Assembly: GCA_023213315.1 (NCBI GenBank)
Contig: JAKCPI010000307.1
Span: 17,612 to 81,611 of the forward strand
Direction of reading: 5' to 3'
Length of the DNA stretch: 64,000 nucleotides
Source of the DNA: Euborellia annulipes
Lineage: Eukaryota; Arthropoda; Insecta; Dermaptera; Anisolabididae
A program made the translations under genes and the position numbers. Of the stretch, positions 1 through 64,000 are shown piece after piece. Within the stretch, counting starts at the first letter, position 1. Each line of letters begins with the position of its first letter. The notes beneath the pieces were generated by a model, which did not search any database, was not told the origin of the DNA, and saw nothing but the letters and a program-made list of their open reading frames with translations.

Positions 1-302
1 TCCGTCTTGAGCCTGATGGTGATCTTGATCTGGAACGTGATCTTAACTCCGCAATTGCGGATATTAATTGAGTTATTTTTTCTTCTAACGCGGATAATCT
101 GTCGGGTTTCTCTGGAGCCATGGCTTGTTCGAAAATGGCCTGCCTCGGTGAGAAATCTAAAATCTTGTCTGCCATGATAGCTAATGTATTCAAATCGTCT
201 TTACTAGAAGCTAAGATTGATCTGATGTTTTCTGGTACCCTTTGAATAAATATTGTTTTGAGAAAGTCCTCGTTTATTTGAGACCCGGCCAGGCTTCTCT
301 TT
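1..302 (-). mobile_element. Ty3/gypsy gag fragment, cut by window start
   Basis: An open minus-strand frame of about 100 codons runs to the window edge. It has the conserved gag core of Ty3/gypsy elements: a segment like FLKTIFIQRVPENIRSIL, then a D-DLNTLAIMADKIL block, followed by an Arg/Ser-rich stretch. No initiator Met is needed because this is the middle of gag. The zinc knuckle and pol would lie outside the window. It is a different copy from the gypsy relic at 1.4-3.9 kb, from which a P-element relic separates it. Confidence 0.75.
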
Positions 303-449
303 TTTTTATTTTTTAACTTAATTAAATGGCCGTCAGAAAAACCATTTGGCCAATGGCAAAGTAAGTGTGTTTCAGATATAGGAACCCAAGAGAAAAAAAC
401 AATTTTTTTAATCGGGACATAAATCTGACTTCTTATTCTCCGAGATCCT

Positions 450-1040
450 TATGCACTGTTACAAATTGTAAATGTGACCAGTGACTCTGATCTCGGTAAG
501 GCTTCTCTAAAAATTTAAGTCCGCTACTCACATCATGACTTATGATATGAGCAGCTATCGATACGCGCATGGTTTGAAAATGTTAAGGAAAAAAGTTATA
601 TTGCGTTAATTTGAAATTTAAATTTTTCTTGGTGTACAATTAATTCCTTGATATGTTCAGAGTCCACAATATTAGAAACTAGATTGTATTTTTCTTTTAA
701 TGATATTTTTATAAATTTATGATTGACAAACATATTTTTTATGTTTTTAAACAAATGTGGTACGTCAGCAATTATAAAGATTTTTCTATTATAATCTAAC
801 GGATGGATAAAATAAGTTTTCTATTGTGCTATCCCTCGAAGCATTCACATTGAGTGCTTTCCACAATGATCTATTCGCAGACTCCATATCTGAAGATAAG
901 CTTGTAACTTTTAAGCCTATTTCTTCTGAGAGTTTTATAATATCAATTAAGATATCTTTAAGAACACTTCCTTTAATTGATGGACTCGTAAAAAAAATAA
1001 GTTCCATCTTACGCTTATACCACTGAAGGATATTGCAGTT
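450..1040 (-). pseudogene. P-element / THAP9-like transposase relic
   Basis: Read on the minus strand, 1040 to 790 encodes the RNase H-like part of a P-element transposase (IKGSVLKDILIDIIKLSEEI, then GLKVTSLSSDMESANRSLW). After a stop and frame change near 790 it continues with the hallmark IIADVPHLFKNIKNM and a VVD/IVDSEHIKEL-like block to about 605. A further frame (RVSIAAHIISHDVSSGLKFL) covers 575-515. The order matches P-element/THAP9 proteins, but there are at least two frameshifts and stops, so it is dead. No terminal repeats were identified. Confidence 0.75.
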
Positions 1041-1419
1041 AAATAAAACACAGAAATACTGGAACATGAGTATATTGTTGAAACGTAGGTAATTATACAT
1101 TTAGTTATAATAATAGTAGTAATTCATCGAGAATATCGTGACTTGAACAAAGGAGGAAGGACGGATTAGAGTGAAGGTAGGTGCATTGGAGACTAGGGCA
1201 GTCGCGGCGCAAGTGCTGCCAACCCACACATTTGAATATCTGACACCCCTCCCCTCAGATTGGTACAACAATCTTTGAGGTACCCCTTCCTTCTTCGGTC
1301 TTGAAGTTACCGGTTCCGGAATATCCGGTGGGGCTTGAGTAACCGGTGGCGTTGGAATCGTCAATTTCGGTATTTGAGGAACTTCGATTGGAGCTTCTCT
1401 TGTTATGTTTTCCCTTTTG

Positions 1420-3880
1420 GGTTCCTCGGGACATGGACGTAATTGGTCTATGTGACGACGTAGCTCGTTGCCCTCTTGGTCAATTAAATTTTTGAAAAAT
1501 ATTAGGGGCAACTGTGACTCCAAATTGAAGACGCTTTACCTTGAAAGCTCCTTTATGTGTGATGATGGTTTGCGCCTGGGCAGCCTCTTCATCCACTTCC
1601 AATTGTTGATAAGCCTGAGAAAGATCGATTTTCCCAAAGACTTTCGCCCCTGCCAGCGACGAAAATAACTCCGCAATCGTAGGCATCGTATATGGATCCA
1701 TTTTGAGAGTTTTGTTTAATGTCGATTTGTAATCTCCGCAAATACGAATTGAGCCCTCGCCTTTAATGACGGTCACACTTGAAAACCACTTTTTTTGGAT
1801 TCAGGGGATCTCAAAACGTGTATATTCATCAAAATCTCGACTTCGAATTTTTTTTATACTTATATTAATTACTATATATTTTCTATATGATTAAAGATTT
1901 ACTCCCATTGCTCATATAGATTGTAACTCGAAATTTGTCAGATCGTCATGAGTGACAATTTCTACCGTTGACGAATTTAACATTCTAATAAACTCTAGCT
2001 GAGTGCGGTGCTGTGGTAGTTAGTGTTAGGGTATGTTGAATTTAGGATAGCTAACTAGTTCTAGCACTCCTTGCTTTGTCAGCCTGTCCAATTCCTCTTC
2101 TACCCGGCTCTTCAATGCGAATGGCACTCGCTTTGCTTTAAGTACCACTGGCTCGACCCCAGATTCCATTTTGAACGAAACTGCAGGCCCTCGGAATTTT
2201 CCCAATTCCTTGTCGAAAACTTCCGGGAATTTGGTGAAAAAATTGGGTAGCCCGTATTCGACCTTAACATCTCACTTCCCTTCCAAATTCAGATACTTTG
2301 TTAGGTCTGGATGTTGCTGTAGACGTTCTTCAATGTTGTAGTAGGTATCGCCGCCACCACCAAGTATTCCTTTGGTTACTTGGAACTCAACTTGACTCAA
2401 TAAAAGAGGTAGTTGAAAATATAACAGTTTTATTGTAAACTTGAATAATGAAGTATAAATACACGTTCGTTGTAATATATAAAGATATAGTAAGTTATGT
2501 TGTGTGAGTCAAGAGACAATGCTCCCTGTTATAAAATATAGATGTTGTTTGGTACGTGAGTCGGGAGGCAATGCTAATTATTCTTTCCAACCTGGAGCTT
2601 ATATAGCGACCTGATTGATGGTGGGGACATAGGGTCCCACGGTAAATGCATATTCTTAATAAATTTTGTTGACGTCGAGATGCAACTCGACAGTTCATAT
2701 TGCTTTGTGATCGCCTTCTTGCAATTCGACAGTTTCGAATATCATGAGAAGTCTCTTTTGTTTTTTTTTTTTTTTTTTTGGGCACAACAACTTGCCGTTG
2801 TAGTCTTTCAAAACGATTGGTGAGGAACGAAGTCTAAGTTTCCCTTTACTTTTTAACTTATTGAAAGGTCTTTTCGGATATTATAGAGTAGCCACTACCT
2901 CTAAATCAATTTGAACACCTTCCATTAACACCTTCGCATATTGTGGTCCTTGGTGAACGATACGGTGGATGCCACACTCATCGTCTTGCTCTTCAATCCG
3001 TCCAATGGATTTTCTTGGCGGCTCCTTTTTATTATTTCTCATATCTTCGCTCTTCTTACGAAAACATGCTTTTTCGATGTGTCCCTTCTTGTCGCAGAAG
3101 CGACACGTTGAATTTTTAAATTTACATGCGATCGCCAGAGCATCTAATGGGCCTAATAATATTTTTGAAGACGAATCTCTGATTCGAAACTAAAAATGCA
3201 TTCAGTCGGCCCACTTGAAACATAAAAATAAAATAGATTTTAAAAAAAATTGTTTTATTCTTGACACCGAAAACCTGTGAAACGATAAGAAGCTGCAGCA
3301 AGTTCGATAAGAAATAACTTCGTTGAGAATCGTCTACATAATATTTTTATTTACAGGTTTTTTAGACGATACCTGATCGACCAGGGCCGGAACTACGAGA
3401 TTTTGTAGGGGGGCAAAATTTAATTTGCCGCCCCCTCCTTAAAATTTTCTATACAAAATTCATATCATTTTACCTTTTTTTTAGTAAATCTTTCTTTAAT
3501 TGCCGCCCCCTGATATCTGCCGCCCGGGACAAATGCACCCACCGCCCCCCCCCCCCCCCCTTAGATCCGGCCCTGTGATCGACGGTTGTTGTTGCCTTGC
3601 TTTCCTTCAATGTGGAATGCTGCAGTGCAGTTGCTTCAGCGGCCAGAGCCATTTCTAAAGCAGTCTTGAAGTCGAGTTTTGGCTTGGCCAATGGACGCTT
3701 TTGAAGCTCTTCATCTCTGATTCCACAAAATAACTTATCTCTAAGCATTCGTTCCGGACTGGTCCCGAATTCGCATTGTTCTGCAATTTTCCTCAGTTCG
3801 GCCACATATGTTGAAATTGTTTCACCTGGGCGTTGGTCTCTCTTTGCAAAAAGAAAACTTTGTAGAATCAGTCAAAAGTT
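1420..3880 (-). mobile_element. Degenerate Ty3/gypsy gag-pol with insertions and an internal pol deletion
   Basis: On the minus strand, gag (3880-3590) is followed by a CCHC zinc knuckle (CRFCDKKGHIEKAC, near 3060-3130), a protease-like stretch (about 2970-2800), the RT amino part (2395-2030, one stop near 2270) and RT motifs GDYKSTLNKTL and KIDLSQAYQQL (1776-1490). The frame then joins directly to the end of integrase (ELRRHIDQLRPCP, about 1480-1430). The RT YVDD box, RNase H and most of integrase are missing. The gag is split by a hAT MITE at 3382-3575. Foreign sequence separates protease from RT (about 2400-2800) and interrupts RT (about 1785-2030, part of the dispersed repeat also at 23.2 and 57.2 kb). 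No LTRs were identified. Confidence 0.85.
3382..3575. mobile_element. hAT-like MITE (CAGGGCCGG family) with 8-bp TSD
   Basis: A 194-bp element with termini CAGGGCCGGAACTA and TAGATCCGGCCCTG, flanked by a perfect 8-bp duplication TGATCGAC (3374-3381 and 3576-3583). This is the hAT signature. It interrupts the gypsy gag. A second copy lies at 18314-18564. It contains G- and C-homopolymer runs. Confidence 0.9.
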
Positions 3881-3885
3881 TTATG

Positions 3886-6297
3886 ACTTGATCAAACGTT
3901 TTGGATGCAGGCTCTGCCGGAGACACCAGAGCTTTAACTACTTCAAAGCTCGCAGACAGAGAAAAAAAACAGCTCTTTTGATCGTTGCATCAACAATCTT
4001 ATTTGCTTCTAAATAAAAATTTAGACGTTGAGCGGATAGCTTTCATTTTAACTAAAGCATGTGTAGCAACTCCACTATGTCCTGGTCACGTTACCAGGAT
4101 AAATATTGTTGGGGGTATCCTTTGCCTTCCTGGATGTTGTTTGGAAGACTGTCTCCCCGGAGGATAGTTCTTTGATGATGATTGGGATTGGGACGATAAA
4201 TTAAATAACTCTTTTATATTATAGATTTAAGGATTATGTATATGTATTTATTAAAAGATGAATAAGTATATAATTAGAGTTAGGGGTGACGTCGAAGGTA
4301 CAAATTTTCTGTTTAGGACAATTTGGACTCACAATCTATCAAATTTTGTCGAAGCTAAAAGCCCCGGAGTCTCAAACACGTTCAAATGTTTCTCAAACTC
4401 TCTACAAAGGTTTTTTTTTTCTAGACTTTTCAACTATTGGTTCTCACCTTCCAAAAGACCTTTCAAGATTGCTTAAGACTACCAATATTTTATAAAAGGA
4501 TGGATGAGCTTGCTTGCAATATTGATGATGAATGAAATTCCTCCAATGTTCACACTAACACTCTGACTACACGTGTACTTTCTAACAATATATATACAAT
4601 GTATATATGGTATTATACATCGCCTTCACTAGTGGCAAAACCCCCACTGCTCTTGCACAGCATGCCACTAACAACTGCCACCGGTTTGCCTTTGATAAAT
4701 TAAAAATTTCTTCACCATGAAGACGACAGGCAAAAAAGAGAATTCCTTGAGAAATGATATATATATATCTCAATTCGACTGCTGTGAACCATCAAACAGA
4801 CACCAAATACCTTTAATATATACTATGTGATTTTCGTTAATTTATATAAAATAATTTATTTATATTTTTTTTAATAATTATTTTCTATCCTTTGTATATT
4901 TTGTATATTTATTTTTATTTTTTATTTTTATTAATGTTTAAAACAAATTTTTTCTTGAAATCGAATTAAATTTTAAAAATCAATAAGAAGATGCCATCTA
5001 ATGATTAATATACAAACGTAGATGATCGTTCTTTTAATAGATGCTCTATATTATTTTAATGCTAATTCTAAAAAATTATTTTAAAAAACTCTAATATGTA
5101 ATATTCATCTTTGCTTACATTTTTGTAAATTAAATTTTAAAGCGCGGCACTGAAGATGATGCGTGTCAAAATATCTGCCAAATAAAGGACGTCAGGTGGA
5201 GCGATAAATCTGCTGGTTATTATTCTCCAACCCCTCTACACTACATAAAATTAATTCCAATATCATTCATTTGAACTTTGTGCCAGAATTCGAAGTGATG
5301 TCTTCTTTTGCACCTTGGATTCGACGCAGGTGCTTTTTGTAATTGTTTATATATTGTGGGTGGCTCTTATTTTTCAAAGTGAAATTTTTTTTGCCCTAGC
5401 CCCTAGTTTGATGCCATTGCATGAAAAAATAATCTGTTTAAAATTTCAGCTTTAACAGATAAAGGGAAAGAGTGCCCCAAGGGCCTTGAAAATCGAAAAA
5501 ATCATAAATTCACAGAAAAAAATCCATTTTATTTTTTATTCTTCGAAATATTAAAAATGTTAGTCGTAAAAGACAAACTGATACATGATATTATAAGCAT
5601 TTTTTGCCTTTTATTAACTTTTTTTTTTTTAATTTTTCAATTAATGTTTTTACTTTCGCGGGGGGGATATATATATCATTTTTTTTTTTTGTCAATTGTG
5701 CAAGTAACATTAAATATAAATTTTTTTAGGACTATTTAATAAAAAATACTATTAATCTGAAACAATATTCCTTGCTTAACTCAATTTTTAATTTTTTTTG
5801 GCGCTTGACACACTATTGAATAACAGGGTCCATATATGAAATATATATAGAGAGAAAGTATTGTTTTAACTCAAATTCAATCCATGACTTTATTTTTTTG
5901 ATCGAAAAAATGATATTAGTTTTAATTTTTAGTCATTTGTTAAATTTGTTTAGAAATTTTCATTAAAATAATGAATTTTTAATAAAATGAAAAAAATAAA
6001 AGAAAATATAAATAAATGTTTGTTTTCGCTACGTAATAATGAAATGCATTGTTATTATTTAAAAAAAACTTCTAGCTCATCATCCTGAAAGAACACCAAG
6101 ATGTTTATTAGTATTTTCAGCAGAGCTGCATCTCCTTATTCCTATCGATGGCATCCCCGGGCTTGTGTTCGATTTTATCCCTGAATTCCACAAAATAACT
6201 CTATTTTCTAAACTATTTTAGTTTTCTTGATCAGCTAGCTTCTTATTCGGCATAGTGAGTCCAGATGGTAATAATAATAAACTATGATGCAGTAATA
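3886..6297. other. No gene found; AT-rich repeat-like sequence
   Basis: Only short open frames of AT-rich composition occur here, with several homopolymer and TA-repeat tracts (for example around 4740-4770 and 5660-5690). The only structured signal I see is the hammerhead-like relic at 5143-5185. Confidence 0.6.
5143..5185 (+). ncRNA. Degenerate hammerhead ribozyme copy
   Basis: CUGAAGA at 5150-5156, a short stem II, then AAAAUAUC instead of GAAAUAUC (G12 to A). GGCA before the core can pair with UGCC after the cleavage-site equivalent, as in stem I of the better copies. It is probably inactive because of the G12 change. Confidence 0.5.
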
Positions 6298-6300
6298 TTA

Positions 6301-6464
6301 GGCTGGGCGCATATGGTCGATTTTTAGTAGAGTCGATGGACATAAAATGCATTAAGTTCAATGCAGAGGCGCACACGGCAACTGCGATCAACTCGATTTT
6401 TAATGCATTTATGTCCATCGACTAAACTATCGCTCGACTAAAAATCGACTGTATGCGCCCAGCC
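6301..6464. mobile_element. PIF/Harbinger-like MITE with TTA target duplication
   Basis: A 164-bp element bounded by GGCTGGGCGCAT and its inverse ATGCGCCCAGCC. The long inverted repeats include a GTCGATTTTTAG-type segment. A TTA lies on each side (6298-6300, 6465-6467). A partial copy is at 57418-57475. It contains no coding sequence. Confidence 0.75.
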
Positions 6465-6639
6465 TTAATCACACCAAAACATATAAACACAACAAATATA
6501 TTATTCATCACACATAAATAGAAAATTAGATAATATTTATTATATTGTTAATAAATAATTCATGCATTGTTGCAGACAATAATAATAGTTAAGCTAGTCA
6601 CGATCCCTATACAAACTTTTCTCTCATTCACACTTACAC

Positions 6640-7110
6640 AGTCTTTTCGACAGCTTAGGCCATATAAGACTGACGATAACCGTTATTTTATGGGGTCCAG
6701 GCATTACTATTTAAGCCACTTGGTATCAAGGGCGGTCCCAGAGGGGGTCAAGGGGGTCGTGACCCCCCAAAATCTTTTTTTTTTTTAACACACACTTTTT
6801 CCCACTCACTCTCCCATTCACACAATTTTTTCGGCAACTTAGGCCATTTAAGACTTAAACGATACTCATATTTGATTAATATATATTTATTGGGGTCCAG
6901 GCCCAAAATGTAAGGCTAACCCCCTTGCTTGGTATCCAAATGGCTTAAATAAAATCATCGGACTGCCTGGGATCCGAACCCTTGATCCTTGGTATACAAG
7001 GGAGGCGAGCTACCAACTACGCCAAGCCCGAGGGCTTGACTTGTCATCACTTGCTTTTTTTTAATAACGTTTTTTTATTTCACCTGGCTGCTGTTTTCCC
7101 GGGAGAATTT
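6640..7110. repeat. tRNA-derived SINE-like repeat, two related segments
   Basis: Segments sharing 'TTAGGCCAT..AAGACT..GGGGTCCAGGC' occur at 6640-6720 and 6830-6910. On the minus strand, 7031-6962 holds a tRNA-like head with an A-box-like TAGTTGGTAGC and a B-box-like GGTTCGGATCC. Related tRNA-like heads are found at 9838-9925, 14455-14540, 41735-41810 and 43260-43340, so this is a dispersed SINE-like family rather than a tRNA gene. Confidence 0.6.
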
Positions 7111-7549
7111 CCTTCCTTCCCTTCTAATTTTATATCTTAAAACTTAAATGGGGCGCGCCCCCGCCTTTTGTTGTGGAAGAGGGGCGCTCCCCCACCAACA
7201 CCAACCCGGGGGGGATATTTTTTATAATAATTTTTTTTTTTTTAAAAAAAATTTGGGGGCGCTTTTTTTTTTTTAGAACAATAATTTTTTAATTTCCTAT
7301 TAGTTAATTAAATTTAAATATAACAATTTATTTTAATTTTATTTTTATGTTTAAAAATGACCGCCTTACTTAAAAAAGCATATATAATCAAAAATAATAT
7401 ATTTTTTTAAATTTATATTAAAAAAATTTTATTTATATTAAATAAATAAATTATATTAATTAATTTATATGTATATAACTATTTTTGTATAAAAATATTT
7501 TAATAGAAGTTGTTTTGACTTGCGTTGTCTGAGCAATCACCTCGACTCG
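7111..7549. other. No gene found upstream of RpL15
   Basis: The stretch starts with a GC-rich patch (7140-7220, GGGCGCGCCC) and is then almost pure A/T. It should contain or border the RpL15 promoter, but I see no certain element. Confidence 0.4.
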
Positions 7550-7584
7550 TTCACTATTTTTTTCTCCCTCATGTTTTCTATTTG
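7550..7584 (+). promoter_or_regulatory. Probable RpL15 5' leader exon with pyrimidine (TOP-like) tract
   Basis: A pyrimidine-rich stretch ('TTTTTTTCTCCCTC') is followed by a good donor (TTTG|GTGAGT at 7584/7585). The next acceptor (TTTTAG at 7824) lies 7 nt before the RpL15 ATG. This matches the usual design of ribosomal protein genes: a short non-coding first exon starting in a TOP tract. The exact start site is not visible. Confidence 0.45.
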
Positions 7585-7831
7585 GTGAGTTGATGCATTT
7601 TGTATTTTATTAATATTTATCTTTTTCATCCTTTTACTAAATCACATTTTTATTTCACTAAATCATTTTTTATAATTTATTTTTAAATTATACATAAATA
7701 TAACAATTTTTTTTTAATTATAATATTTACTAACCGAAACATATTTTTCCAATATGCAACTTTACTAACAAAATAGGTTAAACTAAATATTTTGTTTATT
7801 AATTATATATTAATTATATTTTAGATTAATC

Positions 7832-10800
7832 ATGGGGGCTTATAAATATATCCAAGAACTCTATCGCAAAAAACAAAGCGATGTTATGCGATTTTTGCTT
7901 CGGATTCGTTGCTGGCAATACAGGCAGTTGACTAAATTGCATAGAGCTCCACGACCATCCAGACCTGATAAAGCCAGGAGATTGGGCTATAGAGCTAAAC
8001 AAGGTATTATAAACTTATCAACTTGTTTACACCTTTAATTCATTTCATGAATTTAAAATGTTAATTTTTACTTTAAATTGTAAGTTTTAAGTTATGAAAT
8101 CTGATCATTTCTAATATTTCTTCCCTAAACTGATCTGTTTTTACTTTTGCCAATTCCATTATTATTCTAAATATCTTAGACTCTATACATATATGATTTC
8201 GTGTACTCTAGCAGTGATGGTGAACCTATGACCCACGAAAGCTTTTTAGTTGACCCACGATTGCTACTCACTGAAACTCACTTAAAAAAGTTCGCTCGTG
8301 AAGTGGGAAAGAGGCGCATTAAAAATTTTTAAATCGTCAAAACACGCCTATTTTTACGCGATAAGCCAATTGAATTTTAAAGTTGTTTAGTTTTAAAAAT
8401 ACTGAGTTAAAAATCTGTAAACTTAACTCTAGTGCGAATTGGCGTTAGTGACCCACGAGCTAGTACTTAAAAAAATACGAACAAAATTTGACCCACGCCT
8501 CAAAAAGGTTCGCCATCTCTGTAAAGCCGATGGTGTTCCTTGAAAAAAAAAATGAATTTAAATAAAGAAATCTAGAATTGATTCCTTGTTCACAGGTTAT
8601 GTTATTTTCCGGATCTCTGTACGCAGAGGAGGTCGCAAACGACCTGTGCCCAAAGGTGCTACCTACGGCAAACCCAAAAGTCATGGAGTGAATCAATTGA
8701 AACCAACGAGAAACCTTCAATCAGTAGCCGAGGTGATCAATCAAGCAATATTTTCTTACTGAAAACATTCTTATTATATATGATGATAAAATTTATAATA
8801 ATGAAATTTTATGATTATTATTTCTTCCTTGGATGTCTGAAAAAATCAATTCATTTAATCTCTGAGGAGATTGGAATCATTTTATGTTATTAATTATTAT
8901 TTTTATGATCTTCCAGGAACGAGTTGGCCGTCGATGCGGAGGACTCAGAGTTCTTAATTCGTATTGGGTAGCACAAGATTCAACTTATAAATATTATGAA
9001 GTTATTCTCGTTGATCCATCACACAAGGTAAAGAACGAAATCATTAAATATTTAGAGCAGGGACGAAATTTTTTTTATATGGGTATATAGCAATATCTGT
9101 GCAATTTTTGTTTGAAAAAGTGCGTCGCATAAATAAAAGAAATAAAAAAAAATATATAACCAATTTTTTAATAAAACTTGTTTTTGAGAGAGCCCGGCCC
9201 CTCGGGGCTCGGGTAACAACAGAAAAATTTGAATTAAAAATAAATTTTAATGAAAATTTGTCTTTGAGAGGATGGCCCGGGGCTGACGTATATCCACAGA
9301 TCATACATATATCAAGATTGGACAGCTCCATGTTAAAAGTTGTCCGCAAGTTTTGACGCCCCCTTACAGAAGTTTCTGCGAACTAACTTTGCGCGCAAAA
9401 ATTAAACAGAAATTTTGTGTCAAATTAACGCTCTCTATGGCCGCAGTTCCAACTAAACAGTAAGCGGTGGAAAAAAAAACTCACCCAGATGGGTTTTGAA
9501 CTCAAGCTCGTTCGAATTCGTTGTTTGCAAATTCTACGATTTTACCCTCGCGTACACTGGTTTTGTTATTTTCACATACCTTTTTAAGCTACTTAATTTG
9601 CGACTGTTAGGCCTACTTTTAATTTTTTTTTAAACGAAATCAAATTAAGGACAAATAGTGTCTCTAAATTTGTATCTCAAATAACTTAGATATTTTAAAG
9701 AATTTTTCGACATGTTTTTTTTTTTTTTTTTTTTTTTTTTTAATGAATGAAATTCATAAATTTTTTTTATGAATTATTTATTTATTTAATTATTTTAATT
9801 TTTTTTTATTCGATTAAGTTTAAGGTCTTTTACGGCATAAGAGGCCATTTAGACCCCGTCTCTATATGATGCTAGATGTGAACCCTTGACCTTTGGTATC
9901 AGCAGTTAATACTCTACCTCTGAACCAATAATAATTTATTATAAATTGTAAAAAATTTATCTTTTGTAGGAAATCAAAATAAATAACCCCATTTCTTTTC
10001 AGATAAGATTTTTTGTAGGGCTTCTCTTGACAATGGATCGATTCTTTTCTGTGTTAAGAATATGGTCATATATAATATTGGTATTAAGAATAACACCAAG
10101 AAATATTATTTTAAAAAATGTTTATGAAAAATCTTATATATTGAAAAAGACCGTAACAGAGATCATACAATCCTGAAATTAACTTTGCTTTTGAAAATGA
10201 CAATCAAAACTCCCTGGCCTGGAGACAGCGAACAGAGCGACATCTATGGAGTAAATTTTGAACTATTTCAGACAGCCCAGTGGTGCTCTCTTGCAGTACC
10301 TTTGTGTAACTAAATAAAAACTTGCGGAAATTCTTCCCGTAGAGCTGTCCACCCCCTGGGTATATCTAATATTTTAAAAATATCTTTGTGTATGGGGGGG
10401 GGGGGGGGGGAGGGGTTAAAAATGAGTTCGGAAAAGAAATTAGGAATAGAATAGAAAAAATTTCTATATACGCCCCTGATTTAGAGTAACTAGGAGATGT
10501 TGTTTTGTTAACCCTTTTCCTAAATGTTAGAATGTTATTTTACTGTCCCCGATCAAAGTGCACGGCGTTTACTCGACGAATAATAAAATTAATCTTGAAA
10601 CTGAAAAAAGAAAAAAATTATTTTTCTTTAACATAACCTCCAATAAACTTTTATTCAATTCTGTGACGAGGTTTTTGGTTACCTTTATGTTAAACTGCTA
10701 CAGATACACTCGCCGCACAGGATCTAAGGTCAATTTAAAAAATCTCTAAGTATTTTCTAAATATTTGTTTACCGACCTGAAAAAATTAAACAAATATTTA

Positions 10801-12188
10801 GAAAATACTGAGAGCATAAACACACCTTAGATTCTGTGCGGCGAGTGTAGCTGTAGCAGTTTAACATAAAGGTAACCTCCAATATCACCTGGATACATCC
10901 AACTAACTTCCTTTGTTCCAAGTAATTTAAGAGCCATAATTTCTATTAATAGTATAAACTCACCTATTTTTGCAGAGCTCAAAGAAAAATAGGTGAGTTT
11001 ATACTATTAAAGAAATAGAAATTACTGCTCTTAAATTACTCGGAACAGCGGAAGTTACTTGGATGTATTTAGGTGATATTGGAGGTTATGTTAAAGAAAA
11101 ATAATTTTTTCTTTTTTCAGTTTCAAGATTAATTTTTTTGCTGGTCGAGTAATCGCCGTGCACTTTGATCGGGGACAGTAAAATAACATTTGGAAAAGGG
11201 TTAACAAAACAACATCTCCTAGTTACTCTAAATCAGGGGCGTATATAGAAATTTTTTTCTATCCTATTCCTAATTTCTTTTCCGAACTCATTTTACACAA
11301 AAATATTTTTAAAATATTAGATATACCTCAGCCCCCGGGACCTCCTCTCAAAGACAAATTTTCATTAAAATTTATTTTTCATTCAAATTTTTCCGTTTTT
11401 ACCTGAGCCCGAGGGGCCGGGCCCTTTCAAAAACAAAAGATTTATTAAAAAATAGCTTATATATTGTTAATATATTTCATTTTTTTTATGGTGATCTCTA
11501 GGATATTTTCAATTACTTTTTGTATACTGCCTGAATTAATCTGCTCCCAAAATGAAGTGGGCTCTTGAAGAAATTCAGGTTTTTTGTTTATTGCTGTTAG
11601 TCTATGGAAAAGAGCTAACAGTTGCGGTTAAGCAATGCCAAGCGCGGCGAAAGCTCGGGTTGGTGACGCCGAGCAATCAGCGTGTGGAACGTCCCCCGGT
11701 AGCCATCGGTATTCTGTATTTTAAAAATAGGAATTAAAATTCAACCCCCTAAAAGTCGAAAAGGGTTTAAAAAGAAACCTGTTTTGGGACAGAGAAGCCC
11801 ATTCCTCAATTAATGCATCTGAAAGTTTTCTGTACTTAAAATTAAATTATTTATTTTTTATTAATTTCAAAGAATTAATATTTTTTAACACAATTTGATG
11901 GATCCTTGCCCAAAATCCAGAAAAGATTTTTAGATAATGCAAAATTATGCCTTGTCAATAAGTAAAAACGTTTTGTTTTTGTTTATTTAAAAGGGCATTC
12001 GTCGTGACCCGAAAATGAATTGGATTTGCAAAGCGGTTCACAAACACCGCGAACTCCGAGGCAAGACGTCCGCTGGCAAGAAATCCCGAGGACTCGGCAA
12101 AGGGCATCGCTTTAATCAAACCACTGGTGGTTCGAGAAGAGCTTGCTGGCTACGCCGCAATTCCCTACAACTGCGTAGAAAACGATAA
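7832..12188 (+). CDS. RpL15: 60S ribosomal protein L15 (eL15)
   Basis: eL15 is an rRNA-binding protein of the large ribosomal subunit. Four coding exons give exactly 204 aa, the normal eL15 length: 7832-8003, 8596-8732, 8917-9027 and 11994-12188. All junctions are GT-AG and keep phase (1, 0, 0). The start [20 protein letters not shown], the middle [18 protein letters not shown] and [10 protein letters not shown], and the end [18 protein letters not shown] are diagnostic. The ATG is the conserved family start, 7 nt after an acceptor. An AATAAA poly(A) signal is at 12246-12251. Intron 1 holds a hAT MITE, intron 2 a U14-like snoRNA, and the 2.97-kb intron 3 a nested foldback. There are no damaged codons, so the gene is almost certainly functional. 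Confidence 0.98.
8212..8521. mobile_element. hAT-like MITE in RpL15 intron 1
   Basis: It starts CAGTGATGGTGAACCT and ends AGGTTCGCCATCTCTG, imperfect inverted termini of the hAT type. The short motif TGACCCACG recurs four times inside it, towards both ends. I do not find a convincing 8-bp duplication, so it may be an old copy. Confidence 0.6.
8775..8845 (+). ncRNA. U14-like box C/D snoRNA in RpL15 intron 2
   Basis: Box C (AUGAUGA, 8780-8786) and box D (CUGA, 8837-8840) bracket about 50 nt. Immediately before box D is CTTCCTTGGATGT, identical to the 18S guide of U14 (SNORD14). It is complementary to ACATCCAAGGAAG in 18S rRNA and would direct 2'-O-methylation of the C equivalent to human C462. 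Box D lies 76 nt before the 3' splice acceptor (8916), the usual spacing for intronic C/D snoRNAs. The second U14 domain, complementary to 18S near its 5' end, is not visible, and the terminal stem is weak. Two more copies of this guide are at 15.85 and 21.4 kb. Confidence 0.75.
9170..11450. repeat. Nested foldback element in RpL15 intron 3
   Basis: Outer arms at about 9185-9290 and 11335-11440 are inverted copies (ending in the CCCGGCCCCTCGGGG type). A second pair, about 10340-10640 and 11085-11330, nests inside (for example GTGCACTTTGATCGGGGACA against its inverse). Between them sit two separate hairpins centred near 10777 and 10975. The 9360-10330 part of the left half has no partner and contains a SINE-like tRNA head (9838-9925). 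No transposase was seen. Confidence 0.8.
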
Positions 12189-12251
12189 TTTTAAAATTTT
12201 CTATATATATATTATTATACGATGGCATTGTTGTTGATGTTTAATAATAAA

Positions 12252-13040
12252 ACATCAAGAACTTGTAAATTGTCTTTTTCTTCACAAGCCTTAACAAGAT
12301 CGGAGAAAGAATAGACCAGCTGCTTTCTCGGTTCCATATTTCATCACTTTTATTAGGAAAATATTTCGATCATAACTTGGATACATGCAAACCAGATTAT
12401 TATGGATAAGTTTAGTTTATTTTTTTGGGACCCTGCGTCCGGTGGTAGTAAAAAAAAATTATTGACTTGGGTGGTTAAGAGAATATGTCAATATCAAGTG
12501 ATAGAGCTTTTAAGATTCGTTTTTTGCTAATTTTTAAAAAAAATTTTCATGCATTGTAGATTGCAGCATTGATGATGCTGGTAAAATATTTAGCTAATAA
12601 AAGTGACGAGGAACCGAGTGGCTTTTTATTTCTCCAAATCTTTATGAATTTTAAGTAATTTTGTATTCCCCTCCGCTCCATTTGCCTACACTCTTATGGT
12701 AATTTATTTTAATATTTATATGAAGATGGCAACCCTTTATAAGATCCAATGCAGACATTATGGCCTCTACAGCTAATATCTGCACTGATGATGGCGGTGT
12801 TCTGCAGCCCGGAATATTTGCAAATAAATAGTGCCTTTCTATGGTCGATAAAACGGTGCTGGTCTTCTCTCTTATTCATTCATGCCCTAATAAAAAGGCG
12901 ATTTATAAATAAAATAAAATTATTTTCTTCAATAAATTAATAATTAGAAAGAAAAAAAAAAGCATTTTATGTAAAAGATGAGTATCTGCATTTATTTGAG
13001 TTAATTTTTTTTATCTAAAAATTTTAATTTCTTTTTTTTT
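12252..13040. other. No protein gene found downstream of RpL15
   Basis: AT-rich sequence with no convincing coding potential. The only structured signal is the hammerhead-like copy at 12776-12828. Confidence 0.5.
12776..12828 (+). ncRNA. Hammerhead-like ribozyme with one core change
   Basis: CUGAUGA at 12785-12791, then a stem II closed by GGC/GCC, then GGAAUAUU in place of GAAAUAUU. UGCA before and UGCA after the core form stem I. The sequence after the cleavage site (TTGCAAATAAAT) is shared with copies at 38.9, 45.15 and 61.84 kb, so it belongs to the same repeat subfamily. Confidence 0.5.
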
Positions 13041-13044
13041 TCAG

Positions 13045-13095
13045 ATGAGGAAAATAATATATACAAATCCAAAATTGAATTAATAAATCCAAAAA
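13045..13095 (+). other. Exon-like block of unknown transcript
   Basis: A strong polypyrimidine tract and acceptor (TTTTTTTTTCAG, ending 13044) and a donor (AAAA|GTAAGT at 13096) frame 51 nt. It may be an upstream exon of the snoRNA host region that follows, but I cannot connect it and see no canonical snoRNA in front of it. Confidence 0.3.
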
Positions 13096-13568
13096 GTAAG
13101 TTTGACTTCATTTCTGAATATAATAATTATTTTAGTGAAATTGTTGCTTATTTGGCCGACGACATTCGCTCTGTTGAACTCTGACGAGTTGTACCTCCTG
13201 TTGCGGTATGCGTGATTATATACCGAGTATTTTTTTTTTAAACATTCACATTTTTTTCACATTCATACACACACATGCACACTTAGGCCATTTTCGGCCT
13301 TTCGGCAACTTAGGCCATTTAAGACTTGATTAAAACAAATAGGAGGGTAAGTAAAAAATGATCCGCAATGTAACTATAACTTTTCATACATTGTTCATAC
13401 TGAATTCTGTCCTTGTTTATTTTATTATTATGATGTTGCGGTCCTGCTATGAAAGTTTGATCCTAATTCCTCCATTTGCCTTCCTTTTGTTGCAGATAGA
13501 TCATGGCCTCTCCATGAGAAGTTTGCACCAAAGAGGAACAACGAGCCGATTTTTGTGATCGCAAGGTA

Positions 13569-14015
13569 CAGTGAGGGACAATATTAAGTCCCACCCATGC
13601 GTTTTCTACTTGTGATTATTTCATTGTTTTTAAAAAAATATTAAATATTTTTTAAATAAGAAATTATATATAATATTTAAGATATTATATATATCGCGTA
13701 GATAAGCCGCGAAACGGAAATTTATATAATTAGATATTACTTCATGTACCCGAAAAAAGATGTAAGGGGGTGCCGCCGGGAGTCGAACCACGGATCCACC
13801 GATTTGCGCTCAGTGTGCCCTTACGACTCGGCGGCACCCCCTTACATCTTTTTCGGGTACATGAAGTAATATCTAATTATATAAATATTTTTTAATGGAA
13901 ACATTCAGGTTAAACCTGAAAATTTCCAATAAAGATTTTCATTTTCTTTTATAAAAACAATGAAATAATCACAAGTAGAAAACACATGGGTGGAACTTAA
14001 TATTGTCCCTCACTG
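13569..14015. mobile_element. Tc1/mariner-type MITE (CAGTGAGGGACAATATTAAG family)
   Basis: Inverted termini CAGTGAGGGACAATATT and AATATTGTCCCTCACTG are flanked by TA on both sides, the Tc1/mariner target. Other copies lie at 18304-18754 and 30154-30364. This copy is enlarged by the hairpin at 13720-13888. Confidence 0.85.
13720..13888. repeat. Near-perfect hairpin with a tRNA-like sequence in its loop
   Basis: Arms of about 65 nt (containing CTTCATGTACCCGAAAAAAG and GTAAGGGGGTGCCGCCG) enclose about 50 nt that, on the minus strand, has a B-box-like GTGGTTCGACTCC and a 5-bp stem with a 7-nt loop GCGCAAA resembling an anticodon arm. The T-stem is poor, so this is tRNA-like rather than a tRNA gene. 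Related sequences are at 17360-17510, 36960-37090 and 37676-37760. Confidence 0.65.
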
Positions 14016-14175
14016 TACATCAGGGGCTAAAATCCATCAAAGACTTTCGGCAAAATGCAGGAATAGTGTCTTGCCACAGCGGAGTGTCTACGCATGGATT
14101 GAAAAATACAAAAATGGTCGCACAAGCGTTACGCATGAGGAAGGAGGATTTTTGAATTTTTCAATCCATTCATAG
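13990..14175 (+). pseudogene. Mariner-type transposase N-terminal HTH fragment
   Basis: An open stretch reads IHQRLSAKCRNSVLPQRSVY and then AWIEKYKNGRTSVTHEEGG. This is the helix-turn-helix segment of mariner-family transposases ('...W-K-F-K-GRTSV-DE...'). It stops soon after and is followed by its own inverted copy (to 14218), so it is only a fragment. The start codon falls in the neighbouring MITE end and is not meaningful. Confidence 0.6.
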
Positions 14176-15112
14176 ACACTCCGCTGTGGCAAGACACTGT
14201 TCCCGTATTAATGGATTTTGGCCCCTGATACACTTTCCGACCACAAAAACCGGATCACTGCTCGTTGTTCCTTTTTGGTGCAAACTTCTCATGGAGAGGC
14301 CAAAACAAAAGGAAGACAAATGGAGAAATTAGGATCAAACTTTCATAGCAGGACCGCAACTTCATATAAACTAGGACAGAATTCAGTATGAACAATGTTT
14401 GAAAAGTTAGGCATTCTTATTTAAGCCATTTGGTATCCAAATGGCTTAAATAAAATCATCGGACTGGGGTCCGAATCCTCGACCCTTGGTATGTATACAA
14501 GGCAGGCGCGCTACCAACTACACCAACTCCGAGGGCATCATTATTATTTTAGTTTAGGAGTATGATTTTATCATAGGACTTTTTATATTACCGATGGTTT
14601 CCTGGGGGGGGGGGGGGGGCAAACATTTATTTGACAACATAGACACCTTCATATTGTTACACTAATTGTTCAATCACCCGACAGCTCAAAATTATTCTCT
14701 TTCCTGTCCCACACTCCCCATGTTCAATTGCATTCCTTGTTTGATCGCCCTCTTGATGGGTAGCACCATCACCTCGCCGATTTCGTCGCTGGAGTTCAAA
14801 TACGCCCTGTACCAAAATGCAACAACTTTTTAAGACCAAAAATCGATCAGTTTATGATTTATTATTCAAATTGAATGGAATATTTCTTGATTCACTTTTA
14901 TGATAGCTTCATTAACATAAACATGAGTGAAATTATTAACAAATTCTAATACCTACAACAATGGCTTTAATAATGTAATTATTAATGAAAGCTTTTTTTA
15001 TTTTTTAGGAAATTTAACGAGAATCAAGCAAGATTACTGAATTTATGAATAGCAAAGGTACTATTATTTATTATTATTATTATTTTTAAAGCTATTTCCA
15101 AAATATTGATCT

Positions 15113-15181
15113 TTTCCATGATGATTTTAACATGCACTACCATCTGATAAATAATTGAAGATATTTTTAACTCTGACTTTT
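15113..15181 (+). ncRNA. Box C/D snoRNA candidate (U32-type guide), copy A intron 1
   Basis: Box C AUGAUGA 15118-15124, D' CUGA 15144-15147, box D CUGA 15173-15176, 75 nt before the acceptor at 15252. The stretch before D' (ACAUGCACUACCAU) can pair with GGUGGUGCAUG of 18S rRNA with one G-U wobble, the region targeted by U32. A near-identical paralogue is at 19621-19685. Confidence 0.6.
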
Positions 15182-15384
15182 AAAATTCTTTTTATTTAAA
15201 TTTATATAAAATTTTTTCCAAAAACATAATATATTTCTGTTTTTTTTTTCAGTTAGTACTCGATTATATGATTAACAGGGAAATGATTTCTGACAAAATC
15301 CTCTTGGCTTGTCCTAAGAAAGAAAAGTAGATGTCCTGCCAACTAGAGAGGTAGCTTGAATTTTATATTAGTAAAATTATTAAT

Positions 15385-15461
15385 TATAAATGATGAAACA
15401 ACATGCACCACTCTTAATAATATTCATTTATTATTATGAAGATTATGTTAATCTGACTCAT
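15385..15461 (+). ncRNA. Box C/D snoRNA candidate, copy A intron 2
   Basis: Box C AUGAUGA 15390-15396 and box D CUGA 15453-15456, 72 nt before the acceptor at 15528. It contains CAUGCACCAC, a perfect 10-nt complement of GTGGTGCATG in 18S rRNA. The D' box next to it is degenerate. Paralogues are at 18015-18079 and 20180-20256. Confidence 0.6.
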
Positions 15462-15842
15462 TTATTACATATATTATATTAATTTATTATTTTTTAAATT
15501 ACAAATAATAATAATCCTTTTGTTTTAGATAAGTCTCCATTGATTTTACTAATAAATAAAAAGAGAGAAAGAATTGAAATTTTTTCACGTCTTATTTTAG
15601 AGGCAAAATTGAAAATACGATTCGGTAAGTAATTAAGGATATATTTTAGAGGAAGGTGGAGTGAGAAAAAATATCGAATTTAAATAAATAAAAGCAAATT
15701 TAAGAAAAAATTCACTAGTTATGTTTTTTTTTTGTTTAAAAATCAAAAATTTTGTGTTTCAAATATTGAAAATTTCTTCATTTTATAAAAACAATAAAAT
15801 AATCACATGTAGAAACTTTTGGTCGAGCTTGTTTGTATTTCC

Positions 15843-15911
15843 TTTCATGATGAACTTATTTAATTTAATGAAAATAATGATTTTCTTAACTTCCTTGGAT
15901 GTCTGATAAAA
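15843..15911 (+). ncRNA. U14-like box C/D snoRNA, copy A intron 3
   Basis: Box C AUGAUGA 15847-15853 and box D CUGA 15903-15906, preceded by the U14 guide CTTCCTTGGATGT. The acceptor at 15982 is 76 nt downstream. Almost identical to 21366-21434. The U14 domain that pairs with the 5' part of 18S rRNA is not present. Confidence 0.7.
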
Positions 15912-16298
15912 TCTTGTATAAATTTTAAATTAAAAAAAAAAAAAACATTTTTATCTTTAACATAACTTTTTTATTTTTTTAGGAAATTTCAACTGATGGA
16001 AAGATATTAGCCTACAAAGGTGTATTATGGATACTGATGATGGTTTTGTAGAGGGGACCGTTGCCTGCCTCTCCGCGATGCAGTTTGCATTAATCAGAGT
16101 AAGAAATGTATTTTTATTCGTATTTATTTAAAATATTTTAGAAAAAAAACAAATATGAAATTGATTTCAATGCACTGAATGTTTGTAAATAGCTTTGATA
16201 TCGAATTGAACTCTGAACGTTTCAAATTATTATTTTGTTAACCTACAGAAACACTTCCAACTATTTTTTGATCTAAGATCATTGAATTTTTTTCTCTA

Positions 16299-16374
16299 TA
16301 AAAATGATGAATTTTTTTACATGCATCACCATCTGATGAAAATGATTGCAATATCTACTTTGAGTCTGATTATT
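16299..16374 (+). ncRNA. Box C/D snoRNA candidate (U32-type guide), copy A intron 4/5
   Basis: Box C AUGAUGA 16304-16310, D' CUGA 16333-16336, box D CUGA 16366-16369, 71 nt before the acceptor at 16440. The guide ACAUGCAUCACCAU again fits GGUGGUGCAUG of 18S rRNA, with a wobble at a different position from the 15.1-kb copy. Confidence 0.6.
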
Positions 16375-16508
16375 TTTCTAAATATTTATAAATTTTTTCT
16401 TATTTTTAATGCAATATATTAAATATTTTTTTCTTTTTAGGTTTTTTTTCTCGGACTTGGATTTCGCTTCACATACATATTTGCTTAAGGTTGTTCGGAT
16501 AGTACATC

Positions 16509-17554
16509 GTAAGTCATAATAGAATCTAAATTTTTTTAAATAAAATTAAAAATTTGAATGCCAAAATTCCTTATTATAATTTAGTCGTGACCTATCAGAG
16601 TTTATAATTGTATTAAGTTAATAATTTAATTACCAAAAATAATAAATGAATGACTTTTGACTTGAGCAGTTTTTCACGTAATATAGATCTGGCAACATTG
16701 CATTCATCAGCTGTTTATTTTAAATCTTAAACGCCTTCAATTTTATTTTATTTAATATATTACAAGGTTTAATGCAAATCATTTTAAACATAATGGACGA
16801 TTTGCGAGAAAAAATATTGTAAAATTGAAAAAAAAATGTAACTGACATAGAGATAAGACACTTATGTTATGCGACGTTGCCAGGCTGGTCTGACTCTCGA
16901 TGCTTCCTTATTTTTAAATATTGGCGACTGTCATTTTGGAGAATTTTTTGACTTTCTTGTTAAAATATCTTTAAAAGCGGTCGGCAGTAACATTTGATTT
17001 TATTTTTAACGTATTCCTCGGAAGTGAATTAATAAAATGTAAGTTTTTTTGTTTTTGTATCTATTGCAGAGGTGGCTATATAATTCGATATGTGTGAATT
17101 TCGTCGCTATTCCCCATAGGCTACATGTTAAATTTCAATTTTTTAAAAATTAATTACACGATAACCCTGGGTCAGATCTGCTTCAAAATTTTATTTTATA
17201 CGTATTTGATAGTGATTAATAACATATTAAAAAATTAGCTTTTAATCAGTTAAAGTGCTTTAATGTCCGAACAACCTTAAAAGGAATTGAAATTACTTTT
17301 TAGGTAAGATAATATAACAAATTTATAAATAATATTTCCTCCCTAACCGAGAGTTGCTCAACATGCCCTATCTCTAGACGACAGTGCTGCACTCGGCTGC
17401 CCCGACGAGAAATAAATACCTCTTAAATTGAAATGGTTCTTCCGTCGATCGACCCATCTTGATTACAAGCATAACACCGTCGTCTAGAAGTAGAGGATGT
17501 TGTGATTTCAGACCCCGCGATGCTTGTCTTTTTTCGGGTATTTTAGATAATTAT
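16509..17554. other. Unassigned stretch
   Basis: AT-rich. A donor-like junction (AAAAT|GTAAGT near 17038) after a moderately GC-containing block (16980-17038) could be a first exon, and an acceptor-like TTTTTAG lies near 17304. I cannot link them. The block 17360-17510 is an imperfect inverted repeat with tRNA-like remnants (CTCTAGACGAC and its complement). Confidence 0.3.
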
Positions 17555-17814
17555 TAGGGACCGACCGAAACAAGATTTTCAGCCGAAACCGAAACTTGTA
17601 TTTCCTATACAAAATTCATTTCATTTTACCTTTTTTTAGGGAGACACCAAATTTTTTCCGCCCCTTTTTCGCTTGGCGGAAAATTTTTTTCTCCTTCACG
17701 AAGAAATCATTTGATTTTTTTTTTTTTTTTTTTTTGCATGCAAGTCTCATCCCATCTTTTCAGACTCAAGTTTCGGCTAGTTTTGGGCCGAAACCGAATA
17801 TTCGGTCGGTTCCT
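17555..17814. mobile_element. MITE with AGGGACCGACCGAA termini
   Basis: Inverted termini AGGGACCGACCGAA and TTCGGTCGGTTCCT lie in an AT palindromic flank (AATTATT...AATAATT), so the target duplication is ambiguous. The interior has repeated GCCGAAACCGAA units. A related copy is at 49935-50195. Confidence 0.65.
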
Positions 17815-18014
17815 AATAATTATATTTGCACTAATTTAGTTTGGCTGGTCTCTAGATCGCCATCTGACCAATTAGAATAGTGGAAAATTTGTCCATCCTT
17901 TTATTGGCTAAATAACGTGCATTAGAGAGAACAAAAAACTCCTTTGCCCCTGGGTTTTTTTTTCTCCATCTTCTTATTTATATTTAGAAAGACAAGCGAC
18001 TTTCCTCTCGATTA

Positions 18015-18079
18015 TTTCCATGATGAGACAACATGCACCACTCTTAATTTATTCTGATGATTATGTTTATCTGAATTTA
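18015..18079 (+). ncRNA. Box C/D snoRNA candidate, stand-alone unit
   Basis: Box C AUGAUGA 18020-18026, internal CUGA plus UGAUG-like C' at 18054-18062, box D CUGA 18071-18074, 71 nt before an acceptor at 18145 that opens an exon-like block 18146-18212 (donor GTAATT). It carries the same CAUGCACCAC guide as 15385-15461 and is diverged from it. Confidence 0.55.
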
Positions 18080-18303
18080 AGCATTTTCTTATTCTAAATA
18101 GGTATAAAGTTTTTCGAAATTTAAAAATAAACTTTTATATTTTAGGCATGAAAAAATCAACTCTGAGAGAAAAAGATTCATTTATAATAAGACCAAGAAT
18201 ATAATCTAAATGGTAATTATAATCGATATTTTTCAACTCTTATGTAATAGCCACAAATAAAAACTTCCTTTTTTTCTCGTCTCTTAATTTGCTCCACAAT
18301 GTA

Positions 18304-18754
18304 CAGTGAGGGACAGGGCCGGAACTAGGAGATTTTTTTAGGGGGGCAAAATTTAATTTGCCGCCCCCTCCTTAAAATTTTCGCTGATCTCAAAAATTTT
18401 TTTTTTTCGCAGAATCAAATTATTCCGCCCGAAAAAATTTTTTTTGCCTTTTTTTTAGAGACGCTAAATTTTTGCCGCCCACGTAACCAGAAATTTTAAT
18501 CTTAATTTAATTGCCGCCCGGGGCACGTGCACCCACTGCCCCCCCCCCTCTAGATCCGGCCCTGGCGAGGGACAATATTAAGTCCCACCCATGAGTTTTC
18601 TACTTGTGATTATTTCATTATTTTTATAAAAGAAAATGAAAATCTTTATTGGAAATGTTCTAGGTTTGAACCATGAAAGTTTCTATTTATATATAATATT
18701 TTTTAAAAACAATGAAATAATCACAAGTAGAAAACCCATGGGTAACCCTCATTG
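18304..18754. mobile_element. Tc1/mariner-type MITE split by a hAT MITE
   Basis: It has the same termini as 13569-14015, with TA on each side. The element is interrupted at its left end by a hAT MITE (18314-18564). Removing one copy of the 8-bp duplication restores the terminus seen in the other copies. Confidence 0.85.
18314..18564. mobile_element. hAT-like MITE (CAGGGCCGG family), second copy
   Basis: Termini CAGGGCCGGAACTA and TAGATCCGGCCCTG; flanks GTGAGGGA (18306-18313) and GCGAGGGA (18565-18572), an 8-bp duplication with one mismatch. It is nested in the Tc1/mariner MITE. Confidence 0.9.
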
Positions 18755-19179
18755 TACGGTCAGCGCTACAAGTGCCTGATGTGCTCGAGAGTAGAGCGTT
18801 GAACTTAGGCAACCAAACCAATATACCAGGATACCGGTGGGCCATCAAATATATTTAAGGTTTTTTTTTAATAAAATTAAATTAAATTTTTACTTCTTTC
18901 TATTTCTATTTAACTCAATGGTTGATTAACGAGACAAAAAATTAACATGCAGATGACGTGTGTAGAAGCGTTGAATGGTAAATGAGAAATGTTCTTAATT
19001 TTGTTGCAACTATTCAAAAAGAAATATTTTTTATTATTTTAATAAATCTATTTATAAATTACTAATTTACTTGTTTGTAATTTTTTTTCCTCAAATTTAA
19101 TATTGTGGGCCTACGTCACAGATATATCCCGGGCCTCCTAAATGTGTTTCCAGTCCAGCCCAGTGTTCCGCTCTCGAGC

Positions 19180-19429
19180 CAAGGGCGGATACAGGGGTTG
19201 GGGGGGAGTAAGGGGGTAATTCCCCCTCCCAGAGATTTAAAAAAAAAAAAAAATTATTTTTAATGTAAAATTTTTAAAATTAATACTTAAAAATTTGATT
19301 TGTATTTATATTCTAGTAAACAAGTACAGAATGCGCCTTAAATTACCGAAATTAAGAATAAATTGTGTGCTGTGCGACGAGTCACTCCAGATTACCCCCC
19401 CCGGAGAAATACCTCTGGATCCGCTCTTG
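19180..19429. mobile_element. hAT-like MITE (CAAGGGCGGATAC family)
   Basis: 250 bp with a perfect 8-bp duplication TCTCGAGC (19172-19179, 19430-19437). Starts CAAGGGCGGATACAG and ends TCTGGATCCGCTCTTG. It contains a G run near the left end, a C run near the right end, and the family-specific TGTGCTGTGCGACGAGTCAC. Confidence 0.9.
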
Positions 19430-19620
19430 TCTCGAGCACATCAGGCAATTGTGAATTATTTAATAAATTTTCAAGTTATTTTTTACCATTAATATAAGTT
19501 TTTTATTTTTTAGGAATTTTAACGAGAATCAAACGAGATTACTGAATTTATGAATAGCATCTCTATATCCAAGGTACTATGATTATTATATTTAAAGCTA
19601 TTTGCAAAATATTTTGATCT

Positions 19621-19685
19621 TTTCCATGATGATTTTAACATGCACTACCATCTGATAAATGAAGATATTTTTACTCCTGACTTTT
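19621..19685 (+). ncRNA. Box C/D snoRNA candidate (U32-type guide), copy B
   Basis: Box C AUGAUGA 19626-19632, D' CUGA 19652-19655, box D CUGA 19677-19680, 77 nt before the acceptor at 19758. Same guide as 15113-15181. Confidence 0.6.
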
Positions 19686-19901
19686 AAAATTCTTTTTATT
19701 TAAATTTATATAAAATTTTTTCCAAAAAGATAATATATTTCTGTTTTTTTTTTTTCAGTTAGTACTCGATTATATGATTAACAGAGAAATGATTTCTGAC
19801 AAAATCCTCTTGGCTTGTCCTGAGAAAGGAAAAGGCCAAGTTGAAGATGTCCTGCCAACTAGAGAGGTAGCTTGAATAATTCCTAATTTTATCATTAGTA
19901 G

Positions 19902-20130
19902 AATTGAGAAGGATGAAGATAAATAAAATCTATAGATGATTTTCAGGCCAATTTATTTGGATTATCTCCTCCCGCTTTGAGTTAACGTTTCGGAGTCCAA
20001 ACGACTCCTTCTTCAAGACTTCAAGAATCAAATATGACCTTAATTCAATTTCTTATGATTAAATTAAGGACATATTTGATTCTTCTGAAAATCATCTCCA
20101 GATTTTATTTATCTTCATCCTTCTCAATAA
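19902..20130. repeat. Inverted-repeat element with hammerhead-like core
   Basis: Arms GAGAAGGATGAAGATAAATA (about 19903) and its complement (about 20110-20128). On the minus strand, near 19990-20030, UUGAAGA, a 6-bp stem II (GGAGUC/GACUCC) and GAAACGUU form a hammerhead core with C3 changed to U. Confidence 0.6.
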
Positions 20131-20179
20131 TATCCACCCCCTCTCCCACTATCTTCATCTGTTTTTTTGAATTATTAAT

Positions 20180-20256
20180 TATAAATGATGAAACAACATG
20201 CACCACTCTTAATAATATTCATTTATTATTATGAAGATTATGTTAATCTGACTAAA
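20180..20256 (+). ncRNA. Box C/D snoRNA candidate, copy B
   Basis: Box C AUGAUGA 20185-20191 and box D CUGA 20248-20251, with guide CAUGCACCAC. It is nearly identical to 15385-15461, but the intron 3' part has been displaced by the Tc1 insertion that begins 20 nt downstream. The last 45 nt are repeated at 21025-21068. Confidence 0.55.
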
Positions 20257-20270
20257 TATATATATATATA

Positions 20271-21020
20271 TACAGTACCCTCCATAAGTTTGGAAACACC
20301 CTGTAATAATGTTCAATATAAAGGAAATACAAAAAAAAAATTGTTCTATTTTTGTTTATAAATCTTTATTTATTACAGACGACAAAAAGGAGATGTATAT
20401 ACATATGTATATGTACACTTTACAACAAATTCTTAAAATAATGAATAAAACTAAATTTTACATTCTACAAAGAAACCTCCTTTGCTTTAATTACTGCGTT
20501 GCACACAGTGATTCAAATTTCGCAAGGAATCTGTCGGGATATTTTTCCATTCTTGCTGGAGAACCTCCAAAGATATACCTGGCTCGTTGACCTTACTTAT
20601 TTGCGAACTCTTCTGTCTAATTCATCCATAATAATTCGATTGGATTACAATCTGGGGACTGGGGAGGCCAATCCATGTTCGAATTTTCTTTTCTAATGAC
20701 TGCAAATAGTTTTTACATAAACGAGGCGTATGTTTTGGGTTTATGAATGTACGTATTAAGCCCCATTGGGGCATACGCCTCGTTTATGTAAAAACTATTT
20801 GCAGTCATTAGAAAAAGAAATTCTACAGGTACAGTTGGCCTCACAAATTATAATCAATCAGGTGTATGGGATGGTGGAAAGAGTTCGCAAACGATTAAAT
20901 AACAGCCAGGTATCTTGGGAGTTCTGTAGAATGGAAAACCTCCCGACAGATTCCTTATCACTGTGTGTGGCGCAGTTGAATAAAGCAAAAAGAAGGTCTT
21001 TCTTGTAGAATGTAAAATTT
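20271..21020 (-). mobile_element. Tc1-like transposase remnants in tail-to-tail arrangement
   Basis: The left end TACAGTACCCTCCATAAG is a Tc1-type terminus. On the minus strand, about 20700-20450 encodes the C-terminal DDE part of a Tc1 transposase (MDWPPQSPDCNPIELLW, then LDRRVRK and AVIKAKGG). On the plus strand, 20720-21008 is an inverted, more diverged copy of the same region (RVRKRLNNSQVSWEFC...LNKAKRR). The junction is a hairpin (GGCGTATG...CATACGCC, about 20725-20785). Neither copy is intact. Confidence 0.75.
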
Positions 21021-21365
21021 AGTTTTTATTCATTTATTATTATGAAGATTATGTTAATCTGACTAAATATATATATATATATATATAAGCTTATATTTTA
21101 TTAATTTATTATCTTTTAAATTACAAACTTTTGTTTTAGAAAAGTCTCCGTAGATTTTACAAATAAATAAAAAGAGAAAAAGAATTGAAAAATATTATTT
21201 GGTAAGTAATTACGCCTATTTTTAGGGGGGGGGGTACAGCCCTCTTGTCGTTTTAAGAAAATATTCATTTGTAGTGTTTTTTTGTTTGTTTTCTTTCTTT
21301 ATTTTATAAAAACAATGAAATAATCACATGTAGAAACTTTTGGTAAAACTTGTTTGTATTTATTT

Positions 21366-21434
21366 TTATATGATGAACTTATTTAATTTAATGAAAATAA
21401 TGATTTTCTTAACTTCCTTGGATGTCTGATGAAA
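21366..21434 (+). ncRNA. U14-like box C/D snoRNA, copy B
   Basis: Box C AUGAUGA 21370-21376, U14 guide CTTCCTTGGATGT, and box D CUGA 21426-21429, 75 nt before the acceptor at 21504. Paralogue of 15843-15911. Confidence 0.7.
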
Positions 21435-21545
21435 TATTTAATAAATTTTAAATTTAAAAAAAATACATTTTTTACGGTTACCATCACTTTTTTATTTCTT
21501 TTAGGAAATTTGTTAAGCAGCTGAGAAGATATTAGCCTAGAAAGA

Positions 21546-22598
21546 TATATTAGATGAAGATAAAATAAAATGAGACTTTTTTCGGCCCGATCGACGTTTC
21601 GGGAATTAAACGTCACCCATCTTATGGACAAAGGTGTTAAAAAATTCTTAGCACTGCCTCCTTCACTTGTTGGAATAAGTATATATATTTTAACGCCGCA
21701 CAAAACGCGGAAACTTGGCCAAAAGTCCAAAAATAGAGTTTCAATTTGGGGATTTTTAAGCCCCTAAATAATTTTATTAGAATATTTAATGTTAGAATCA
21801 ACCGTTTTTGAGAGTCATATGCACATATCTGTCTCTCAAAATCTATTTGTCGAGGGCAACAATCGGGAGCTCTCTTCGAACGCATATAAGCATCATTTTC
21901 AATTGATCTCCATTTCCTTGTGTTTTTGGTTATTTCAATTTCGTGTAAATTTCAACTATGTAAAGAAAATGCAATAAAATTTGATAGTTAAATTAAAGAA
22001 GCATTTCAAATATCGTTTTATTTTTGTTTCCAGTTCATAAATCGCAAAAATTAAAATATACCTAAGTCAAAAGTCCCACTCTCAAACAACTTTTCCTGTC
22101 TTTTTTAATCTTTCTTCATTAATAATTTTAAAAAATTAGCTGCCCCCACTTGCACTTTTTTTTTATTTAATTCTTTTTTGAATTTGAACATTCATCTGAT
22201 GAAGAATATTAATTAGATGTTGTGCCCTGGTCGATATTCCACCCCTGCCCACCACTGTTGTCGAATATCGACCAGCGCACAACACCTACATATAACGTAT
22301 AACATACCATCAGGAGGCGTACAAGTAACGTCTTTTATGTAATATTCCTCCTGGATGCATACGAGTAACGACTCTGATAGCAAACTCTTATTTTTAAAAT
22401 TAAATTTGTCAAACTCTAACTGTTTTAACTTTTAACATAAAGTGTTAAATTTTGTACACTTTCAATAAATTAAATTCCAATAAATCAACGTCTTATTTCA
22501 ATACTTTGGGGAAAGTATAAATCCCCTGGTGGCGGCAACATCTAAAGAAGAATCCCAAAAGGAATTGTGAACAACAGACCCACAACATATGGCTCGGG
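21546..22598. other. No gene found
   Basis: AT-rich. It includes a hammerhead-like relic (minus strand, about 21577-21635, ending GAAACGUC but lacking the CUGANGA box) and a short inverted repeat with GTTGTGCCCTGGTCGATATT / AATATCGACCAGCGCACAAC at 22217-22285, probably a small MITE. Confidence 0.5.
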
Positions 22599-22868
22599 CA
22601 GTGGCGTCATTTGGGGGGGGAGGGGGCATTGCCCCCCCCCAAGGGCTCTGGTTTTTATAAAATTTTATATTATTCTAAATAAAATACTCCAAAATACATC
22701 TACGAGTATAGAAACTGTACAAAATTAAACAATTAATTTAATTAAATATGTTTTGGCTAAATTTGAGTACCTATTTGTAAGTAAATTTTAAGAAAAAAAA
22801 ATGTTTGCCCCCCCAAGAAAAAATTTGCCCCCCCCCCCCCCCAAGAAAAAGTTGAAATGACGCCACTG
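22599..22868. mobile_element. hAT-like MITE (CAGTGGCGTCATTT family)
   Basis: 270 bp, termini CAGTGGCGTCATTT and AAATGACGCCACTG, with a perfect 8-bp duplication GGCTCGGG (22591-22598, 22869-22876). A G run follows the left terminus and a C run precedes the right one. Confidence 0.9.
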
Positions 22869-22989
22869 GGCTCGGGTCGATATGCATTAAAAAACAACAA
22901 AATATGCATTTTAAGAGTAAATATGCACTTAAAATAACCCATAATATCTAGTGCTTGATAGCTTTAAACCGACTCAAGGAACCCGAGTA

Positions 22990-23360
22990 AAAAAAGAAAT
23001 AGCCAATTCATTTATTTTAAAGAGCATCTAAAAAAAATTGATTTTTGCATTTTAATCAAAATCGTTGGAGAAAATCGAAAAAAAAACTGAAAAGTGCATC
23101 AGTAAAGTACTAGTACTCTTTGGTCGATTTTGTTCAAAAGCTTCGTGTCACGTCCCATGGGGGTGCCTAACTTAAATATAAAATTTCAACTTCCTAGCTC
23201 GTTTCGTTCTTGAGATATTTTGTTCACAGACAGACCATGTCGCGAAAACCACTTTTTTGGATTCAGGAGACCTCAAAACGTGAAGATCCATCGACATCGA
23301 ATTTTTGACACGAATCCAATACTACTATATATTTCATATATTAGGATAAGAGAAAGTAAA
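22990..23360. repeat. Dispersed repeat, also at 56930-57350
   Basis: The two copies share about 370 bp, including ATCAGTAAAGTACTAGTACT, the block ACAGACCATGTCGCGAAAACC and an end in TAAGAGAAAGTAAAA. Shorter pieces of its right part occur at 1785-1860 and 35217-35290. It has a fixed right end and a variable left end, as expected for a LINE/SINE-like 3' tail. No protein was recognised. Confidence 0.7.
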
Positions 23361-23694
23361 AGTAAAATCATCATTACTATTTCAATCCAGTGCCAGCTTG
23401 AAGATTTGTTTACAAATATAAAGGTTGTCATGGTAACAAGATATAAATATTTCTCTATCTCACAGTGTCTCGTTTCATATGAATTATAAACTTTACCCCT
23501 CTTAAACCCCCCGAACCGTTCACTTAAGCGTGATTAGGTATTAGACCATTTTTGTTTGTAATTCAATTTCTAATATTTTTGTATAGATGAATTTTTGCGG
23601 GAAACCGCATAGTTAACGAGATATTTGGGAAAAACCATCTTCCCGCAAATTTACCGGCTTATTCCCGCCAAAAGCCCCGTTACTGACTCTAGAG

Positions 23695-24402
23695 CAGTGG
23701 TTCCCAACCTGGGGGCGATCGCCCCCAAGTGGGCGATTTGGGATATCAGGGGGCGATAAATAAGCGGGGGGGCGATGAGTATTCAAAGGGGGAAAAATTA
23801 TTAGAGTTAACTAAAATTTAAAAGAATCAATCAAAGAGAAAAAATATTGACATAAAAATAAAATAGTCTGAAGATAATTCCAATCTAGAATTGAAACGTC
23901 CCAATCTAGAATTGATTAATAATTTTTGTCATTTTTGTTTTCATTAAATAAAGATTGACCGAAAAAAAGATCAATTTTTGTTATTTTGTTCATAAAAATA
24001 AAATTATTATTAGATTTTTAAAAGGTTACGCCAGGAAAGAAATCTGACAAAAATTTAATCAATCTTTATCCTGAGGAAGGATGCGATTGCGTCCGAAATG
24101 TCGGCAATCGAAATTAAAAATTAGATAAAGATTGATTAAATTTTTGTCTGATTTCTTTCCTGGCTTCCATCCTACTCATATTTGAAAATTTCACCGTTTC
24201 AGTCACTATTTCTGCAGGTGTTGTATTTTTCATTTTGAAATGAAAACGTTTTCTGAGGAACTTGAGTGATTCACTTTGAAATAAAATACTTTTTGTTAAA
24301 AATTTTGAATCATGCAATGAAAATGAAAAGGGGGGGGGGGGCGATAGGTGATAGACAACCTCCAGAAAGGGGCGATGGGCCAAAAAAGGTTGGGAACCAC
24401 TG
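23695..24402. mobile_element. hAT-like element, 708 bp, carrying a hammerhead motif
   Basis: Termini CAGTGGTTCCCAACCTGGGGG and its inverse, with a perfect 8-bp duplication CTCTAGAG (23687-23694, 24403-24410). There is no transposase. The interior contains a direct/inverted arrangement of 'TTAAATTTTTGTC..TTTCTTTCCTGG' sequences around a hammerhead core. It sits inside a repeat whose uninterrupted paralogue is at 48474-48705. Confidence 0.9.
24062..24112 (+). ncRNA. Hammerhead ribozyme candidate inside a hAT element
   Basis: CUGAGGA 24071-24077, then a 6-bp stem II (GGAUGC/GCGUCC) with a 4-nt loop, then GAAAUGUC (24095-24102). All core bases are present. Stem III is minimal (A-U plus a U-G pair) and stem I is short and imperfect. 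Confidence 0.6.
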
Positions 24403-24567
24403 CTCTAGAGTATCTTTCCATCACTAAAATTCAATCTATTCTGAAAATATAAGCCTTCAGAAAACTCTTGCCCATTTTTGTCGCCAGCTCTTGGACTATA
24501 AGGGGAAATATGTCTTGCCGCTAAAAAATGTAAACAACATGGCAGATTCTACCCTCATGGCCAGTAA

Positions 24568-24813
24568 CAGTGGCGGATCCAGAGGTGTTTCTCGGGGGGG
24601 GGGGGGGGTAATCTGGTGTGACTCGTGGCACAGCACACTATTTTTTCTTAATTTCGGTAATTTAAAGGCGCATTCTGTACTTGTTTGCCAGAATATAAAT
24701 ATAAATCAAATTTTTAAGTATTAATTTTTAAAATTTTACATTAAAAATACATTTTTTTTCAAATCTCAGGAGGGTAATTACCCCCTTTACCCCCCCCCCT
24801 GTATCCGCCCTTG
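24568..24813. mobile_element. hAT-like MITE (CAAGGGCGGATAC family), opposite orientation
   Basis: Starts CAGTGGCGGATCCAGAGG and ends TGTATCCGCCCTTG, with 8-bp duplications GCCAGTAA (24560-24567) and GCCAGTGA (24814-24821), one mismatch. Confidence 0.85.
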
Positions 24814-24821
24814 GCCAGTGA

Positions 24822-25446
24822 TTATAGAACAATTTTTAACTTGCTGTCCAATCTTGATTGTGTTTGATCTGTGCAATTAATTCTAACGATAAAGCCTAGA
24901 TAATTCTAGAAATGTATTTATTTATATTTGGAGGCAAAAAAAACTGAACTCTTCCCCCTGGTGAGCAAGGAGAGATGATTGGCTGCAAAGGTCTATTGAT
25001 TCTGAAGCATATAAGAACAAATATTTTTTGCAATTTTTTTTATTATTTCAAAGAGAGATTAAAATGACATGAATGCTTTTTATTTTGTCAATAAAATACT
25101 TACTTAAATTGCATTCTGAAAAGAAAAAGAATAAATTAATTATACAAAATTTGCTTCTCGGCTTTAAAATTTTAAACATTGTTTTTATTATTATTAATAT
25201 TTATTTAAAAAGTTTTTAGTAGTGTATATGTATCTGTTCTTATCAAGGAAATAATCCACAATCTTAGACAACTAAAAATTAAAAAATAATAGTTTCCCGT
25301 TTTAATTGCCATTTAGAGGGGGCTGCCCGATCTCCATCTCTTCGTGTAGCGCCTCGTGCTCGCCTTTCACTAAACAAAACAAAATTGCGATAAATGGCGA
25401 TTGGATCAGAGAGAGAGAGACTCTTGGTGAAGGTGAAGGGAATAAA
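24822..25446. other. 3' flank of U2A'; no separate gene
   Basis: AT-rich. TTTATT sequences here (AATAAA on the minus strand), for example near 25080 and 25185, could serve as the U2A' poly(A) signal. Confidence 0.4.
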
Positions 25447-27023
25447 TCAAGTCAAAACTTTACCCGATTCCCCATGAAGTTTGTTGGATTTGCCGGGGAT
25501 TTGCCCGGATTGTAACATTCTATTCAATCTTTCGACTTCTTCCAGGGAATTCGCTTTCGATATGGCGTCTCTAATTTTCCATAATTCTTCGGCAGAGGGT
25601 CCTTAAAAAAGTCATAAAGAAATAATTAAAATTGAAAAAAAAAAAAAAATATTAATATTTAATAGCGTAAGCAATATTAGTTGGAATCATCGAAATATTT
25701 ATTGGTATAAAAGAAGTAAGATGAAAAAGCATTGAAATCAAATTTCAGCTTTCTGAGGAAAAAATAATTTCAGCTATTGGATAGATTAAAAAAATTAAGG
25801 GGCTACGGGAGCGAAGTGGTTACGCATGTTTTTCCCGCTAAGATGGCGCTGTGTGTCATTAAAAGTATACCCAAAAATCAAGTAATTCAAAAATTTGCCA
25901 AGAGATGTCAGAATGGTAGCTAATAATATTTAATGCATTTGATTGATTTTCATTGGTCTTTTAACAATAAATACTTTATAAATGTTATTATATATTATGT
26001 ATCTTTTATAAAAGCATAAAAATATATAAATATAGGCTATTAGAGGATCGGCTGTTAGACTAGCCTGCCATCTATTGCAAGAATGCTGAACTAATTTGAC
26101 AGTTGATTTTTAAATAAATCATCTAAGCTTATGAATTGAAATAAGATTTTTACCTTGTTTTTTATTGGTTTCATTAAGGCCAGCTCCAGGTACAAATGTT
26201 TTAGCTTTTTTCGTAATTTCTTTTTGAATCTCCTTTCCTTGTTTACTTTTAAATAAAGCTTGAGCCTCTTCTTTTTCCTTTAAAAAAAAGGCATGATAGT
26301 AAATACTCGTTGCTTGGAATAATGAATAGATTTATTTATAAATTACCTTCATTTTTATTTTCCTAAAATCCAAAAGTCTCAATTGTGGGAGTTTGTAGAT
26401 CACATATTGTCTATAATGCTGTTTAGCAATTATAGGATTGTATAAAAGGCTTAGAGTTCTCAGGGATTTGACTGGGACAAGAACATCTATTTCTCCAAGT
26501 TCTTGAATTAAATTCCCGGTGAGAATCAAATTTTCTAAATTTGGCAAAACCTGTTCTAATCCCTCAGAAAGTCTCCTAAAAAAACAAATCAACAAAATTT
26601 TTAGATATTATTTTTAAATTAAAAATCAATAAAAGAATAAATACTTACACAATCCTATTATTATTTATGAGAATAGTTTTAAGTCTTTTTAATAACGGAA
26701 ATCCATCAAGTTTTCTTATATCGTTATCAGAAAAATCGATTGTATCAAATTGATCCTGACATTAAAAAAAAAATGATTTTTAAAATTTGTATAATATAAT
26801 GGTTGATGAATAATTGTATTATATACTTACAAGAGTCGCTCCTAAATTTTCTATTACAGGTATCTTGTAACCTAGAAAATTAAAAAGATTTGATAAAATC
26901 TCATTCAAATTCGATTGAAAAAGAAAATGTGAAATATTTACCTCTTAAATCTAATTCTCTATCTCTAACAGGATTAATAAATTGCATAGCTTGATTTATT
27001 AAATCTGGTGTGAGTTTAACCAT
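25447..27023 (-). CDS. U2A: U2 small nuclear ribonucleoprotein A'
   Basis: U2A' (SNRPA1) is a leucine-rich-repeat protein of the U2 snRNP. It binds U2B'' and stem-loop IV of U2 snRNA in the nucleus. Six exons: 27023-26942, 26871-26831, 26755-26649, 26575-26347, 26277-26154 and 25601-25447. Phases fit throughout and total 245 aa, close to the usual 240-265. The start MVKLTPDLINQAMQFINPVR, the LRR segments (FDTIDFSDNDIRKLDGFPLL, LPNLENLILTGNLIQEL) and the cap YVIYKLPQLRLLDFRKIK are typical. The C-terminal part (EEVERLNRMLQSGQIPGK) is also conserved. The start codon is the family start. MECR begins 830 bp away in the opposite direction, so the two probably share a promoter region. Confidence 0.97.
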
Positions 27024-27852
27024 GTTTATTTAAAAAAAAACTCAATCAATTCATAAAATAATAGAAAAACGCAAAGTGTTATCTTCAGATTTTCCTTTTT
27101 CAATTTTTATAGGTTATGGCAAGCATCATTTTGAGGCAGTCATGGAAGTCGAATCAGAGATGCAACATTTCGTGCAATTTTCTGAGTTATTCTATATTTT
27201 TTGTTTTAAAAATATGAATTAAACAATTATAATCACTTATTTAAAGAAACTTTATCTCTCATTCAAATCATACATTAATTTTGAAGCTATGAACTTAAAT
27301 ATATAATTAAATTACTTTTTTTTTAATTAATTAAACTTTTGAAAACATACATAGTTCGAACTTCGAAGCAATTCTAGTTCAAGCTTTCTCCGCCAGGTGT
27401 ATCTTTAAAATTTTATCTTTGTCTTTTCTTTAATTAATTTATAAATCTTAACTGCGCTTTGCTTTTTATTTTGAAATATTTTTTTTTTTAACATAAAAAT
27501 TATAATCATTTGTATTTGAATAAATATCAGTCAGAAGAAGCATTTTACCGAAACATTTTCTAAATGTTATTGTGCAATGAAATTTATATACATTCATAAT
27601 TAAAAATAATCTCCCGAATCATGCTGAATAGACAAGTGCTGGACCAATAGTCAAGGATTTCTAACTCAATTTAAAAGATAATAATAATTTTACATTCCAT
27701 TTATTGATATTTTTTGTTTTCATAAAAAATATAAAAATCGATTAAAATAACCTCCTCCGAGTTGTGTATATTTGACAGCTATTCAGAGTGTAAACAAATT
27801 TTTTATTATTGTTATTTATAATTTGTGTAATATAATTTGTTAGTATTAAAAA
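27024..27852. promoter_or_regulatory. Divergent intergenic region between U2A' and MECR
   Basis: 829 bp of AT-rich sequence between two head-to-head genes must hold both promoters. I see no certain TATA or initiator element. A weak hammerhead-like remnant (CAGAAGA...CCGAAAC) is near 27533-27557. Confidence 0.4.
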
Positions 27853-28956
27853 ATGGTTTCTAAACTTGGTGATATGTTCAGAAATTTAGCGAAGGTAAAT
27901 ACTTTTATTTTAAAAAACTCTCGTGATTATTCTAATAAAATGTTTACATCTCAGTCATTGGTCTTTTCTGAATACGGTGAACCATCTAAAGTGATAAAAA
28001 TTGTGAAACAAGAATTGAACCCTCCAGGAGCGAATGAAGTGATGCTAAAGATGCTGGCAGCTCCTATTAATCCTGCTGATATCAATACAATCCAAGGCGT
28101 TTATGGTGTTAAGCCTCAATTGCCGTCAATCGCGGGAAATGAAGGTGTTGGCGAAATTATAGACGTGGGACCCGGAGTGACTGATTTTCAAATAGGAAAT
28201 AAAGTTATTCCTAGAACGAACGCCCTCGGCACTTGGAGGACATACGGAAACTTCAAAACCGACCAAATTATGAAAGTTCCTAACGAGCTCGGAATCATCG
28301 AAGCTGCTACCCTCACTGTCAACCCTTGCACTGCTTATAGAATGCTCAAAGACTTTGTGCCACTTAAAGCCGGAGATGTTGTCATTCAGAATGGAGCCAA
28401 CAGCAGCGTAGGCCAAATGGCCATTCAGATGTGCTTAATTTTGGGACTGAAATCTGTAAATATCGTTCGTAATAGGCCAGATATTAAAGATCTGAAATCA
28501 TATTTAGTCAATCTCGGTGCGACGTATGTCTTTACAGAAGAGGAGCTGAGAAGCACAAAAGTTTTCAAAAGTGGTGAGCTGCCAAGGCCGAAATTGGCAC
28601 TCAATTGTGTTGGTGGGAAAAATGCTCTAGAAGTGATCAGGCATCTCGATAAGAACGGTTGTATGGTCACTTATGGGGGCATGTCGAGGGAACCAATTTA
28701 TGTACCAACTTCAGCACTGATATTTAAAGATATTAGCCTGAAAGGATTTTGGATGACGACTTGGACCAAAGAAAATGCAGGAAATGAAAAACACCAGGAA
28801 ATGTTGAAATTCCTTTACGATAATTATATCAATGGCTCTTTGAAGTTGCCTGCCCATAAATTAGTTAAAATTGAGAATTATCAAGAGGCCCTAGTGAACA
28901 CAATGAATGTCCAAGGATTTACAGGCTTAAAATATATATTAATTTTAAATAATTAG
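27853..28956 (+). CDS. MECR: Mitochondrial trans-2-enoyl-CoA reductase (MECR)
   Basis: MECR catalyses the NADPH-dependent last step of mitochondrial fatty acid synthesis type II, which supplies lipoic acid precursors. One uninterrupted exon encodes 367 aa, the normal length. It has a basic, Arg/Lys/Ser-rich N-terminus suited to mitochondrial import (about residues 1-30), then a medium-chain dehydrogenase/reductase fold. Visible marks are the active-site region INTIQGVYG with its conserved Tyr (Tyr84), NEGVGEIIDVG, the NADPH-loop NGANSSVGQ (residues 180-188), LALNCVGG and TYGGM. AATAAA follows at 28968-28973. The first Met was chosen; Met8 and Met30 are alternatives that would shorten the import signal. 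The absence of introns while neighbours have them could mean a retrocopy, but the frame is intact. Confidence 0.96.
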   Translation: MVSKLGDMFRNLAKVNTFILKNSRDYSNKMFTSQSLVFSEYGEPSKVIKIVKQELNPPGANEVMLKMLAAPINPADINTIQGVYGVKPQLPSIAGNEGVGEIIDVGPGVTDFQIGNKVIPRTNALGTWRTYGNFKTDQIMKVPNELGIIEAATLTVNPCTAYRMLKDFVPLKAGDVVIQNGANSSVGQMAIQMCLILGLKSVNIVRNRPDIKDLKSYLVNLGATYVFTEEELRSTKVFKSGELPRPKLALNCVGGKNALEVIRHLDKNGCMVTYGGMSREPIYVPTSALIFKDISLKGFWMTTWTKENAGNEKHQEMLKFLYDNYINGSLKLPAHKLVKIENYQEALVNTMNVQGFTGLKYILILNN

Positions 28957-28979
28957 TTAAATGTGATAATAAATAGCAA

Positions 28980-29280
28980 TTTATTTTTATATTTTATAAT
29001 TTAAAAAAAATTTATATTAATATAATTTAGAAGAAATGATTCTTTTCCTATTATTTGTTAATTTCTATTTTCAAAATATATACTTTTGATTACTTTATTG
29101 TAGTTTTCTTTTAATACATACCTAAAATTGTTCATTTTAAAATAAGAAAGAATTTGGTTTATAGTTGACAACCTAAATGGCATTAAATATTGATGAAACG
29201 CCTCTAAGTTGAAAGGCTGTAGATATTTAACTAGAAGAATGGGACGGGAGCCAACAGCCTGGCGTAATAAAAGGCTTTTT
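28980..29280. other. No gene found
   Basis: AT-rich flank of MECR with no coding potential. Confidence 0.4.
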
Positions 29281-29341
29281 TATTTTGTTGCCGACGTTTC
29301 GAGTGCTTGTAGCCCTCATCCTCAGGACAAGCAAAATTGTC
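29281..29341 (-). ncRNA. Type I hammerhead ribozyme candidate
   Basis: Minus strand: CUGAGGA (29325-29319), stem II GAG-GC/GC-CUC with loop UACAA, GAAAC (29300-29296) and GUC (29295-29293). Stem I pairs UUGUC with GGCAA, then after a 1-nt bulge AUUUUG with CAAAAU. The core is complete, with the minimal stem III typical of hammerheads in Penelope-like elements. Confidence 0.75.
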
Positions 29342-29880
29342 ATAGTTTAGTACAGATGGGGTGGTACTGAGTGCTCATTTCATGTTTAAACATGTTCATA
29401 TTAGTTTGCAAAGTCGTTGAATGTGACAACAATAATAAAATATCGTTCAACAACGTTACGACCGAAACCGTCGTAAGGTTGTTGAAGGTCTTAAGACAGT
29501 GCGGCTTAAAAAAAAAGGAGCTCTTGTGTTGTGATTGACTCCTGATTTCTCTGCTCAAGATTTGGAGAGCTTCCTAGAGTTGAGTTTTAAAGCTGAACTT
29601 GTTAGTATGACTCTTTTCACATTTCTATAGACAGGATGAGGAAGAAGGCCTACCGAAGTTCGCCCTCCCAGCTGCACAATCGGTTGTAAATATTCGAGAT
29701 CAAAGCCTATCCCAAAGGAGGAGGGATTTCTTGTACGATGGATGATATACTCTCCCAATAACTAGGAAACCGTTTTCGGAGTTTGAGAAGGAAAAAACAA
29801 AACTCTAATAGAAATAGTCCCCCGCTTCTCTGAATTAGAAATTATTTTTAACACATTGGTTGACACGGGCCCTCCGAAAA
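29342..29880. other. Unassigned, probably repeat
   Basis: Contains small inverted repeats (for example ACGACCGAAACCGTCGTAAG near 29458) and no supported gene. Confidence 0.35.
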
Positions 29881-29886
29881 ATCATT

Positions 29887-29940
29887 TTTTTTGTACTGAT
29901 GATGACCAGGCGTGATGCCGGTCGAAATATTTACGAATTA
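29887..29940 (+). ncRNA. Type I hammerhead ribozyme candidate with U-A closing pair
   Basis: CUGAUGA (29896-29902), stem II GACC-a-GGC/GCC-GGUC, GAAA (29924-29927), then UAUU so that positions 15.2-16.2 are U-A instead of C-G and the cleavage triplet is AUU. Stem I pairs UUUGUA with UACGAA. The changed base pairs keep the structure. A relic of the same subfamily is at 58928-58975. Confidence 0.7.
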
Positions 29941-30153
29941 AATTGATGTGAGAGGCGTCCATTAACGGCTGGTTTTATTCTCCGGTTCCTTAATTTTTAA
30001 TATTTATAAATTTAAATGGGCTTCGTTCTACGGCCAAAACTATAAGTTCGCGCTATTTTAAATTTTTCTTTTTTTTGTTTAGGAGTGATTAAATAATTAG
30101 GACATTTGAAAAACATATATATACAGTATATATATAAAAGCAAATACACTGTA

Positions 30154-30364
30154 CAGTGAGGGACAATATTAAGTCCCACCCATGCTTTTTCTACTTGTGA
30201 TTATTTCATTATTTTGATAAAATAAAATGAAAATCTTTATTGGAAATTTTCTAATTTTGACCCATGAAAGTTTCCATTTAAAAATATATAATATTTTTTT
30301 TAAAAACAATGAAATAATCACAAGTAGAAAACGCATGGGTGGGACTTAATATTGTACCTCACTG
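30154..30364. mobile_element. Tc1/mariner-type MITE, complete copy
   Basis: 211 bp, termini CAGTGAGGGACAATATT and AATATTGTACCTCACTG, TA on both sides. This is the uninterrupted form of the copies at 13.6 and 18.3 kb. Confidence 0.9.
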
Positions 30365-30429
30365 TACATGCATCTCGGTTTTGTTTTCTCGAATCTTTTA
30401 GGCTGGTGACATTCTAAATCGACGAGTGC

Positions 30430-31000
30430 CTCCAATTTATGATTTATATGATATCTTCAATCGTCGGGACAGTTTCTTCCACTTGTAATCTTGACGGCCG
30501 ACTCCAAATAAAGAGTAAAAGAGGCAGTCAATATTCCCGTTTCCGAAATTCTTTGGGAAGGTGAGGGTGAAGTCCAGAATGTAAGGCCCAAAACACCACT
30601 GTAGCGTTTTCGCACCTCCAAGGTCGAACGGCTGCCCTTGCAGGTGGAATCCCTCAATTCTCCTTCCGCGGCTGCAGGTCTCTTAGAAGGCCCAGTTTCA
30701 GGGAATCGTGGAAATAAAAACGACGATATAACGTTTTGCTTTTTATTTTTGGTTTTTTTAGTATATATATATATACATATATTGAATAAAGGTACAATTA
30801 GTCAACGAGCTACTCTAGACGCCAATGTCCCCTTTCGCATCCCCTTCCCGGTGATGGCCATAGGGGAAGGCGTGAGCCACCCTCCTTCCGGGTTCAAGGG
30901 GTGGTGGAACGTAACACCTCATCGGTTTGCAAACTCAAAAGTGATGCCGACTTACATCATGAATAATTTTCGAGTGATGCAATAAAATAAGATTTTGGGT
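30430..31000. other. Unassigned, comparatively GC-rich stretch
   Basis: Composition differs from the flanks. A minus-strand frame over 30660-30440 is open for about 70 codons (LQGQPFDLGGAKTLQW...), and a plus frame is open at 30638-30985. Neither resembles a protein I know, and neither has clear splice context. It could be part of an unknown gene or a repeat. Confidence 0.3.
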
Positions 31001-31739
31001 TCGGAAAAGATTTCAACCGCCTCCAATAATATTATTACAGTGGAAAGGGATTAAGAAAACAAAAAAAAAAAAACCTTAAGATGAGGTAAAAATAATTCAT
31101 TTTAATAGAAAAGATCAAATGAAATTTTCATTAACAAGTGTAAAATAAAATGTTTGTTATACAAATAATAAGTGAGAAATGTGAGAATAATTTAAAATGT
31201 TAAATGATTTATTTATTTACAAATTTTTATTTTGTTTCTCCTATTCCTACTAAACATAAGTAGAATAAAATTACTGTGATATAAACATTTATATAGCTAT
31301 TGATATTTTATTTCAGTGAAATTTTTTTTTGTTTGAGAGAAAGAAATAAATTGTGTTGCGAGGGAGGAATAATTGATATTTCTAAGGTGATCTAGTGATA
31401 ATTAGAATCAATACGTGTTTATATTTTTAACTAATAAATAACGTTCAATTATAATTTGGTTTCTAATCTAACAGAAATAATATTATTTTTTTTTTACCTA
31501 AAATACAACAAAATTTAGTGAGTGTGTTAGATGATTGATTTTAATCTAGTTTTTTTTTAATTTAATTATGAATCAAAAATTTCACTGAATAATAAAAAAA
31601 AAAATTATACAAGATGAATTTGTGTTTGATTGGACGTGTTAGCACTTTTATTTCGCATTTAAACTTTTTTGCTCACTTTGGTATGGAATGTTTAACTTAA
31701 AAGTTATTTATTAAATATTTTTATGAAGGAAGTCAGATT
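31001..31739. other. No gene found
   Basis: Low-complexity A/T sequence. Confidence 0.5.
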
Positions 31740-32099
31740 GAGATGACATTTGTAAGAAAAAAATAATTTTTTTTTTCCTTTTTGCACATCTTTCCCTTGA
31801 CAAAGGGCGAATGCCCAGGCAGTTTCGACCTCTGAAGGGTCATCCTCAGGTCTCCAACGATTAAAAACAAAATATTTATTAAAATTAAAAAGAGATATCC
31901 ATATTTTAAATATATATTTTTTGGTACCAGCTATTGGTAATTATTTAAATATTATACACAGGGCCCCAGACAGACTTGACGGCCCCCGGAGCTACTTAAT
32001 AATACGGACCCCCCCCCACCCTAAAAGTTTTTTTCTAGTTTGTAAAAGGCTATTGTGACCTTCACTTCAACAATTTTTGAATAAATGAAAGAAATATTG

Positions 32100-32222
32100 A
32101 ATTTCTAACTCGATATATTTCGGGCTATTAACCCACCCTCAGGAGTACATGTGGAAGAAGATCTGAAGATGGATTAATAGCCCGAAATATATCGAGTTAG
32201 AAATTCAATATTTCTTTCATTT
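32100..32222. repeat. Perfect hairpin with hammerhead-like motifs on both strands
   Basis: Arms ATTGAATTTCTAACTCGATA and its complement (about 20 nt plus extensions on either side). The minus strand reads CUGAGGG, stem II GGGUU/AGCCC, GAAAUAUAUC; the plus strand reads CUGAAGA...CCCGAAAUAUAUC. The minus copy has A9 changed to G, and the plus copy has a poor stem II, so activity is doubtful. Confidence 0.5.
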
Positions 32223-32760
32223 ATAACTTAGTGAAACCTCACATATACTAAATAATTTTACTTAGTTATAAATAGCTTATAATGTTTATTTAAATAATAA
32301 AAAGTTATTAAAATTTTTGTCAAAATTCCCTAAACATAGCGTTACCATAATATATTAAGGTTAGACGGACAGACGACTTACGGGTGGTCTGGGGGGTGTG
32401 GAGAAATTTTTGAAAATTAGGCAATCTACGTTTTTAGCTATCCTGAGACGTGAAATATATTATTAAACTTAGCTTGATTTATAACCTTAAAGGGCCCGGG
32501 TCCCTCAAGAAATTTCAAGAAAAAGATTTTTTTTTTATTTTAACGATGAAAATTATTTTTTTATTAGAATTTTAAGGTTGGAGCGCAAAGGGCCCGGGCC
32601 TCCAAGGATATAGCCCCCTCTCTGCGGCTCTGATTATACATATACACAGTATATATCGCCTGCTGAGTGGCGGAAATCCGAAATTGAACAATTCGAGAAA
32701 AGGCGTTTGAAAGTTTTATAAACATCTACATTTCAATAGCCGGGCAACAAATGAATAGGC

Positions 32761-33009
32761 CAAGGGCGGATACAGGGGGGGGGGGGGTAATGGGGGTAAT
32801 TACCCCCCCTGAGATTTAAAAAAAAATGTATTTTTAATGTAAAATTTTAAAAATTAATACTTAAAAATTTGATTTGTATTTATATTCTGGCAAACAAGTG
32901 CAGAATGCGCCTTTAAATTACTGAAATTAAGAAAAAATAGTGTGCTGTGCGACGAGTCACACCAGATTACCCCCCCCCCCCCCGAGAAACACCTCTGGAT
33001 CCGCCCTTG
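32761..33009. mobile_element. hAT-like MITE (CAAGGGCGGATAC family)
   Basis: Termini CAAGGGCGGATACAGG and CCTCTGGATCCGCCCTTG. Unlike its relatives it has no recognisable 8-bp duplication (GAATAGGC left, GCCAGAAT right), which suggests rearrangement after insertion. The C run near its right end is 16 long. Confidence 0.8.
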
Positions 33010-33365
33010 GCCAGAATCAATAACAAAGAATGGAAATATTTGCCACTCAAAAGAGAAGACGTTTTAACAACTTTTCGCAGGCTTAACTCAAAACTTGACT
33101 TTCGCCACTCAGCATTCTCAGCAGGCGATATGCTGCAACATATATCAAAACATTTGGCCTTATGGATAAAGATTTAAACATGTTTTTTTTTTTTAAGATT
33201 GACTAATATTAATAAATATTTTGTTTTTTATCTTTGTAGCCCTGAGGATGATACTTTAGAGGCCGAAATTGCATTGGCAGTCGTCCTTGTTAAGGAAAAG
33301 ATCTGGCAAAAAGAAAAAAATTTATTTTTTCTTACAAATATCCTCTCCATCTCGCCTCGAATAGA

Positions 33366-34110
33366 AACTTGAATTCTTTGGCTGTCTTTCCATAATTAAA
33401 AGTTATTTTCTACCTGCTGTTAACTGAGCGATACGAACGAACAATCGGTGATGTGTGCAAAGCAAATCAAATAGCGCACAGGTGGAAAATAAAGACTATT
33501 AATGAATGATAAATGATAAAATTGATATCGCAAAGATTTATGAGTTAAAGATGAAATGTCCAATCTCGACACAAAATCATTTCTTATAATATTTTTTATT
33601 TTAATTGATATTAAAGTCTGAGCGCTACCAGCTACGGTATTTCAACTCACACTCCTATTGGCCAGTAAAAATAAAAAAAATAAAAAAAATCTTACATTCA
33701 TTCCAACAATACATATACATAAGATTTATGAAAGAACGTTCTGCAACCTTTGATATTTTTGAAGTGAGAAACTCTTTAATTTACGGGATCTCGTTACGTC
33801 ACGCTTATTCGGAGATAGCGAGAGTTACTACAGTAACTTGATCATGAGCCCTTTTTACTTAGAATATAGAGATTCTAGCTCCCCCCTTAAGTGCCGCATT
33901 TTTTTTCTGTCAACTAATGAATCATAGAAAATCAATAAAAAAAAATATATTTAAAAGTGCACGCTTTATAAATTACAAATAAATGTGTATAGGCTATAAG
34001 TGTAGTAAAACCAAAACGGACGAATTTGTCAAATTTTCAATTTTAATCGTCAAGAGTTTTGAAAATAAGAAAAAATAATCTCAAAATGAAAGAGTGTGGA
34101 TGCAGTCCAA
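33366..34110. other. No gene found
   Basis: AT-rich. An open frame at 33605-33841 is not similar to anything I recognise. Confidence 0.4.
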
Positions 34111-34635
34111 TAATTATATTAAGAAAATTCTAACTAGTAGTTTATTTCTTGGACAGGTTTATCATTGATGTCAATTTCATGTTATAGGCAAAGTTTATAT
34201 CTCACGTGGTACACGATTGACAGAACATTTTTAATAAATTTGCCTGTATATATATAATATCTCATTGTTATAACGCAGTTTTTAAACATTTATTTAATAT
34301 TTCTATTCAAATATTATGTGTGGATGTTTTATGGTAAATATTACGACAATTAAATTATTGATTTATGTAAAGTATTTTTGACCAATTTATATATGACTTT
34401 TCACATTTTTTATTTTATTTAACTTAATTATAACACAATTTTGTAAGATAATATTTTGATTACGTGTTTAATATTATGTACTTTTTTTCCAGTTCTGAAG
34501 ATGGCTGTTGAGTTGTGCCGAAACAGTTATGCATCTGTCAAGAACTAATAAATTATTAAAATTTTAATAATTTTTTGATTATATATACATACCATCCGTT
34601 AAACCTGTCCAAGAAATAAACTACTAGTTAGAATT
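34110..34635. repeat. Inverted-repeat element enclosing a hammerhead candidate
   Basis: Arms AAAATTCTAACTAGTAGTTT (about 34123) and its complement (about 34612-34632), extending into TTTCTTGGACAGGTTTA. A hammerhead core lies at 34490-34550, near the right arm. Confidence 0.75.
34490..34550 (+). ncRNA. Hammerhead ribozyme candidate with an extended stem III
   Basis: CUGAAGA (34495-34501), stem II GGC/GCC, GAAA (34520-34523), then stem III CAG/CUG with loop UUAUGCAU, then GUC ending 34539. The stem III hairpin is longer than in the other copies. Stem I is only 2-4 bp and imperfect. Confidence 0.55.
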
Positions 34636-34646
34636 TTCTTAAAAAT

Positions 34647-34975
34647 AATCTCATTTAAATGGCAGGCCTCTGGGTTGTCTTCCAGGCTACTGGGCACCTG
34701 ACACCACGCCTGCCTCTACACACCAAAAAGGTGACCGGGAGGTCAAACTCGTTTTGGCCATCTCTGCGCGCAGTAGCTCGCTATTTTTCAAGAATTTCTT
34801 ATTGAAAAACATGAAATTGACGCTCTGGAGCTAAAAGTCACATGGCAAGGTTTTTTTGGGACGACTTTCGTTGGACCTGAAATCTAAAGTGTAACGTCGA
34901 CAAACATCCAAGAATTAAAGAAATGAATCAGAAATGCTATTACGACGATGGCATCATTTAAATGAGATTATTTTT
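34647..34975. repeat. Element with inverted termini AATAATCTCATTTAAATG
   Basis: The left end AATAATCTCATTTAAATGGC and right end CATTTAAATGAGATTATT are inverted. The interior is more GC-rich than the surroundings and non-coding. It is probably a MITE inserted beside the hammerhead foldback. Confidence 0.5.
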
Positions 34976-35458
34976 TCCTCCTGCTGAGTTCCTCTCTACA
35001 CCTTGCGTTTATTTTCAACTCCTATCGGATTAAAATTCGTCCGTTTTGTTTTGACCACCCCCATTGTTCCTGATTAGATCAAGCATTAAGCATCTATAAT
35101 AATATTCACAGAAAATATAAAGAAATCGAAACTTCGTCTCGATAGGGGTGACTGCCCCTGCGCAGCGCATAATTTAACTTTTTCTTTCGCTGATTGCTTG
35201 AATCAGCGTCTCTCATTTCCATCAAAATCTCGACATAGAATTTTTCACTTTCTCTTTACATAGATTAGAGAAAGTTAAAAGGGAGCAGTATCTCATTTCG
35301 TAACTCAAAATTTCCATTCTTATTCGTTTCAATTGCAAAAAATGGTATATAATTATAATATAAAATGGAAAATAATAAAAGACCCCCCCCCCCCCCAATT
35401 TTGTTTAAACAAAAAAAAATTATAAGTTATAAAATATTCGAGATATAATCCTCTAATG

Positions 35459-35628
35459 CAGTGGTTTCCAAATTTACGGTGCCGCGCCTCCCTTAAAAAT
35501 ATTTAATCGCATCGCATGACGCCCCCCCCCCCCATTTAACAATATCTCTTTTATTTATAAAACTTTTGGAAAATTGCTCACGGCGCCCCCCTAAGACTAA
35601 GCGGCGCCTCACAGTTTGGAAAACACTG
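35459..35628. mobile_element. hAT-like MITE (CAGTGGTTTCC family)
   Basis: 170 bp, termini CAGTGGTTTCCAAA and TTTGGAAAACACTG, with a perfect 8-bp duplication CTCTAATG (35451-35458, 35629-35636). Confidence 0.9.
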
Positions 35629-35636
35629 CTCTAATG

Positions 35637-36667
35637 CAATTAATTAAATTAGGCCCCTTTGTATAGCTACACGTAAATAAGGACATAGCGTCACAGGCAA
35701 ACTCCAAGTTGACAAATTTTCAAATATGCATTGGCGAGGCGATTTTATTAATAAACTAGAAATAAATATTACAAAGAAATAAAGTAACTTCAAGCGATGT
35801 TTATCTCCGTGCATGACAATTCGTTTTAAATGATCAAGTCTCTTATTTTAAGTACAATCGAACAAATTAGTATTTTCTAACTTTAACTCAAAAACAGAAA
35901 AAAAGATAAGACACTCGCTCTATTGTTCCTTCTTATCAGTAAAGAGTCAACAATTTCACACACAACTTGGGTTCAACCCCCTCGAGTGCCTCATTTTTTC
36001 TATTTCGGAATTTAAGGGCTGTGGTGTATTATTTGAACTATTTTGGAAAGGGATACCCCCCCCCCTGGATAATTTGGCTCAAAATGACGACCAATTAAAT
36101 TACATTAAGTACAAACTTATTTATTAATTTAAGAACTTTCCTTTTATTTGTTCCCTGATTAAGAGTTAACAATAAGATTATTCTGATTCTAAACAATCAG
36201 AAAGCTTGTTTAAGACTCTGGACGTCTGTCTTTTTTTTATATCAATTTAAATTTAATAAATCTAATAAAACCCGAATCGAAAAATGTTATTAAGGGATAC
36301 AGATTAAGAGGCGACTCCTATTTGCCCTTAAATAGCGAACGATGATGATCTCTTCTATTATTTATATTTAACAATAAAACATACAGGTCTCATATGTGAA
36401 ATTCAAAATGAATTTACAATGGATGAGAAATGAATCGTAATACTTTTTTTTTAATTATCCATGATGAAAAATGGCCTGAATTCTAATAATAAAATAGATT
36501 AGAAATCATCTATTCTAAAGAATATAATTTTGTACTTTGAAAGTGAATTCTAATAATTTAAAAATTCTCTAACAGTAATGAAGTTATCAAATTTTATATG
36601 CCCAGAATTCAATAGCGGATTTGTTAAGTTTTGTTAAATGGCACAAATATCTTTCAGGAGTCAAGTG

Positions 36668-36699
<32 letters not shown>

Positions 36700-36959
36700 G
36701 TTTCACCCACTTCTACAGGATTGTTTACAATAAAGAACTCTCCAACTTTAACAATTAATATTTATATTTTATATACAATATAAAAAATAAATTTATACCG
36801 AGGCCCTGACAGTGACATCGATGCCAACAAATTCTCAAAATCCTTCACCTGATTCTACCCCGTGCCTAGCCAACTTAAATTAACTTCTAACAGCCATCAA
36901 AAAAGAACCATTTGTTTTTTTTTAACATATATTTATTAATTTAAATAAACGGAAAAAAG
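35637..36959. other. No gene found
   Basis: AT-rich, with a 31-nt A run near 36668-36698 and C runs near 36055. No coding or RNA signal was recognised. Confidence 0.5.
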
Positions 36960-37090
36960 GTAGGTGCCTCCAGGGGTCGCACCAAAGATCTGTCGATTTG
37001 TACTCAACATGCCCTACTACTGGACCACAGTACAGCATTCGCTTATTGAAATCGTGGTGCGACTTCCGGCGGTATCTACCATTTAAAAGC
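36960..37090 (-). repeat. tRNA-like repeat, expanded copy
   Basis: The minus strand resembles the tRNA-like sequence at 13.8 kb: a D-arm-like GGCATGTTGAGTACAAATCG and a B-box-like segment before GGAGGCACC. Extra sequence follows the D-arm equivalent. It is not a functional tRNA. Confidence 0.45.
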
Positions 37091-37320
37091 TTTAGACTTT
37101 CCATATATATTGTTGCCAGTCTCTATTAAAACATCTGTTCCTGGCAATATTCATTTTAAAGGCCAAAACACAGGTGATAATATAATAATAGAAAGGATTT
37201 TTTATTAATTACAAATGTGTGATTTGCCAAAACGGCCCAGGAATCGAACCCGAGATCTCAAGCATCGGCTTCATTGACGCACTAACACACACACAAAGTC
37301 AATCACCAAGAAACCTTTAT

Positions 37321-37546
37321 GACCGAAACTCCTCAACTACGCTGATTTTTCAGCAAGGATGCAGGAAGGGAAAAACAAAAATAAAATTTTTTTTATTTTC
37401 CCAAGCTTCCTCTGAAGAAAAAGAGCCTATGTGCCTTCGAAATATCAGGAATTAAACTCATTTGAGGGAAATAAAAAAATTTTTATTTTTATTTTTCCCT
37501 TCGTGCATCCTTGCCGAAAAATCAGCGTAGTTGAGGAGTTTCGGTC
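37321..37546. repeat. Hairpin element enclosing a hammerhead
   Basis: Arms GACCGAAACTCCTCAACTAC (37321) and its complement (ends 37546), about 90 nt each with short interruptions. The central part carries the hammerhead at 37402-37452. Confidence 0.8.
37402..37452 (+). ncRNA. Type I hammerhead ribozyme candidate
   Basis: CUGAAGA (37412-37418), stem II AAG-a-GC/GC-c-CUU, GAAA (37439-37442), UAUC with cleavage triplet AUC ending 37446. Stem I pairs UUCCU with AGGAA directly next to the core. All conserved core bases are present. Confidence 0.65.
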
Positions 37547-37675
37547 TACAATTCTCTCGGCATCACTCATTAAGAAAAACCTTTATATTAATATTTCTCA
37601 CTTATTTAGTCAATTAGCTGATCAGATTTAAAAGTTTTTTTTTCAGGCTTTCAAAGCCAAATCCGAAGTAGACAT

Positions 37676-37760
37676 CCCGCGAGTTGACCCACGGATCTGT
37701 CGAATTGCACTCAACATTCCCTAGCTCTAGTCCACTCGACTCCCGGCGTCGTCTACATTT
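37676..37760 (-). repeat. tRNA-like repeat
   Basis: Minus strand: GGAGTCGAGTGGACTAGAGC, a GTTGAGTGCAATTCGACAG arm and GATCCGTGGGTCAACTC in the order of a tRNA, flanked by near-complementary ends (GTAGACGACGCCGG...). The B box is degenerate. Same family as 13.8 and 37.0 kb. Confidence 0.45.
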
Positions 37761-38224
37761 TTTGGGGATATTTGATTTAAAAAAAAAAATTTAATTTGTT
37801 TTAATTTAGCCATTTAGACCCCCATCCCCATTTAGTTCAATAGATTGATAGCCAATTAATTCCTCGCTTGGGACGGGAAATCAAATGTTTTCTCTATCCC
37901 TAACTTGGATCATTCAATTTGAAGGGGGGGGGGTTCGCATAAATGTCCGAAGATCAATGATGGGATGAACAGTGCATACAGTACGTACAATCAGGAGAAT
38001 TACGATTTTAATTTCATTATAATCTCTAACCATTCAGAATTAATTTTTAATACCATTAATAAATTGTTAATTAACTTTTACCAACGATTGAAGACCTGCC
38101 TGAAAAAAACAGGCTCAGTCACATTTTTCAGGGGGGGGGGGCATTTTAAGTAATTCTACTTTTTTTAACTAATTAGTTCCTGATTCAGTTTTATATACAT
38201 TTTTATTGAAATAAGGACTTAGTC
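37761..38224. other. No gene found
   Basis: AT-rich with G runs (37923, 38132); nothing recognised. Confidence 0.4.
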
Positions 38225-38405
38225 CATGGGCGTATCCAGGAGGGGCAAGGGAGGGGGGGAACTCCCCTCTTAACTTGAAATAAAAAAAAAAATGTAAATA
38301 AAAAACTGAAAAATTCACGCCATCTGTGAGTGAAGCCATCCCCTAATAAAATATTAAAATGGATACTAGAAGTCCCCCCCCCTTGCGTTTGAACACACGC
38401 CCATG
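38225..38405. mobile_element. hAT-like MITE, degenerate
   Basis: Termini CATGGGCGTATCCAGGAGG and CACGCCCATG. The flanks ACTTAGTC and GCTTAATT match at only 5 of 8 positions, so this is an old insertion. Confidence 0.5.
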
Positions 38406-38768
38406 GCTTAATTCCGTTTTTCAAAAAAAAACTCAGAGCCCGATAAAAAGAAAGACCGCCGGTTGTTTCCCTCAAATGGCGTCTGTTCTTCCCCCACAAG
38501 CTTATTCTTTTTTTTTTTTAATCGACATGTTCTCCGCACGATTTTAATAAAAAAAAACAAAAATTGAAAATTTTTGACTGAACCAGCTCTTTAATTATGA
38601 TTTCTATAACGTGTTTATGAATGAACCCTGTATATTTATTTATTTATTAAATTTATGATTAGTGAAATTAATTTGAAAATACCGACAGTAAATATTTAAT
38701 AAAAAAAATATTTATTTTCTTCTAAGTTTTATAAATGATCAAAAAAAGTAAAAAAAAAAAAAAAGATT

Positions 38769-38980
38769 GGAAGGTAAAAGAGAAAGAGCCAGGTGCTTTT
38801 TTTTCATCTGTACTACTTGAATTTATTTACAAATATTCCGATCACCATCTTCAGTGTGTATATTTGAAATTTTTGATGCTAATTTCTCCGAAAATTTCAA
38901 AAATACACACTGAAGATGGTGATCGGAATATTTGTAAATAAATTAAAGCCCGGCTCTTTCTCTTTCTCTTTTACCTTCCA
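38769..38980. repeat. Palindrome with an inverted pair of hammerhead-like motifs
   Basis: Arms GGAAGGTAAAAGAGAAAGAG and its complement close a hairpin. CACTGAAGATGGTGATCGGA appears on the minus strand at about 38857-38838 and on the plus strand at 38908-38927. Each has CUGAAGA but a very short stem II and GGAAUAUU instead of GAAAUAUU, so they look like reduced relatives of the hammerheads. Confidence 0.7.
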
Positions 38981-39013
38981 AACTACGATAGCCAGAGCTA
39001 ATCACACCTGCTG

Positions 39014-40054
39014 ACAAGGGGAGGGCACGACCTTGGGATTTTATTTTGGGATGAGACTTCGGGTGATGAGTGTACACCTTTAGGGGCTCACCCCTTGAAA
39101 TAGTAACGCGCAACGCTCGGAGAAAATGGCGTTTAAAAATTCAGTCAGCTTATATACTAGTGAGGCTTTTTATATGACAATGGCGACAATAGTCTAGTAG
39201 GTAGCATGTCTACCTACCAAATGGGCGCTTGGGGTTCGAATCCCGTTCACGACTTATTTTTTTTATTAAATTATTTATTTTATTGTTTTTACAATTAAAT
39301 AAATTCACTATTTAATATTATAGATTATTTATTAATAGAGAAATTTTTGTTAACGTAAATGATGTTTGTTTGTTTTCCAACTGATATTTTAAAAAATCAT
39401 TCATTGTCTTTAAAAATTATTCCGCTTTCAATAATTGTACTAGATGCCGAAAAAATTTTTGTTTTAAATTTTTTATGATTATTATCATTCAGTCTCATGT
39501 TTGTAATAAAAAAGTATAATGTATAAAAATGCTTATAATGTAAAATCAAGTAATAAGATTGAAACTTTTTACTTATTAATAGCCTAAATTATAATATTTT
39601 GAATAATAGTTTATTAAATAATAGTGTATTTATTTGGTAGTTATTTAAAATATTACTATTGAATATAATTAAATTATGATTTAAAATTTAGTCTTTTTTT
39701 TGTTAGCAAAATAACACTATAGTTCTTTATTAAATATTAAATAATAAATTTATTTAATTGTAAAAACAATAAAATAAATATTTTAATTAAAAAAAAAAAC
39801 AAGTCGTGCACGGGATTCGAACCCCAAGCGTCCATTTGGTAGGTAGACGCGCTACCTACTAGACTACTTCGCCATTGTCATATAAAAAGCCTAACTAGTA
39901 TATAAGCGGACTTTGAATTTTTTAAACCTCATTTTCTCCGAAACTATTGAGCGTTGCGCGTTACTATTTCAAGGGGTGAACCCCCTAACGGTCTACAATC
40001 ATTTCCCGAAGTCTCATCCCAAAATAAAATCTTAAGGTCGTGCCCTCCCCTTGT
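39014..40054. repeat. 1.04-kb palindrome with tRNA-like sequences in both arms
   Basis: Outer arms (CAAGGGGAGGGCACGACCTT and its complement) are about 240 nt long. Next comes a tRNA-like segment in each arm in opposite orientation (39182-39255 plus, 39890-39816 minus) with A-box-like TAGTCTAGTAGG and B-box GGTTCGAATCC, followed by AT-rich inner arms. The mismatches between the arms are scattered. No coding sequence was seen. Confidence 0.85.
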
Positions 40055-40510
40055 GAGTTAAAAATTGAGTATAGAGACCTATATAAATATACATTGATAT
40101 AAAAAAGCAAAAACTATTTAAAATATTTACCATGATTAAAACTAAATAGATGTAGCATTTTGAAGAATAATTTCACAAATCACAAATGAATAAGCATTAT
40201 AAAATATTTGATAAAATTTCTATTTCCCTTCTTCTATTGTTCTTGATGGGCTGTAACCACCTGAAACATGAGGCCAGTATAAGAACTAAATCAAATTTTT
40301 ACTTTTTTTTCTATTTTTTTTTTTTTCCAAAATAAAATATTCCGTGAATTAATTAATTTTCATTTCGCCACTGTGAGTTACTTTATTTTTTATTTCCTTT
40401 TGTATTTATTCCTAGTTAGCTACGTACTACGTACTCCACCCGGCCACAAATCGTTTTTGAAGAAGGGCCAGCTGTGGAGAAAGCCCGATTGCCATCACCG
40501 ACACCATTAA
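40055..40510. other. 3' flank of DEAF1; no gene
   Basis: AT-rich. A hammerhead-like relic with stem GGGC/GCCC lies at about 40455-40495, without intact CUGANGA or GAAA boxes. Confidence 0.4.
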
Positions 40511-40603
40511 TCTCTCTCTTTATTAGATAGAAAATGTACATAGAAAAAGGAGAGATTCTTATAAGTGAAGCAATACATCATTTGAGTTCTTGAATTCGTT
40601 CAA

Positions 40604-43600
40604 TTATTCATATCTCACCTGGTCAGTACTTTCAACAATGAGCATAATTGAGCCTGCAGCTGCAGCGGCGGCTGCAGCGGCAGCTGCGGCTCCAGCGGAG
40701 GTTGAATTTTCTGAATTCCCTGTTCGACTAATGCATTCCATTTGGTGTCTATTCCAATCTCTTCTTTGGCAAAACGTTGAACAGTATGGGGTTCGGCGAC
40801 ATATTGAACATTCAGCAAACGCATCTCTATTGCAATTCGCACACTGAAATAAATTTATTATTATTATTAATAAATGTAACAATCCATTGTTTCAAAGGGC
40901 GTAGGGGGGAGGGGGGAGGGGCAACCACTCGTTAGGACGAGAGGGGGGGGGATGCAATTAATATATACACAGATTATTAATTATTTTTAAAAAAAATTTA
41001 ACAATGGGAAAAATATATGGAATTAAATTGGTAGAATTAAAGAGGTTCGTTTGATTATTCATTTTTTTTTTTTAAATTTGTTTAAAGTCTTTTTCGGCAT
41101 CTGAGGCCATTTGAACGATGTTATGCATAAAGGAACCAAACGCCATTATGGCCAATTGTGATAAGACCGCCATCTTGAAGGGAAAAAGAAGATCTACCTC
41201 TTTATTTAAATCACAACATTATTACTCTGTGCACTTTTTAATGTGAAACTTTTATTACATCGACTCAAATTTTTTCGCCCATCTATAAGCATGTCGCGTT
41301 ATAAGCAGTGACGTCACACCAAGTTTTTGTATAGAACAAGAAAAATTCATTGCCATTGGTTTTGTTGACAAGTGTGCGCCCTTTAACTCCGATTTAGGCT
41401 AATGGCGCTTGGTTCCTTCGTGCCAGGGGCGGATACAAGGGGGGTACCCCCTCCGAGATTTAAAAAAAGACTTTTTTTTTCGAAAAAAAATTTATTTTTA
41501 ATGTAAAATTTTAAAAATTAATACTTAAAAATTTGATTTGTATTTATATTCTGGCAAACAAGTATAGAATGTGCCTTTAAATTACCGAAATTAAGAAAAA
41601 ATTGTGTGCTGTGCGACCAGTCACACCAGATTACCCCCCCCCCCCCCCGGAAAAACACCTCTGGATCCTCCCTTGCTTCGTGCATAACATCGTCTATATA
41701 GATCCTGTCCCTATTTATTTCAATTGATTTGTATCCAGGGACGAGATGTGAACCCTTGCCCTTTGGCAGAAGCTAATGCCTTACCTCTGAACCATAGCTC
41801 AAGGGCGATTATTAATTTTAATAATTTTAAATAATTTTATTTCTTCCTTTGGAATAACAACTTAAATTCTCTTGAACTGTTGACATTTAACCGCAAATGG
41901 AAGAGGTGGACATGACACTCACAACCAAAAGGATTCTCTCAAGCGATGCATTTTATTTTCTTTATAATGAATAATTATTAATTGATCTTTTCATTCGACT
42001 TGAAACTTACAAGATGTACCGAAGACCGGAAGAAATTAAACAAAGAATTTTTGACGGAGTGTGATCAATACTAAAGAAAGTTTGGTTCCTATTTGTGCCG
42101 CAATGTGCAAGATCTTTAAATAATAATAAAAAATACCTTTTTGCTTTCCCCGGCATCTGATGTCGGCTCTAAACAAACAGTTTCAAGTGAATCCACGACG
42201 TGTACTGGCAAGGCTTCTCCCCTGAAAAATAAAATGAATTATTTATTTTGATTATGGATGGAAGGATTTCTATGAGGCACTGCCATCCAGCCCACGCCTT
42301 CTGGGTTAACCACACCGTCGGAGTCATCCCCATTTTTTAAGGGTGAGATTTTCTCCCACAAAAAGTGGTTCTAGGGTCCTCCATCCTGTCTGAGCGATCA
42401 TTTAGATAACGAATTGAATGAACATAATCGCCAAATTTAATAAAATTTCAACAACAAAAGGGGCGATTGTTTCCTTTATTGGAGAGAGTTATCTGTTATA
42501 TTATAAAATTTCTATCTTTTAATATGCAACAAAAGATGAGAATTTATTTTTAATGTCAGAATTACGTATCATAACAGCCTTAAATTAATTATATTCTTCT
42601 TTTTCCATTCATTTCGCTGTATTACAAAACACCCTTTCAGAGGGCAAATCCTTCACAGACAAACAATTAAATCGAAATTGAAAATTCGTTGTTAATTATT
42701 TTATATATTATGACTTGATAAAGAGAAAAATAAATTAATAATTTATTTATAATTATATTCTCAGGTCAAAAGCTGATAAAAAAAATGAACCTATGAACCC
42801 TTGCTAAATAAATAATTTCAAAATCACTATCAGTAAATGGCTGAGGCCAGGATTTTCTCTCAGTTGGAGGGGGGGGGGGGGGGCAAGAGACTAGACCCCC
42901 CCCCCCCGCCCAAACTCTTTAAGTAGTGGAATTTTTTTCTATTAGTTAAAATTCACTTCTCCCCAATTATTCAGTCTGAATCAGGCCAAAAGGTAAAATA
43001 AAAGCAAAATTTAATGGATTTGATTGTAAATAAGGTTTTGAAAAAAAAAAAAGTCTTTAGGAGGAGCATCTCTAGCCCCCAAAGAGCCCTCAAAGAATAA
43101 CATCCATTGGGTCGTCCACATATTACGTAATGCGTTAAGGGGGGGGGGGGGTTCTCTAAGTGTGACAAAACAAATCAAAGTTTTTTTTTTTAACGGAGAC
43201 TATTTAGGCCCCGTCTCTATTTATTTCAATTTATTGGTAGCCAATTAAATTGAAATAAATTGTCGCATGAGACGGGATGCGAACCTGCGGCCCTTGGTAC
43301 AAAAGGCCCCCACGCTAACCCCTCCAAGGCCCGAGGGCGCAATTCAAAGTTGAATTTATAAAATTTTTTTTCGGATTATTAATCGACGTCAATAAGTAAG
43401 TAGTATTTGATATTTTTATGTTATGTGCCGAGGCTTGCAGCGCTAATTTATTATAATTTGACAGTTCAGATATAAAAAAAATCCTAGTCCTTGAAGATGA
43501 GTGCGAGTAGCGCTCTAAACGTCGACGACAGAATATAAAGTTTTTTATTTTACCTGGCTGCTGTGTCATTATCATATATAACTGTTATCATCAAAGTCTT

Positions 43601-46600
43601 TTATGGCCTAAGTTGCCGAAAAGACTGTGTGTGAGTTTGAGTGTGAATGGGAAAAAAAGTGGGAGTATTAAAAAAAGAGGGGGGGGGGTTGTTTGTATGT
43701 GACTAATTGTTACGTGGGAGGGGGGGAGGGTAGAAAATGTCAAAAAAGGAGTTACGTAATATGTGGACGACCCCCTTGTGAATTTTATTCATAAGATTTC
43801 CGTTCAACTGAATAACTTGCATTTGATTGCTTATTTATTGTTGTTATTAGCCAAATATATCGCGATCATTATACTAGGAATTATTCAACTTTAATTCTTG
43901 CTAAAAAATAAATAAAAATGTTTATAATTTTTTTTTTTTTTTTTAAGTGAATGCAATCGGGAATTTCCCCGCCATAGTGGGAAGTACTCGAATGACTAAG
44001 GTCATTCATTTATATTAACTAGACAAAGTTCATCTCTTGGATGCGGTCAGTCTCTGTTTAGTTGTCTCCAAGCTAACATCTCACGTCAGTGGCAATGCAA
44101 ATGTCGACCTTTTTCAAAACATTTCTCTTTCTCTTTATTATTTGTAAGTAAATCAATTTTTATTTAAATATGCTGGGACAGATCGTTAAGGTTTTTTGGA
44201 GAAAAATATACTAGCGGTTGCTTTCCACATTAAAATAATTTATTTTGCAGATATTGCGAATTGCCTACGCAATCCATCTTCAGTGCATCAAATTATACAT
44301 ATGTAGAGCGTGTGTTAAATGATAAAATTTTAATATGAGAAGCCATTCTACAAATAGAGAGGGCGATTTTGATGTGCAAGCCACTAAGGGAAAAACTGAC
44401 CCGCTTGGCACACGCAAGTACTATTACTGTCTAAAACAGGGGTCGGCAACCTTTTTCGGACGGCGGGCCTTTTTCAAAATAAAATTTTTTATGCCTCCAA
44501 ATTCGAAAGTTGTTGATTAAAGAAGGTGAAATCGATAATAATAGGTTTATGAAATTATATTTAGGCCTATATAATTAAAATTTTTAATTAATTTAATTAA
44601 TCCTGGGTTGGTTATTATTGATTTTTGAATTATAATCTATTAAGATTTATGTTTAGGTTTACTAAAAATAAAATTATATTTTGCCTTTGATAAAAAGCAC
44701 TCTTCATAAATTTATTAGTAATCACCGGCCACATTTCGGCACGCTCACGCTCTAAGTTTGTTGATTTTTCCTAAAATTATATTGGTGCTTTGGTGGGCCG
44801 CGCAAAAAGTTGCATAGGGCCGCATGTTGCCGACCCCTGGTCTATAACACAGTGTATAACAGTAATAGTACTTGCGTGCGCCAAGCGGATCAATGTGAAA
44901 AAAACTGTTTTTTTTTTTGTTGTAAAAAGGATTTTTACCAATTGCATCCGGTACTTACATGTAGAGTTTTTCCTCAGTTGCTTGCACATCAAAATCGTCC
45001 TCTCTAATTGTAGAATGGCTTCATATTAAAATTTTATCATTTAAACATATGTATAATTCGATGCACTGCAGAGGGGGCGTTCTTTGGGGGGCCCGGGAGG
45101 GGGGGGTTTTTTTTTTTTAGATGGATTGCGTAGGCGATCCGAAATATTTGCAAAATAAATTATTTTAATGTGAAAAGCAACCGCTGGTGTATTTTTCTCC
45201 AAAAAACCTTTTATTTAAATAATTTCCAGCTGCCCATTTATATAATGCTCTAATAAATATATTTGATTCATATCGGTAAATTTTTCTTTGTTTTTTTTTT
45301 TTTTTTTTAGATACTTCAGAAACTTCAGCTAGTAGTCATTGGGATGATGAAAAATGTCCCAGACTAGTGACACGATCTCAATGGGGAGCAAAAAGGGCTG
45401 GCAAAATTGAATATATGTCAACGATACCAGTTAAAAATGTTATTTTGCAACACACCGCTACTCCAGCTTGCACTACAATGAATGAATGCGTACAAAGAGT
45501 TGCTTCAATTCAATCTTATCACATGCAAGACTTGAAATGGGGGGATATAGGATTATCGTAAGTAAAGCAAATTCACAAGTGGCTTCAAATTTTCCATTAA
45601 TCTCTCATTATTTTTTAATGTAGATTCCTTATTGGAGGTGATGGAGCTGTTTATGAAGGGAGAGGATGGCATTTAGTTGGAGCTCATACTCGAGGATATA
45701 ACAGAAATAGTATTGGCGTTGCTTTAATAGGCAACTTCGAAAGTGAGTAATCTATTGTATATTTCTACTACCAGGGGAGGGGGAGTGGTTTATTTTAATT
45801 TAGTAATTAATAATACAAAAAGCTGTTATCAACTTCGGTTGCAGCCGCCCTTTGCATTTTGACAAATAAACTAACTCAGTGAATGCATCATGTCTGCACA
45901 AATTGCGTCCGAAACGTTTATCCTAGTTGATAACAGATTAATTTACTAATTTATTAATGCCAAAATGTCTTTTATTGCCTATTATACGGTATTTATTAGA
46001 GTGCATCCACCAAATTTTTTTTATACACGATTACAATAAATAATAATCTAAATGTTAAGAGAAAAATATTTTTATTATTAACATAAATGATTTCAGATTC
46101 CCTCCCGCCGAAAGCTCAACTTAGTGCATTGCGGAAATTTTTAACATGTGGCGTTGAATTGGAACGATTATCCGAGGATTTCAAATTAATAGCTCAAAGG
46201 CAAGTGACACCTACGGTCAGTCCGGGATTATCGCTTTTTCTAGAAATTCAAACTTGGCCTGAATGGACGGAGGTTTAATTAATTACTATTTAAATTCAAA
46301 TGCCATAATCTTTAATTGCTTTTTTTTTTATGTTTTGTAATTATTTAAAATAAAATCAATTTCTCAATTATTTATTTACTTAATTTATTTAATTTCAAAA
46401 TAGAAACATGTTATCTCTTTTTAAAGTCGAAAATGTTCAAAGAAAACGTCATTTAACAAACAAGAAATTGTATCAAATGGCAACTGAAAGACTTCGGGAG
46501 AGAACACGGTTAATTTAAATTAATAAATAATTTGAATATTCAACTGGAACTCAAACAACTTAATGCATAGGCGTACCCAGCGGGGGGCAGGGAGTAGCTG

Positions 46601-49600
46601 CCCCCCCCCCCCTAGAAGCAAGAAAAAAAAATTAAATGTTTATAAAGTGATGAAACAAAACAAAATTAGGTAGGGCGATGGCGACGAGGAATGATTTAGG
46701 ACTCGAGTGCTTTTAAGCCTTTAATTCGAAGGCTTTTCCCCTTTATATAAAAAAAAGCTATGTCACAATCTGGACGGCCATGATCTGCCCCCCCCCCTAG
46801 ATTTGATCCTGGGTCCCAGGACTTAATGTTTTGATTGCAAGAAATGAGGGAAGTTTATATATCACTTGGGAGTTGAATAGAATTAGAAAAGACGCAAGGT
46901 CAAAAGATCAGGTCATTTGACAAAGAAACAAATGCAAAAACAAACATCAAGAGCAACTTCTCTCAAAAAATTTCTGCTTCTAAGCTATAAAAGTGAACTA
47001 AAGTTCATTTGTTGCATTTGTCAGTATCGTATCCAAAGTCAACTAGTGATTAGAGCCTGCGTTGTCTCACTCCGTATCAAAATTTACAATTATGATATGA
47101 AACAAGGCCACTTGTCGGTATTTCGCAATCGCTTCAAAGAAATGATATAAATACGCATGAGGCATTATATGGTACACGAATAATATCGCTGCGTATCAGA
47201 CACTGGTGAGAGGGGCTGAAGCATCGCAAAATGCAAAAAGGGGATGGATTTAATGTATTTAAGCACTTCACTTGCCTCCTCGCAAAAAGGGGATATCCGC
47301 CTCAAAGGGTTCAAACATTCACAGAAGAGATCGTGGGTTGGAATCTGGCCATTCTATTAAATTAGAATTATGATTATTTATTTAATTATGATTATCTAGT
47401 GAAAATAGCATTTTGCAGTCGTTAATGTAGAATTCTTTATTTTGCACCTCTATGATTTAGCAAATATTATTGTATTTTGTAATAAGCAGGCTCAAATTCA
47501 TCAAATATAATAACAGTTGAAAGCATTACCTTGAACATGCGACTTGAGCCTCTACGCGTGCAGCCATTAACTCTTGTTGATGAGATTCCTTGAGCTGTTC
47601 AATTTCTTTTCTATGATTTTCCTCAACCGTTTTACGATACTGATAGAGAAGTTTGAGATTTCGATCTGAAAGCTAAATAAAGAAAAAAGACAATCAATGG
47701 CCAACCCCGAAATTAGGTGTTAATAGAATTTAACAAAAAAAAAATTACCATTTCAATTTTTTTAAATATTTCATCGGCAGGTGATGCAGTGGAATTTGTT
47801 GTAAGATTAAATTCTGCTAAATCATTCACTGATTGCGTTGGAGAATTGGTAGGTTGAACGACTGGTGGTGAGGCCGGCACGACAATCGAAGAATGGTACG
47901 AGGAGCCTCCACTATTTGCCCAAGTTTCTTCGCATTTATTTATTCCTTCTAAAAAGATCAAACAAAAATATTCATTTTAGATATTAATATGTGAAAAGGT
48001 GTTGCAAATAATGGGAGAGTATATTTTTTAAAGAACTTTTACATTAAATAAATAAATCAAATAAGTGATTGTTTTTTTTCTCTCCCAACTAGATATATAT
48101 TTATTTTATTTTAATCAATAAAAAATATAAATTTATTTTCTAAAAAAAAGAGATAAAATAAAATACCTCCTCCGCTATCCTCCCCGTTACTTCCGTCTTT
48201 AGATGATACCAATTTATATTTTTTAGTATTCATCATTTCGTCAAGTGTTTCTTTACGTCGTCTTCTTTTATAAGGAGTAAAAAGACGTACGGGGCCAGTC
48301 TAAAAAACAATATAAATTTAAGATGAACGAATTACTCGATTGAAATGGGCAATTTTTTTTTAATTATAAATCTATAAAATTCTGAAAAGAATTGCAATTT
48401 GAAAAATTATTAAATGAATTAAATTTACTAAAATAAATTAATAAATAATAAATAATAAATATCAAGTGTCAATTTAGTCGGCGACAAAAATGGACAAGAG
48501 TTTTCTGAAGGCTAATATTTTCAGAATAGGTTGCATTTTAGTGATGGAAAGAAACTCTAGAGTCAGCACTTCCAGTACCGCGACCTTTGGCGGGAATAAG
48601 CCGGTAAAGATGCGGGAAGATGGTTTTTCGCTAATATCTCGAAAACTACGCGGTTTTCCGGAAAAATTCATCTATACAAACATAAGTGAGTGTGAGTGTG
48701 AATGAGAAAAAAGTGTGAGTGTTCTTTTTTTTTTAAGCCGACATTTTAACCATGTTTGAGACCATCCTGATAAATAAAAACAAAGTATAATCATCTATTT
48801 AAATTATTAGTAAAAAATTGAAAATAATCGAGTAGATCATTAGTTATTAAATTAAATTTACGGGCAGACTACCTTTATCCTAGTTCGCCGGCCCAATAAA
48901 CACAAAATCTCGCATCCGCCTTTTATAATAATGAAATTAAAATTTCATTGACTCGAAAAGATGGAAATTTTTCAATTGACGCTCTATTTGACAGTCTATT
49001 TGAGCGTTAATTGAAAAAATCCCATCTTTTTAAAACAAAGTTCTTTTTTCTAGTTAAATTGACTTACCGCTGAATCATCGTCACAGCATGCAGAACATGT
49101 GCAGCTAGTTGCGTGAGGGCTTAAAATTCCTTCATCAATTAAAGTTTGCAAACTTCTGCCTCCAAAACTGAAATGATAAATTCATTTTAAAAATAATCTC
49201 TAATTTTAATAAATATACATAAGAAATTATTTATAATATTTACCGAATGCTTCGTTTCCAATCTTTGCTCGATGCCCTTCCGCAAAGAGCCTCGAATTCA
49301 CTTGGAGTATACCATGTGTCGGAAAATTTGATACATCGACCTCGCCCTCCTGAGCCAAATCTGCATTTATGCAGCTCAGCGTTCGTACTCTAAAGATGGA
49401 CAAAACAACATACCAGCTGAAATTATTCATTAAAATTTTTATGTAATTCTTTTGCTGACATGTTCCTAGGTTCACGTTTGTTATGTTTTTTTAACAATGG
49501 CTTATAACAATGGATATTTGTTATTAAATTTAATTTAAATTTTTTTTTGGCTTCTAAATAATTTAGAAAAATGAGGGAAGAGTCTAAATGGCCTCAGATG

Positions 49601-52600
49601 CCTTTAAAAAATGGGATTTGCCAGAAAGAAGAGGAACCAGCAAAATAAAATGAAACTCGTGACGGATGGAACCCAAAGATCAAAAAGTTTAATGTTCGCC
49701 GTAATATATTAATAATTTGATTATATATATATAGCTTCCTGCTGGAAAGGGTATAAAAAATTGATTCGATTTTATTAAGAATTAATCTGATCCTAAGATC
49801 TTTGAATGCCTTTCGAGCAATCAATTGAAGCTTCCAAGGTTTGGTAAATATTCTATTCAATAATATTATATTATTATAAAAAAATATATAAAGAGAAAGA
49901 GACTTCAAGATTTTCTAGTAATAGTATAATCTCTGGGTCCGCCGAAACAAGATTTTCAGCCGAAACCGAATATTCGGCCTCAACCTTAGTTTCGGCCGAA
50001 ACCGTAACAAACCGAAACTTATATTTCCTATAAAAAATTTTTTCAGTCTCATCCCATTTTTTCAGACTCTGGTTTCGGCCGGCCGAAAGTTTCGGCTACT
50101 TTTTGGCCGAAACCGAAACTACAGCCGAAACCATGATTTTTGGCCGAAACCTAACCGAAACCAATATTCGGTCGGTTCCTAATAATTTTTTTGAGCAGAA
50201 ATGAGAAATTTTCTTACTTTAATTAATTTTTAAATAAATTTACACAAATATTTCTTTAAATATTTTATATTTTCAAAAATAAAATTTATTTTGAGATCTT
50301 TTTGTTTTTTATAAATTTTCTGATTATGGGCCAAAAGACTATATCGGCACAATCAAGGTCTATATCCACTAGGAGTGCCCTGCCCCTGCCGTGCCGGTAA
50401 TAGCCGAGCAATGTACAGACGGCCACGGTACGGCCGAAGGCAATTTCCACTAGGCGTGCCGTGCCGCTGCGTGAGATGCCGTAGTCCGATTTCGCTCGAA
50501 GGACTGTCGTCAACGGCAGATGGCAAATGGCACGGCAGCGGAACTGCAAGTTTAGTGGAAATTGAAACGGCAGCACGGCAGCGGCACGGCCTAGTGAAAA
50601 TTGACCGTAGGCCGGCAAGCTCAAGCCTCGCATGAACAATGAGCCACTGAGTCTGACTCAGTGAGGGTCGAACAGGAAAACCAGTCTGTGTTGTATAGAT
50701 ATATTGTCTTGGATTGTGTTTATATTAATATTGTTCGATTCAATTCCCAAAATACGCCCTAGAAATAACTATAAATCAATAGTTCCGAAAGTAATGTCTT
50801 CTATTTCTAGATACGTAGGGCTTATAGCTGGTAGTTCAATCAGGATAGGTGAAAAGGTGAAGAAAATCTGCAGCTAATTGTATTTCATTATTTTATTCCC
50901 ACCACGTTGACGTTTCGATCCCGGTCAGGATCATCTTCAGAACAGGTGGGTGTTATGTATGTGTATATATGTAAATTTCAATCATTGAAATTTACATATA
51001 TACACATACATAACACCCACCTGTTCTGAAGATGATCCTGACCGGGATCGAAACGTCAACGTGGTGGGAATAAAATAATGAAATACAATTAGCTGCAGAT
51101 TTTCTTCACCTTTTCATCTATCCTTCTATTTCTTTTCATGTAAATTAATGGAAATACATATTAATAAATAACAACAGCACAGCTAAACAGAGCAATATGT
51201 CAGCTACAGACTGTCAATTTTTTCATATAGTTCCCTTCTTCTGTCCTCGCCTTATTATTCCCGCGGTGCGGGGTCGGCGGACCTTATTCTATCCCTCCAC
51301 TCCCCCCTATCCAATGCTGTTGTCTCTGACAGGCCAAGCTCGGTCATGTGTCTCTTGACCCGATGAAGCTAAGTCATCCTAGGTGCTCCTCTTCGTTGTT
51401 GTCCGAGAAGCCCCATATCGTACGCCGTCCTCGCCACGCCACTACTCTCTTGGCGTACGACATGTTCAAACCAGCGGAGACGCCATTCGCGCATCTTGTC
51501 AGTGATTGGCGCAATGCCAAACCTGCTCCTAATGGTATAATTGGGGATGTGGTCAAGTCTGATGACACCAAGTGACCACTTGGCCATCCGCATTTCCATA
51601 TAGTTCCCACCATTCTTTATTCACTTTTACCAACGATGAACCAGAGGATGCATGCCGCTCTTGTAGAAAACCGGAACCAGCTGAGGCTAACTCTTTCTTA
51701 CAGATTCCGAGTTTTGGAAATGTCCGCCACGTAGCCCATCTTTCTCTTTATGCCTCTGAAAGATGGACTACGTAGCCTCAGCTGGTTCCGATTTTTACAA
51801 GGGCGGCATGCAAAAGTGCATAACGAATGGTGGGAACTATGCGGAAAAATTACAGTCTCAAGATGACATATTGCTCTGTGCTCGTGATTCGTGGCTCCGA
51901 GAGAACAATTTAGCTTCTCGTGGCTGGGGTCTCGGGTTCGCTTCCCGCGAGACAAATTTATTTCATTTGAATTGGCTACCGATCATTTGAAATAAATAGG
52001 GATGGGCCTTACATATATATATGTTCTGGAAGGTTTCCGCGACCGGATGGATGTATGCGAAGATAAGTTTTTTACCCGAGAAAACTTATCTTCGCATATA
52101 TATATATTTAAGGTCCATCCCAGGATCAATACTTTAATTAAAACAGAATTAGTAAAGGGCCAAAGTCCCACACAAGATGCATTTTATACATCTGATAATT
52201 TCAATGTTTTTATAAAAGTTTTTGGAAAATTTCCAAAGATGGGATCCCGGAAATTTCGGTCACTGTACATTTCTCATTTCTGCTTCGACCTTTATGAGAA
52301 TAGTCCAAAATGATACCTTGCAACGAACAGGCAAAACAGCCATATTTGCAGATTCTGCCCATGATGAATTAAGAGAATTGGTAGGAGTGGTAATAGTTGA
52401 TTGTTCTTCGATTGGAGTACTTTCACTCTGAATGACAATGTGAGTTGCTTTGATTTCACCATTTTGTGAGCGAACCCACGACCTTAGTTGTTCTGAACCA
52501 TCTTTATCAGCTCTTGGATCACAAATAAAACTATTTTCTACACAGAGGACGTGTGGTTTGAAATTTGGAGTCCCTTGAATCTAGAGAGAGAATAGAGAAA

Positions 52601-52877
52601 ATAAAATAGTTTAAAAATAATTTAAAAATAATAAAAAAAAAAAAAAAAAAATGAATGGAATGTTACATACTTGAAGTTGGTCGGGTGTAATCACATTAAA
52701 AGTAGTTGCTCCGCCAGAAACTCCTATAAGAGAACTTACTGGAAGGGATACTGGAACAGAAGACACCGAAGCCACGGGGACAGCTGTAACATTAGTAACG
52801 GAGGCTCCATGTTGAACATCGGGTTCGTTCGCCAGAGGATCGGATATGTCCGGCATTACATTCGATTCTTCTTCCAT
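40604..52877 (-). CDS. Deaf1: DEAF1 transcription factor (SAND + MYND)
   Basis: DEAF1 is a nuclear DNA-binding factor recognising TTCG-type sites; in Drosophila it acts in homeotic control and immune gene expression. Nine exons: 52877-52671, 52580-52317, 49389-49244, 49167-49068, 48299-48167, 47948-47749, 47672-47530, 42221-42137 and 40843-40604, all phase-consistent, giving about 505 aa. The SAND domain spans exons 2-5 ([56 protein letters not shown]), followed by a basic nuclear signal (YKRRRRKE). Exon 7 is a coiled-coil-like helix. The last exon is a MYND zinc finger ([21 protein letters not shown]...[13 protein letters not shown]), then an alanine run (12-13 residues) near the C-terminus. 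A minus-strand AATAAA is at 40519-40524. Intron 7 (5.3 kb) contains a PGRP gene on the other strand. Confidence 0.97.
41424..41675. mobile_element. hAT-like MITE (CAAGGGCGGATAC family) in DEAF1 intron 8
   Basis: 252 bp with a perfect 8-bp duplication CTTCGTGC (41416-41423, 41676-41683). Starts CAGGGGCGGATACAAGG and ends CTCTGGATCCTCCCTTG. Confidence 0.9.
43110..43773. mobile_element. Non-autonomous element with GGTCGTCCACATATTACGTAA termini
   Basis: Inverted termini of at least 20 bp at 43110-43131 and 43751-43773. The interior holds a tRNA-like SINE head (about 43260-43340) and a hammerhead relic (43480-43528: UUGAAGA, a 6-bp stem II GAGUGC/GCGCUC, then UAAACGUC with G12 lost). I could not fix the target duplication. 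It lies in DEAF1 intron 7. Confidence 0.65.
44095..46278 (+). CDS. Secreted non-catalytic peptidoglycan recognition protein (PGRP-SA-like)
   Basis: PGRPs bind bacterial peptidoglycan and start immune signalling (Toll in the case of PGRP-SA) or hydrolyse it. Four exons, 44095-44143, 45311-45557, 45624-45742 and 46097-46278, fit in phase and give 198 aa. Exon 1 encodes a hydrophobic signal peptide ([16 protein letters not shown]). The PGRP/amidase_2 domain follows: [48 protein letters not shown] and a C-terminal [16 protein letters not shown]. Of the zinc/catalytic residues, only the first His (QHTAT) and the Thr are kept. The Tyr is Leu (DIGLSF), the second His is Gln (IAQRQV) and the Cys is Ser (TVSPG), so it should bind but not cut peptidoglycan. 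AATAAA is at 46349-46354. The gene lies wholly inside DEAF1 intron 7, on the opposite strand. Confidence 0.95.
44245..44290 (-). ncRNA. Hammerhead-like ribozyme, one core change
   Basis: CUGAAGA (44283-44277), a 7-bp stem II GGAUUGC/GCAAUUC with loop GUAG, then GCAAUAUC (A13 to C), and stem I UGCA/UGCA. The right-arm partner at 45118-45160 has an intact GAAAUAUU but a broken CUGANGA. Confidence 0.55.
44437..44839. mobile_element. hAT-like element (CAGGGGTCGGCAACCT family)
   Basis: 403 bp, termini CAGGGGTCGGCAACCTTTTT and GTTGCCGACCCCTG. Flanks GTCTAAAA (44429-44436) and GTCTATAA (44840-44847) match at 7 of 8. No transposase. Confidence 0.88.
46566..46820. mobile_element. MITE with 8-bp duplication
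   Basis: 255 bp, flanked by a perfect ACTTAATG (46558-46565, 46821-46828). Starts CATAGGCGTACCCAGCGGGG and ends GATCCTGGGTCCCAGG; the inverted termini are poor. The 8-bp duplication and C-rich interior point to hAT. Confidence 0.7.
46829..47529. other. Unassigned part of DEAF1 intron 7
   Basis: Moderately complex sequence with an open plus-strand frame (46917-47150) that I do not recognise. No RNA signal. Confidence 0.35.
48474..48705. repeat. Repeat copy that is the empty site of the 23.7-kb hAT insertion
   Basis: It is an inverted relative of 23570-23694 plus 24403-24490: 'TAGTGATGGAAAGAAACTCTAGAGTCAG' here against the flanks of the hAT element there. It has a single CTCTAGAG where the other copy has two with 708 bp between them. 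Located in DEAF1 intron 4. Confidence 0.8.
49935..50195. repeat. GCCGAAACC-rich repeat related to the 17.6-kb MITE
   Basis: Many GGCCGAAACCGAA units in both orientations, ending TTCGGTCGGTTCCTAATAAT as in the element at 17555-17814. The left end (TGGGTCCGCCGAAAC) is altered. Confidence 0.6.
50367..50596. mobile_element. GC-rich MITE with CACTAGG termini
   Basis: About 230 bp, strikingly GC-rich in an AT-rich region. The left end CACTAGGAGTGCCCTGCCCC and right end GGCACGGCCTAGTG are inverted, and GTGCCGTGCCG-type units are repeated inside. Superfamily uncertain. It lies in DEAF1 intron 2. Confidence 0.6.
50898..50950 (-). ncRNA. Type I hammerhead ribozyme candidate (left arm)
   Basis: Minus strand: CUGAAGA (50940-50934), stem II GAUCC/GGAUC, GAAAC, GUC (50911-50909). 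Stem I pairs UGUU with AACG and, after a one-base bulge, CCCACC with GGUGGG. The complete core and stems are identical to the plus-strand partner at 51015. The motif is in sense orientation to the DEAF1 transcript. Confidence 0.85.
51015..51069 (+). ncRNA. Type I hammerhead ribozyme candidate (right arm)
   Basis: CUGAAGA (51026-51032), 5-bp stem II GAUCC/GGAUC with loop UGACCG, GAAA (51050-51053), C-G, cleavage triplet GUC (51055-51057). Stem I pairs UGUU/AACG plus CCCACC/GGUGGG around a one-base bulge. This is the best hammerhead in the window. Minimal stem III suggests activity as a dimer or in context. Confidence 0.85.
51254..51599 (-). pseudogene. LINE ORF2 C-terminal fragment
   Basis: The minus-strand frame reads [28 protein letters not shown]...GAPRMT, then after a TAG stop [20 protein letters not shown] and [14 protein letters not shown] with double stops. 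This is the standard tail of non-LTR retrotransposon reverse transcriptases. It is 5'-truncated and carries an internal stop, so it is dead. Located in DEAF1 intron 2. Confidence 0.85.
51600..51850. repeat. Hairpin repeat
   Basis: Arms ATAGTTCCCACCATTC and its complement continue through GATGCATGCCGC..., CCGGAACCAGCTGAGGCTA and GTAGCCCATCTTTC, with the turn near 51735. Directly after it, 51890-51955 is GC-rich with a B-box-like GGGTTCGCTTCCC. Confidence 0.75.
52010..52125. repeat. Hairpin repeat with TA-rich inner arms
   Basis: GGGATGGGCCTTA...ATGCGAAGATAAGTTTT is mirrored by AAAACTTATCTTCGCAT...AAGGTCCATCCC. A 30-bp insertion sits in the left arm. Confidence 0.7.
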
Positions 52878-52929
52878 GGCGGCAAATCCACTACAGTCCT
52901 CTATTTATAATATCAATTTTATTATATAT

Positions 52930-54253
52930 TAAGTGAACAACTATAATTTAAACTATCTATTGTGATAGATTTCAAAATTCTTATCTAAATTTTGTGATTT
53001 CTCCGTGACCGAAATGATCAAATAAAAATGGATACATTCTTCTACTCACTATACTAATGCCAAGTGAATTCGACGGAAACTCACGAGAGGGCAGCACCGT
53101 ACACTACTAAACTATTTTTAAATTATTTATTTTAGTTAAATTTTTCATTTGTTTTTTTAAATAAGCATATAGAATACTAAACTCATATATTCAGATCAAA
53201 CTTATATATAAAAAACATTAGTGTCCGCTTAAATATTGCAAATAAAAAAAAAATTTTACTCATGGTTCTTCTTAATTTGATCTAACAATAGATCTCAGTT
53301 AAATATTTATGAATTGTAATAAAAAAAGTTTAAGAATAATATATTTTTTAAGAATTAATTTTAAAATGAAATTTTACTTAGAGAAGCAAAAATCTTTTGT
53401 TCTAGAGATATAAATCTAAATCTTATTCTTTGCGCAGAACACAGCGCCACAAAGCGGAAATCTTTAAAAACTTTCAATTGAGTGTGAGATCTAAATTTAT
53501 TTTAAACCCTCCCCGAATCTCACACTTGTGTTATTTCATCATTGATATTTTAATATAAAATATGTAAAATATGTTCCCTGTATCAGCTCTCTAAAAAAGT
53601 GACAAGTGCAAGAAATTTATTGGATTCACAAAATACTTTTTAATTTAATAGACCCGTCTATTTATTTATATTAAACTATCAAAGCACTCAGAATTTATTT
53701 TAAAATTAAATAACATTTCAAGGTATATTTTTTATACAAATTTTTTTTTTATATTATTTTTCTTTGAATTTTAATTTTTAATAATTAATAATCCAGACCC
53801 TCAGAGAAGTGTCTAAAGTGGCCAACCCATTACATTATTACATGTCAAATTACAAAGATCTGGAACGTGGGCGATATGACTTGCTTTAGATTAGTATCTT
53901 GAAGGGGTTGATTCCTTGTTATCAAGATGGGTTACTTATACTTAGGTCATCTAGAAACAAGATCAAATCATTTGATTTCCCGACCAGTGAACTTTCCTGT
54001 ATGGGTGCTGGTTTCGTAGGGTATCGATCCGCAAGAAGGGCAGCTGTTTTCTCTGAGAGGGTAAGATCGGATCTCCCCGGCTAAACGGTTCTGCCTCATT
54101 TTGCATTGTTTTTTTTTCTTATATATATATATGCTGTGGCGAGACTGGGCTTGGGATAATTTGCGTGGCGCGGTCTAGAAGTTTAATTATTCTATAAGAA
54201 AAAAAGGTGCTATGTTAAGCTTATAAAACTAAATGATCCTTTATTTCTTTTAG
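52930..54253. other. Intergenic, DEAF1 promoter side
   Basis: AT-rich, no recognisable gene. The DEAF1 promoter should lie near its right-hand end of the transcript (about 52,900-53,100). An acceptor-like TTTCTTTTAG immediately before the ATG at 54254 suggests a non-coding 5' exon of the zinc-finger gene somewhere here. Confidence 0.4.
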
Positions 54254-55564
54254 ATGTCTTCAGAAAACGATAAAAATTTGATTAAAACTTTGAAATTACT
54301 TGAAAAATCTTGTGATTTCCTAGATAATTCAGATATTGAAAACAAAGAATCCATATTAGTAAAACTTGAAGAGTTACAGGGAACTATAGAAAATTTTTTA
54401 AAAACAACAACGACAAAAAATGAAACAAACATTTCAAATTATGAAAGTCAAATTTTAAAAGCCAAAGATATTGCAATTAAATCGTCAAGTTTAATTGCAA
54501 CATCAACAACGACAACGATGCATGATTTAGGTTTTAGTGAATGCGAAGCGGCGTTTTTATTATTCAAAAGTGATTGTGTTTTATGTACATTGTGTAATGC
54601 CAAACTTGTAGATAAGATCTCGCAAATTAAAATCCATTTAAATGGGAAGACACATCAAAAAAGTTTAAAGAGAAAATATACAGAAAATATTTCAGAGAAA
54701 GAAAAAGATTATTTCTCGATTATAGATTTTAAATTATTTTGTAAAAGATGTAATTTTTATATTTTAAATCCTTCACTTGTTGATATTCATATTAAAGATC
54801 AAAAACATTTAAATGAGATTATTAAAGAAAAAACGAAAACTAAAAATGAAGAGATTAATAATATTCAAATAGCAAAGCCATCGATTAATTCAATTTCTGA
54901 AACGAATCCCTTACCGGATGGCTTTATGAATTATGAAAACACCCTAATATGTATTAAATGTGTCAAAATTATACCGAACAATCCAATTAATATTTCTCAA
55001 CATATAAAAGGAAATACTCACATAAAAAACGAAAAAGTTCATTCTGAAAAAGGTTTAAATTTCAATCCACTTTACGAAGCTGTCAGGAATATTGACATCA
55101 TTAAAATGAAAGCAAAAAAAACTAAAAACGAAAAAACTAATATAGTTTCAAATAAAGGTTACAGTTTTTTCAAAAAAAATTATTTTGATTGGAATTTTGA
55201 CTATTATTTTCATTCCCCAAATGGCTGTAATTTACAATGTACTGCTTGTAATAATATTATAGGTGCCAATGATAAAAACATTAAAGAACATATTTTGGGT
55301 TTAAAACATAGTAAAAAGGCAATTTTAGCGTATTTAAATATTTCACTTTTAGATTCTGTACTTAGTTATAATGACATTGATTTATTTGCTATCCATGAAT
55401 TTTCTTCTACCCACGAAGTTTGTATTTTTTGTTCAAATCATCTTTCAAAAAGTGCCAATACCATTGAAGTTCATCTGAATGAAAGTGGCCATAAAAAGAT
55501 TAAAAACAAATTGATAACCAATTTAAATAAACAATCTCTAGAAAGTGAGAAAAAAATAGAATAG
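54254..55564 (+). CDS. U1-like C2H2 zinc-finger protein, unknown function
   Basis: A single 436-aa open exon. Five C-x2-C-x(14-15)-H-x5-H units of the U1/matrin type are seen at about residues 111-134, 163-185, 233-256, 329-352 and 390-413 (for example CTLCNAKLVDKISQIKIHLN...H and CIFCSNHLSK...H). Such fingers bind RNA or DNA and occur in RNA-processing and dsRNA-binding proteins. The N-terminal about 90 residues are acidic/lysine-rich and helix-prone with no known domain. I do not recognise an orthologue. ATG follows directly after TTTCTTTTAG, so an upstream untranslated exon is likely. AATAAA lies at 55861-55866. The very A/T-rich codon use matches the region. Confidence 0.85.
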   Translation: MSSENDKNLIKTLKLLEKSCDFLDNSDIENKESILVKLEELQGTIENFLKTTTTKNETNISNYESQILKAKDIAIKSSSLIATSTTTTMHDLGFSECEAAFLLFKSDCVLCTLCNAKLVDKISQIKIHLNGKTHQKSLKRKYTENISEKEKDYFSIIDFKLFCKRCNFYILNPSLVDIHIKDQKHLNEIIKEKTKTKNEEINNIQIAKPSINSISETNPLPDGFMNYENTLICIKCVKIIPNNPINISQHIKGNTHIKNEKVHSEKGLNFNPLYEAVRNIDIIKMKAKKTKNEKTNIVSNKGYSFFKKNYFDWNFDYYFHSPNGCNLQCTACNNIIGANDKNIKEHILGLKHSKKAILAYLNISLLDSVLSYNDIDLFAIHEFSSTHEVCIFCSNHLSKSANTIEVHLNESGHKKIKNKLITNLNKQSLESEKKIE

Positions 55565-56100
55565 AAAATATATATGCATAATTATATTTTTAATTTATGT
55601 ATGTTTTTAGGCCTATGTGCTATTTTTTATTTCTATATACTATATTTATACTCTCTACCATACTCTATTTATCTAATATATTGATACATATTCATATATA
55701 TATTTAAAACTTTTTGAAAATTTTAATGTAATGATGTATTTATATCTTTAATTTTATTTTTTTATATTTATATTATTATATAGAGATTTATTCCTGAAAG
55801 ATATTTGAATTATTTTTTTTATTAACGATTTTAAATTCTAATTAATCTAACAATTATTATAATAAATGTGGAATATTTGACAATGATTTTCATACCTTAT
55901 TTGATAAAATAAATTTATTATATTAACACTATAAAAAAGCGTTTTATCATTTATATTTATAAATTTCACAAGTCAATAAGGTTCTTTCAGACAATTTGTA
56001 CCTGAAGAGACAAAATGGAAGACAAATTTTAATATTATGGAATGGAAAAGAATAAGTACAGATGCAGCAAATGAAGAGAGCCTTTGGATGCTAAATGCCG

Positions 56101-56150
56101 AAAAGGAGACGTTTCGGACAAAATTTATTCGTCCATCTTCAGTCCTCGTT
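56101..56150 (-). ncRNA. Type I hammerhead ribozyme candidate (left arm)
   Basis: Minus strand: CUGAAGA (56142-56136), stem II GGACGAA/UUUGUCC, GAAAC, GUC (56110-56108), stem I GAGGA/UCCUU. Complete core. Confidence 0.8.
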
Positions 56151-56351
56151 GGCTTATAAATTAATTAGGCACAAAGTTGTCATTGTTGCTTTGGCACGAA
56201 TTTGTGCGCATGTATATTTTTTTTTATTTTTTTATATCTTATAGACACTCACGAAACATTGACACTCGCCTGTTTTTATAAAAAAATATACATGGGCACA
56301 AATTCGTGCCAAAACAACAATGACAACTTTGTGCCTAATTAATTTATAAGC

Positions 56352-56402
56352 CAACGAGGACTGAAGATGGACGAATAAATTTTGTCCGAAACGTCTCCTT
56401 TT
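56352..56402 (+). ncRNA. Type I hammerhead ribozyme candidate (right arm)
   Basis: CUGAAGA (56361-56367), stem II GGAC.../...GUCC of about 7 bp, GAAAC, GUC ending 56395, stem I GAGGA/UCCUU. Sequence-identical in the core to its left-arm partner. Confidence 0.8.
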
Positions 56403-56661
56403 TCGGCATTTGGCATCCAAAGGCTCTCTTCATTTGCTGCACCTGTACTTGTTCTTTTCCATTCCATAACATCAACAGCAACTTCTCTTCGAATTAAATT
56501 TTAATATTATTTGAAATTCCTATTCCCGTTTATTTACCCAAGGTGCTCTCTACCATATATATTTTTTAAATATTAAATAAGTATTATTATTTAATGAAAA
56601 ATCCCGCACGCCAAGGATTTGAACAGGGATCTTCTTTGTAATGGAAGACAAATATAAATTA

Positions 56662-56752
56662 AAAATCTGGTGTGACTGGCGCACAGCACACAACTTTCTC
56701 TTACCTTCGGTAATCGAAAGTTGTGTTCTGTGCTTGTCACACCAGATTTTTT
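56662..56752. repeat. Short TIR element related to the CAAGGGCGGATAC MITEs
   Basis: AAATCTGGTGTGACTGGCGC and GTGCTTGTCACACCAGATTT are inverted around 40 nt. The same GTGTGACTnGTCGCACAGCAC sequence forms the inner part of the hAT MITEs at 19.2, 24.6, 32.8, 41.4 and 60.3 kb. Confidence 0.6.
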
Positions 56753-56929
56753 GTGTCGACATGTATTTAGTTCCCGACAGTATGGAACATGAATTCAGAT
56801 GTAAAATTTATAAGTATTTTCCCAAATATTTATATTTTGTTACCATGGCAACCATTTCTCCTATCTTCCCTATGAAATACAAGAGTAAAGTGGTCTTCAG
56901 AAGATTTCAATCGCAAAATGAGAATATAC

Positions 56930-57350
56930 ATTTGAAAGAGCATCTAAAAAATAATTGATTTTTGAATTTTAAAAAAAATCGTTGGAGCAAATTTTGAGAA
57001 AATCGAAAAAAACTGAAAAAGTACATCAGTAAAGTACTAGTACTCTTTGGCCGATTTCGATTAAAAGCTTATTTTTCCGGTCCCGGGGGGTGTTTAACTT
57101 AATTATAAAATTTCAACCTCCTAGCTCAATTCCTTCATGCTTAAAATTGAACACAGACACACACACCCACCCACACACCCACCCACTCACCCACAGACAG
57201 ACAGACCATGTCGCGAAAACCAGTTTTTTGAATTCAGGGGACCTCAAAACGTGAAGATCCATCAAAATCTCGACATCGAATTTTTGACATGAATCCAATA
57301 CTTTCTCTCTATATATATATTACATATATACATAGGTAAGAGAAAGTAAA
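56930..57350. repeat. Dispersed repeat, second copy
   Basis: Matches 22990-23360; it contains a CACACACCCACCC-type microsatellite and ends AGGTAAGAGAAAGTAAAA. Confidence 0.7.
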
Positions 57351-57475
57351 AAGGATATCAAAACAACAACAACAATAGACTTCCCAATTGTGACGTCAGC
57401 TAAGTCTCTACCCCTGCTGGGCGCACACGGACGATTTTTAATCGAGCGATAGTTTAGTCGATGGACATAAAATGC

Positions 57476-58170
57476 TTTGGTAAAATATCAGCAACCGAGA
57501 GAAAATTTAAAAAATAAGTCTCAAAAATCACAAATCAATATTTTTATAATTTCTTAAATCAATTTGACTAATTTTAACATTTCAAAATTCCATTCCCATT
57601 ATTTATTCGTGATGAATTTGAAATTCGTGCTCTTTCTGAGCCAACTATTGAAATTTAATTGAAGTCCCGAAAATTCCTAATTTATTTTTGCCTTGTTTAT
57701 ATTTATATCGGTACACTCTGGTTTAATGCATACTTTAATACACTTTAATTAATTAAGGTATGTGCTTAATTGATAATTTATAATTTTATTTCAACCTGTT
57801 TTCATGTTAAGATTAAAATTTTATTTTTTATTTTTATAAAATTAAAAATTTTATAAATAAATGATTACAACAAATTTAAAAAATTCCCTTATCCTAAATT
57901 GTTATTATTAAAAAAATTTTTATTTTTTTTTGATGTTGGCTCCCCCTGAGTGATTTTAATATTCTCTGAATAAAGGCAAAGTGCAATTTCGCATCTTCAA
58001 TACTCTTTGCCATAGATACCAAATGTCATCTCATTATATGAGAAAATGACGAATTTCATAAATTCATTTATTGGAATTTTATAATGGGAAATGCAATGTA
58101 AATAATACTCTTTTAGTCAAGTGATTATATTGTTTACTAATCAAGTGAAATTAAATATAAATTATACAAA
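57476..58170. other. Intergenic; JIP3/4 promoter side
   Basis: AT-rich, with no coding signal. It begins after a partial copy of the 6.3-kb Harbinger-like MITE (57418-57475). Confidence 0.4.
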
Positions 58171-61100
58171 ATGATGGAAATTGAACAAGAAACGATATAT
58201 GGGACTCATGAGGATTCTCATGTTGTCATGTCTGAAAAAGTTCAATCATTAGCAGGAAGTATTTATCAAGAATTTGAAAAAATGATTGGAAAATATGATC
58301 AAGATGTTGTTAAAGATTTAATGCCGTTGGTTGTGAATGTATTAGAATGCCTGGATTTATCATATACGGAAAATCAAGAACATGAAGTTGAACTGGAATT
58401 GCTTCGTGAGGATAATGAACAGCTGGTGACTCAATATGAGAGAGAAAAGCAATTAAGAAAAGCATCCGAACAAGTAATTACACTTTACAATCATATCTTT
58501 CTAATTAAATATGCTAATTTTTTTTTTCATTGATAAACTCACATCCTAGAATTATTTTTAAACATTTATTTCTTTTTTTTATAGAAACTTTTAGAAGCCG
58601 AAGATGCAAATGAAGATGAAAGAAAAGAATTAAATGGCAAAATTGAAAGCTTAGAATCTATAGTAAGAATGCTTGAATTGAAATCTAAAAATGCTTCAGA
58701 TCATGGTATGTATTTGTCAATTTATTGATTAAAAACTGAATCTTTTTTATTACTTAAAAATCACTATTTAGAGATTTTTTTTTCACTACCTACAGGCCAA
58801 TTTAGTATGGCTTAGATGGCTAAATCGCCCCCCCCCTCTCTCTTCTCACATTGGTCTTGAATAAAACTTTATAAATTACAAATTTTAATTCTCATGCATA
58901 CTATTTCCTTTTGACCCTCACATTTTATTGGTAAATATTTCGGTCGGCATGACCCCAGACCATCTAAAGTACAAGAATATGCTTGGGTAGAGGAACTGTG
59001 TCAATAAATATAATATTTTTAAATAAGCAAAAGTTTTTTTTTTCTAAAAGTTTTATACTTAGGTCCTGCATCTAAGATCGCCTGCCAGAATAAAATAATA
59101 AAGCCTATATAATCTTAATTTTCTCTCACATCTAACAAAATTCTTAATTAGTTTTTAGATTGGAAGAAAAAGAAAATGAACAAAAACGAGAATATTCCAA
59201 ATTACACGAACGTTACACAGAATTATTCAAAACTCATATGGATTATATGGAACGAACGAAAATCTTAATGGGAAGTGCAGAACGATTAGAAGGCGAGGGA
59301 CGTTCAAGATTACCTCCAATGAGTCTTGGGCCCTTGAATAGGTAAATTAAAAATTATAAAAAAGTTTTATGTTTGATTTATAAAACGATTTAATTTCAGA
59401 TCAACAGGTCCTGTATCATTTGGCTTTGCATCTTTAGAAGCAAGTATGAGATCTGTGGGCACACCAAGCGAATTTGGAGCTCCAGTTTCACCTCCAGACA
59501 GCAATCACTCTAATACAAGTTTACGTCATGAATTACAGGTATATATTCAAATTATTATTCAATCCAAATAGCAATTTATATTTTAAATAAATATTTATTT
59601 ATGTTTTTAAATATTAATCACAAAAGTTTTCTTTTTTCTATTTATTTATTTATTTACTGATAAAGATAATCAGTACAGAGCCTGCCCTTTTAGGGTCAAT
59701 GGCCTAAGACAATAAAAAAAACCTTTTACCCTTTTTAGTTGGTAAACAATAAACTCTTTTATAAATCCTTTTATCAAAAACTTTAGAAAAAATTTCTTAA
59801 ACTACTTAGGAGCAAAGATCAACTAATGTAAACATACACTGCTCCGCAAAAAAGTGGCGCACTTTGTTTCTTCTTAAGGTGTGCTAATTTTTTGGGAGAT
59901 TGCGGCCACAATTTTGAAGCTATCGACTTCAAATTTTTTTTAATTAAAGCTATTTAAAATATCTACAACTTATAGAAGCCCTTTTTTTGATTTTCGAAAA
60001 AATAAATTTTGATTATGATTAATATATTTTTAAAAAATCCGCTCTATATCTTATAGATAATTAAATTAGTAATCATTGTGTTAAAAAATAATTAATTTTT
60101 CACCGTTAATTAATTAGCTGGAATCTTTCAAATGAAATGGAATAAATCCCTTGTTTCCCTATGGGAAAAACTAACGCCATCTCTTGCCGCCTTGAGTAAC
60201 CAGCTTCTGAATCGTCTTCTAACGGTTTTTCGAGACACGCACCTTAAGAAGACCTGTTCTAATCAAGGGCAGATACAAGGGGGGGGGGGGGGGGTAAAGG
60301 GCCTAATTACCCCCCCTGAGATTTGAAAAAAAAAATACTTTTTTTTCGAAAAAAAAAATGTATTTTTAATGTAAAATTTTAAAAATTTGATTTGTATTTA
60401 TATTCTGGCAAACAAGTACAGAATGCGCCTTTAAATTACCGAAATTAAGAAAAAATTGTGTGCTGTGCGACCAGTCACTTCAGATTCCCCCCCCCCCCCG
60501 AGAAACACCTCTGGATCCGCCACTGGTTCTAATCTATCTTTATAATACTGTCATTTAAGAAACATTTAATATGAAATATTCTATACAGTTCTAAGTAAAT
60601 TTAACACAAATCCATATCGTTTTTAATAAATAATTACAATTTAAATAAAATAAAGACAAAAATGTCGAAATTTTTTTTATTAACGCAAAATTTTTAAAAT
60701 TTTAAAATAATCATTCCATTTCAGTTTTCCTCTGTTTATTTTACTGGAAATTCTTATGAAAACAAAATTTTTAATTAATATCCAGCTAAACATATCGAGA
60801 TTATGTTGACTAGGGCGGATACAAGAGGAGGGGGGAAAGGGGTAATTACCCCCCCCCCCCCCGAGACTTGAGAAAAATATATTGTTTGGGAAAAAAAATT
60901 GTATTTTTAATATAAAATTTTAAAAACAAATACTTAAAAATTTGATTTGTATATATATTCTGGTAAACAACTACAGAATGCACCTTTCAATTACCGATAA
61001 TAAGAAAAAATTGTGTGCTGTGCGACCAGTCACACCAGATTCCCCCCCCCATCCCTCCGAGAAACTCCTCTGGATCCGCCACTGTATGTTGTTTTGTTCA

Positions 61101-62706
61101 TCAAATTGAAAATTGACATTTTTGTCTATATTTTATTTAAATTGTATAATTTAATTAAAATGTTTTGAATTTGTGTTAAATTTCTTTAGAATTTATAAAA
61201 CATATATATTGAGCTGAACCCAGGTAAAGCACAAGCCATTTCGTCCCGACTACCTGGACTGAGCCCAACTTTGATGAGAGTCTACGATAAAGAGATTACT
61301 TACACTGAGAGGGTAAAAAAGATCTGGGCATGGTAATTAATAGGACACGCGTGAGTCAGATCTGCCTCCCTTTCTCCTCTGCATGTTGGTCATGTTCACA
61401 CCAATGTGGGATAGGTCTGATTAAGGTTCTTGTACTTCCCCGCTTCCTATATGGAGACTTGGTTTTTTTTTATTTTGGAGTTTAGGCCTTCAGAGCGGTC
61501 TAATTGTGGTTTATTTGTAAAAATTTTGTAATTTTTGTAATTGTAATTTTTACAAATAAACCACAGTACTTATACTTCCCCTCTATGAAAGCCTAAACTC
61601 TAAAATAAAAAAGTCCAAGTCTCCATATAGGAAGCGGGAAGTGCAAGTACTGTGGCTTATTTGTAAAAATTACAATTACAAAAATTAGTTAAACCGAAAA
61701 TCAAATTCTTTTACTATTGGTCTTTTTTTAATATGGATGCGTCATCTCCTGTGGTTAATTGAGATCATGCGCTCAATTATTTTACAATCTCTCAAAAATA
61801 AATGCACTAAAGATGGCCCCCGTATAGGAACAGAAATATTTGCAAATAAATTGATGTGATGAGACAGAAAAGGAAGCTGGCTTTTTCTCCTGAAACGAAT
61901 GGATTCATCCCTCCTAAACCAATAAAAATCTCTCTGCTCTAATCTTCCATCCTACTGTCGCATTACCTGGAAAAACTTTAGATATATAATTACAGGAGAA
62001 ATTAAGATTAATAATGAAAATTAAAAATTTAATATATATTATTGGTATTTTAATATATATAGTCGATTATCGATAATTCGGAATTTTTTGTTAACTCTTC
62101 AGTTATAAACTTCGGTAAAACGAAAAACTGCTGTGTATTTTGATATTGATTGTGGTGTGAAAAGTTCCCCCGATCCAACCAAGATACAAGACATTTTTTT
62201 TTTTTTTTCAAATTTATTTTTGTAGTCTCCTTGTAAGTCACTTCGATACTTCCGCGTCTTTCTCTTCAAAATAATGGGATGGCCACTTCATTTGACGACA
62301 ATTAGGGTGGTCAAACCACAATTCGTGGATCAAGGAAACCACTGATGTGTGAGCAAAGACGGCACCCAACGCGCAGACAGCTTTCTCATGCCTAAATCTT
62401 TCAAAATTCAATACATGACAAACGCGTTCTTACATTTTCATAGCCTCTGCAATCTCTCACGCATTGATTTGACGGTTGTTTATCACCATTTAAGCGATGT
62501 TTTCGAGTTTTGATGAAGGCATAGATATGTTCGAAACAAATGGTTAATTAATTTTAATGAAATTAACGTTTTTTTTTTTTTTTTTTAAATTAGATTCCAA
62601 ACTCCGCTTAGTCCTGAGGATTTTGGCTTCTCTATTCCAAGAGAGACTTCAGATAAAGAACAACTCACTGAAGCTGTGCCTATGGAAGATCGAGGCACCC
62701 TTGCGA
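58171..62706 (+). CDS. syd: JNK-interacting protein 3/4 (sunday driver), 5' part
   Basis: JIP3/JIP4 are scaffolds that link kinesin-1 and dynein to cargo and JNK kinases. Supported exons: 58171-58473, 58585-58705, 59152-59341 and 59400-59538, in phase, about 150 codons. Residues 10-100 are the RH1 domain ([54 protein letters not shown]), followed by a long coiled coil ([38 protein letters not shown]). A further exon-like block, 62594-62706 (frame [20 protein letters not shown]), is open only in a phase that does not follow exon 4, so either a small exon lies between them or this block is alternative. The rest of this about 1200-aa protein lies beyond the window. Intron 4 holds two hAT MITEs. 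Confidence 0.92.
58928..58975 (-). ncRNA. Hammerhead relic in JIP3/4 intron 2
   Basis: Minus strand matches the 29.9-kb copy (GUAC...GAUGG, GGUC...GACC, GAAAUAUUUACC) but has CUUUAGA instead of CUGAUGA. Stem II is GGUC/GACC where the other copy has GACC/GGUC, a double compensatory change. Probably inactive. Confidence 0.5.
60264..60525. mobile_element. hAT-like MITE (CAAGGGCGGATAC family) in JIP3/4 intron 4
   Basis: 262 bp, perfect 8-bp duplication GTTCTAAT (60256-60263, 60526-60533). G run of 16 near the left end. Confidence 0.9.
60810..61084. mobile_element. hAT-like MITE (CAAGGGCGGATAC family) in JIP3/4 intron 4
   Basis: 275 bp, flanks TATGTTGA (60802-60809) and TATGTTGT (61085-61092), 7 of 8. 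It starts CTAGGGCGGATAC, a changed first base. Confidence 0.88.
61440..61690. repeat. Hairpin repeat with duplicated arm
   Basis: TTCCTATATGGAGACTTGG...GGTTTATTTGTAAAAATT is followed by its complement, and part of that arm (TGTGGCTTATTTGTAAAAATTAC) is then repeated once more in the original orientation. Confidence 0.7.
61795..61855 (+). ncRNA. Hammerhead relic
   Basis: UGCA-CUAAAGA (G5 to A), a G/C-rich but poor stem II, GAAAUAUU-UGCA. Same subfamily as 12.78 and 45.12 kb, judging by the TTGCAAATAAATT downstream. Confidence 0.45.
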
Positions 62707-63260
62707 GTAATTTAAAATTTTACTTTTTATTTGCAATCTTTTTTAGCTATTTAGAAAGTAAAATAGAGGTAATCTGCGTTCCTAAAAAAAAAAGCGAATC
62801 TGTTGTTAAACGAAACATTTAGTCGTAAATTCCCTTGGAGTGGGGAGAAAATGACGTTGGAAAAGAAACAGAATAAAGAAATAAAATTCGGCGGAATATA
62901 ACGACTTCCCGCAAAGGATCTAACTTCTGTCTTTCGGATTAGTTGTTTATTCTGTTTCCTATCACAACGCATTTTCACGATATTTTCAAATTTTTTCGAA
63001 TATTTATAGAGTTACTTAAACTCACGTTTAAGATAACATCTGGTCAACTCGATTTTTTGGGATCAGGCTAAATCGTGATTGACTTCCCAAAAACTTTTCG
63101 TATATTCTTATGGAGTGGGATGTCTCTGTGTGTGTGTGTGTGTGTGTGTGTAAACACGATTGCTTAAAAACTCAAGCGGCCAGGTCGATGACATTTGGTC
63201 TCCTTACACTAAAATTGTAGATTTCCTAATAACTTTTGGAGTAAATACATCACCCGGTAG
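62707..63260. other. No exon recognised; contains a (TG)n tract
   Basis: Part of the JIP3/4 gene region. A GT/TG dinucleotide repeat of about 25 nt spans 63127-63151. Confidence 0.5.
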
Positions 63261-63759
63261 CAAGGGCGGATACAAGTGGGGGAATACGCGTAATTACCCC
63301 TCCCCCCCCGAGATTCGGAAAAATGGGAAAATTTTTGATACCGCGAACGCAACATGAAAAATTATTGACCCGGCGGGGAAAAAATTTTGCCCTCTAAAAA
63401 AAAAAGGTAAAATATTTATCCGGCTGGGAAAAATTTTTATGGTTCCGCGAACGGAACATGAAAAAAATTTTGTTCCGCGAACGGCACATGTAAAAATTTT
63501 TGGTTCCGCGGCCGGGAAAAAAATTTTGGGTCTCTAAAAAGGTAAAAAATATTTTTTCCGGATGGGAAAAATTTTTGGTTCCGCGAGCGGGGCACATGAA
63601 AAAATTTTTGGTTCCGGCGAAAAACAAAATTTTTCGTAGAAAAACTTTTGAGACCAGCCCCCCCCCCCCCCGAAAAAAATTTCTATGTACTCCCCTGGTG
63701 CTGTGCGACGAGTCACACCAGATTAACCCCCCCGAGAAACACCTCTTGATCCGCCCTTG
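63261..63759. mobile_element. Long member of the CAAGGGCGGATAC hAT family with internal tandem units
   Basis: 499 bp, twice the usual length. Flanks CCCGGTAG (63253-63260) and CCTGGTAG (63760-63767). The middle consists of diverged repeats of a GGTTCCGCGAACGGnACATG + GGGAAAAATTTTT unit (about 63350-63620) that is absent from the short copies. Confidence 0.85.
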
Positions 63760-63767
63760 CCTGGTAG

Positions 63768-63955
63768 TAGTAATTTACCCAAAAAGTTTTTTCAAAAATT
63801 TTGAAATTTTCAATTTTTTGACTTATTATGAAAAAATATCTCTTTTATGAAAAGTTTTTATTCTTTGACTTTTTTTTCAAAAAACTGAACAACTGAAAAC
63901 TACATTAGAAAATTCGAAATAACCAACGAAGAAAAGAAATTTTTCGTAAATTTTG

Positions 63956-63987
<32 letters not shown>

Positions 63988-64000
63988 AACAAAATCATAC
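63768..64000. other. No gene found to window end
   Basis: AT-rich, with an A run of about 30 near 63954-63983. Confidence 0.5.

Follow-up and report, generated by a model that had tools for sequence, protein, structure and literature searches.

The palindrome and its surroundings

The window, i.e., the whole 64-kb stretch of DNA that was analysed, carries a DEAF1-like gene on its minus strand, recognized by a SAND domain at 49255-49389 (E 2.4e-16) and a MYND domain within 40607-40891 (E 1.8e-9). A minus-strand segment at 52614-52904, picked by eye and without a match to a Pfam family, is a candidate N-terminal exon. Judged from these sequence positions, the palindrome studied here (50842-51124) likely lies in an intron of this gene. 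Its left arm is in sense orientation to the gene, as proposed in an earlier note on this DNA, since SAND and MYND are both encoded on the minus strand. Further open frames are located at 27853-28956 (+), presumably resembling a mitochondrial enoyl-CoA reductase, and at 58171-58533 (+), which we take to resemble a JNK-interacting protein.

Feature coordinates are provided in Table 1. The palindrome is formed by two 141-nt arms that are 99% complementary, with position 50849 as the sole mismatch, around a centre of 1 nt. The earlier note had placed a near-perfect palindrome at 50842..51125. Its near-perfect character holds, but the palindrome proper ends at 51124 and the element is larger than the palindrome, i.e., a tail and a target site duplication also belong to it. 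The sequence CTTCTATTTC is directly repeated outside the tail and at the far right end, which indicates that the unit was inserted in one piece. With regard to coding capacity, 50842-51124 gave no match to 78 homologous proteins (see below), such that neither RT nor endonuclease is found in the window copy. On its sequence, the copy is a non-coding, truncated member of the Penelope-like elements (PLEs). When the window was scanned for perfect palindromes (arms of at least 14 bp, centre of 0-3 nt), one other site emerged, a perfect inverted repeat at about 14433 with 17-bp arms and a 3-nt centre.

Table 1. Features of the two head-to-head hammerhead pairs, in window coordinates.
Feature	Position	Strand	Remarks
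Left target site duplication CTTCTATTTC	50798..50807	+	identical 10 bp at 51123-51132
PLE tail, 34 bp, GATTGAACTACCAGCTATAAGCCCTACGTATCTA read outward	50808..50841	-	left side only
Left pLTR arm	50842..50982	-	outward orientation
Left hammerhead motif, stem I to stem I	50895..50953	-	predicted cut between 50909 and 50908
AUG overlapping the hammerhead core	50932..50934	-	predicted cut 26 nt after its A
Right pLTR arm	50984..51124	+	outward orientation; without tail
Right hammerhead motif	51013..51071	+	predicted cut between 51057 and 51058
Right target site duplication CTTCTATTTC	51123..51132	+	first 2 bases overlap the arm end
Second head-to-head hammerhead pair, different family	56029..56475		arms 56029-56226 and 56277-56475

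Hammerhead motifs in the arms

Read outward, each arm shows the order ACACCCACCUGUU-CUGAAGAU-GAUCC-UGACCG-GGAUC-GAAAC-GUC-AACGUGGUGGG. That is, we find CUGAAGA, one extra U, GAAAC and GUC. Stem II comprises 5 bp and a U-G pair, stem I has 10 bp (4 + 6) interrupted by a bulged U, and stem III is loopless and two pairs long. Two outward-facing hammerhead-like motifs with minimal stem III had been reported before, and they are present, one per arm, with all parts of the described core (CUGANGA, 5-bp stem II, GAAAC, GUC, bulged 10-bp stem I). The 5' ends given there, 51058 (+) and 50908 (-), coincide with the predicted cuts after 51057 (+) and 50909 (-). While core and stems were thus described correctly, the additional U that separates A9 from stem II went unmentioned. 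This U belongs to an AUG and, in the predicted fold of each arm, pairs (U-G) with the G of GAAA. Folded alone, the 59-nt motif of each arm adopts a hammerhead shape at -21.2 kcal/mol, with 4 out of 200 shuffled sequences folding as well. The pattern CTGANGATG-N8-24-CGAAACG occurs 5 times in the window compared to 0 times in 100 shuffles.

Scoring with the Rfam hammerhead models had been named beforehand as a check that could refute the assignment, and it yielded no covariance-model match in the palindrome, neither at the gathering threshold nor with E values up to 10. The models also gave no match on six related loci. Since Rfam misses these loci as well and other copies keep the stems, this result loses force. 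When a lax threshold is used, the top matches in the palindrome are microRNA precursors below gathering scores, which is expected because the palindrome is a long hairpin.

Preservation of the stems was assessed over 59 distinct copies. These were selected by CTGANGATG-N15-GAAACGTC and aligned without gaps, i.e., their core is fixed by the selection. For stems I and II, 85.3% of the cells hold standard pairs (shuffled: 78.9%; 0/500 shuffles as high), 71 cells are changed on both sides (23.8; 0/500) and the covariation is 0.277 (0.167; 0/500), where relatedness among the 59 motifs inflates the covariation counts. Not above the shuffles of the same 59 motifs are the number of pairs with a double change (9 vs. 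7.9; 160/500) and the number of pair types (23 vs. 23.0; 307/500). Structures slid along the alignment reach a pairing of at most 46.2%. Among the double changes are A-U to G-C in stem II as well as C-G to U-A and U-A to C-G in stem I. Taken at the level of the alignment, three of the five measures indicate covariation in stems I and II, and core and stems fit a type I hammerhead.

The two-pair stem III suggests that the predicted ribozyme needs a partner or a protein for self-cleavage. According to the available parts of two reviews, PLE hammerheads are minimal versions that lack helix III and may work in dimeric form (PMC7761336, PMC6155905).

Paired copies, tails and target duplications

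The genome from which the window derives (903 Mb, 25,949 contigs) was searched for related copies. The last 27 bp of the tail, with at most 2 mismatches, have 841 matches, while the reversed control has none. A search with the right arm lists at least 57 matches (best 40 of 1253 candidates scored). Among the listed contigs with two arm matches less than 1 kb apart, all 20 show the outward (minus-then-plus) order, as counted by eye.

For a systematic count, 77 loci were collected. Left out beforehand were 9 of them, namely 6 that overlap others and L031, L043 and L074, which form one tangled C120 locus. Two loci (L041, L054) showed no arm match and 11 only a single arm, and L040 was left out due to its inward order, with arms from two subfamilies 1.1 kb apart. 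This leaves 54 pairs. After removal of 7 that belong to another subfamily and 6 whose flanks recur in a retained pair, 41 non-duplicate pairs were counted (including L018, whose outer arm was set by hand). Here, a tailless or 'short' end denotes an end at which no tail was found.

A tail is present at exactly one end in 39/41 pairs. The same holds for 20 of the 22 pairs that were found via the arm alone. The exceptions among the 41 are L007 without a tail and L027 with two tails. In three of the 39 pairs (L063, L069, L070), the tailless end is elsewhere than at the proximal site or the arm is a short fragment, such that the absence of a tail cannot be equated with a proximal end in every case. 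Target duplications of at least 8 bp are observed for 24/41 pairs compared to 10/1640 mismatched flank pairings. They range from 9 to 16 bp, where some bases could be part of the element itself. No duplication of this minimal length was detected for the other 17/41 pairs. As a side observation, L017, L027 and L055 have tails on both sides and share the sequence CTTATTTCTTGTTA... beyond both tails, which may reflect read-through over a longer distance or an inverted repeat of larger size.

Near-perfect palindromes are a classic assembly artefact, and the window palindrome is of this type, such that an assembly or hairpin-read artefact has to be considered. However, its flanks differ between the two sides, it has a one-sided tail and a target duplication, and many independent copies exist, each with its own flanks. 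We therefore regard an artefact as practically negligible.

In many pairs other than the window copy, the inner ends are unequal and spacers of up to about 770 nt are found. We also tried the assumption that both arms of every pair are nearest relatives. It failed in 12/15 pairs, i.e., the partner arm was strictly the nearest relative in only 3/15 pairs, window included (39 arms after dropping 5 duplicates), and we dropped respective age and template claims for old pairs. A common template is thus shown for young pairs alone, and gene conversion is possible. For the window copy itself, AATTAG is present in both arms and in 0/42 of the remaining arms (44 arms aligned), which points to a single source or later homogenisation.

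These data bear on a snap-back origin, in which one cDNA primed at the tail site folds back at its 3' end and copies itself into a palindrome with a tiny loop. Equal arms, a 1-nt centre and 99% identity make the window copy look like such a product, and the available part of PMC3846280 proposes self-priming for the Penelope palindromes of A. vaga. Nevertheless, the copied arm should then also have the tail, which is found on one side only, and the unequal inner ends and long spacers of the many other pairs do not fit a tiny loop. We thus consider snap-back copying unlikely.

Coding relatives

Next to non-coding pairs, the genome contains coding relatives. In C4390, two direct pLTRs, identical over 278 bp and each with the hammerhead core and tail of the window family, surround a frame of 865 codons without stops that continues from the tail. 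The last 325 codons of this frame match GIY-YIG (E 6.9e-5, just above Pfam's cut-off) and are 60% identical to the protein of L071. Its RT part is assigned via a match over residues 8-820 of P0002, a homologue of the L071 protein that carries RVT_1, and not via Pfam on C4390 itself. Compared to the window arm, the C4390 pLTR is 92% identical over positions 41-142 and 90% over about 2-32, with about 140 nt of other sequence in between. C4390 is therefore a member of a sister subfamily and not the source of the window copy.

The L071 locus (C12451) holds two outward partial copies with Pfam matches to RVT_1 (E 9.6e-9) and GIY-YIG (E 1.8e-5). A hammerhead of a sister subfamily follows each copy, and a related tail is found on one side only. 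When P0002 is compared with the genome, at least 56 matches are listed (best 55 of 4179 candidates scored). Among these 56, 15 are within stop-free open frames of at least 800 codons, one of them C4390. For the L071 frame, we found 78 homologues, of which 14 are listed with an organism name: 8/14 are insects, the other six being a tick, a flatworm, a comb jelly, two rotifers and a crinoid. A PDB sequence search with the L071 frame returned no match. Within the window, a fragment at 4640-4807 (+) resembles the GIY-YIG part of a PLE protein (44.6% identity, E 2e-5).

The combination of an RT joined to GIY-YIG with pLTRs and a tail places the family among the Penelope-like elements. This is relevant for another possible origin, namely a foldback or miniature inverted-repeat DNA transposon that carries hammerhead motifs by chance. 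Inverted ends and target duplications would be in line with such an element, but the ends are unequal given the one-sided tail, the duplications vary from 9 to 16 bp, the inner ends are variable, and the same end sequence is found as direct repeats around a GIY-YIG frame. A DNA transposon is hence hardly credible.

A second head-to-head pair

The window holds a second outward hammerhead pair (Table 1), which the hammerhead inventory of the earlier note had missed and which accounts for two of the five motif hits mentioned above. It is flanked by a 14-bp target duplication, AAATTTTAATATTA, at 56024-56037 and 56496-56509, and a tail-like stretch is observed on the right only (about 56470-56495). 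Its arms are similar over stretches of 126 nt (98%) and 76 nt (93%), and its hammerheads fold as expected for the type, not strikingly so, i.e., 9 and 11 out of 200 shuffles fold as well. The pair is a member of another PLE family, so this arrangement extends beyond a single family.

The second pair is also detected by a home-made hammerhead covariance model, for which E-values are rough and matches to the first pair are given by construction. The same model reports a third motif, i.e., a single hammerhead-like motif of a third type at 29279-29340 (-) with 27.2 bits. Weaker matches are located at 23856-23912 (+; 25.7 bits), 24060-24114 (+; 21.4 bits), 43477-43537 (+; 17.8 bits) and 8849-8881 (+; 11.5 bits).

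Origin of the palindrome

We are highly confident that the palindrome is a 5'-truncated PLE insertion in which two outward pLTR ends are joined back to back. In terms of its sequence features, it shares its pLTR ends with an element encoding RT and GIY-YIG, has a one-sided tail within the 30-40 bp range, and is bounded by a short duplication. The window palindrome is thus an ordinary PLE product. Inverted pLTR arms, the one-sided tail and coding relatives in the genome also bear out two suggestions of the earlier note, i.e., a PLE origin and a head-to-head duplication.

Such an insertion could arise as follows. The GIY-YIG endonuclease of the element would cut the two strands of the target at positions a few bases from each other, and each cut strand would prime reverse transcription. 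The left arm would start at the distal site, and thus include the tail, while the right arm would start at the proximal site, which is the pLTR end. Both cDNAs would stop soon after crossing the hammerhead, which would be copied as uncut RNA, and their 5'-side ends would then be joined. In the full element, the hammerhead probably processes tandem transcripts, either as a dimer or with protein help. Respective steps are known in part from other PLEs. According to the available text of PMC11167929, the protein of Anolis PAc cuts and extends both target strands in vitro, and reverse transcription has two neighbouring internal start sites, with the tail as the segment in between. For Adineta vaga, the accessible part of PMC3846280 describes pairs of inverted pLTRs, one of which carries a tail, together with a 9-bp duplication and junctions that are palindromic.

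The earlier note had instead read the palindrome as a head-to-head copy of a self-cleaved or circular ribozyme RNA. A hammerhead is indeed present, and metazoan retrozymes are expressed as circular RNAs (PMC7229834, as far as its available part goes). However, the arms extend 67 nt beyond the predicted cut to a recurrent end other than the cut, and a one-sided PLE tail is found. Furthermore, the two recurrent outer ends of the copies are not at the cut, and the inner ends do not cluster there: 3/113 are within 3 nt of the cut and 1 exactly at it, where ends beyond the query are clipped. Given arm extension and recurrent ends, it is improbable that an RNA cleaved at this hammerhead served as the template. 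Since a religated circle can be read through the cut, we grade a circular template as unlikely. In addition, PAc hammerhead mutants insert normally in vitro according to the available part of PMC11167929. Overall, copying of a ribozyme RNA appears very improbable.

Returning to the PLE insertion, the near-strict presence of exactly one tail raises the question of how start sites are chosen. Under independent choice, exactly one tail is expected in at most half of the insertions, and observing it in at least 20/22 pairs has a p-value of about 6 in 100,000. It may be that both choices are coupled, i.e., one strand is primed at the distal site (tail) and the other at the proximal site, such that nearly every insertion becomes an inverted one-tail pair. 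We put this forward tentatively, at somewhat less than an even chance. The in vitro PAc study, in its available part, reports no strand difference in start site (PMC11167929). A prior count of tails on inverted PLE pairs was not found in the literature surveyed, which covers parts of the relevant texts and has key papers outside of it.

Comparison with known systems

With the pLTR hammerheads that Lunse et al. are said to have described in 2017, the motifs share the location within pLTRs, the near-absent helix III and the core CUGANGA...GAAAC-GUC. According to the available parts of the respective papers, Penelope/Poseidon PLEs of A. vaga, Anolis (PAc) and others have in common with our family the inverted pLTR pair and palindromic head-to-head junctions (PMC3846280, PMC11167929) as well as an optional 30-40 bp tail on one pLTR, a short target duplication, and relatives with RT and GIY-YIG. 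In contrast to these known PLEs, the window copy is without a coding part, its family, pLTR and tail sequences are those of its own genome, and its placement in this clade is tentative. For PAc, the distance from the A of the overlapping AUG to the cut is the same 26 nt (PMC11167929, available part). There, however, the AUG starts the ORF, while the frame of the window AUG stops, by reading, after 13 codons.

Animal retrozymes are likewise non-coding repeats with type I hammerheads. They form tandem direct repeats with fuller hammerheads (PMC7229834, available part), whereas we observe inverted pairs with PLE tail and pLTR and a stem III without a loop, so that the retrozyme reading offered earlier does not hold.

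Expected transcripts and implications

Folding of the whole palindrome yields -252.3 kcal/mol compared to -21.2 kcal/mol for a lone hammerhead. On either strand, the sense hammerhead is located in the arm that is transcribed second, i.e., after its own complement, and each transcript contains one sense hammerhead. This would imply a long hairpin, no dimer in cis and little cleavage. Based on this fold model, we predict little cleavage of the DEAF1-like pre-mRNA. Silencing of the ribozyme by pairing with the other arm had been raised before as a possibility, and both the order of the arms and the energy of the whole fold speak in its favour. More generally, the outward orientation predicts that such scars are poor ribozymes and that transcripts crossing them give long hairpin RNA.

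Two independent head-to-head hammerhead pairs within a 64-kb window indicate a common PLE scar and not a peculiarity of a single site. The near-strict one-tail rule lends itself to counting wherever a genome is rich in PLEs and is relevant to the way in which these elements complete integration. If true, the coupling of start sites would be a new constraint on the mechanism of PLE integration, e.g., a dimer holding both sites of one RNA.
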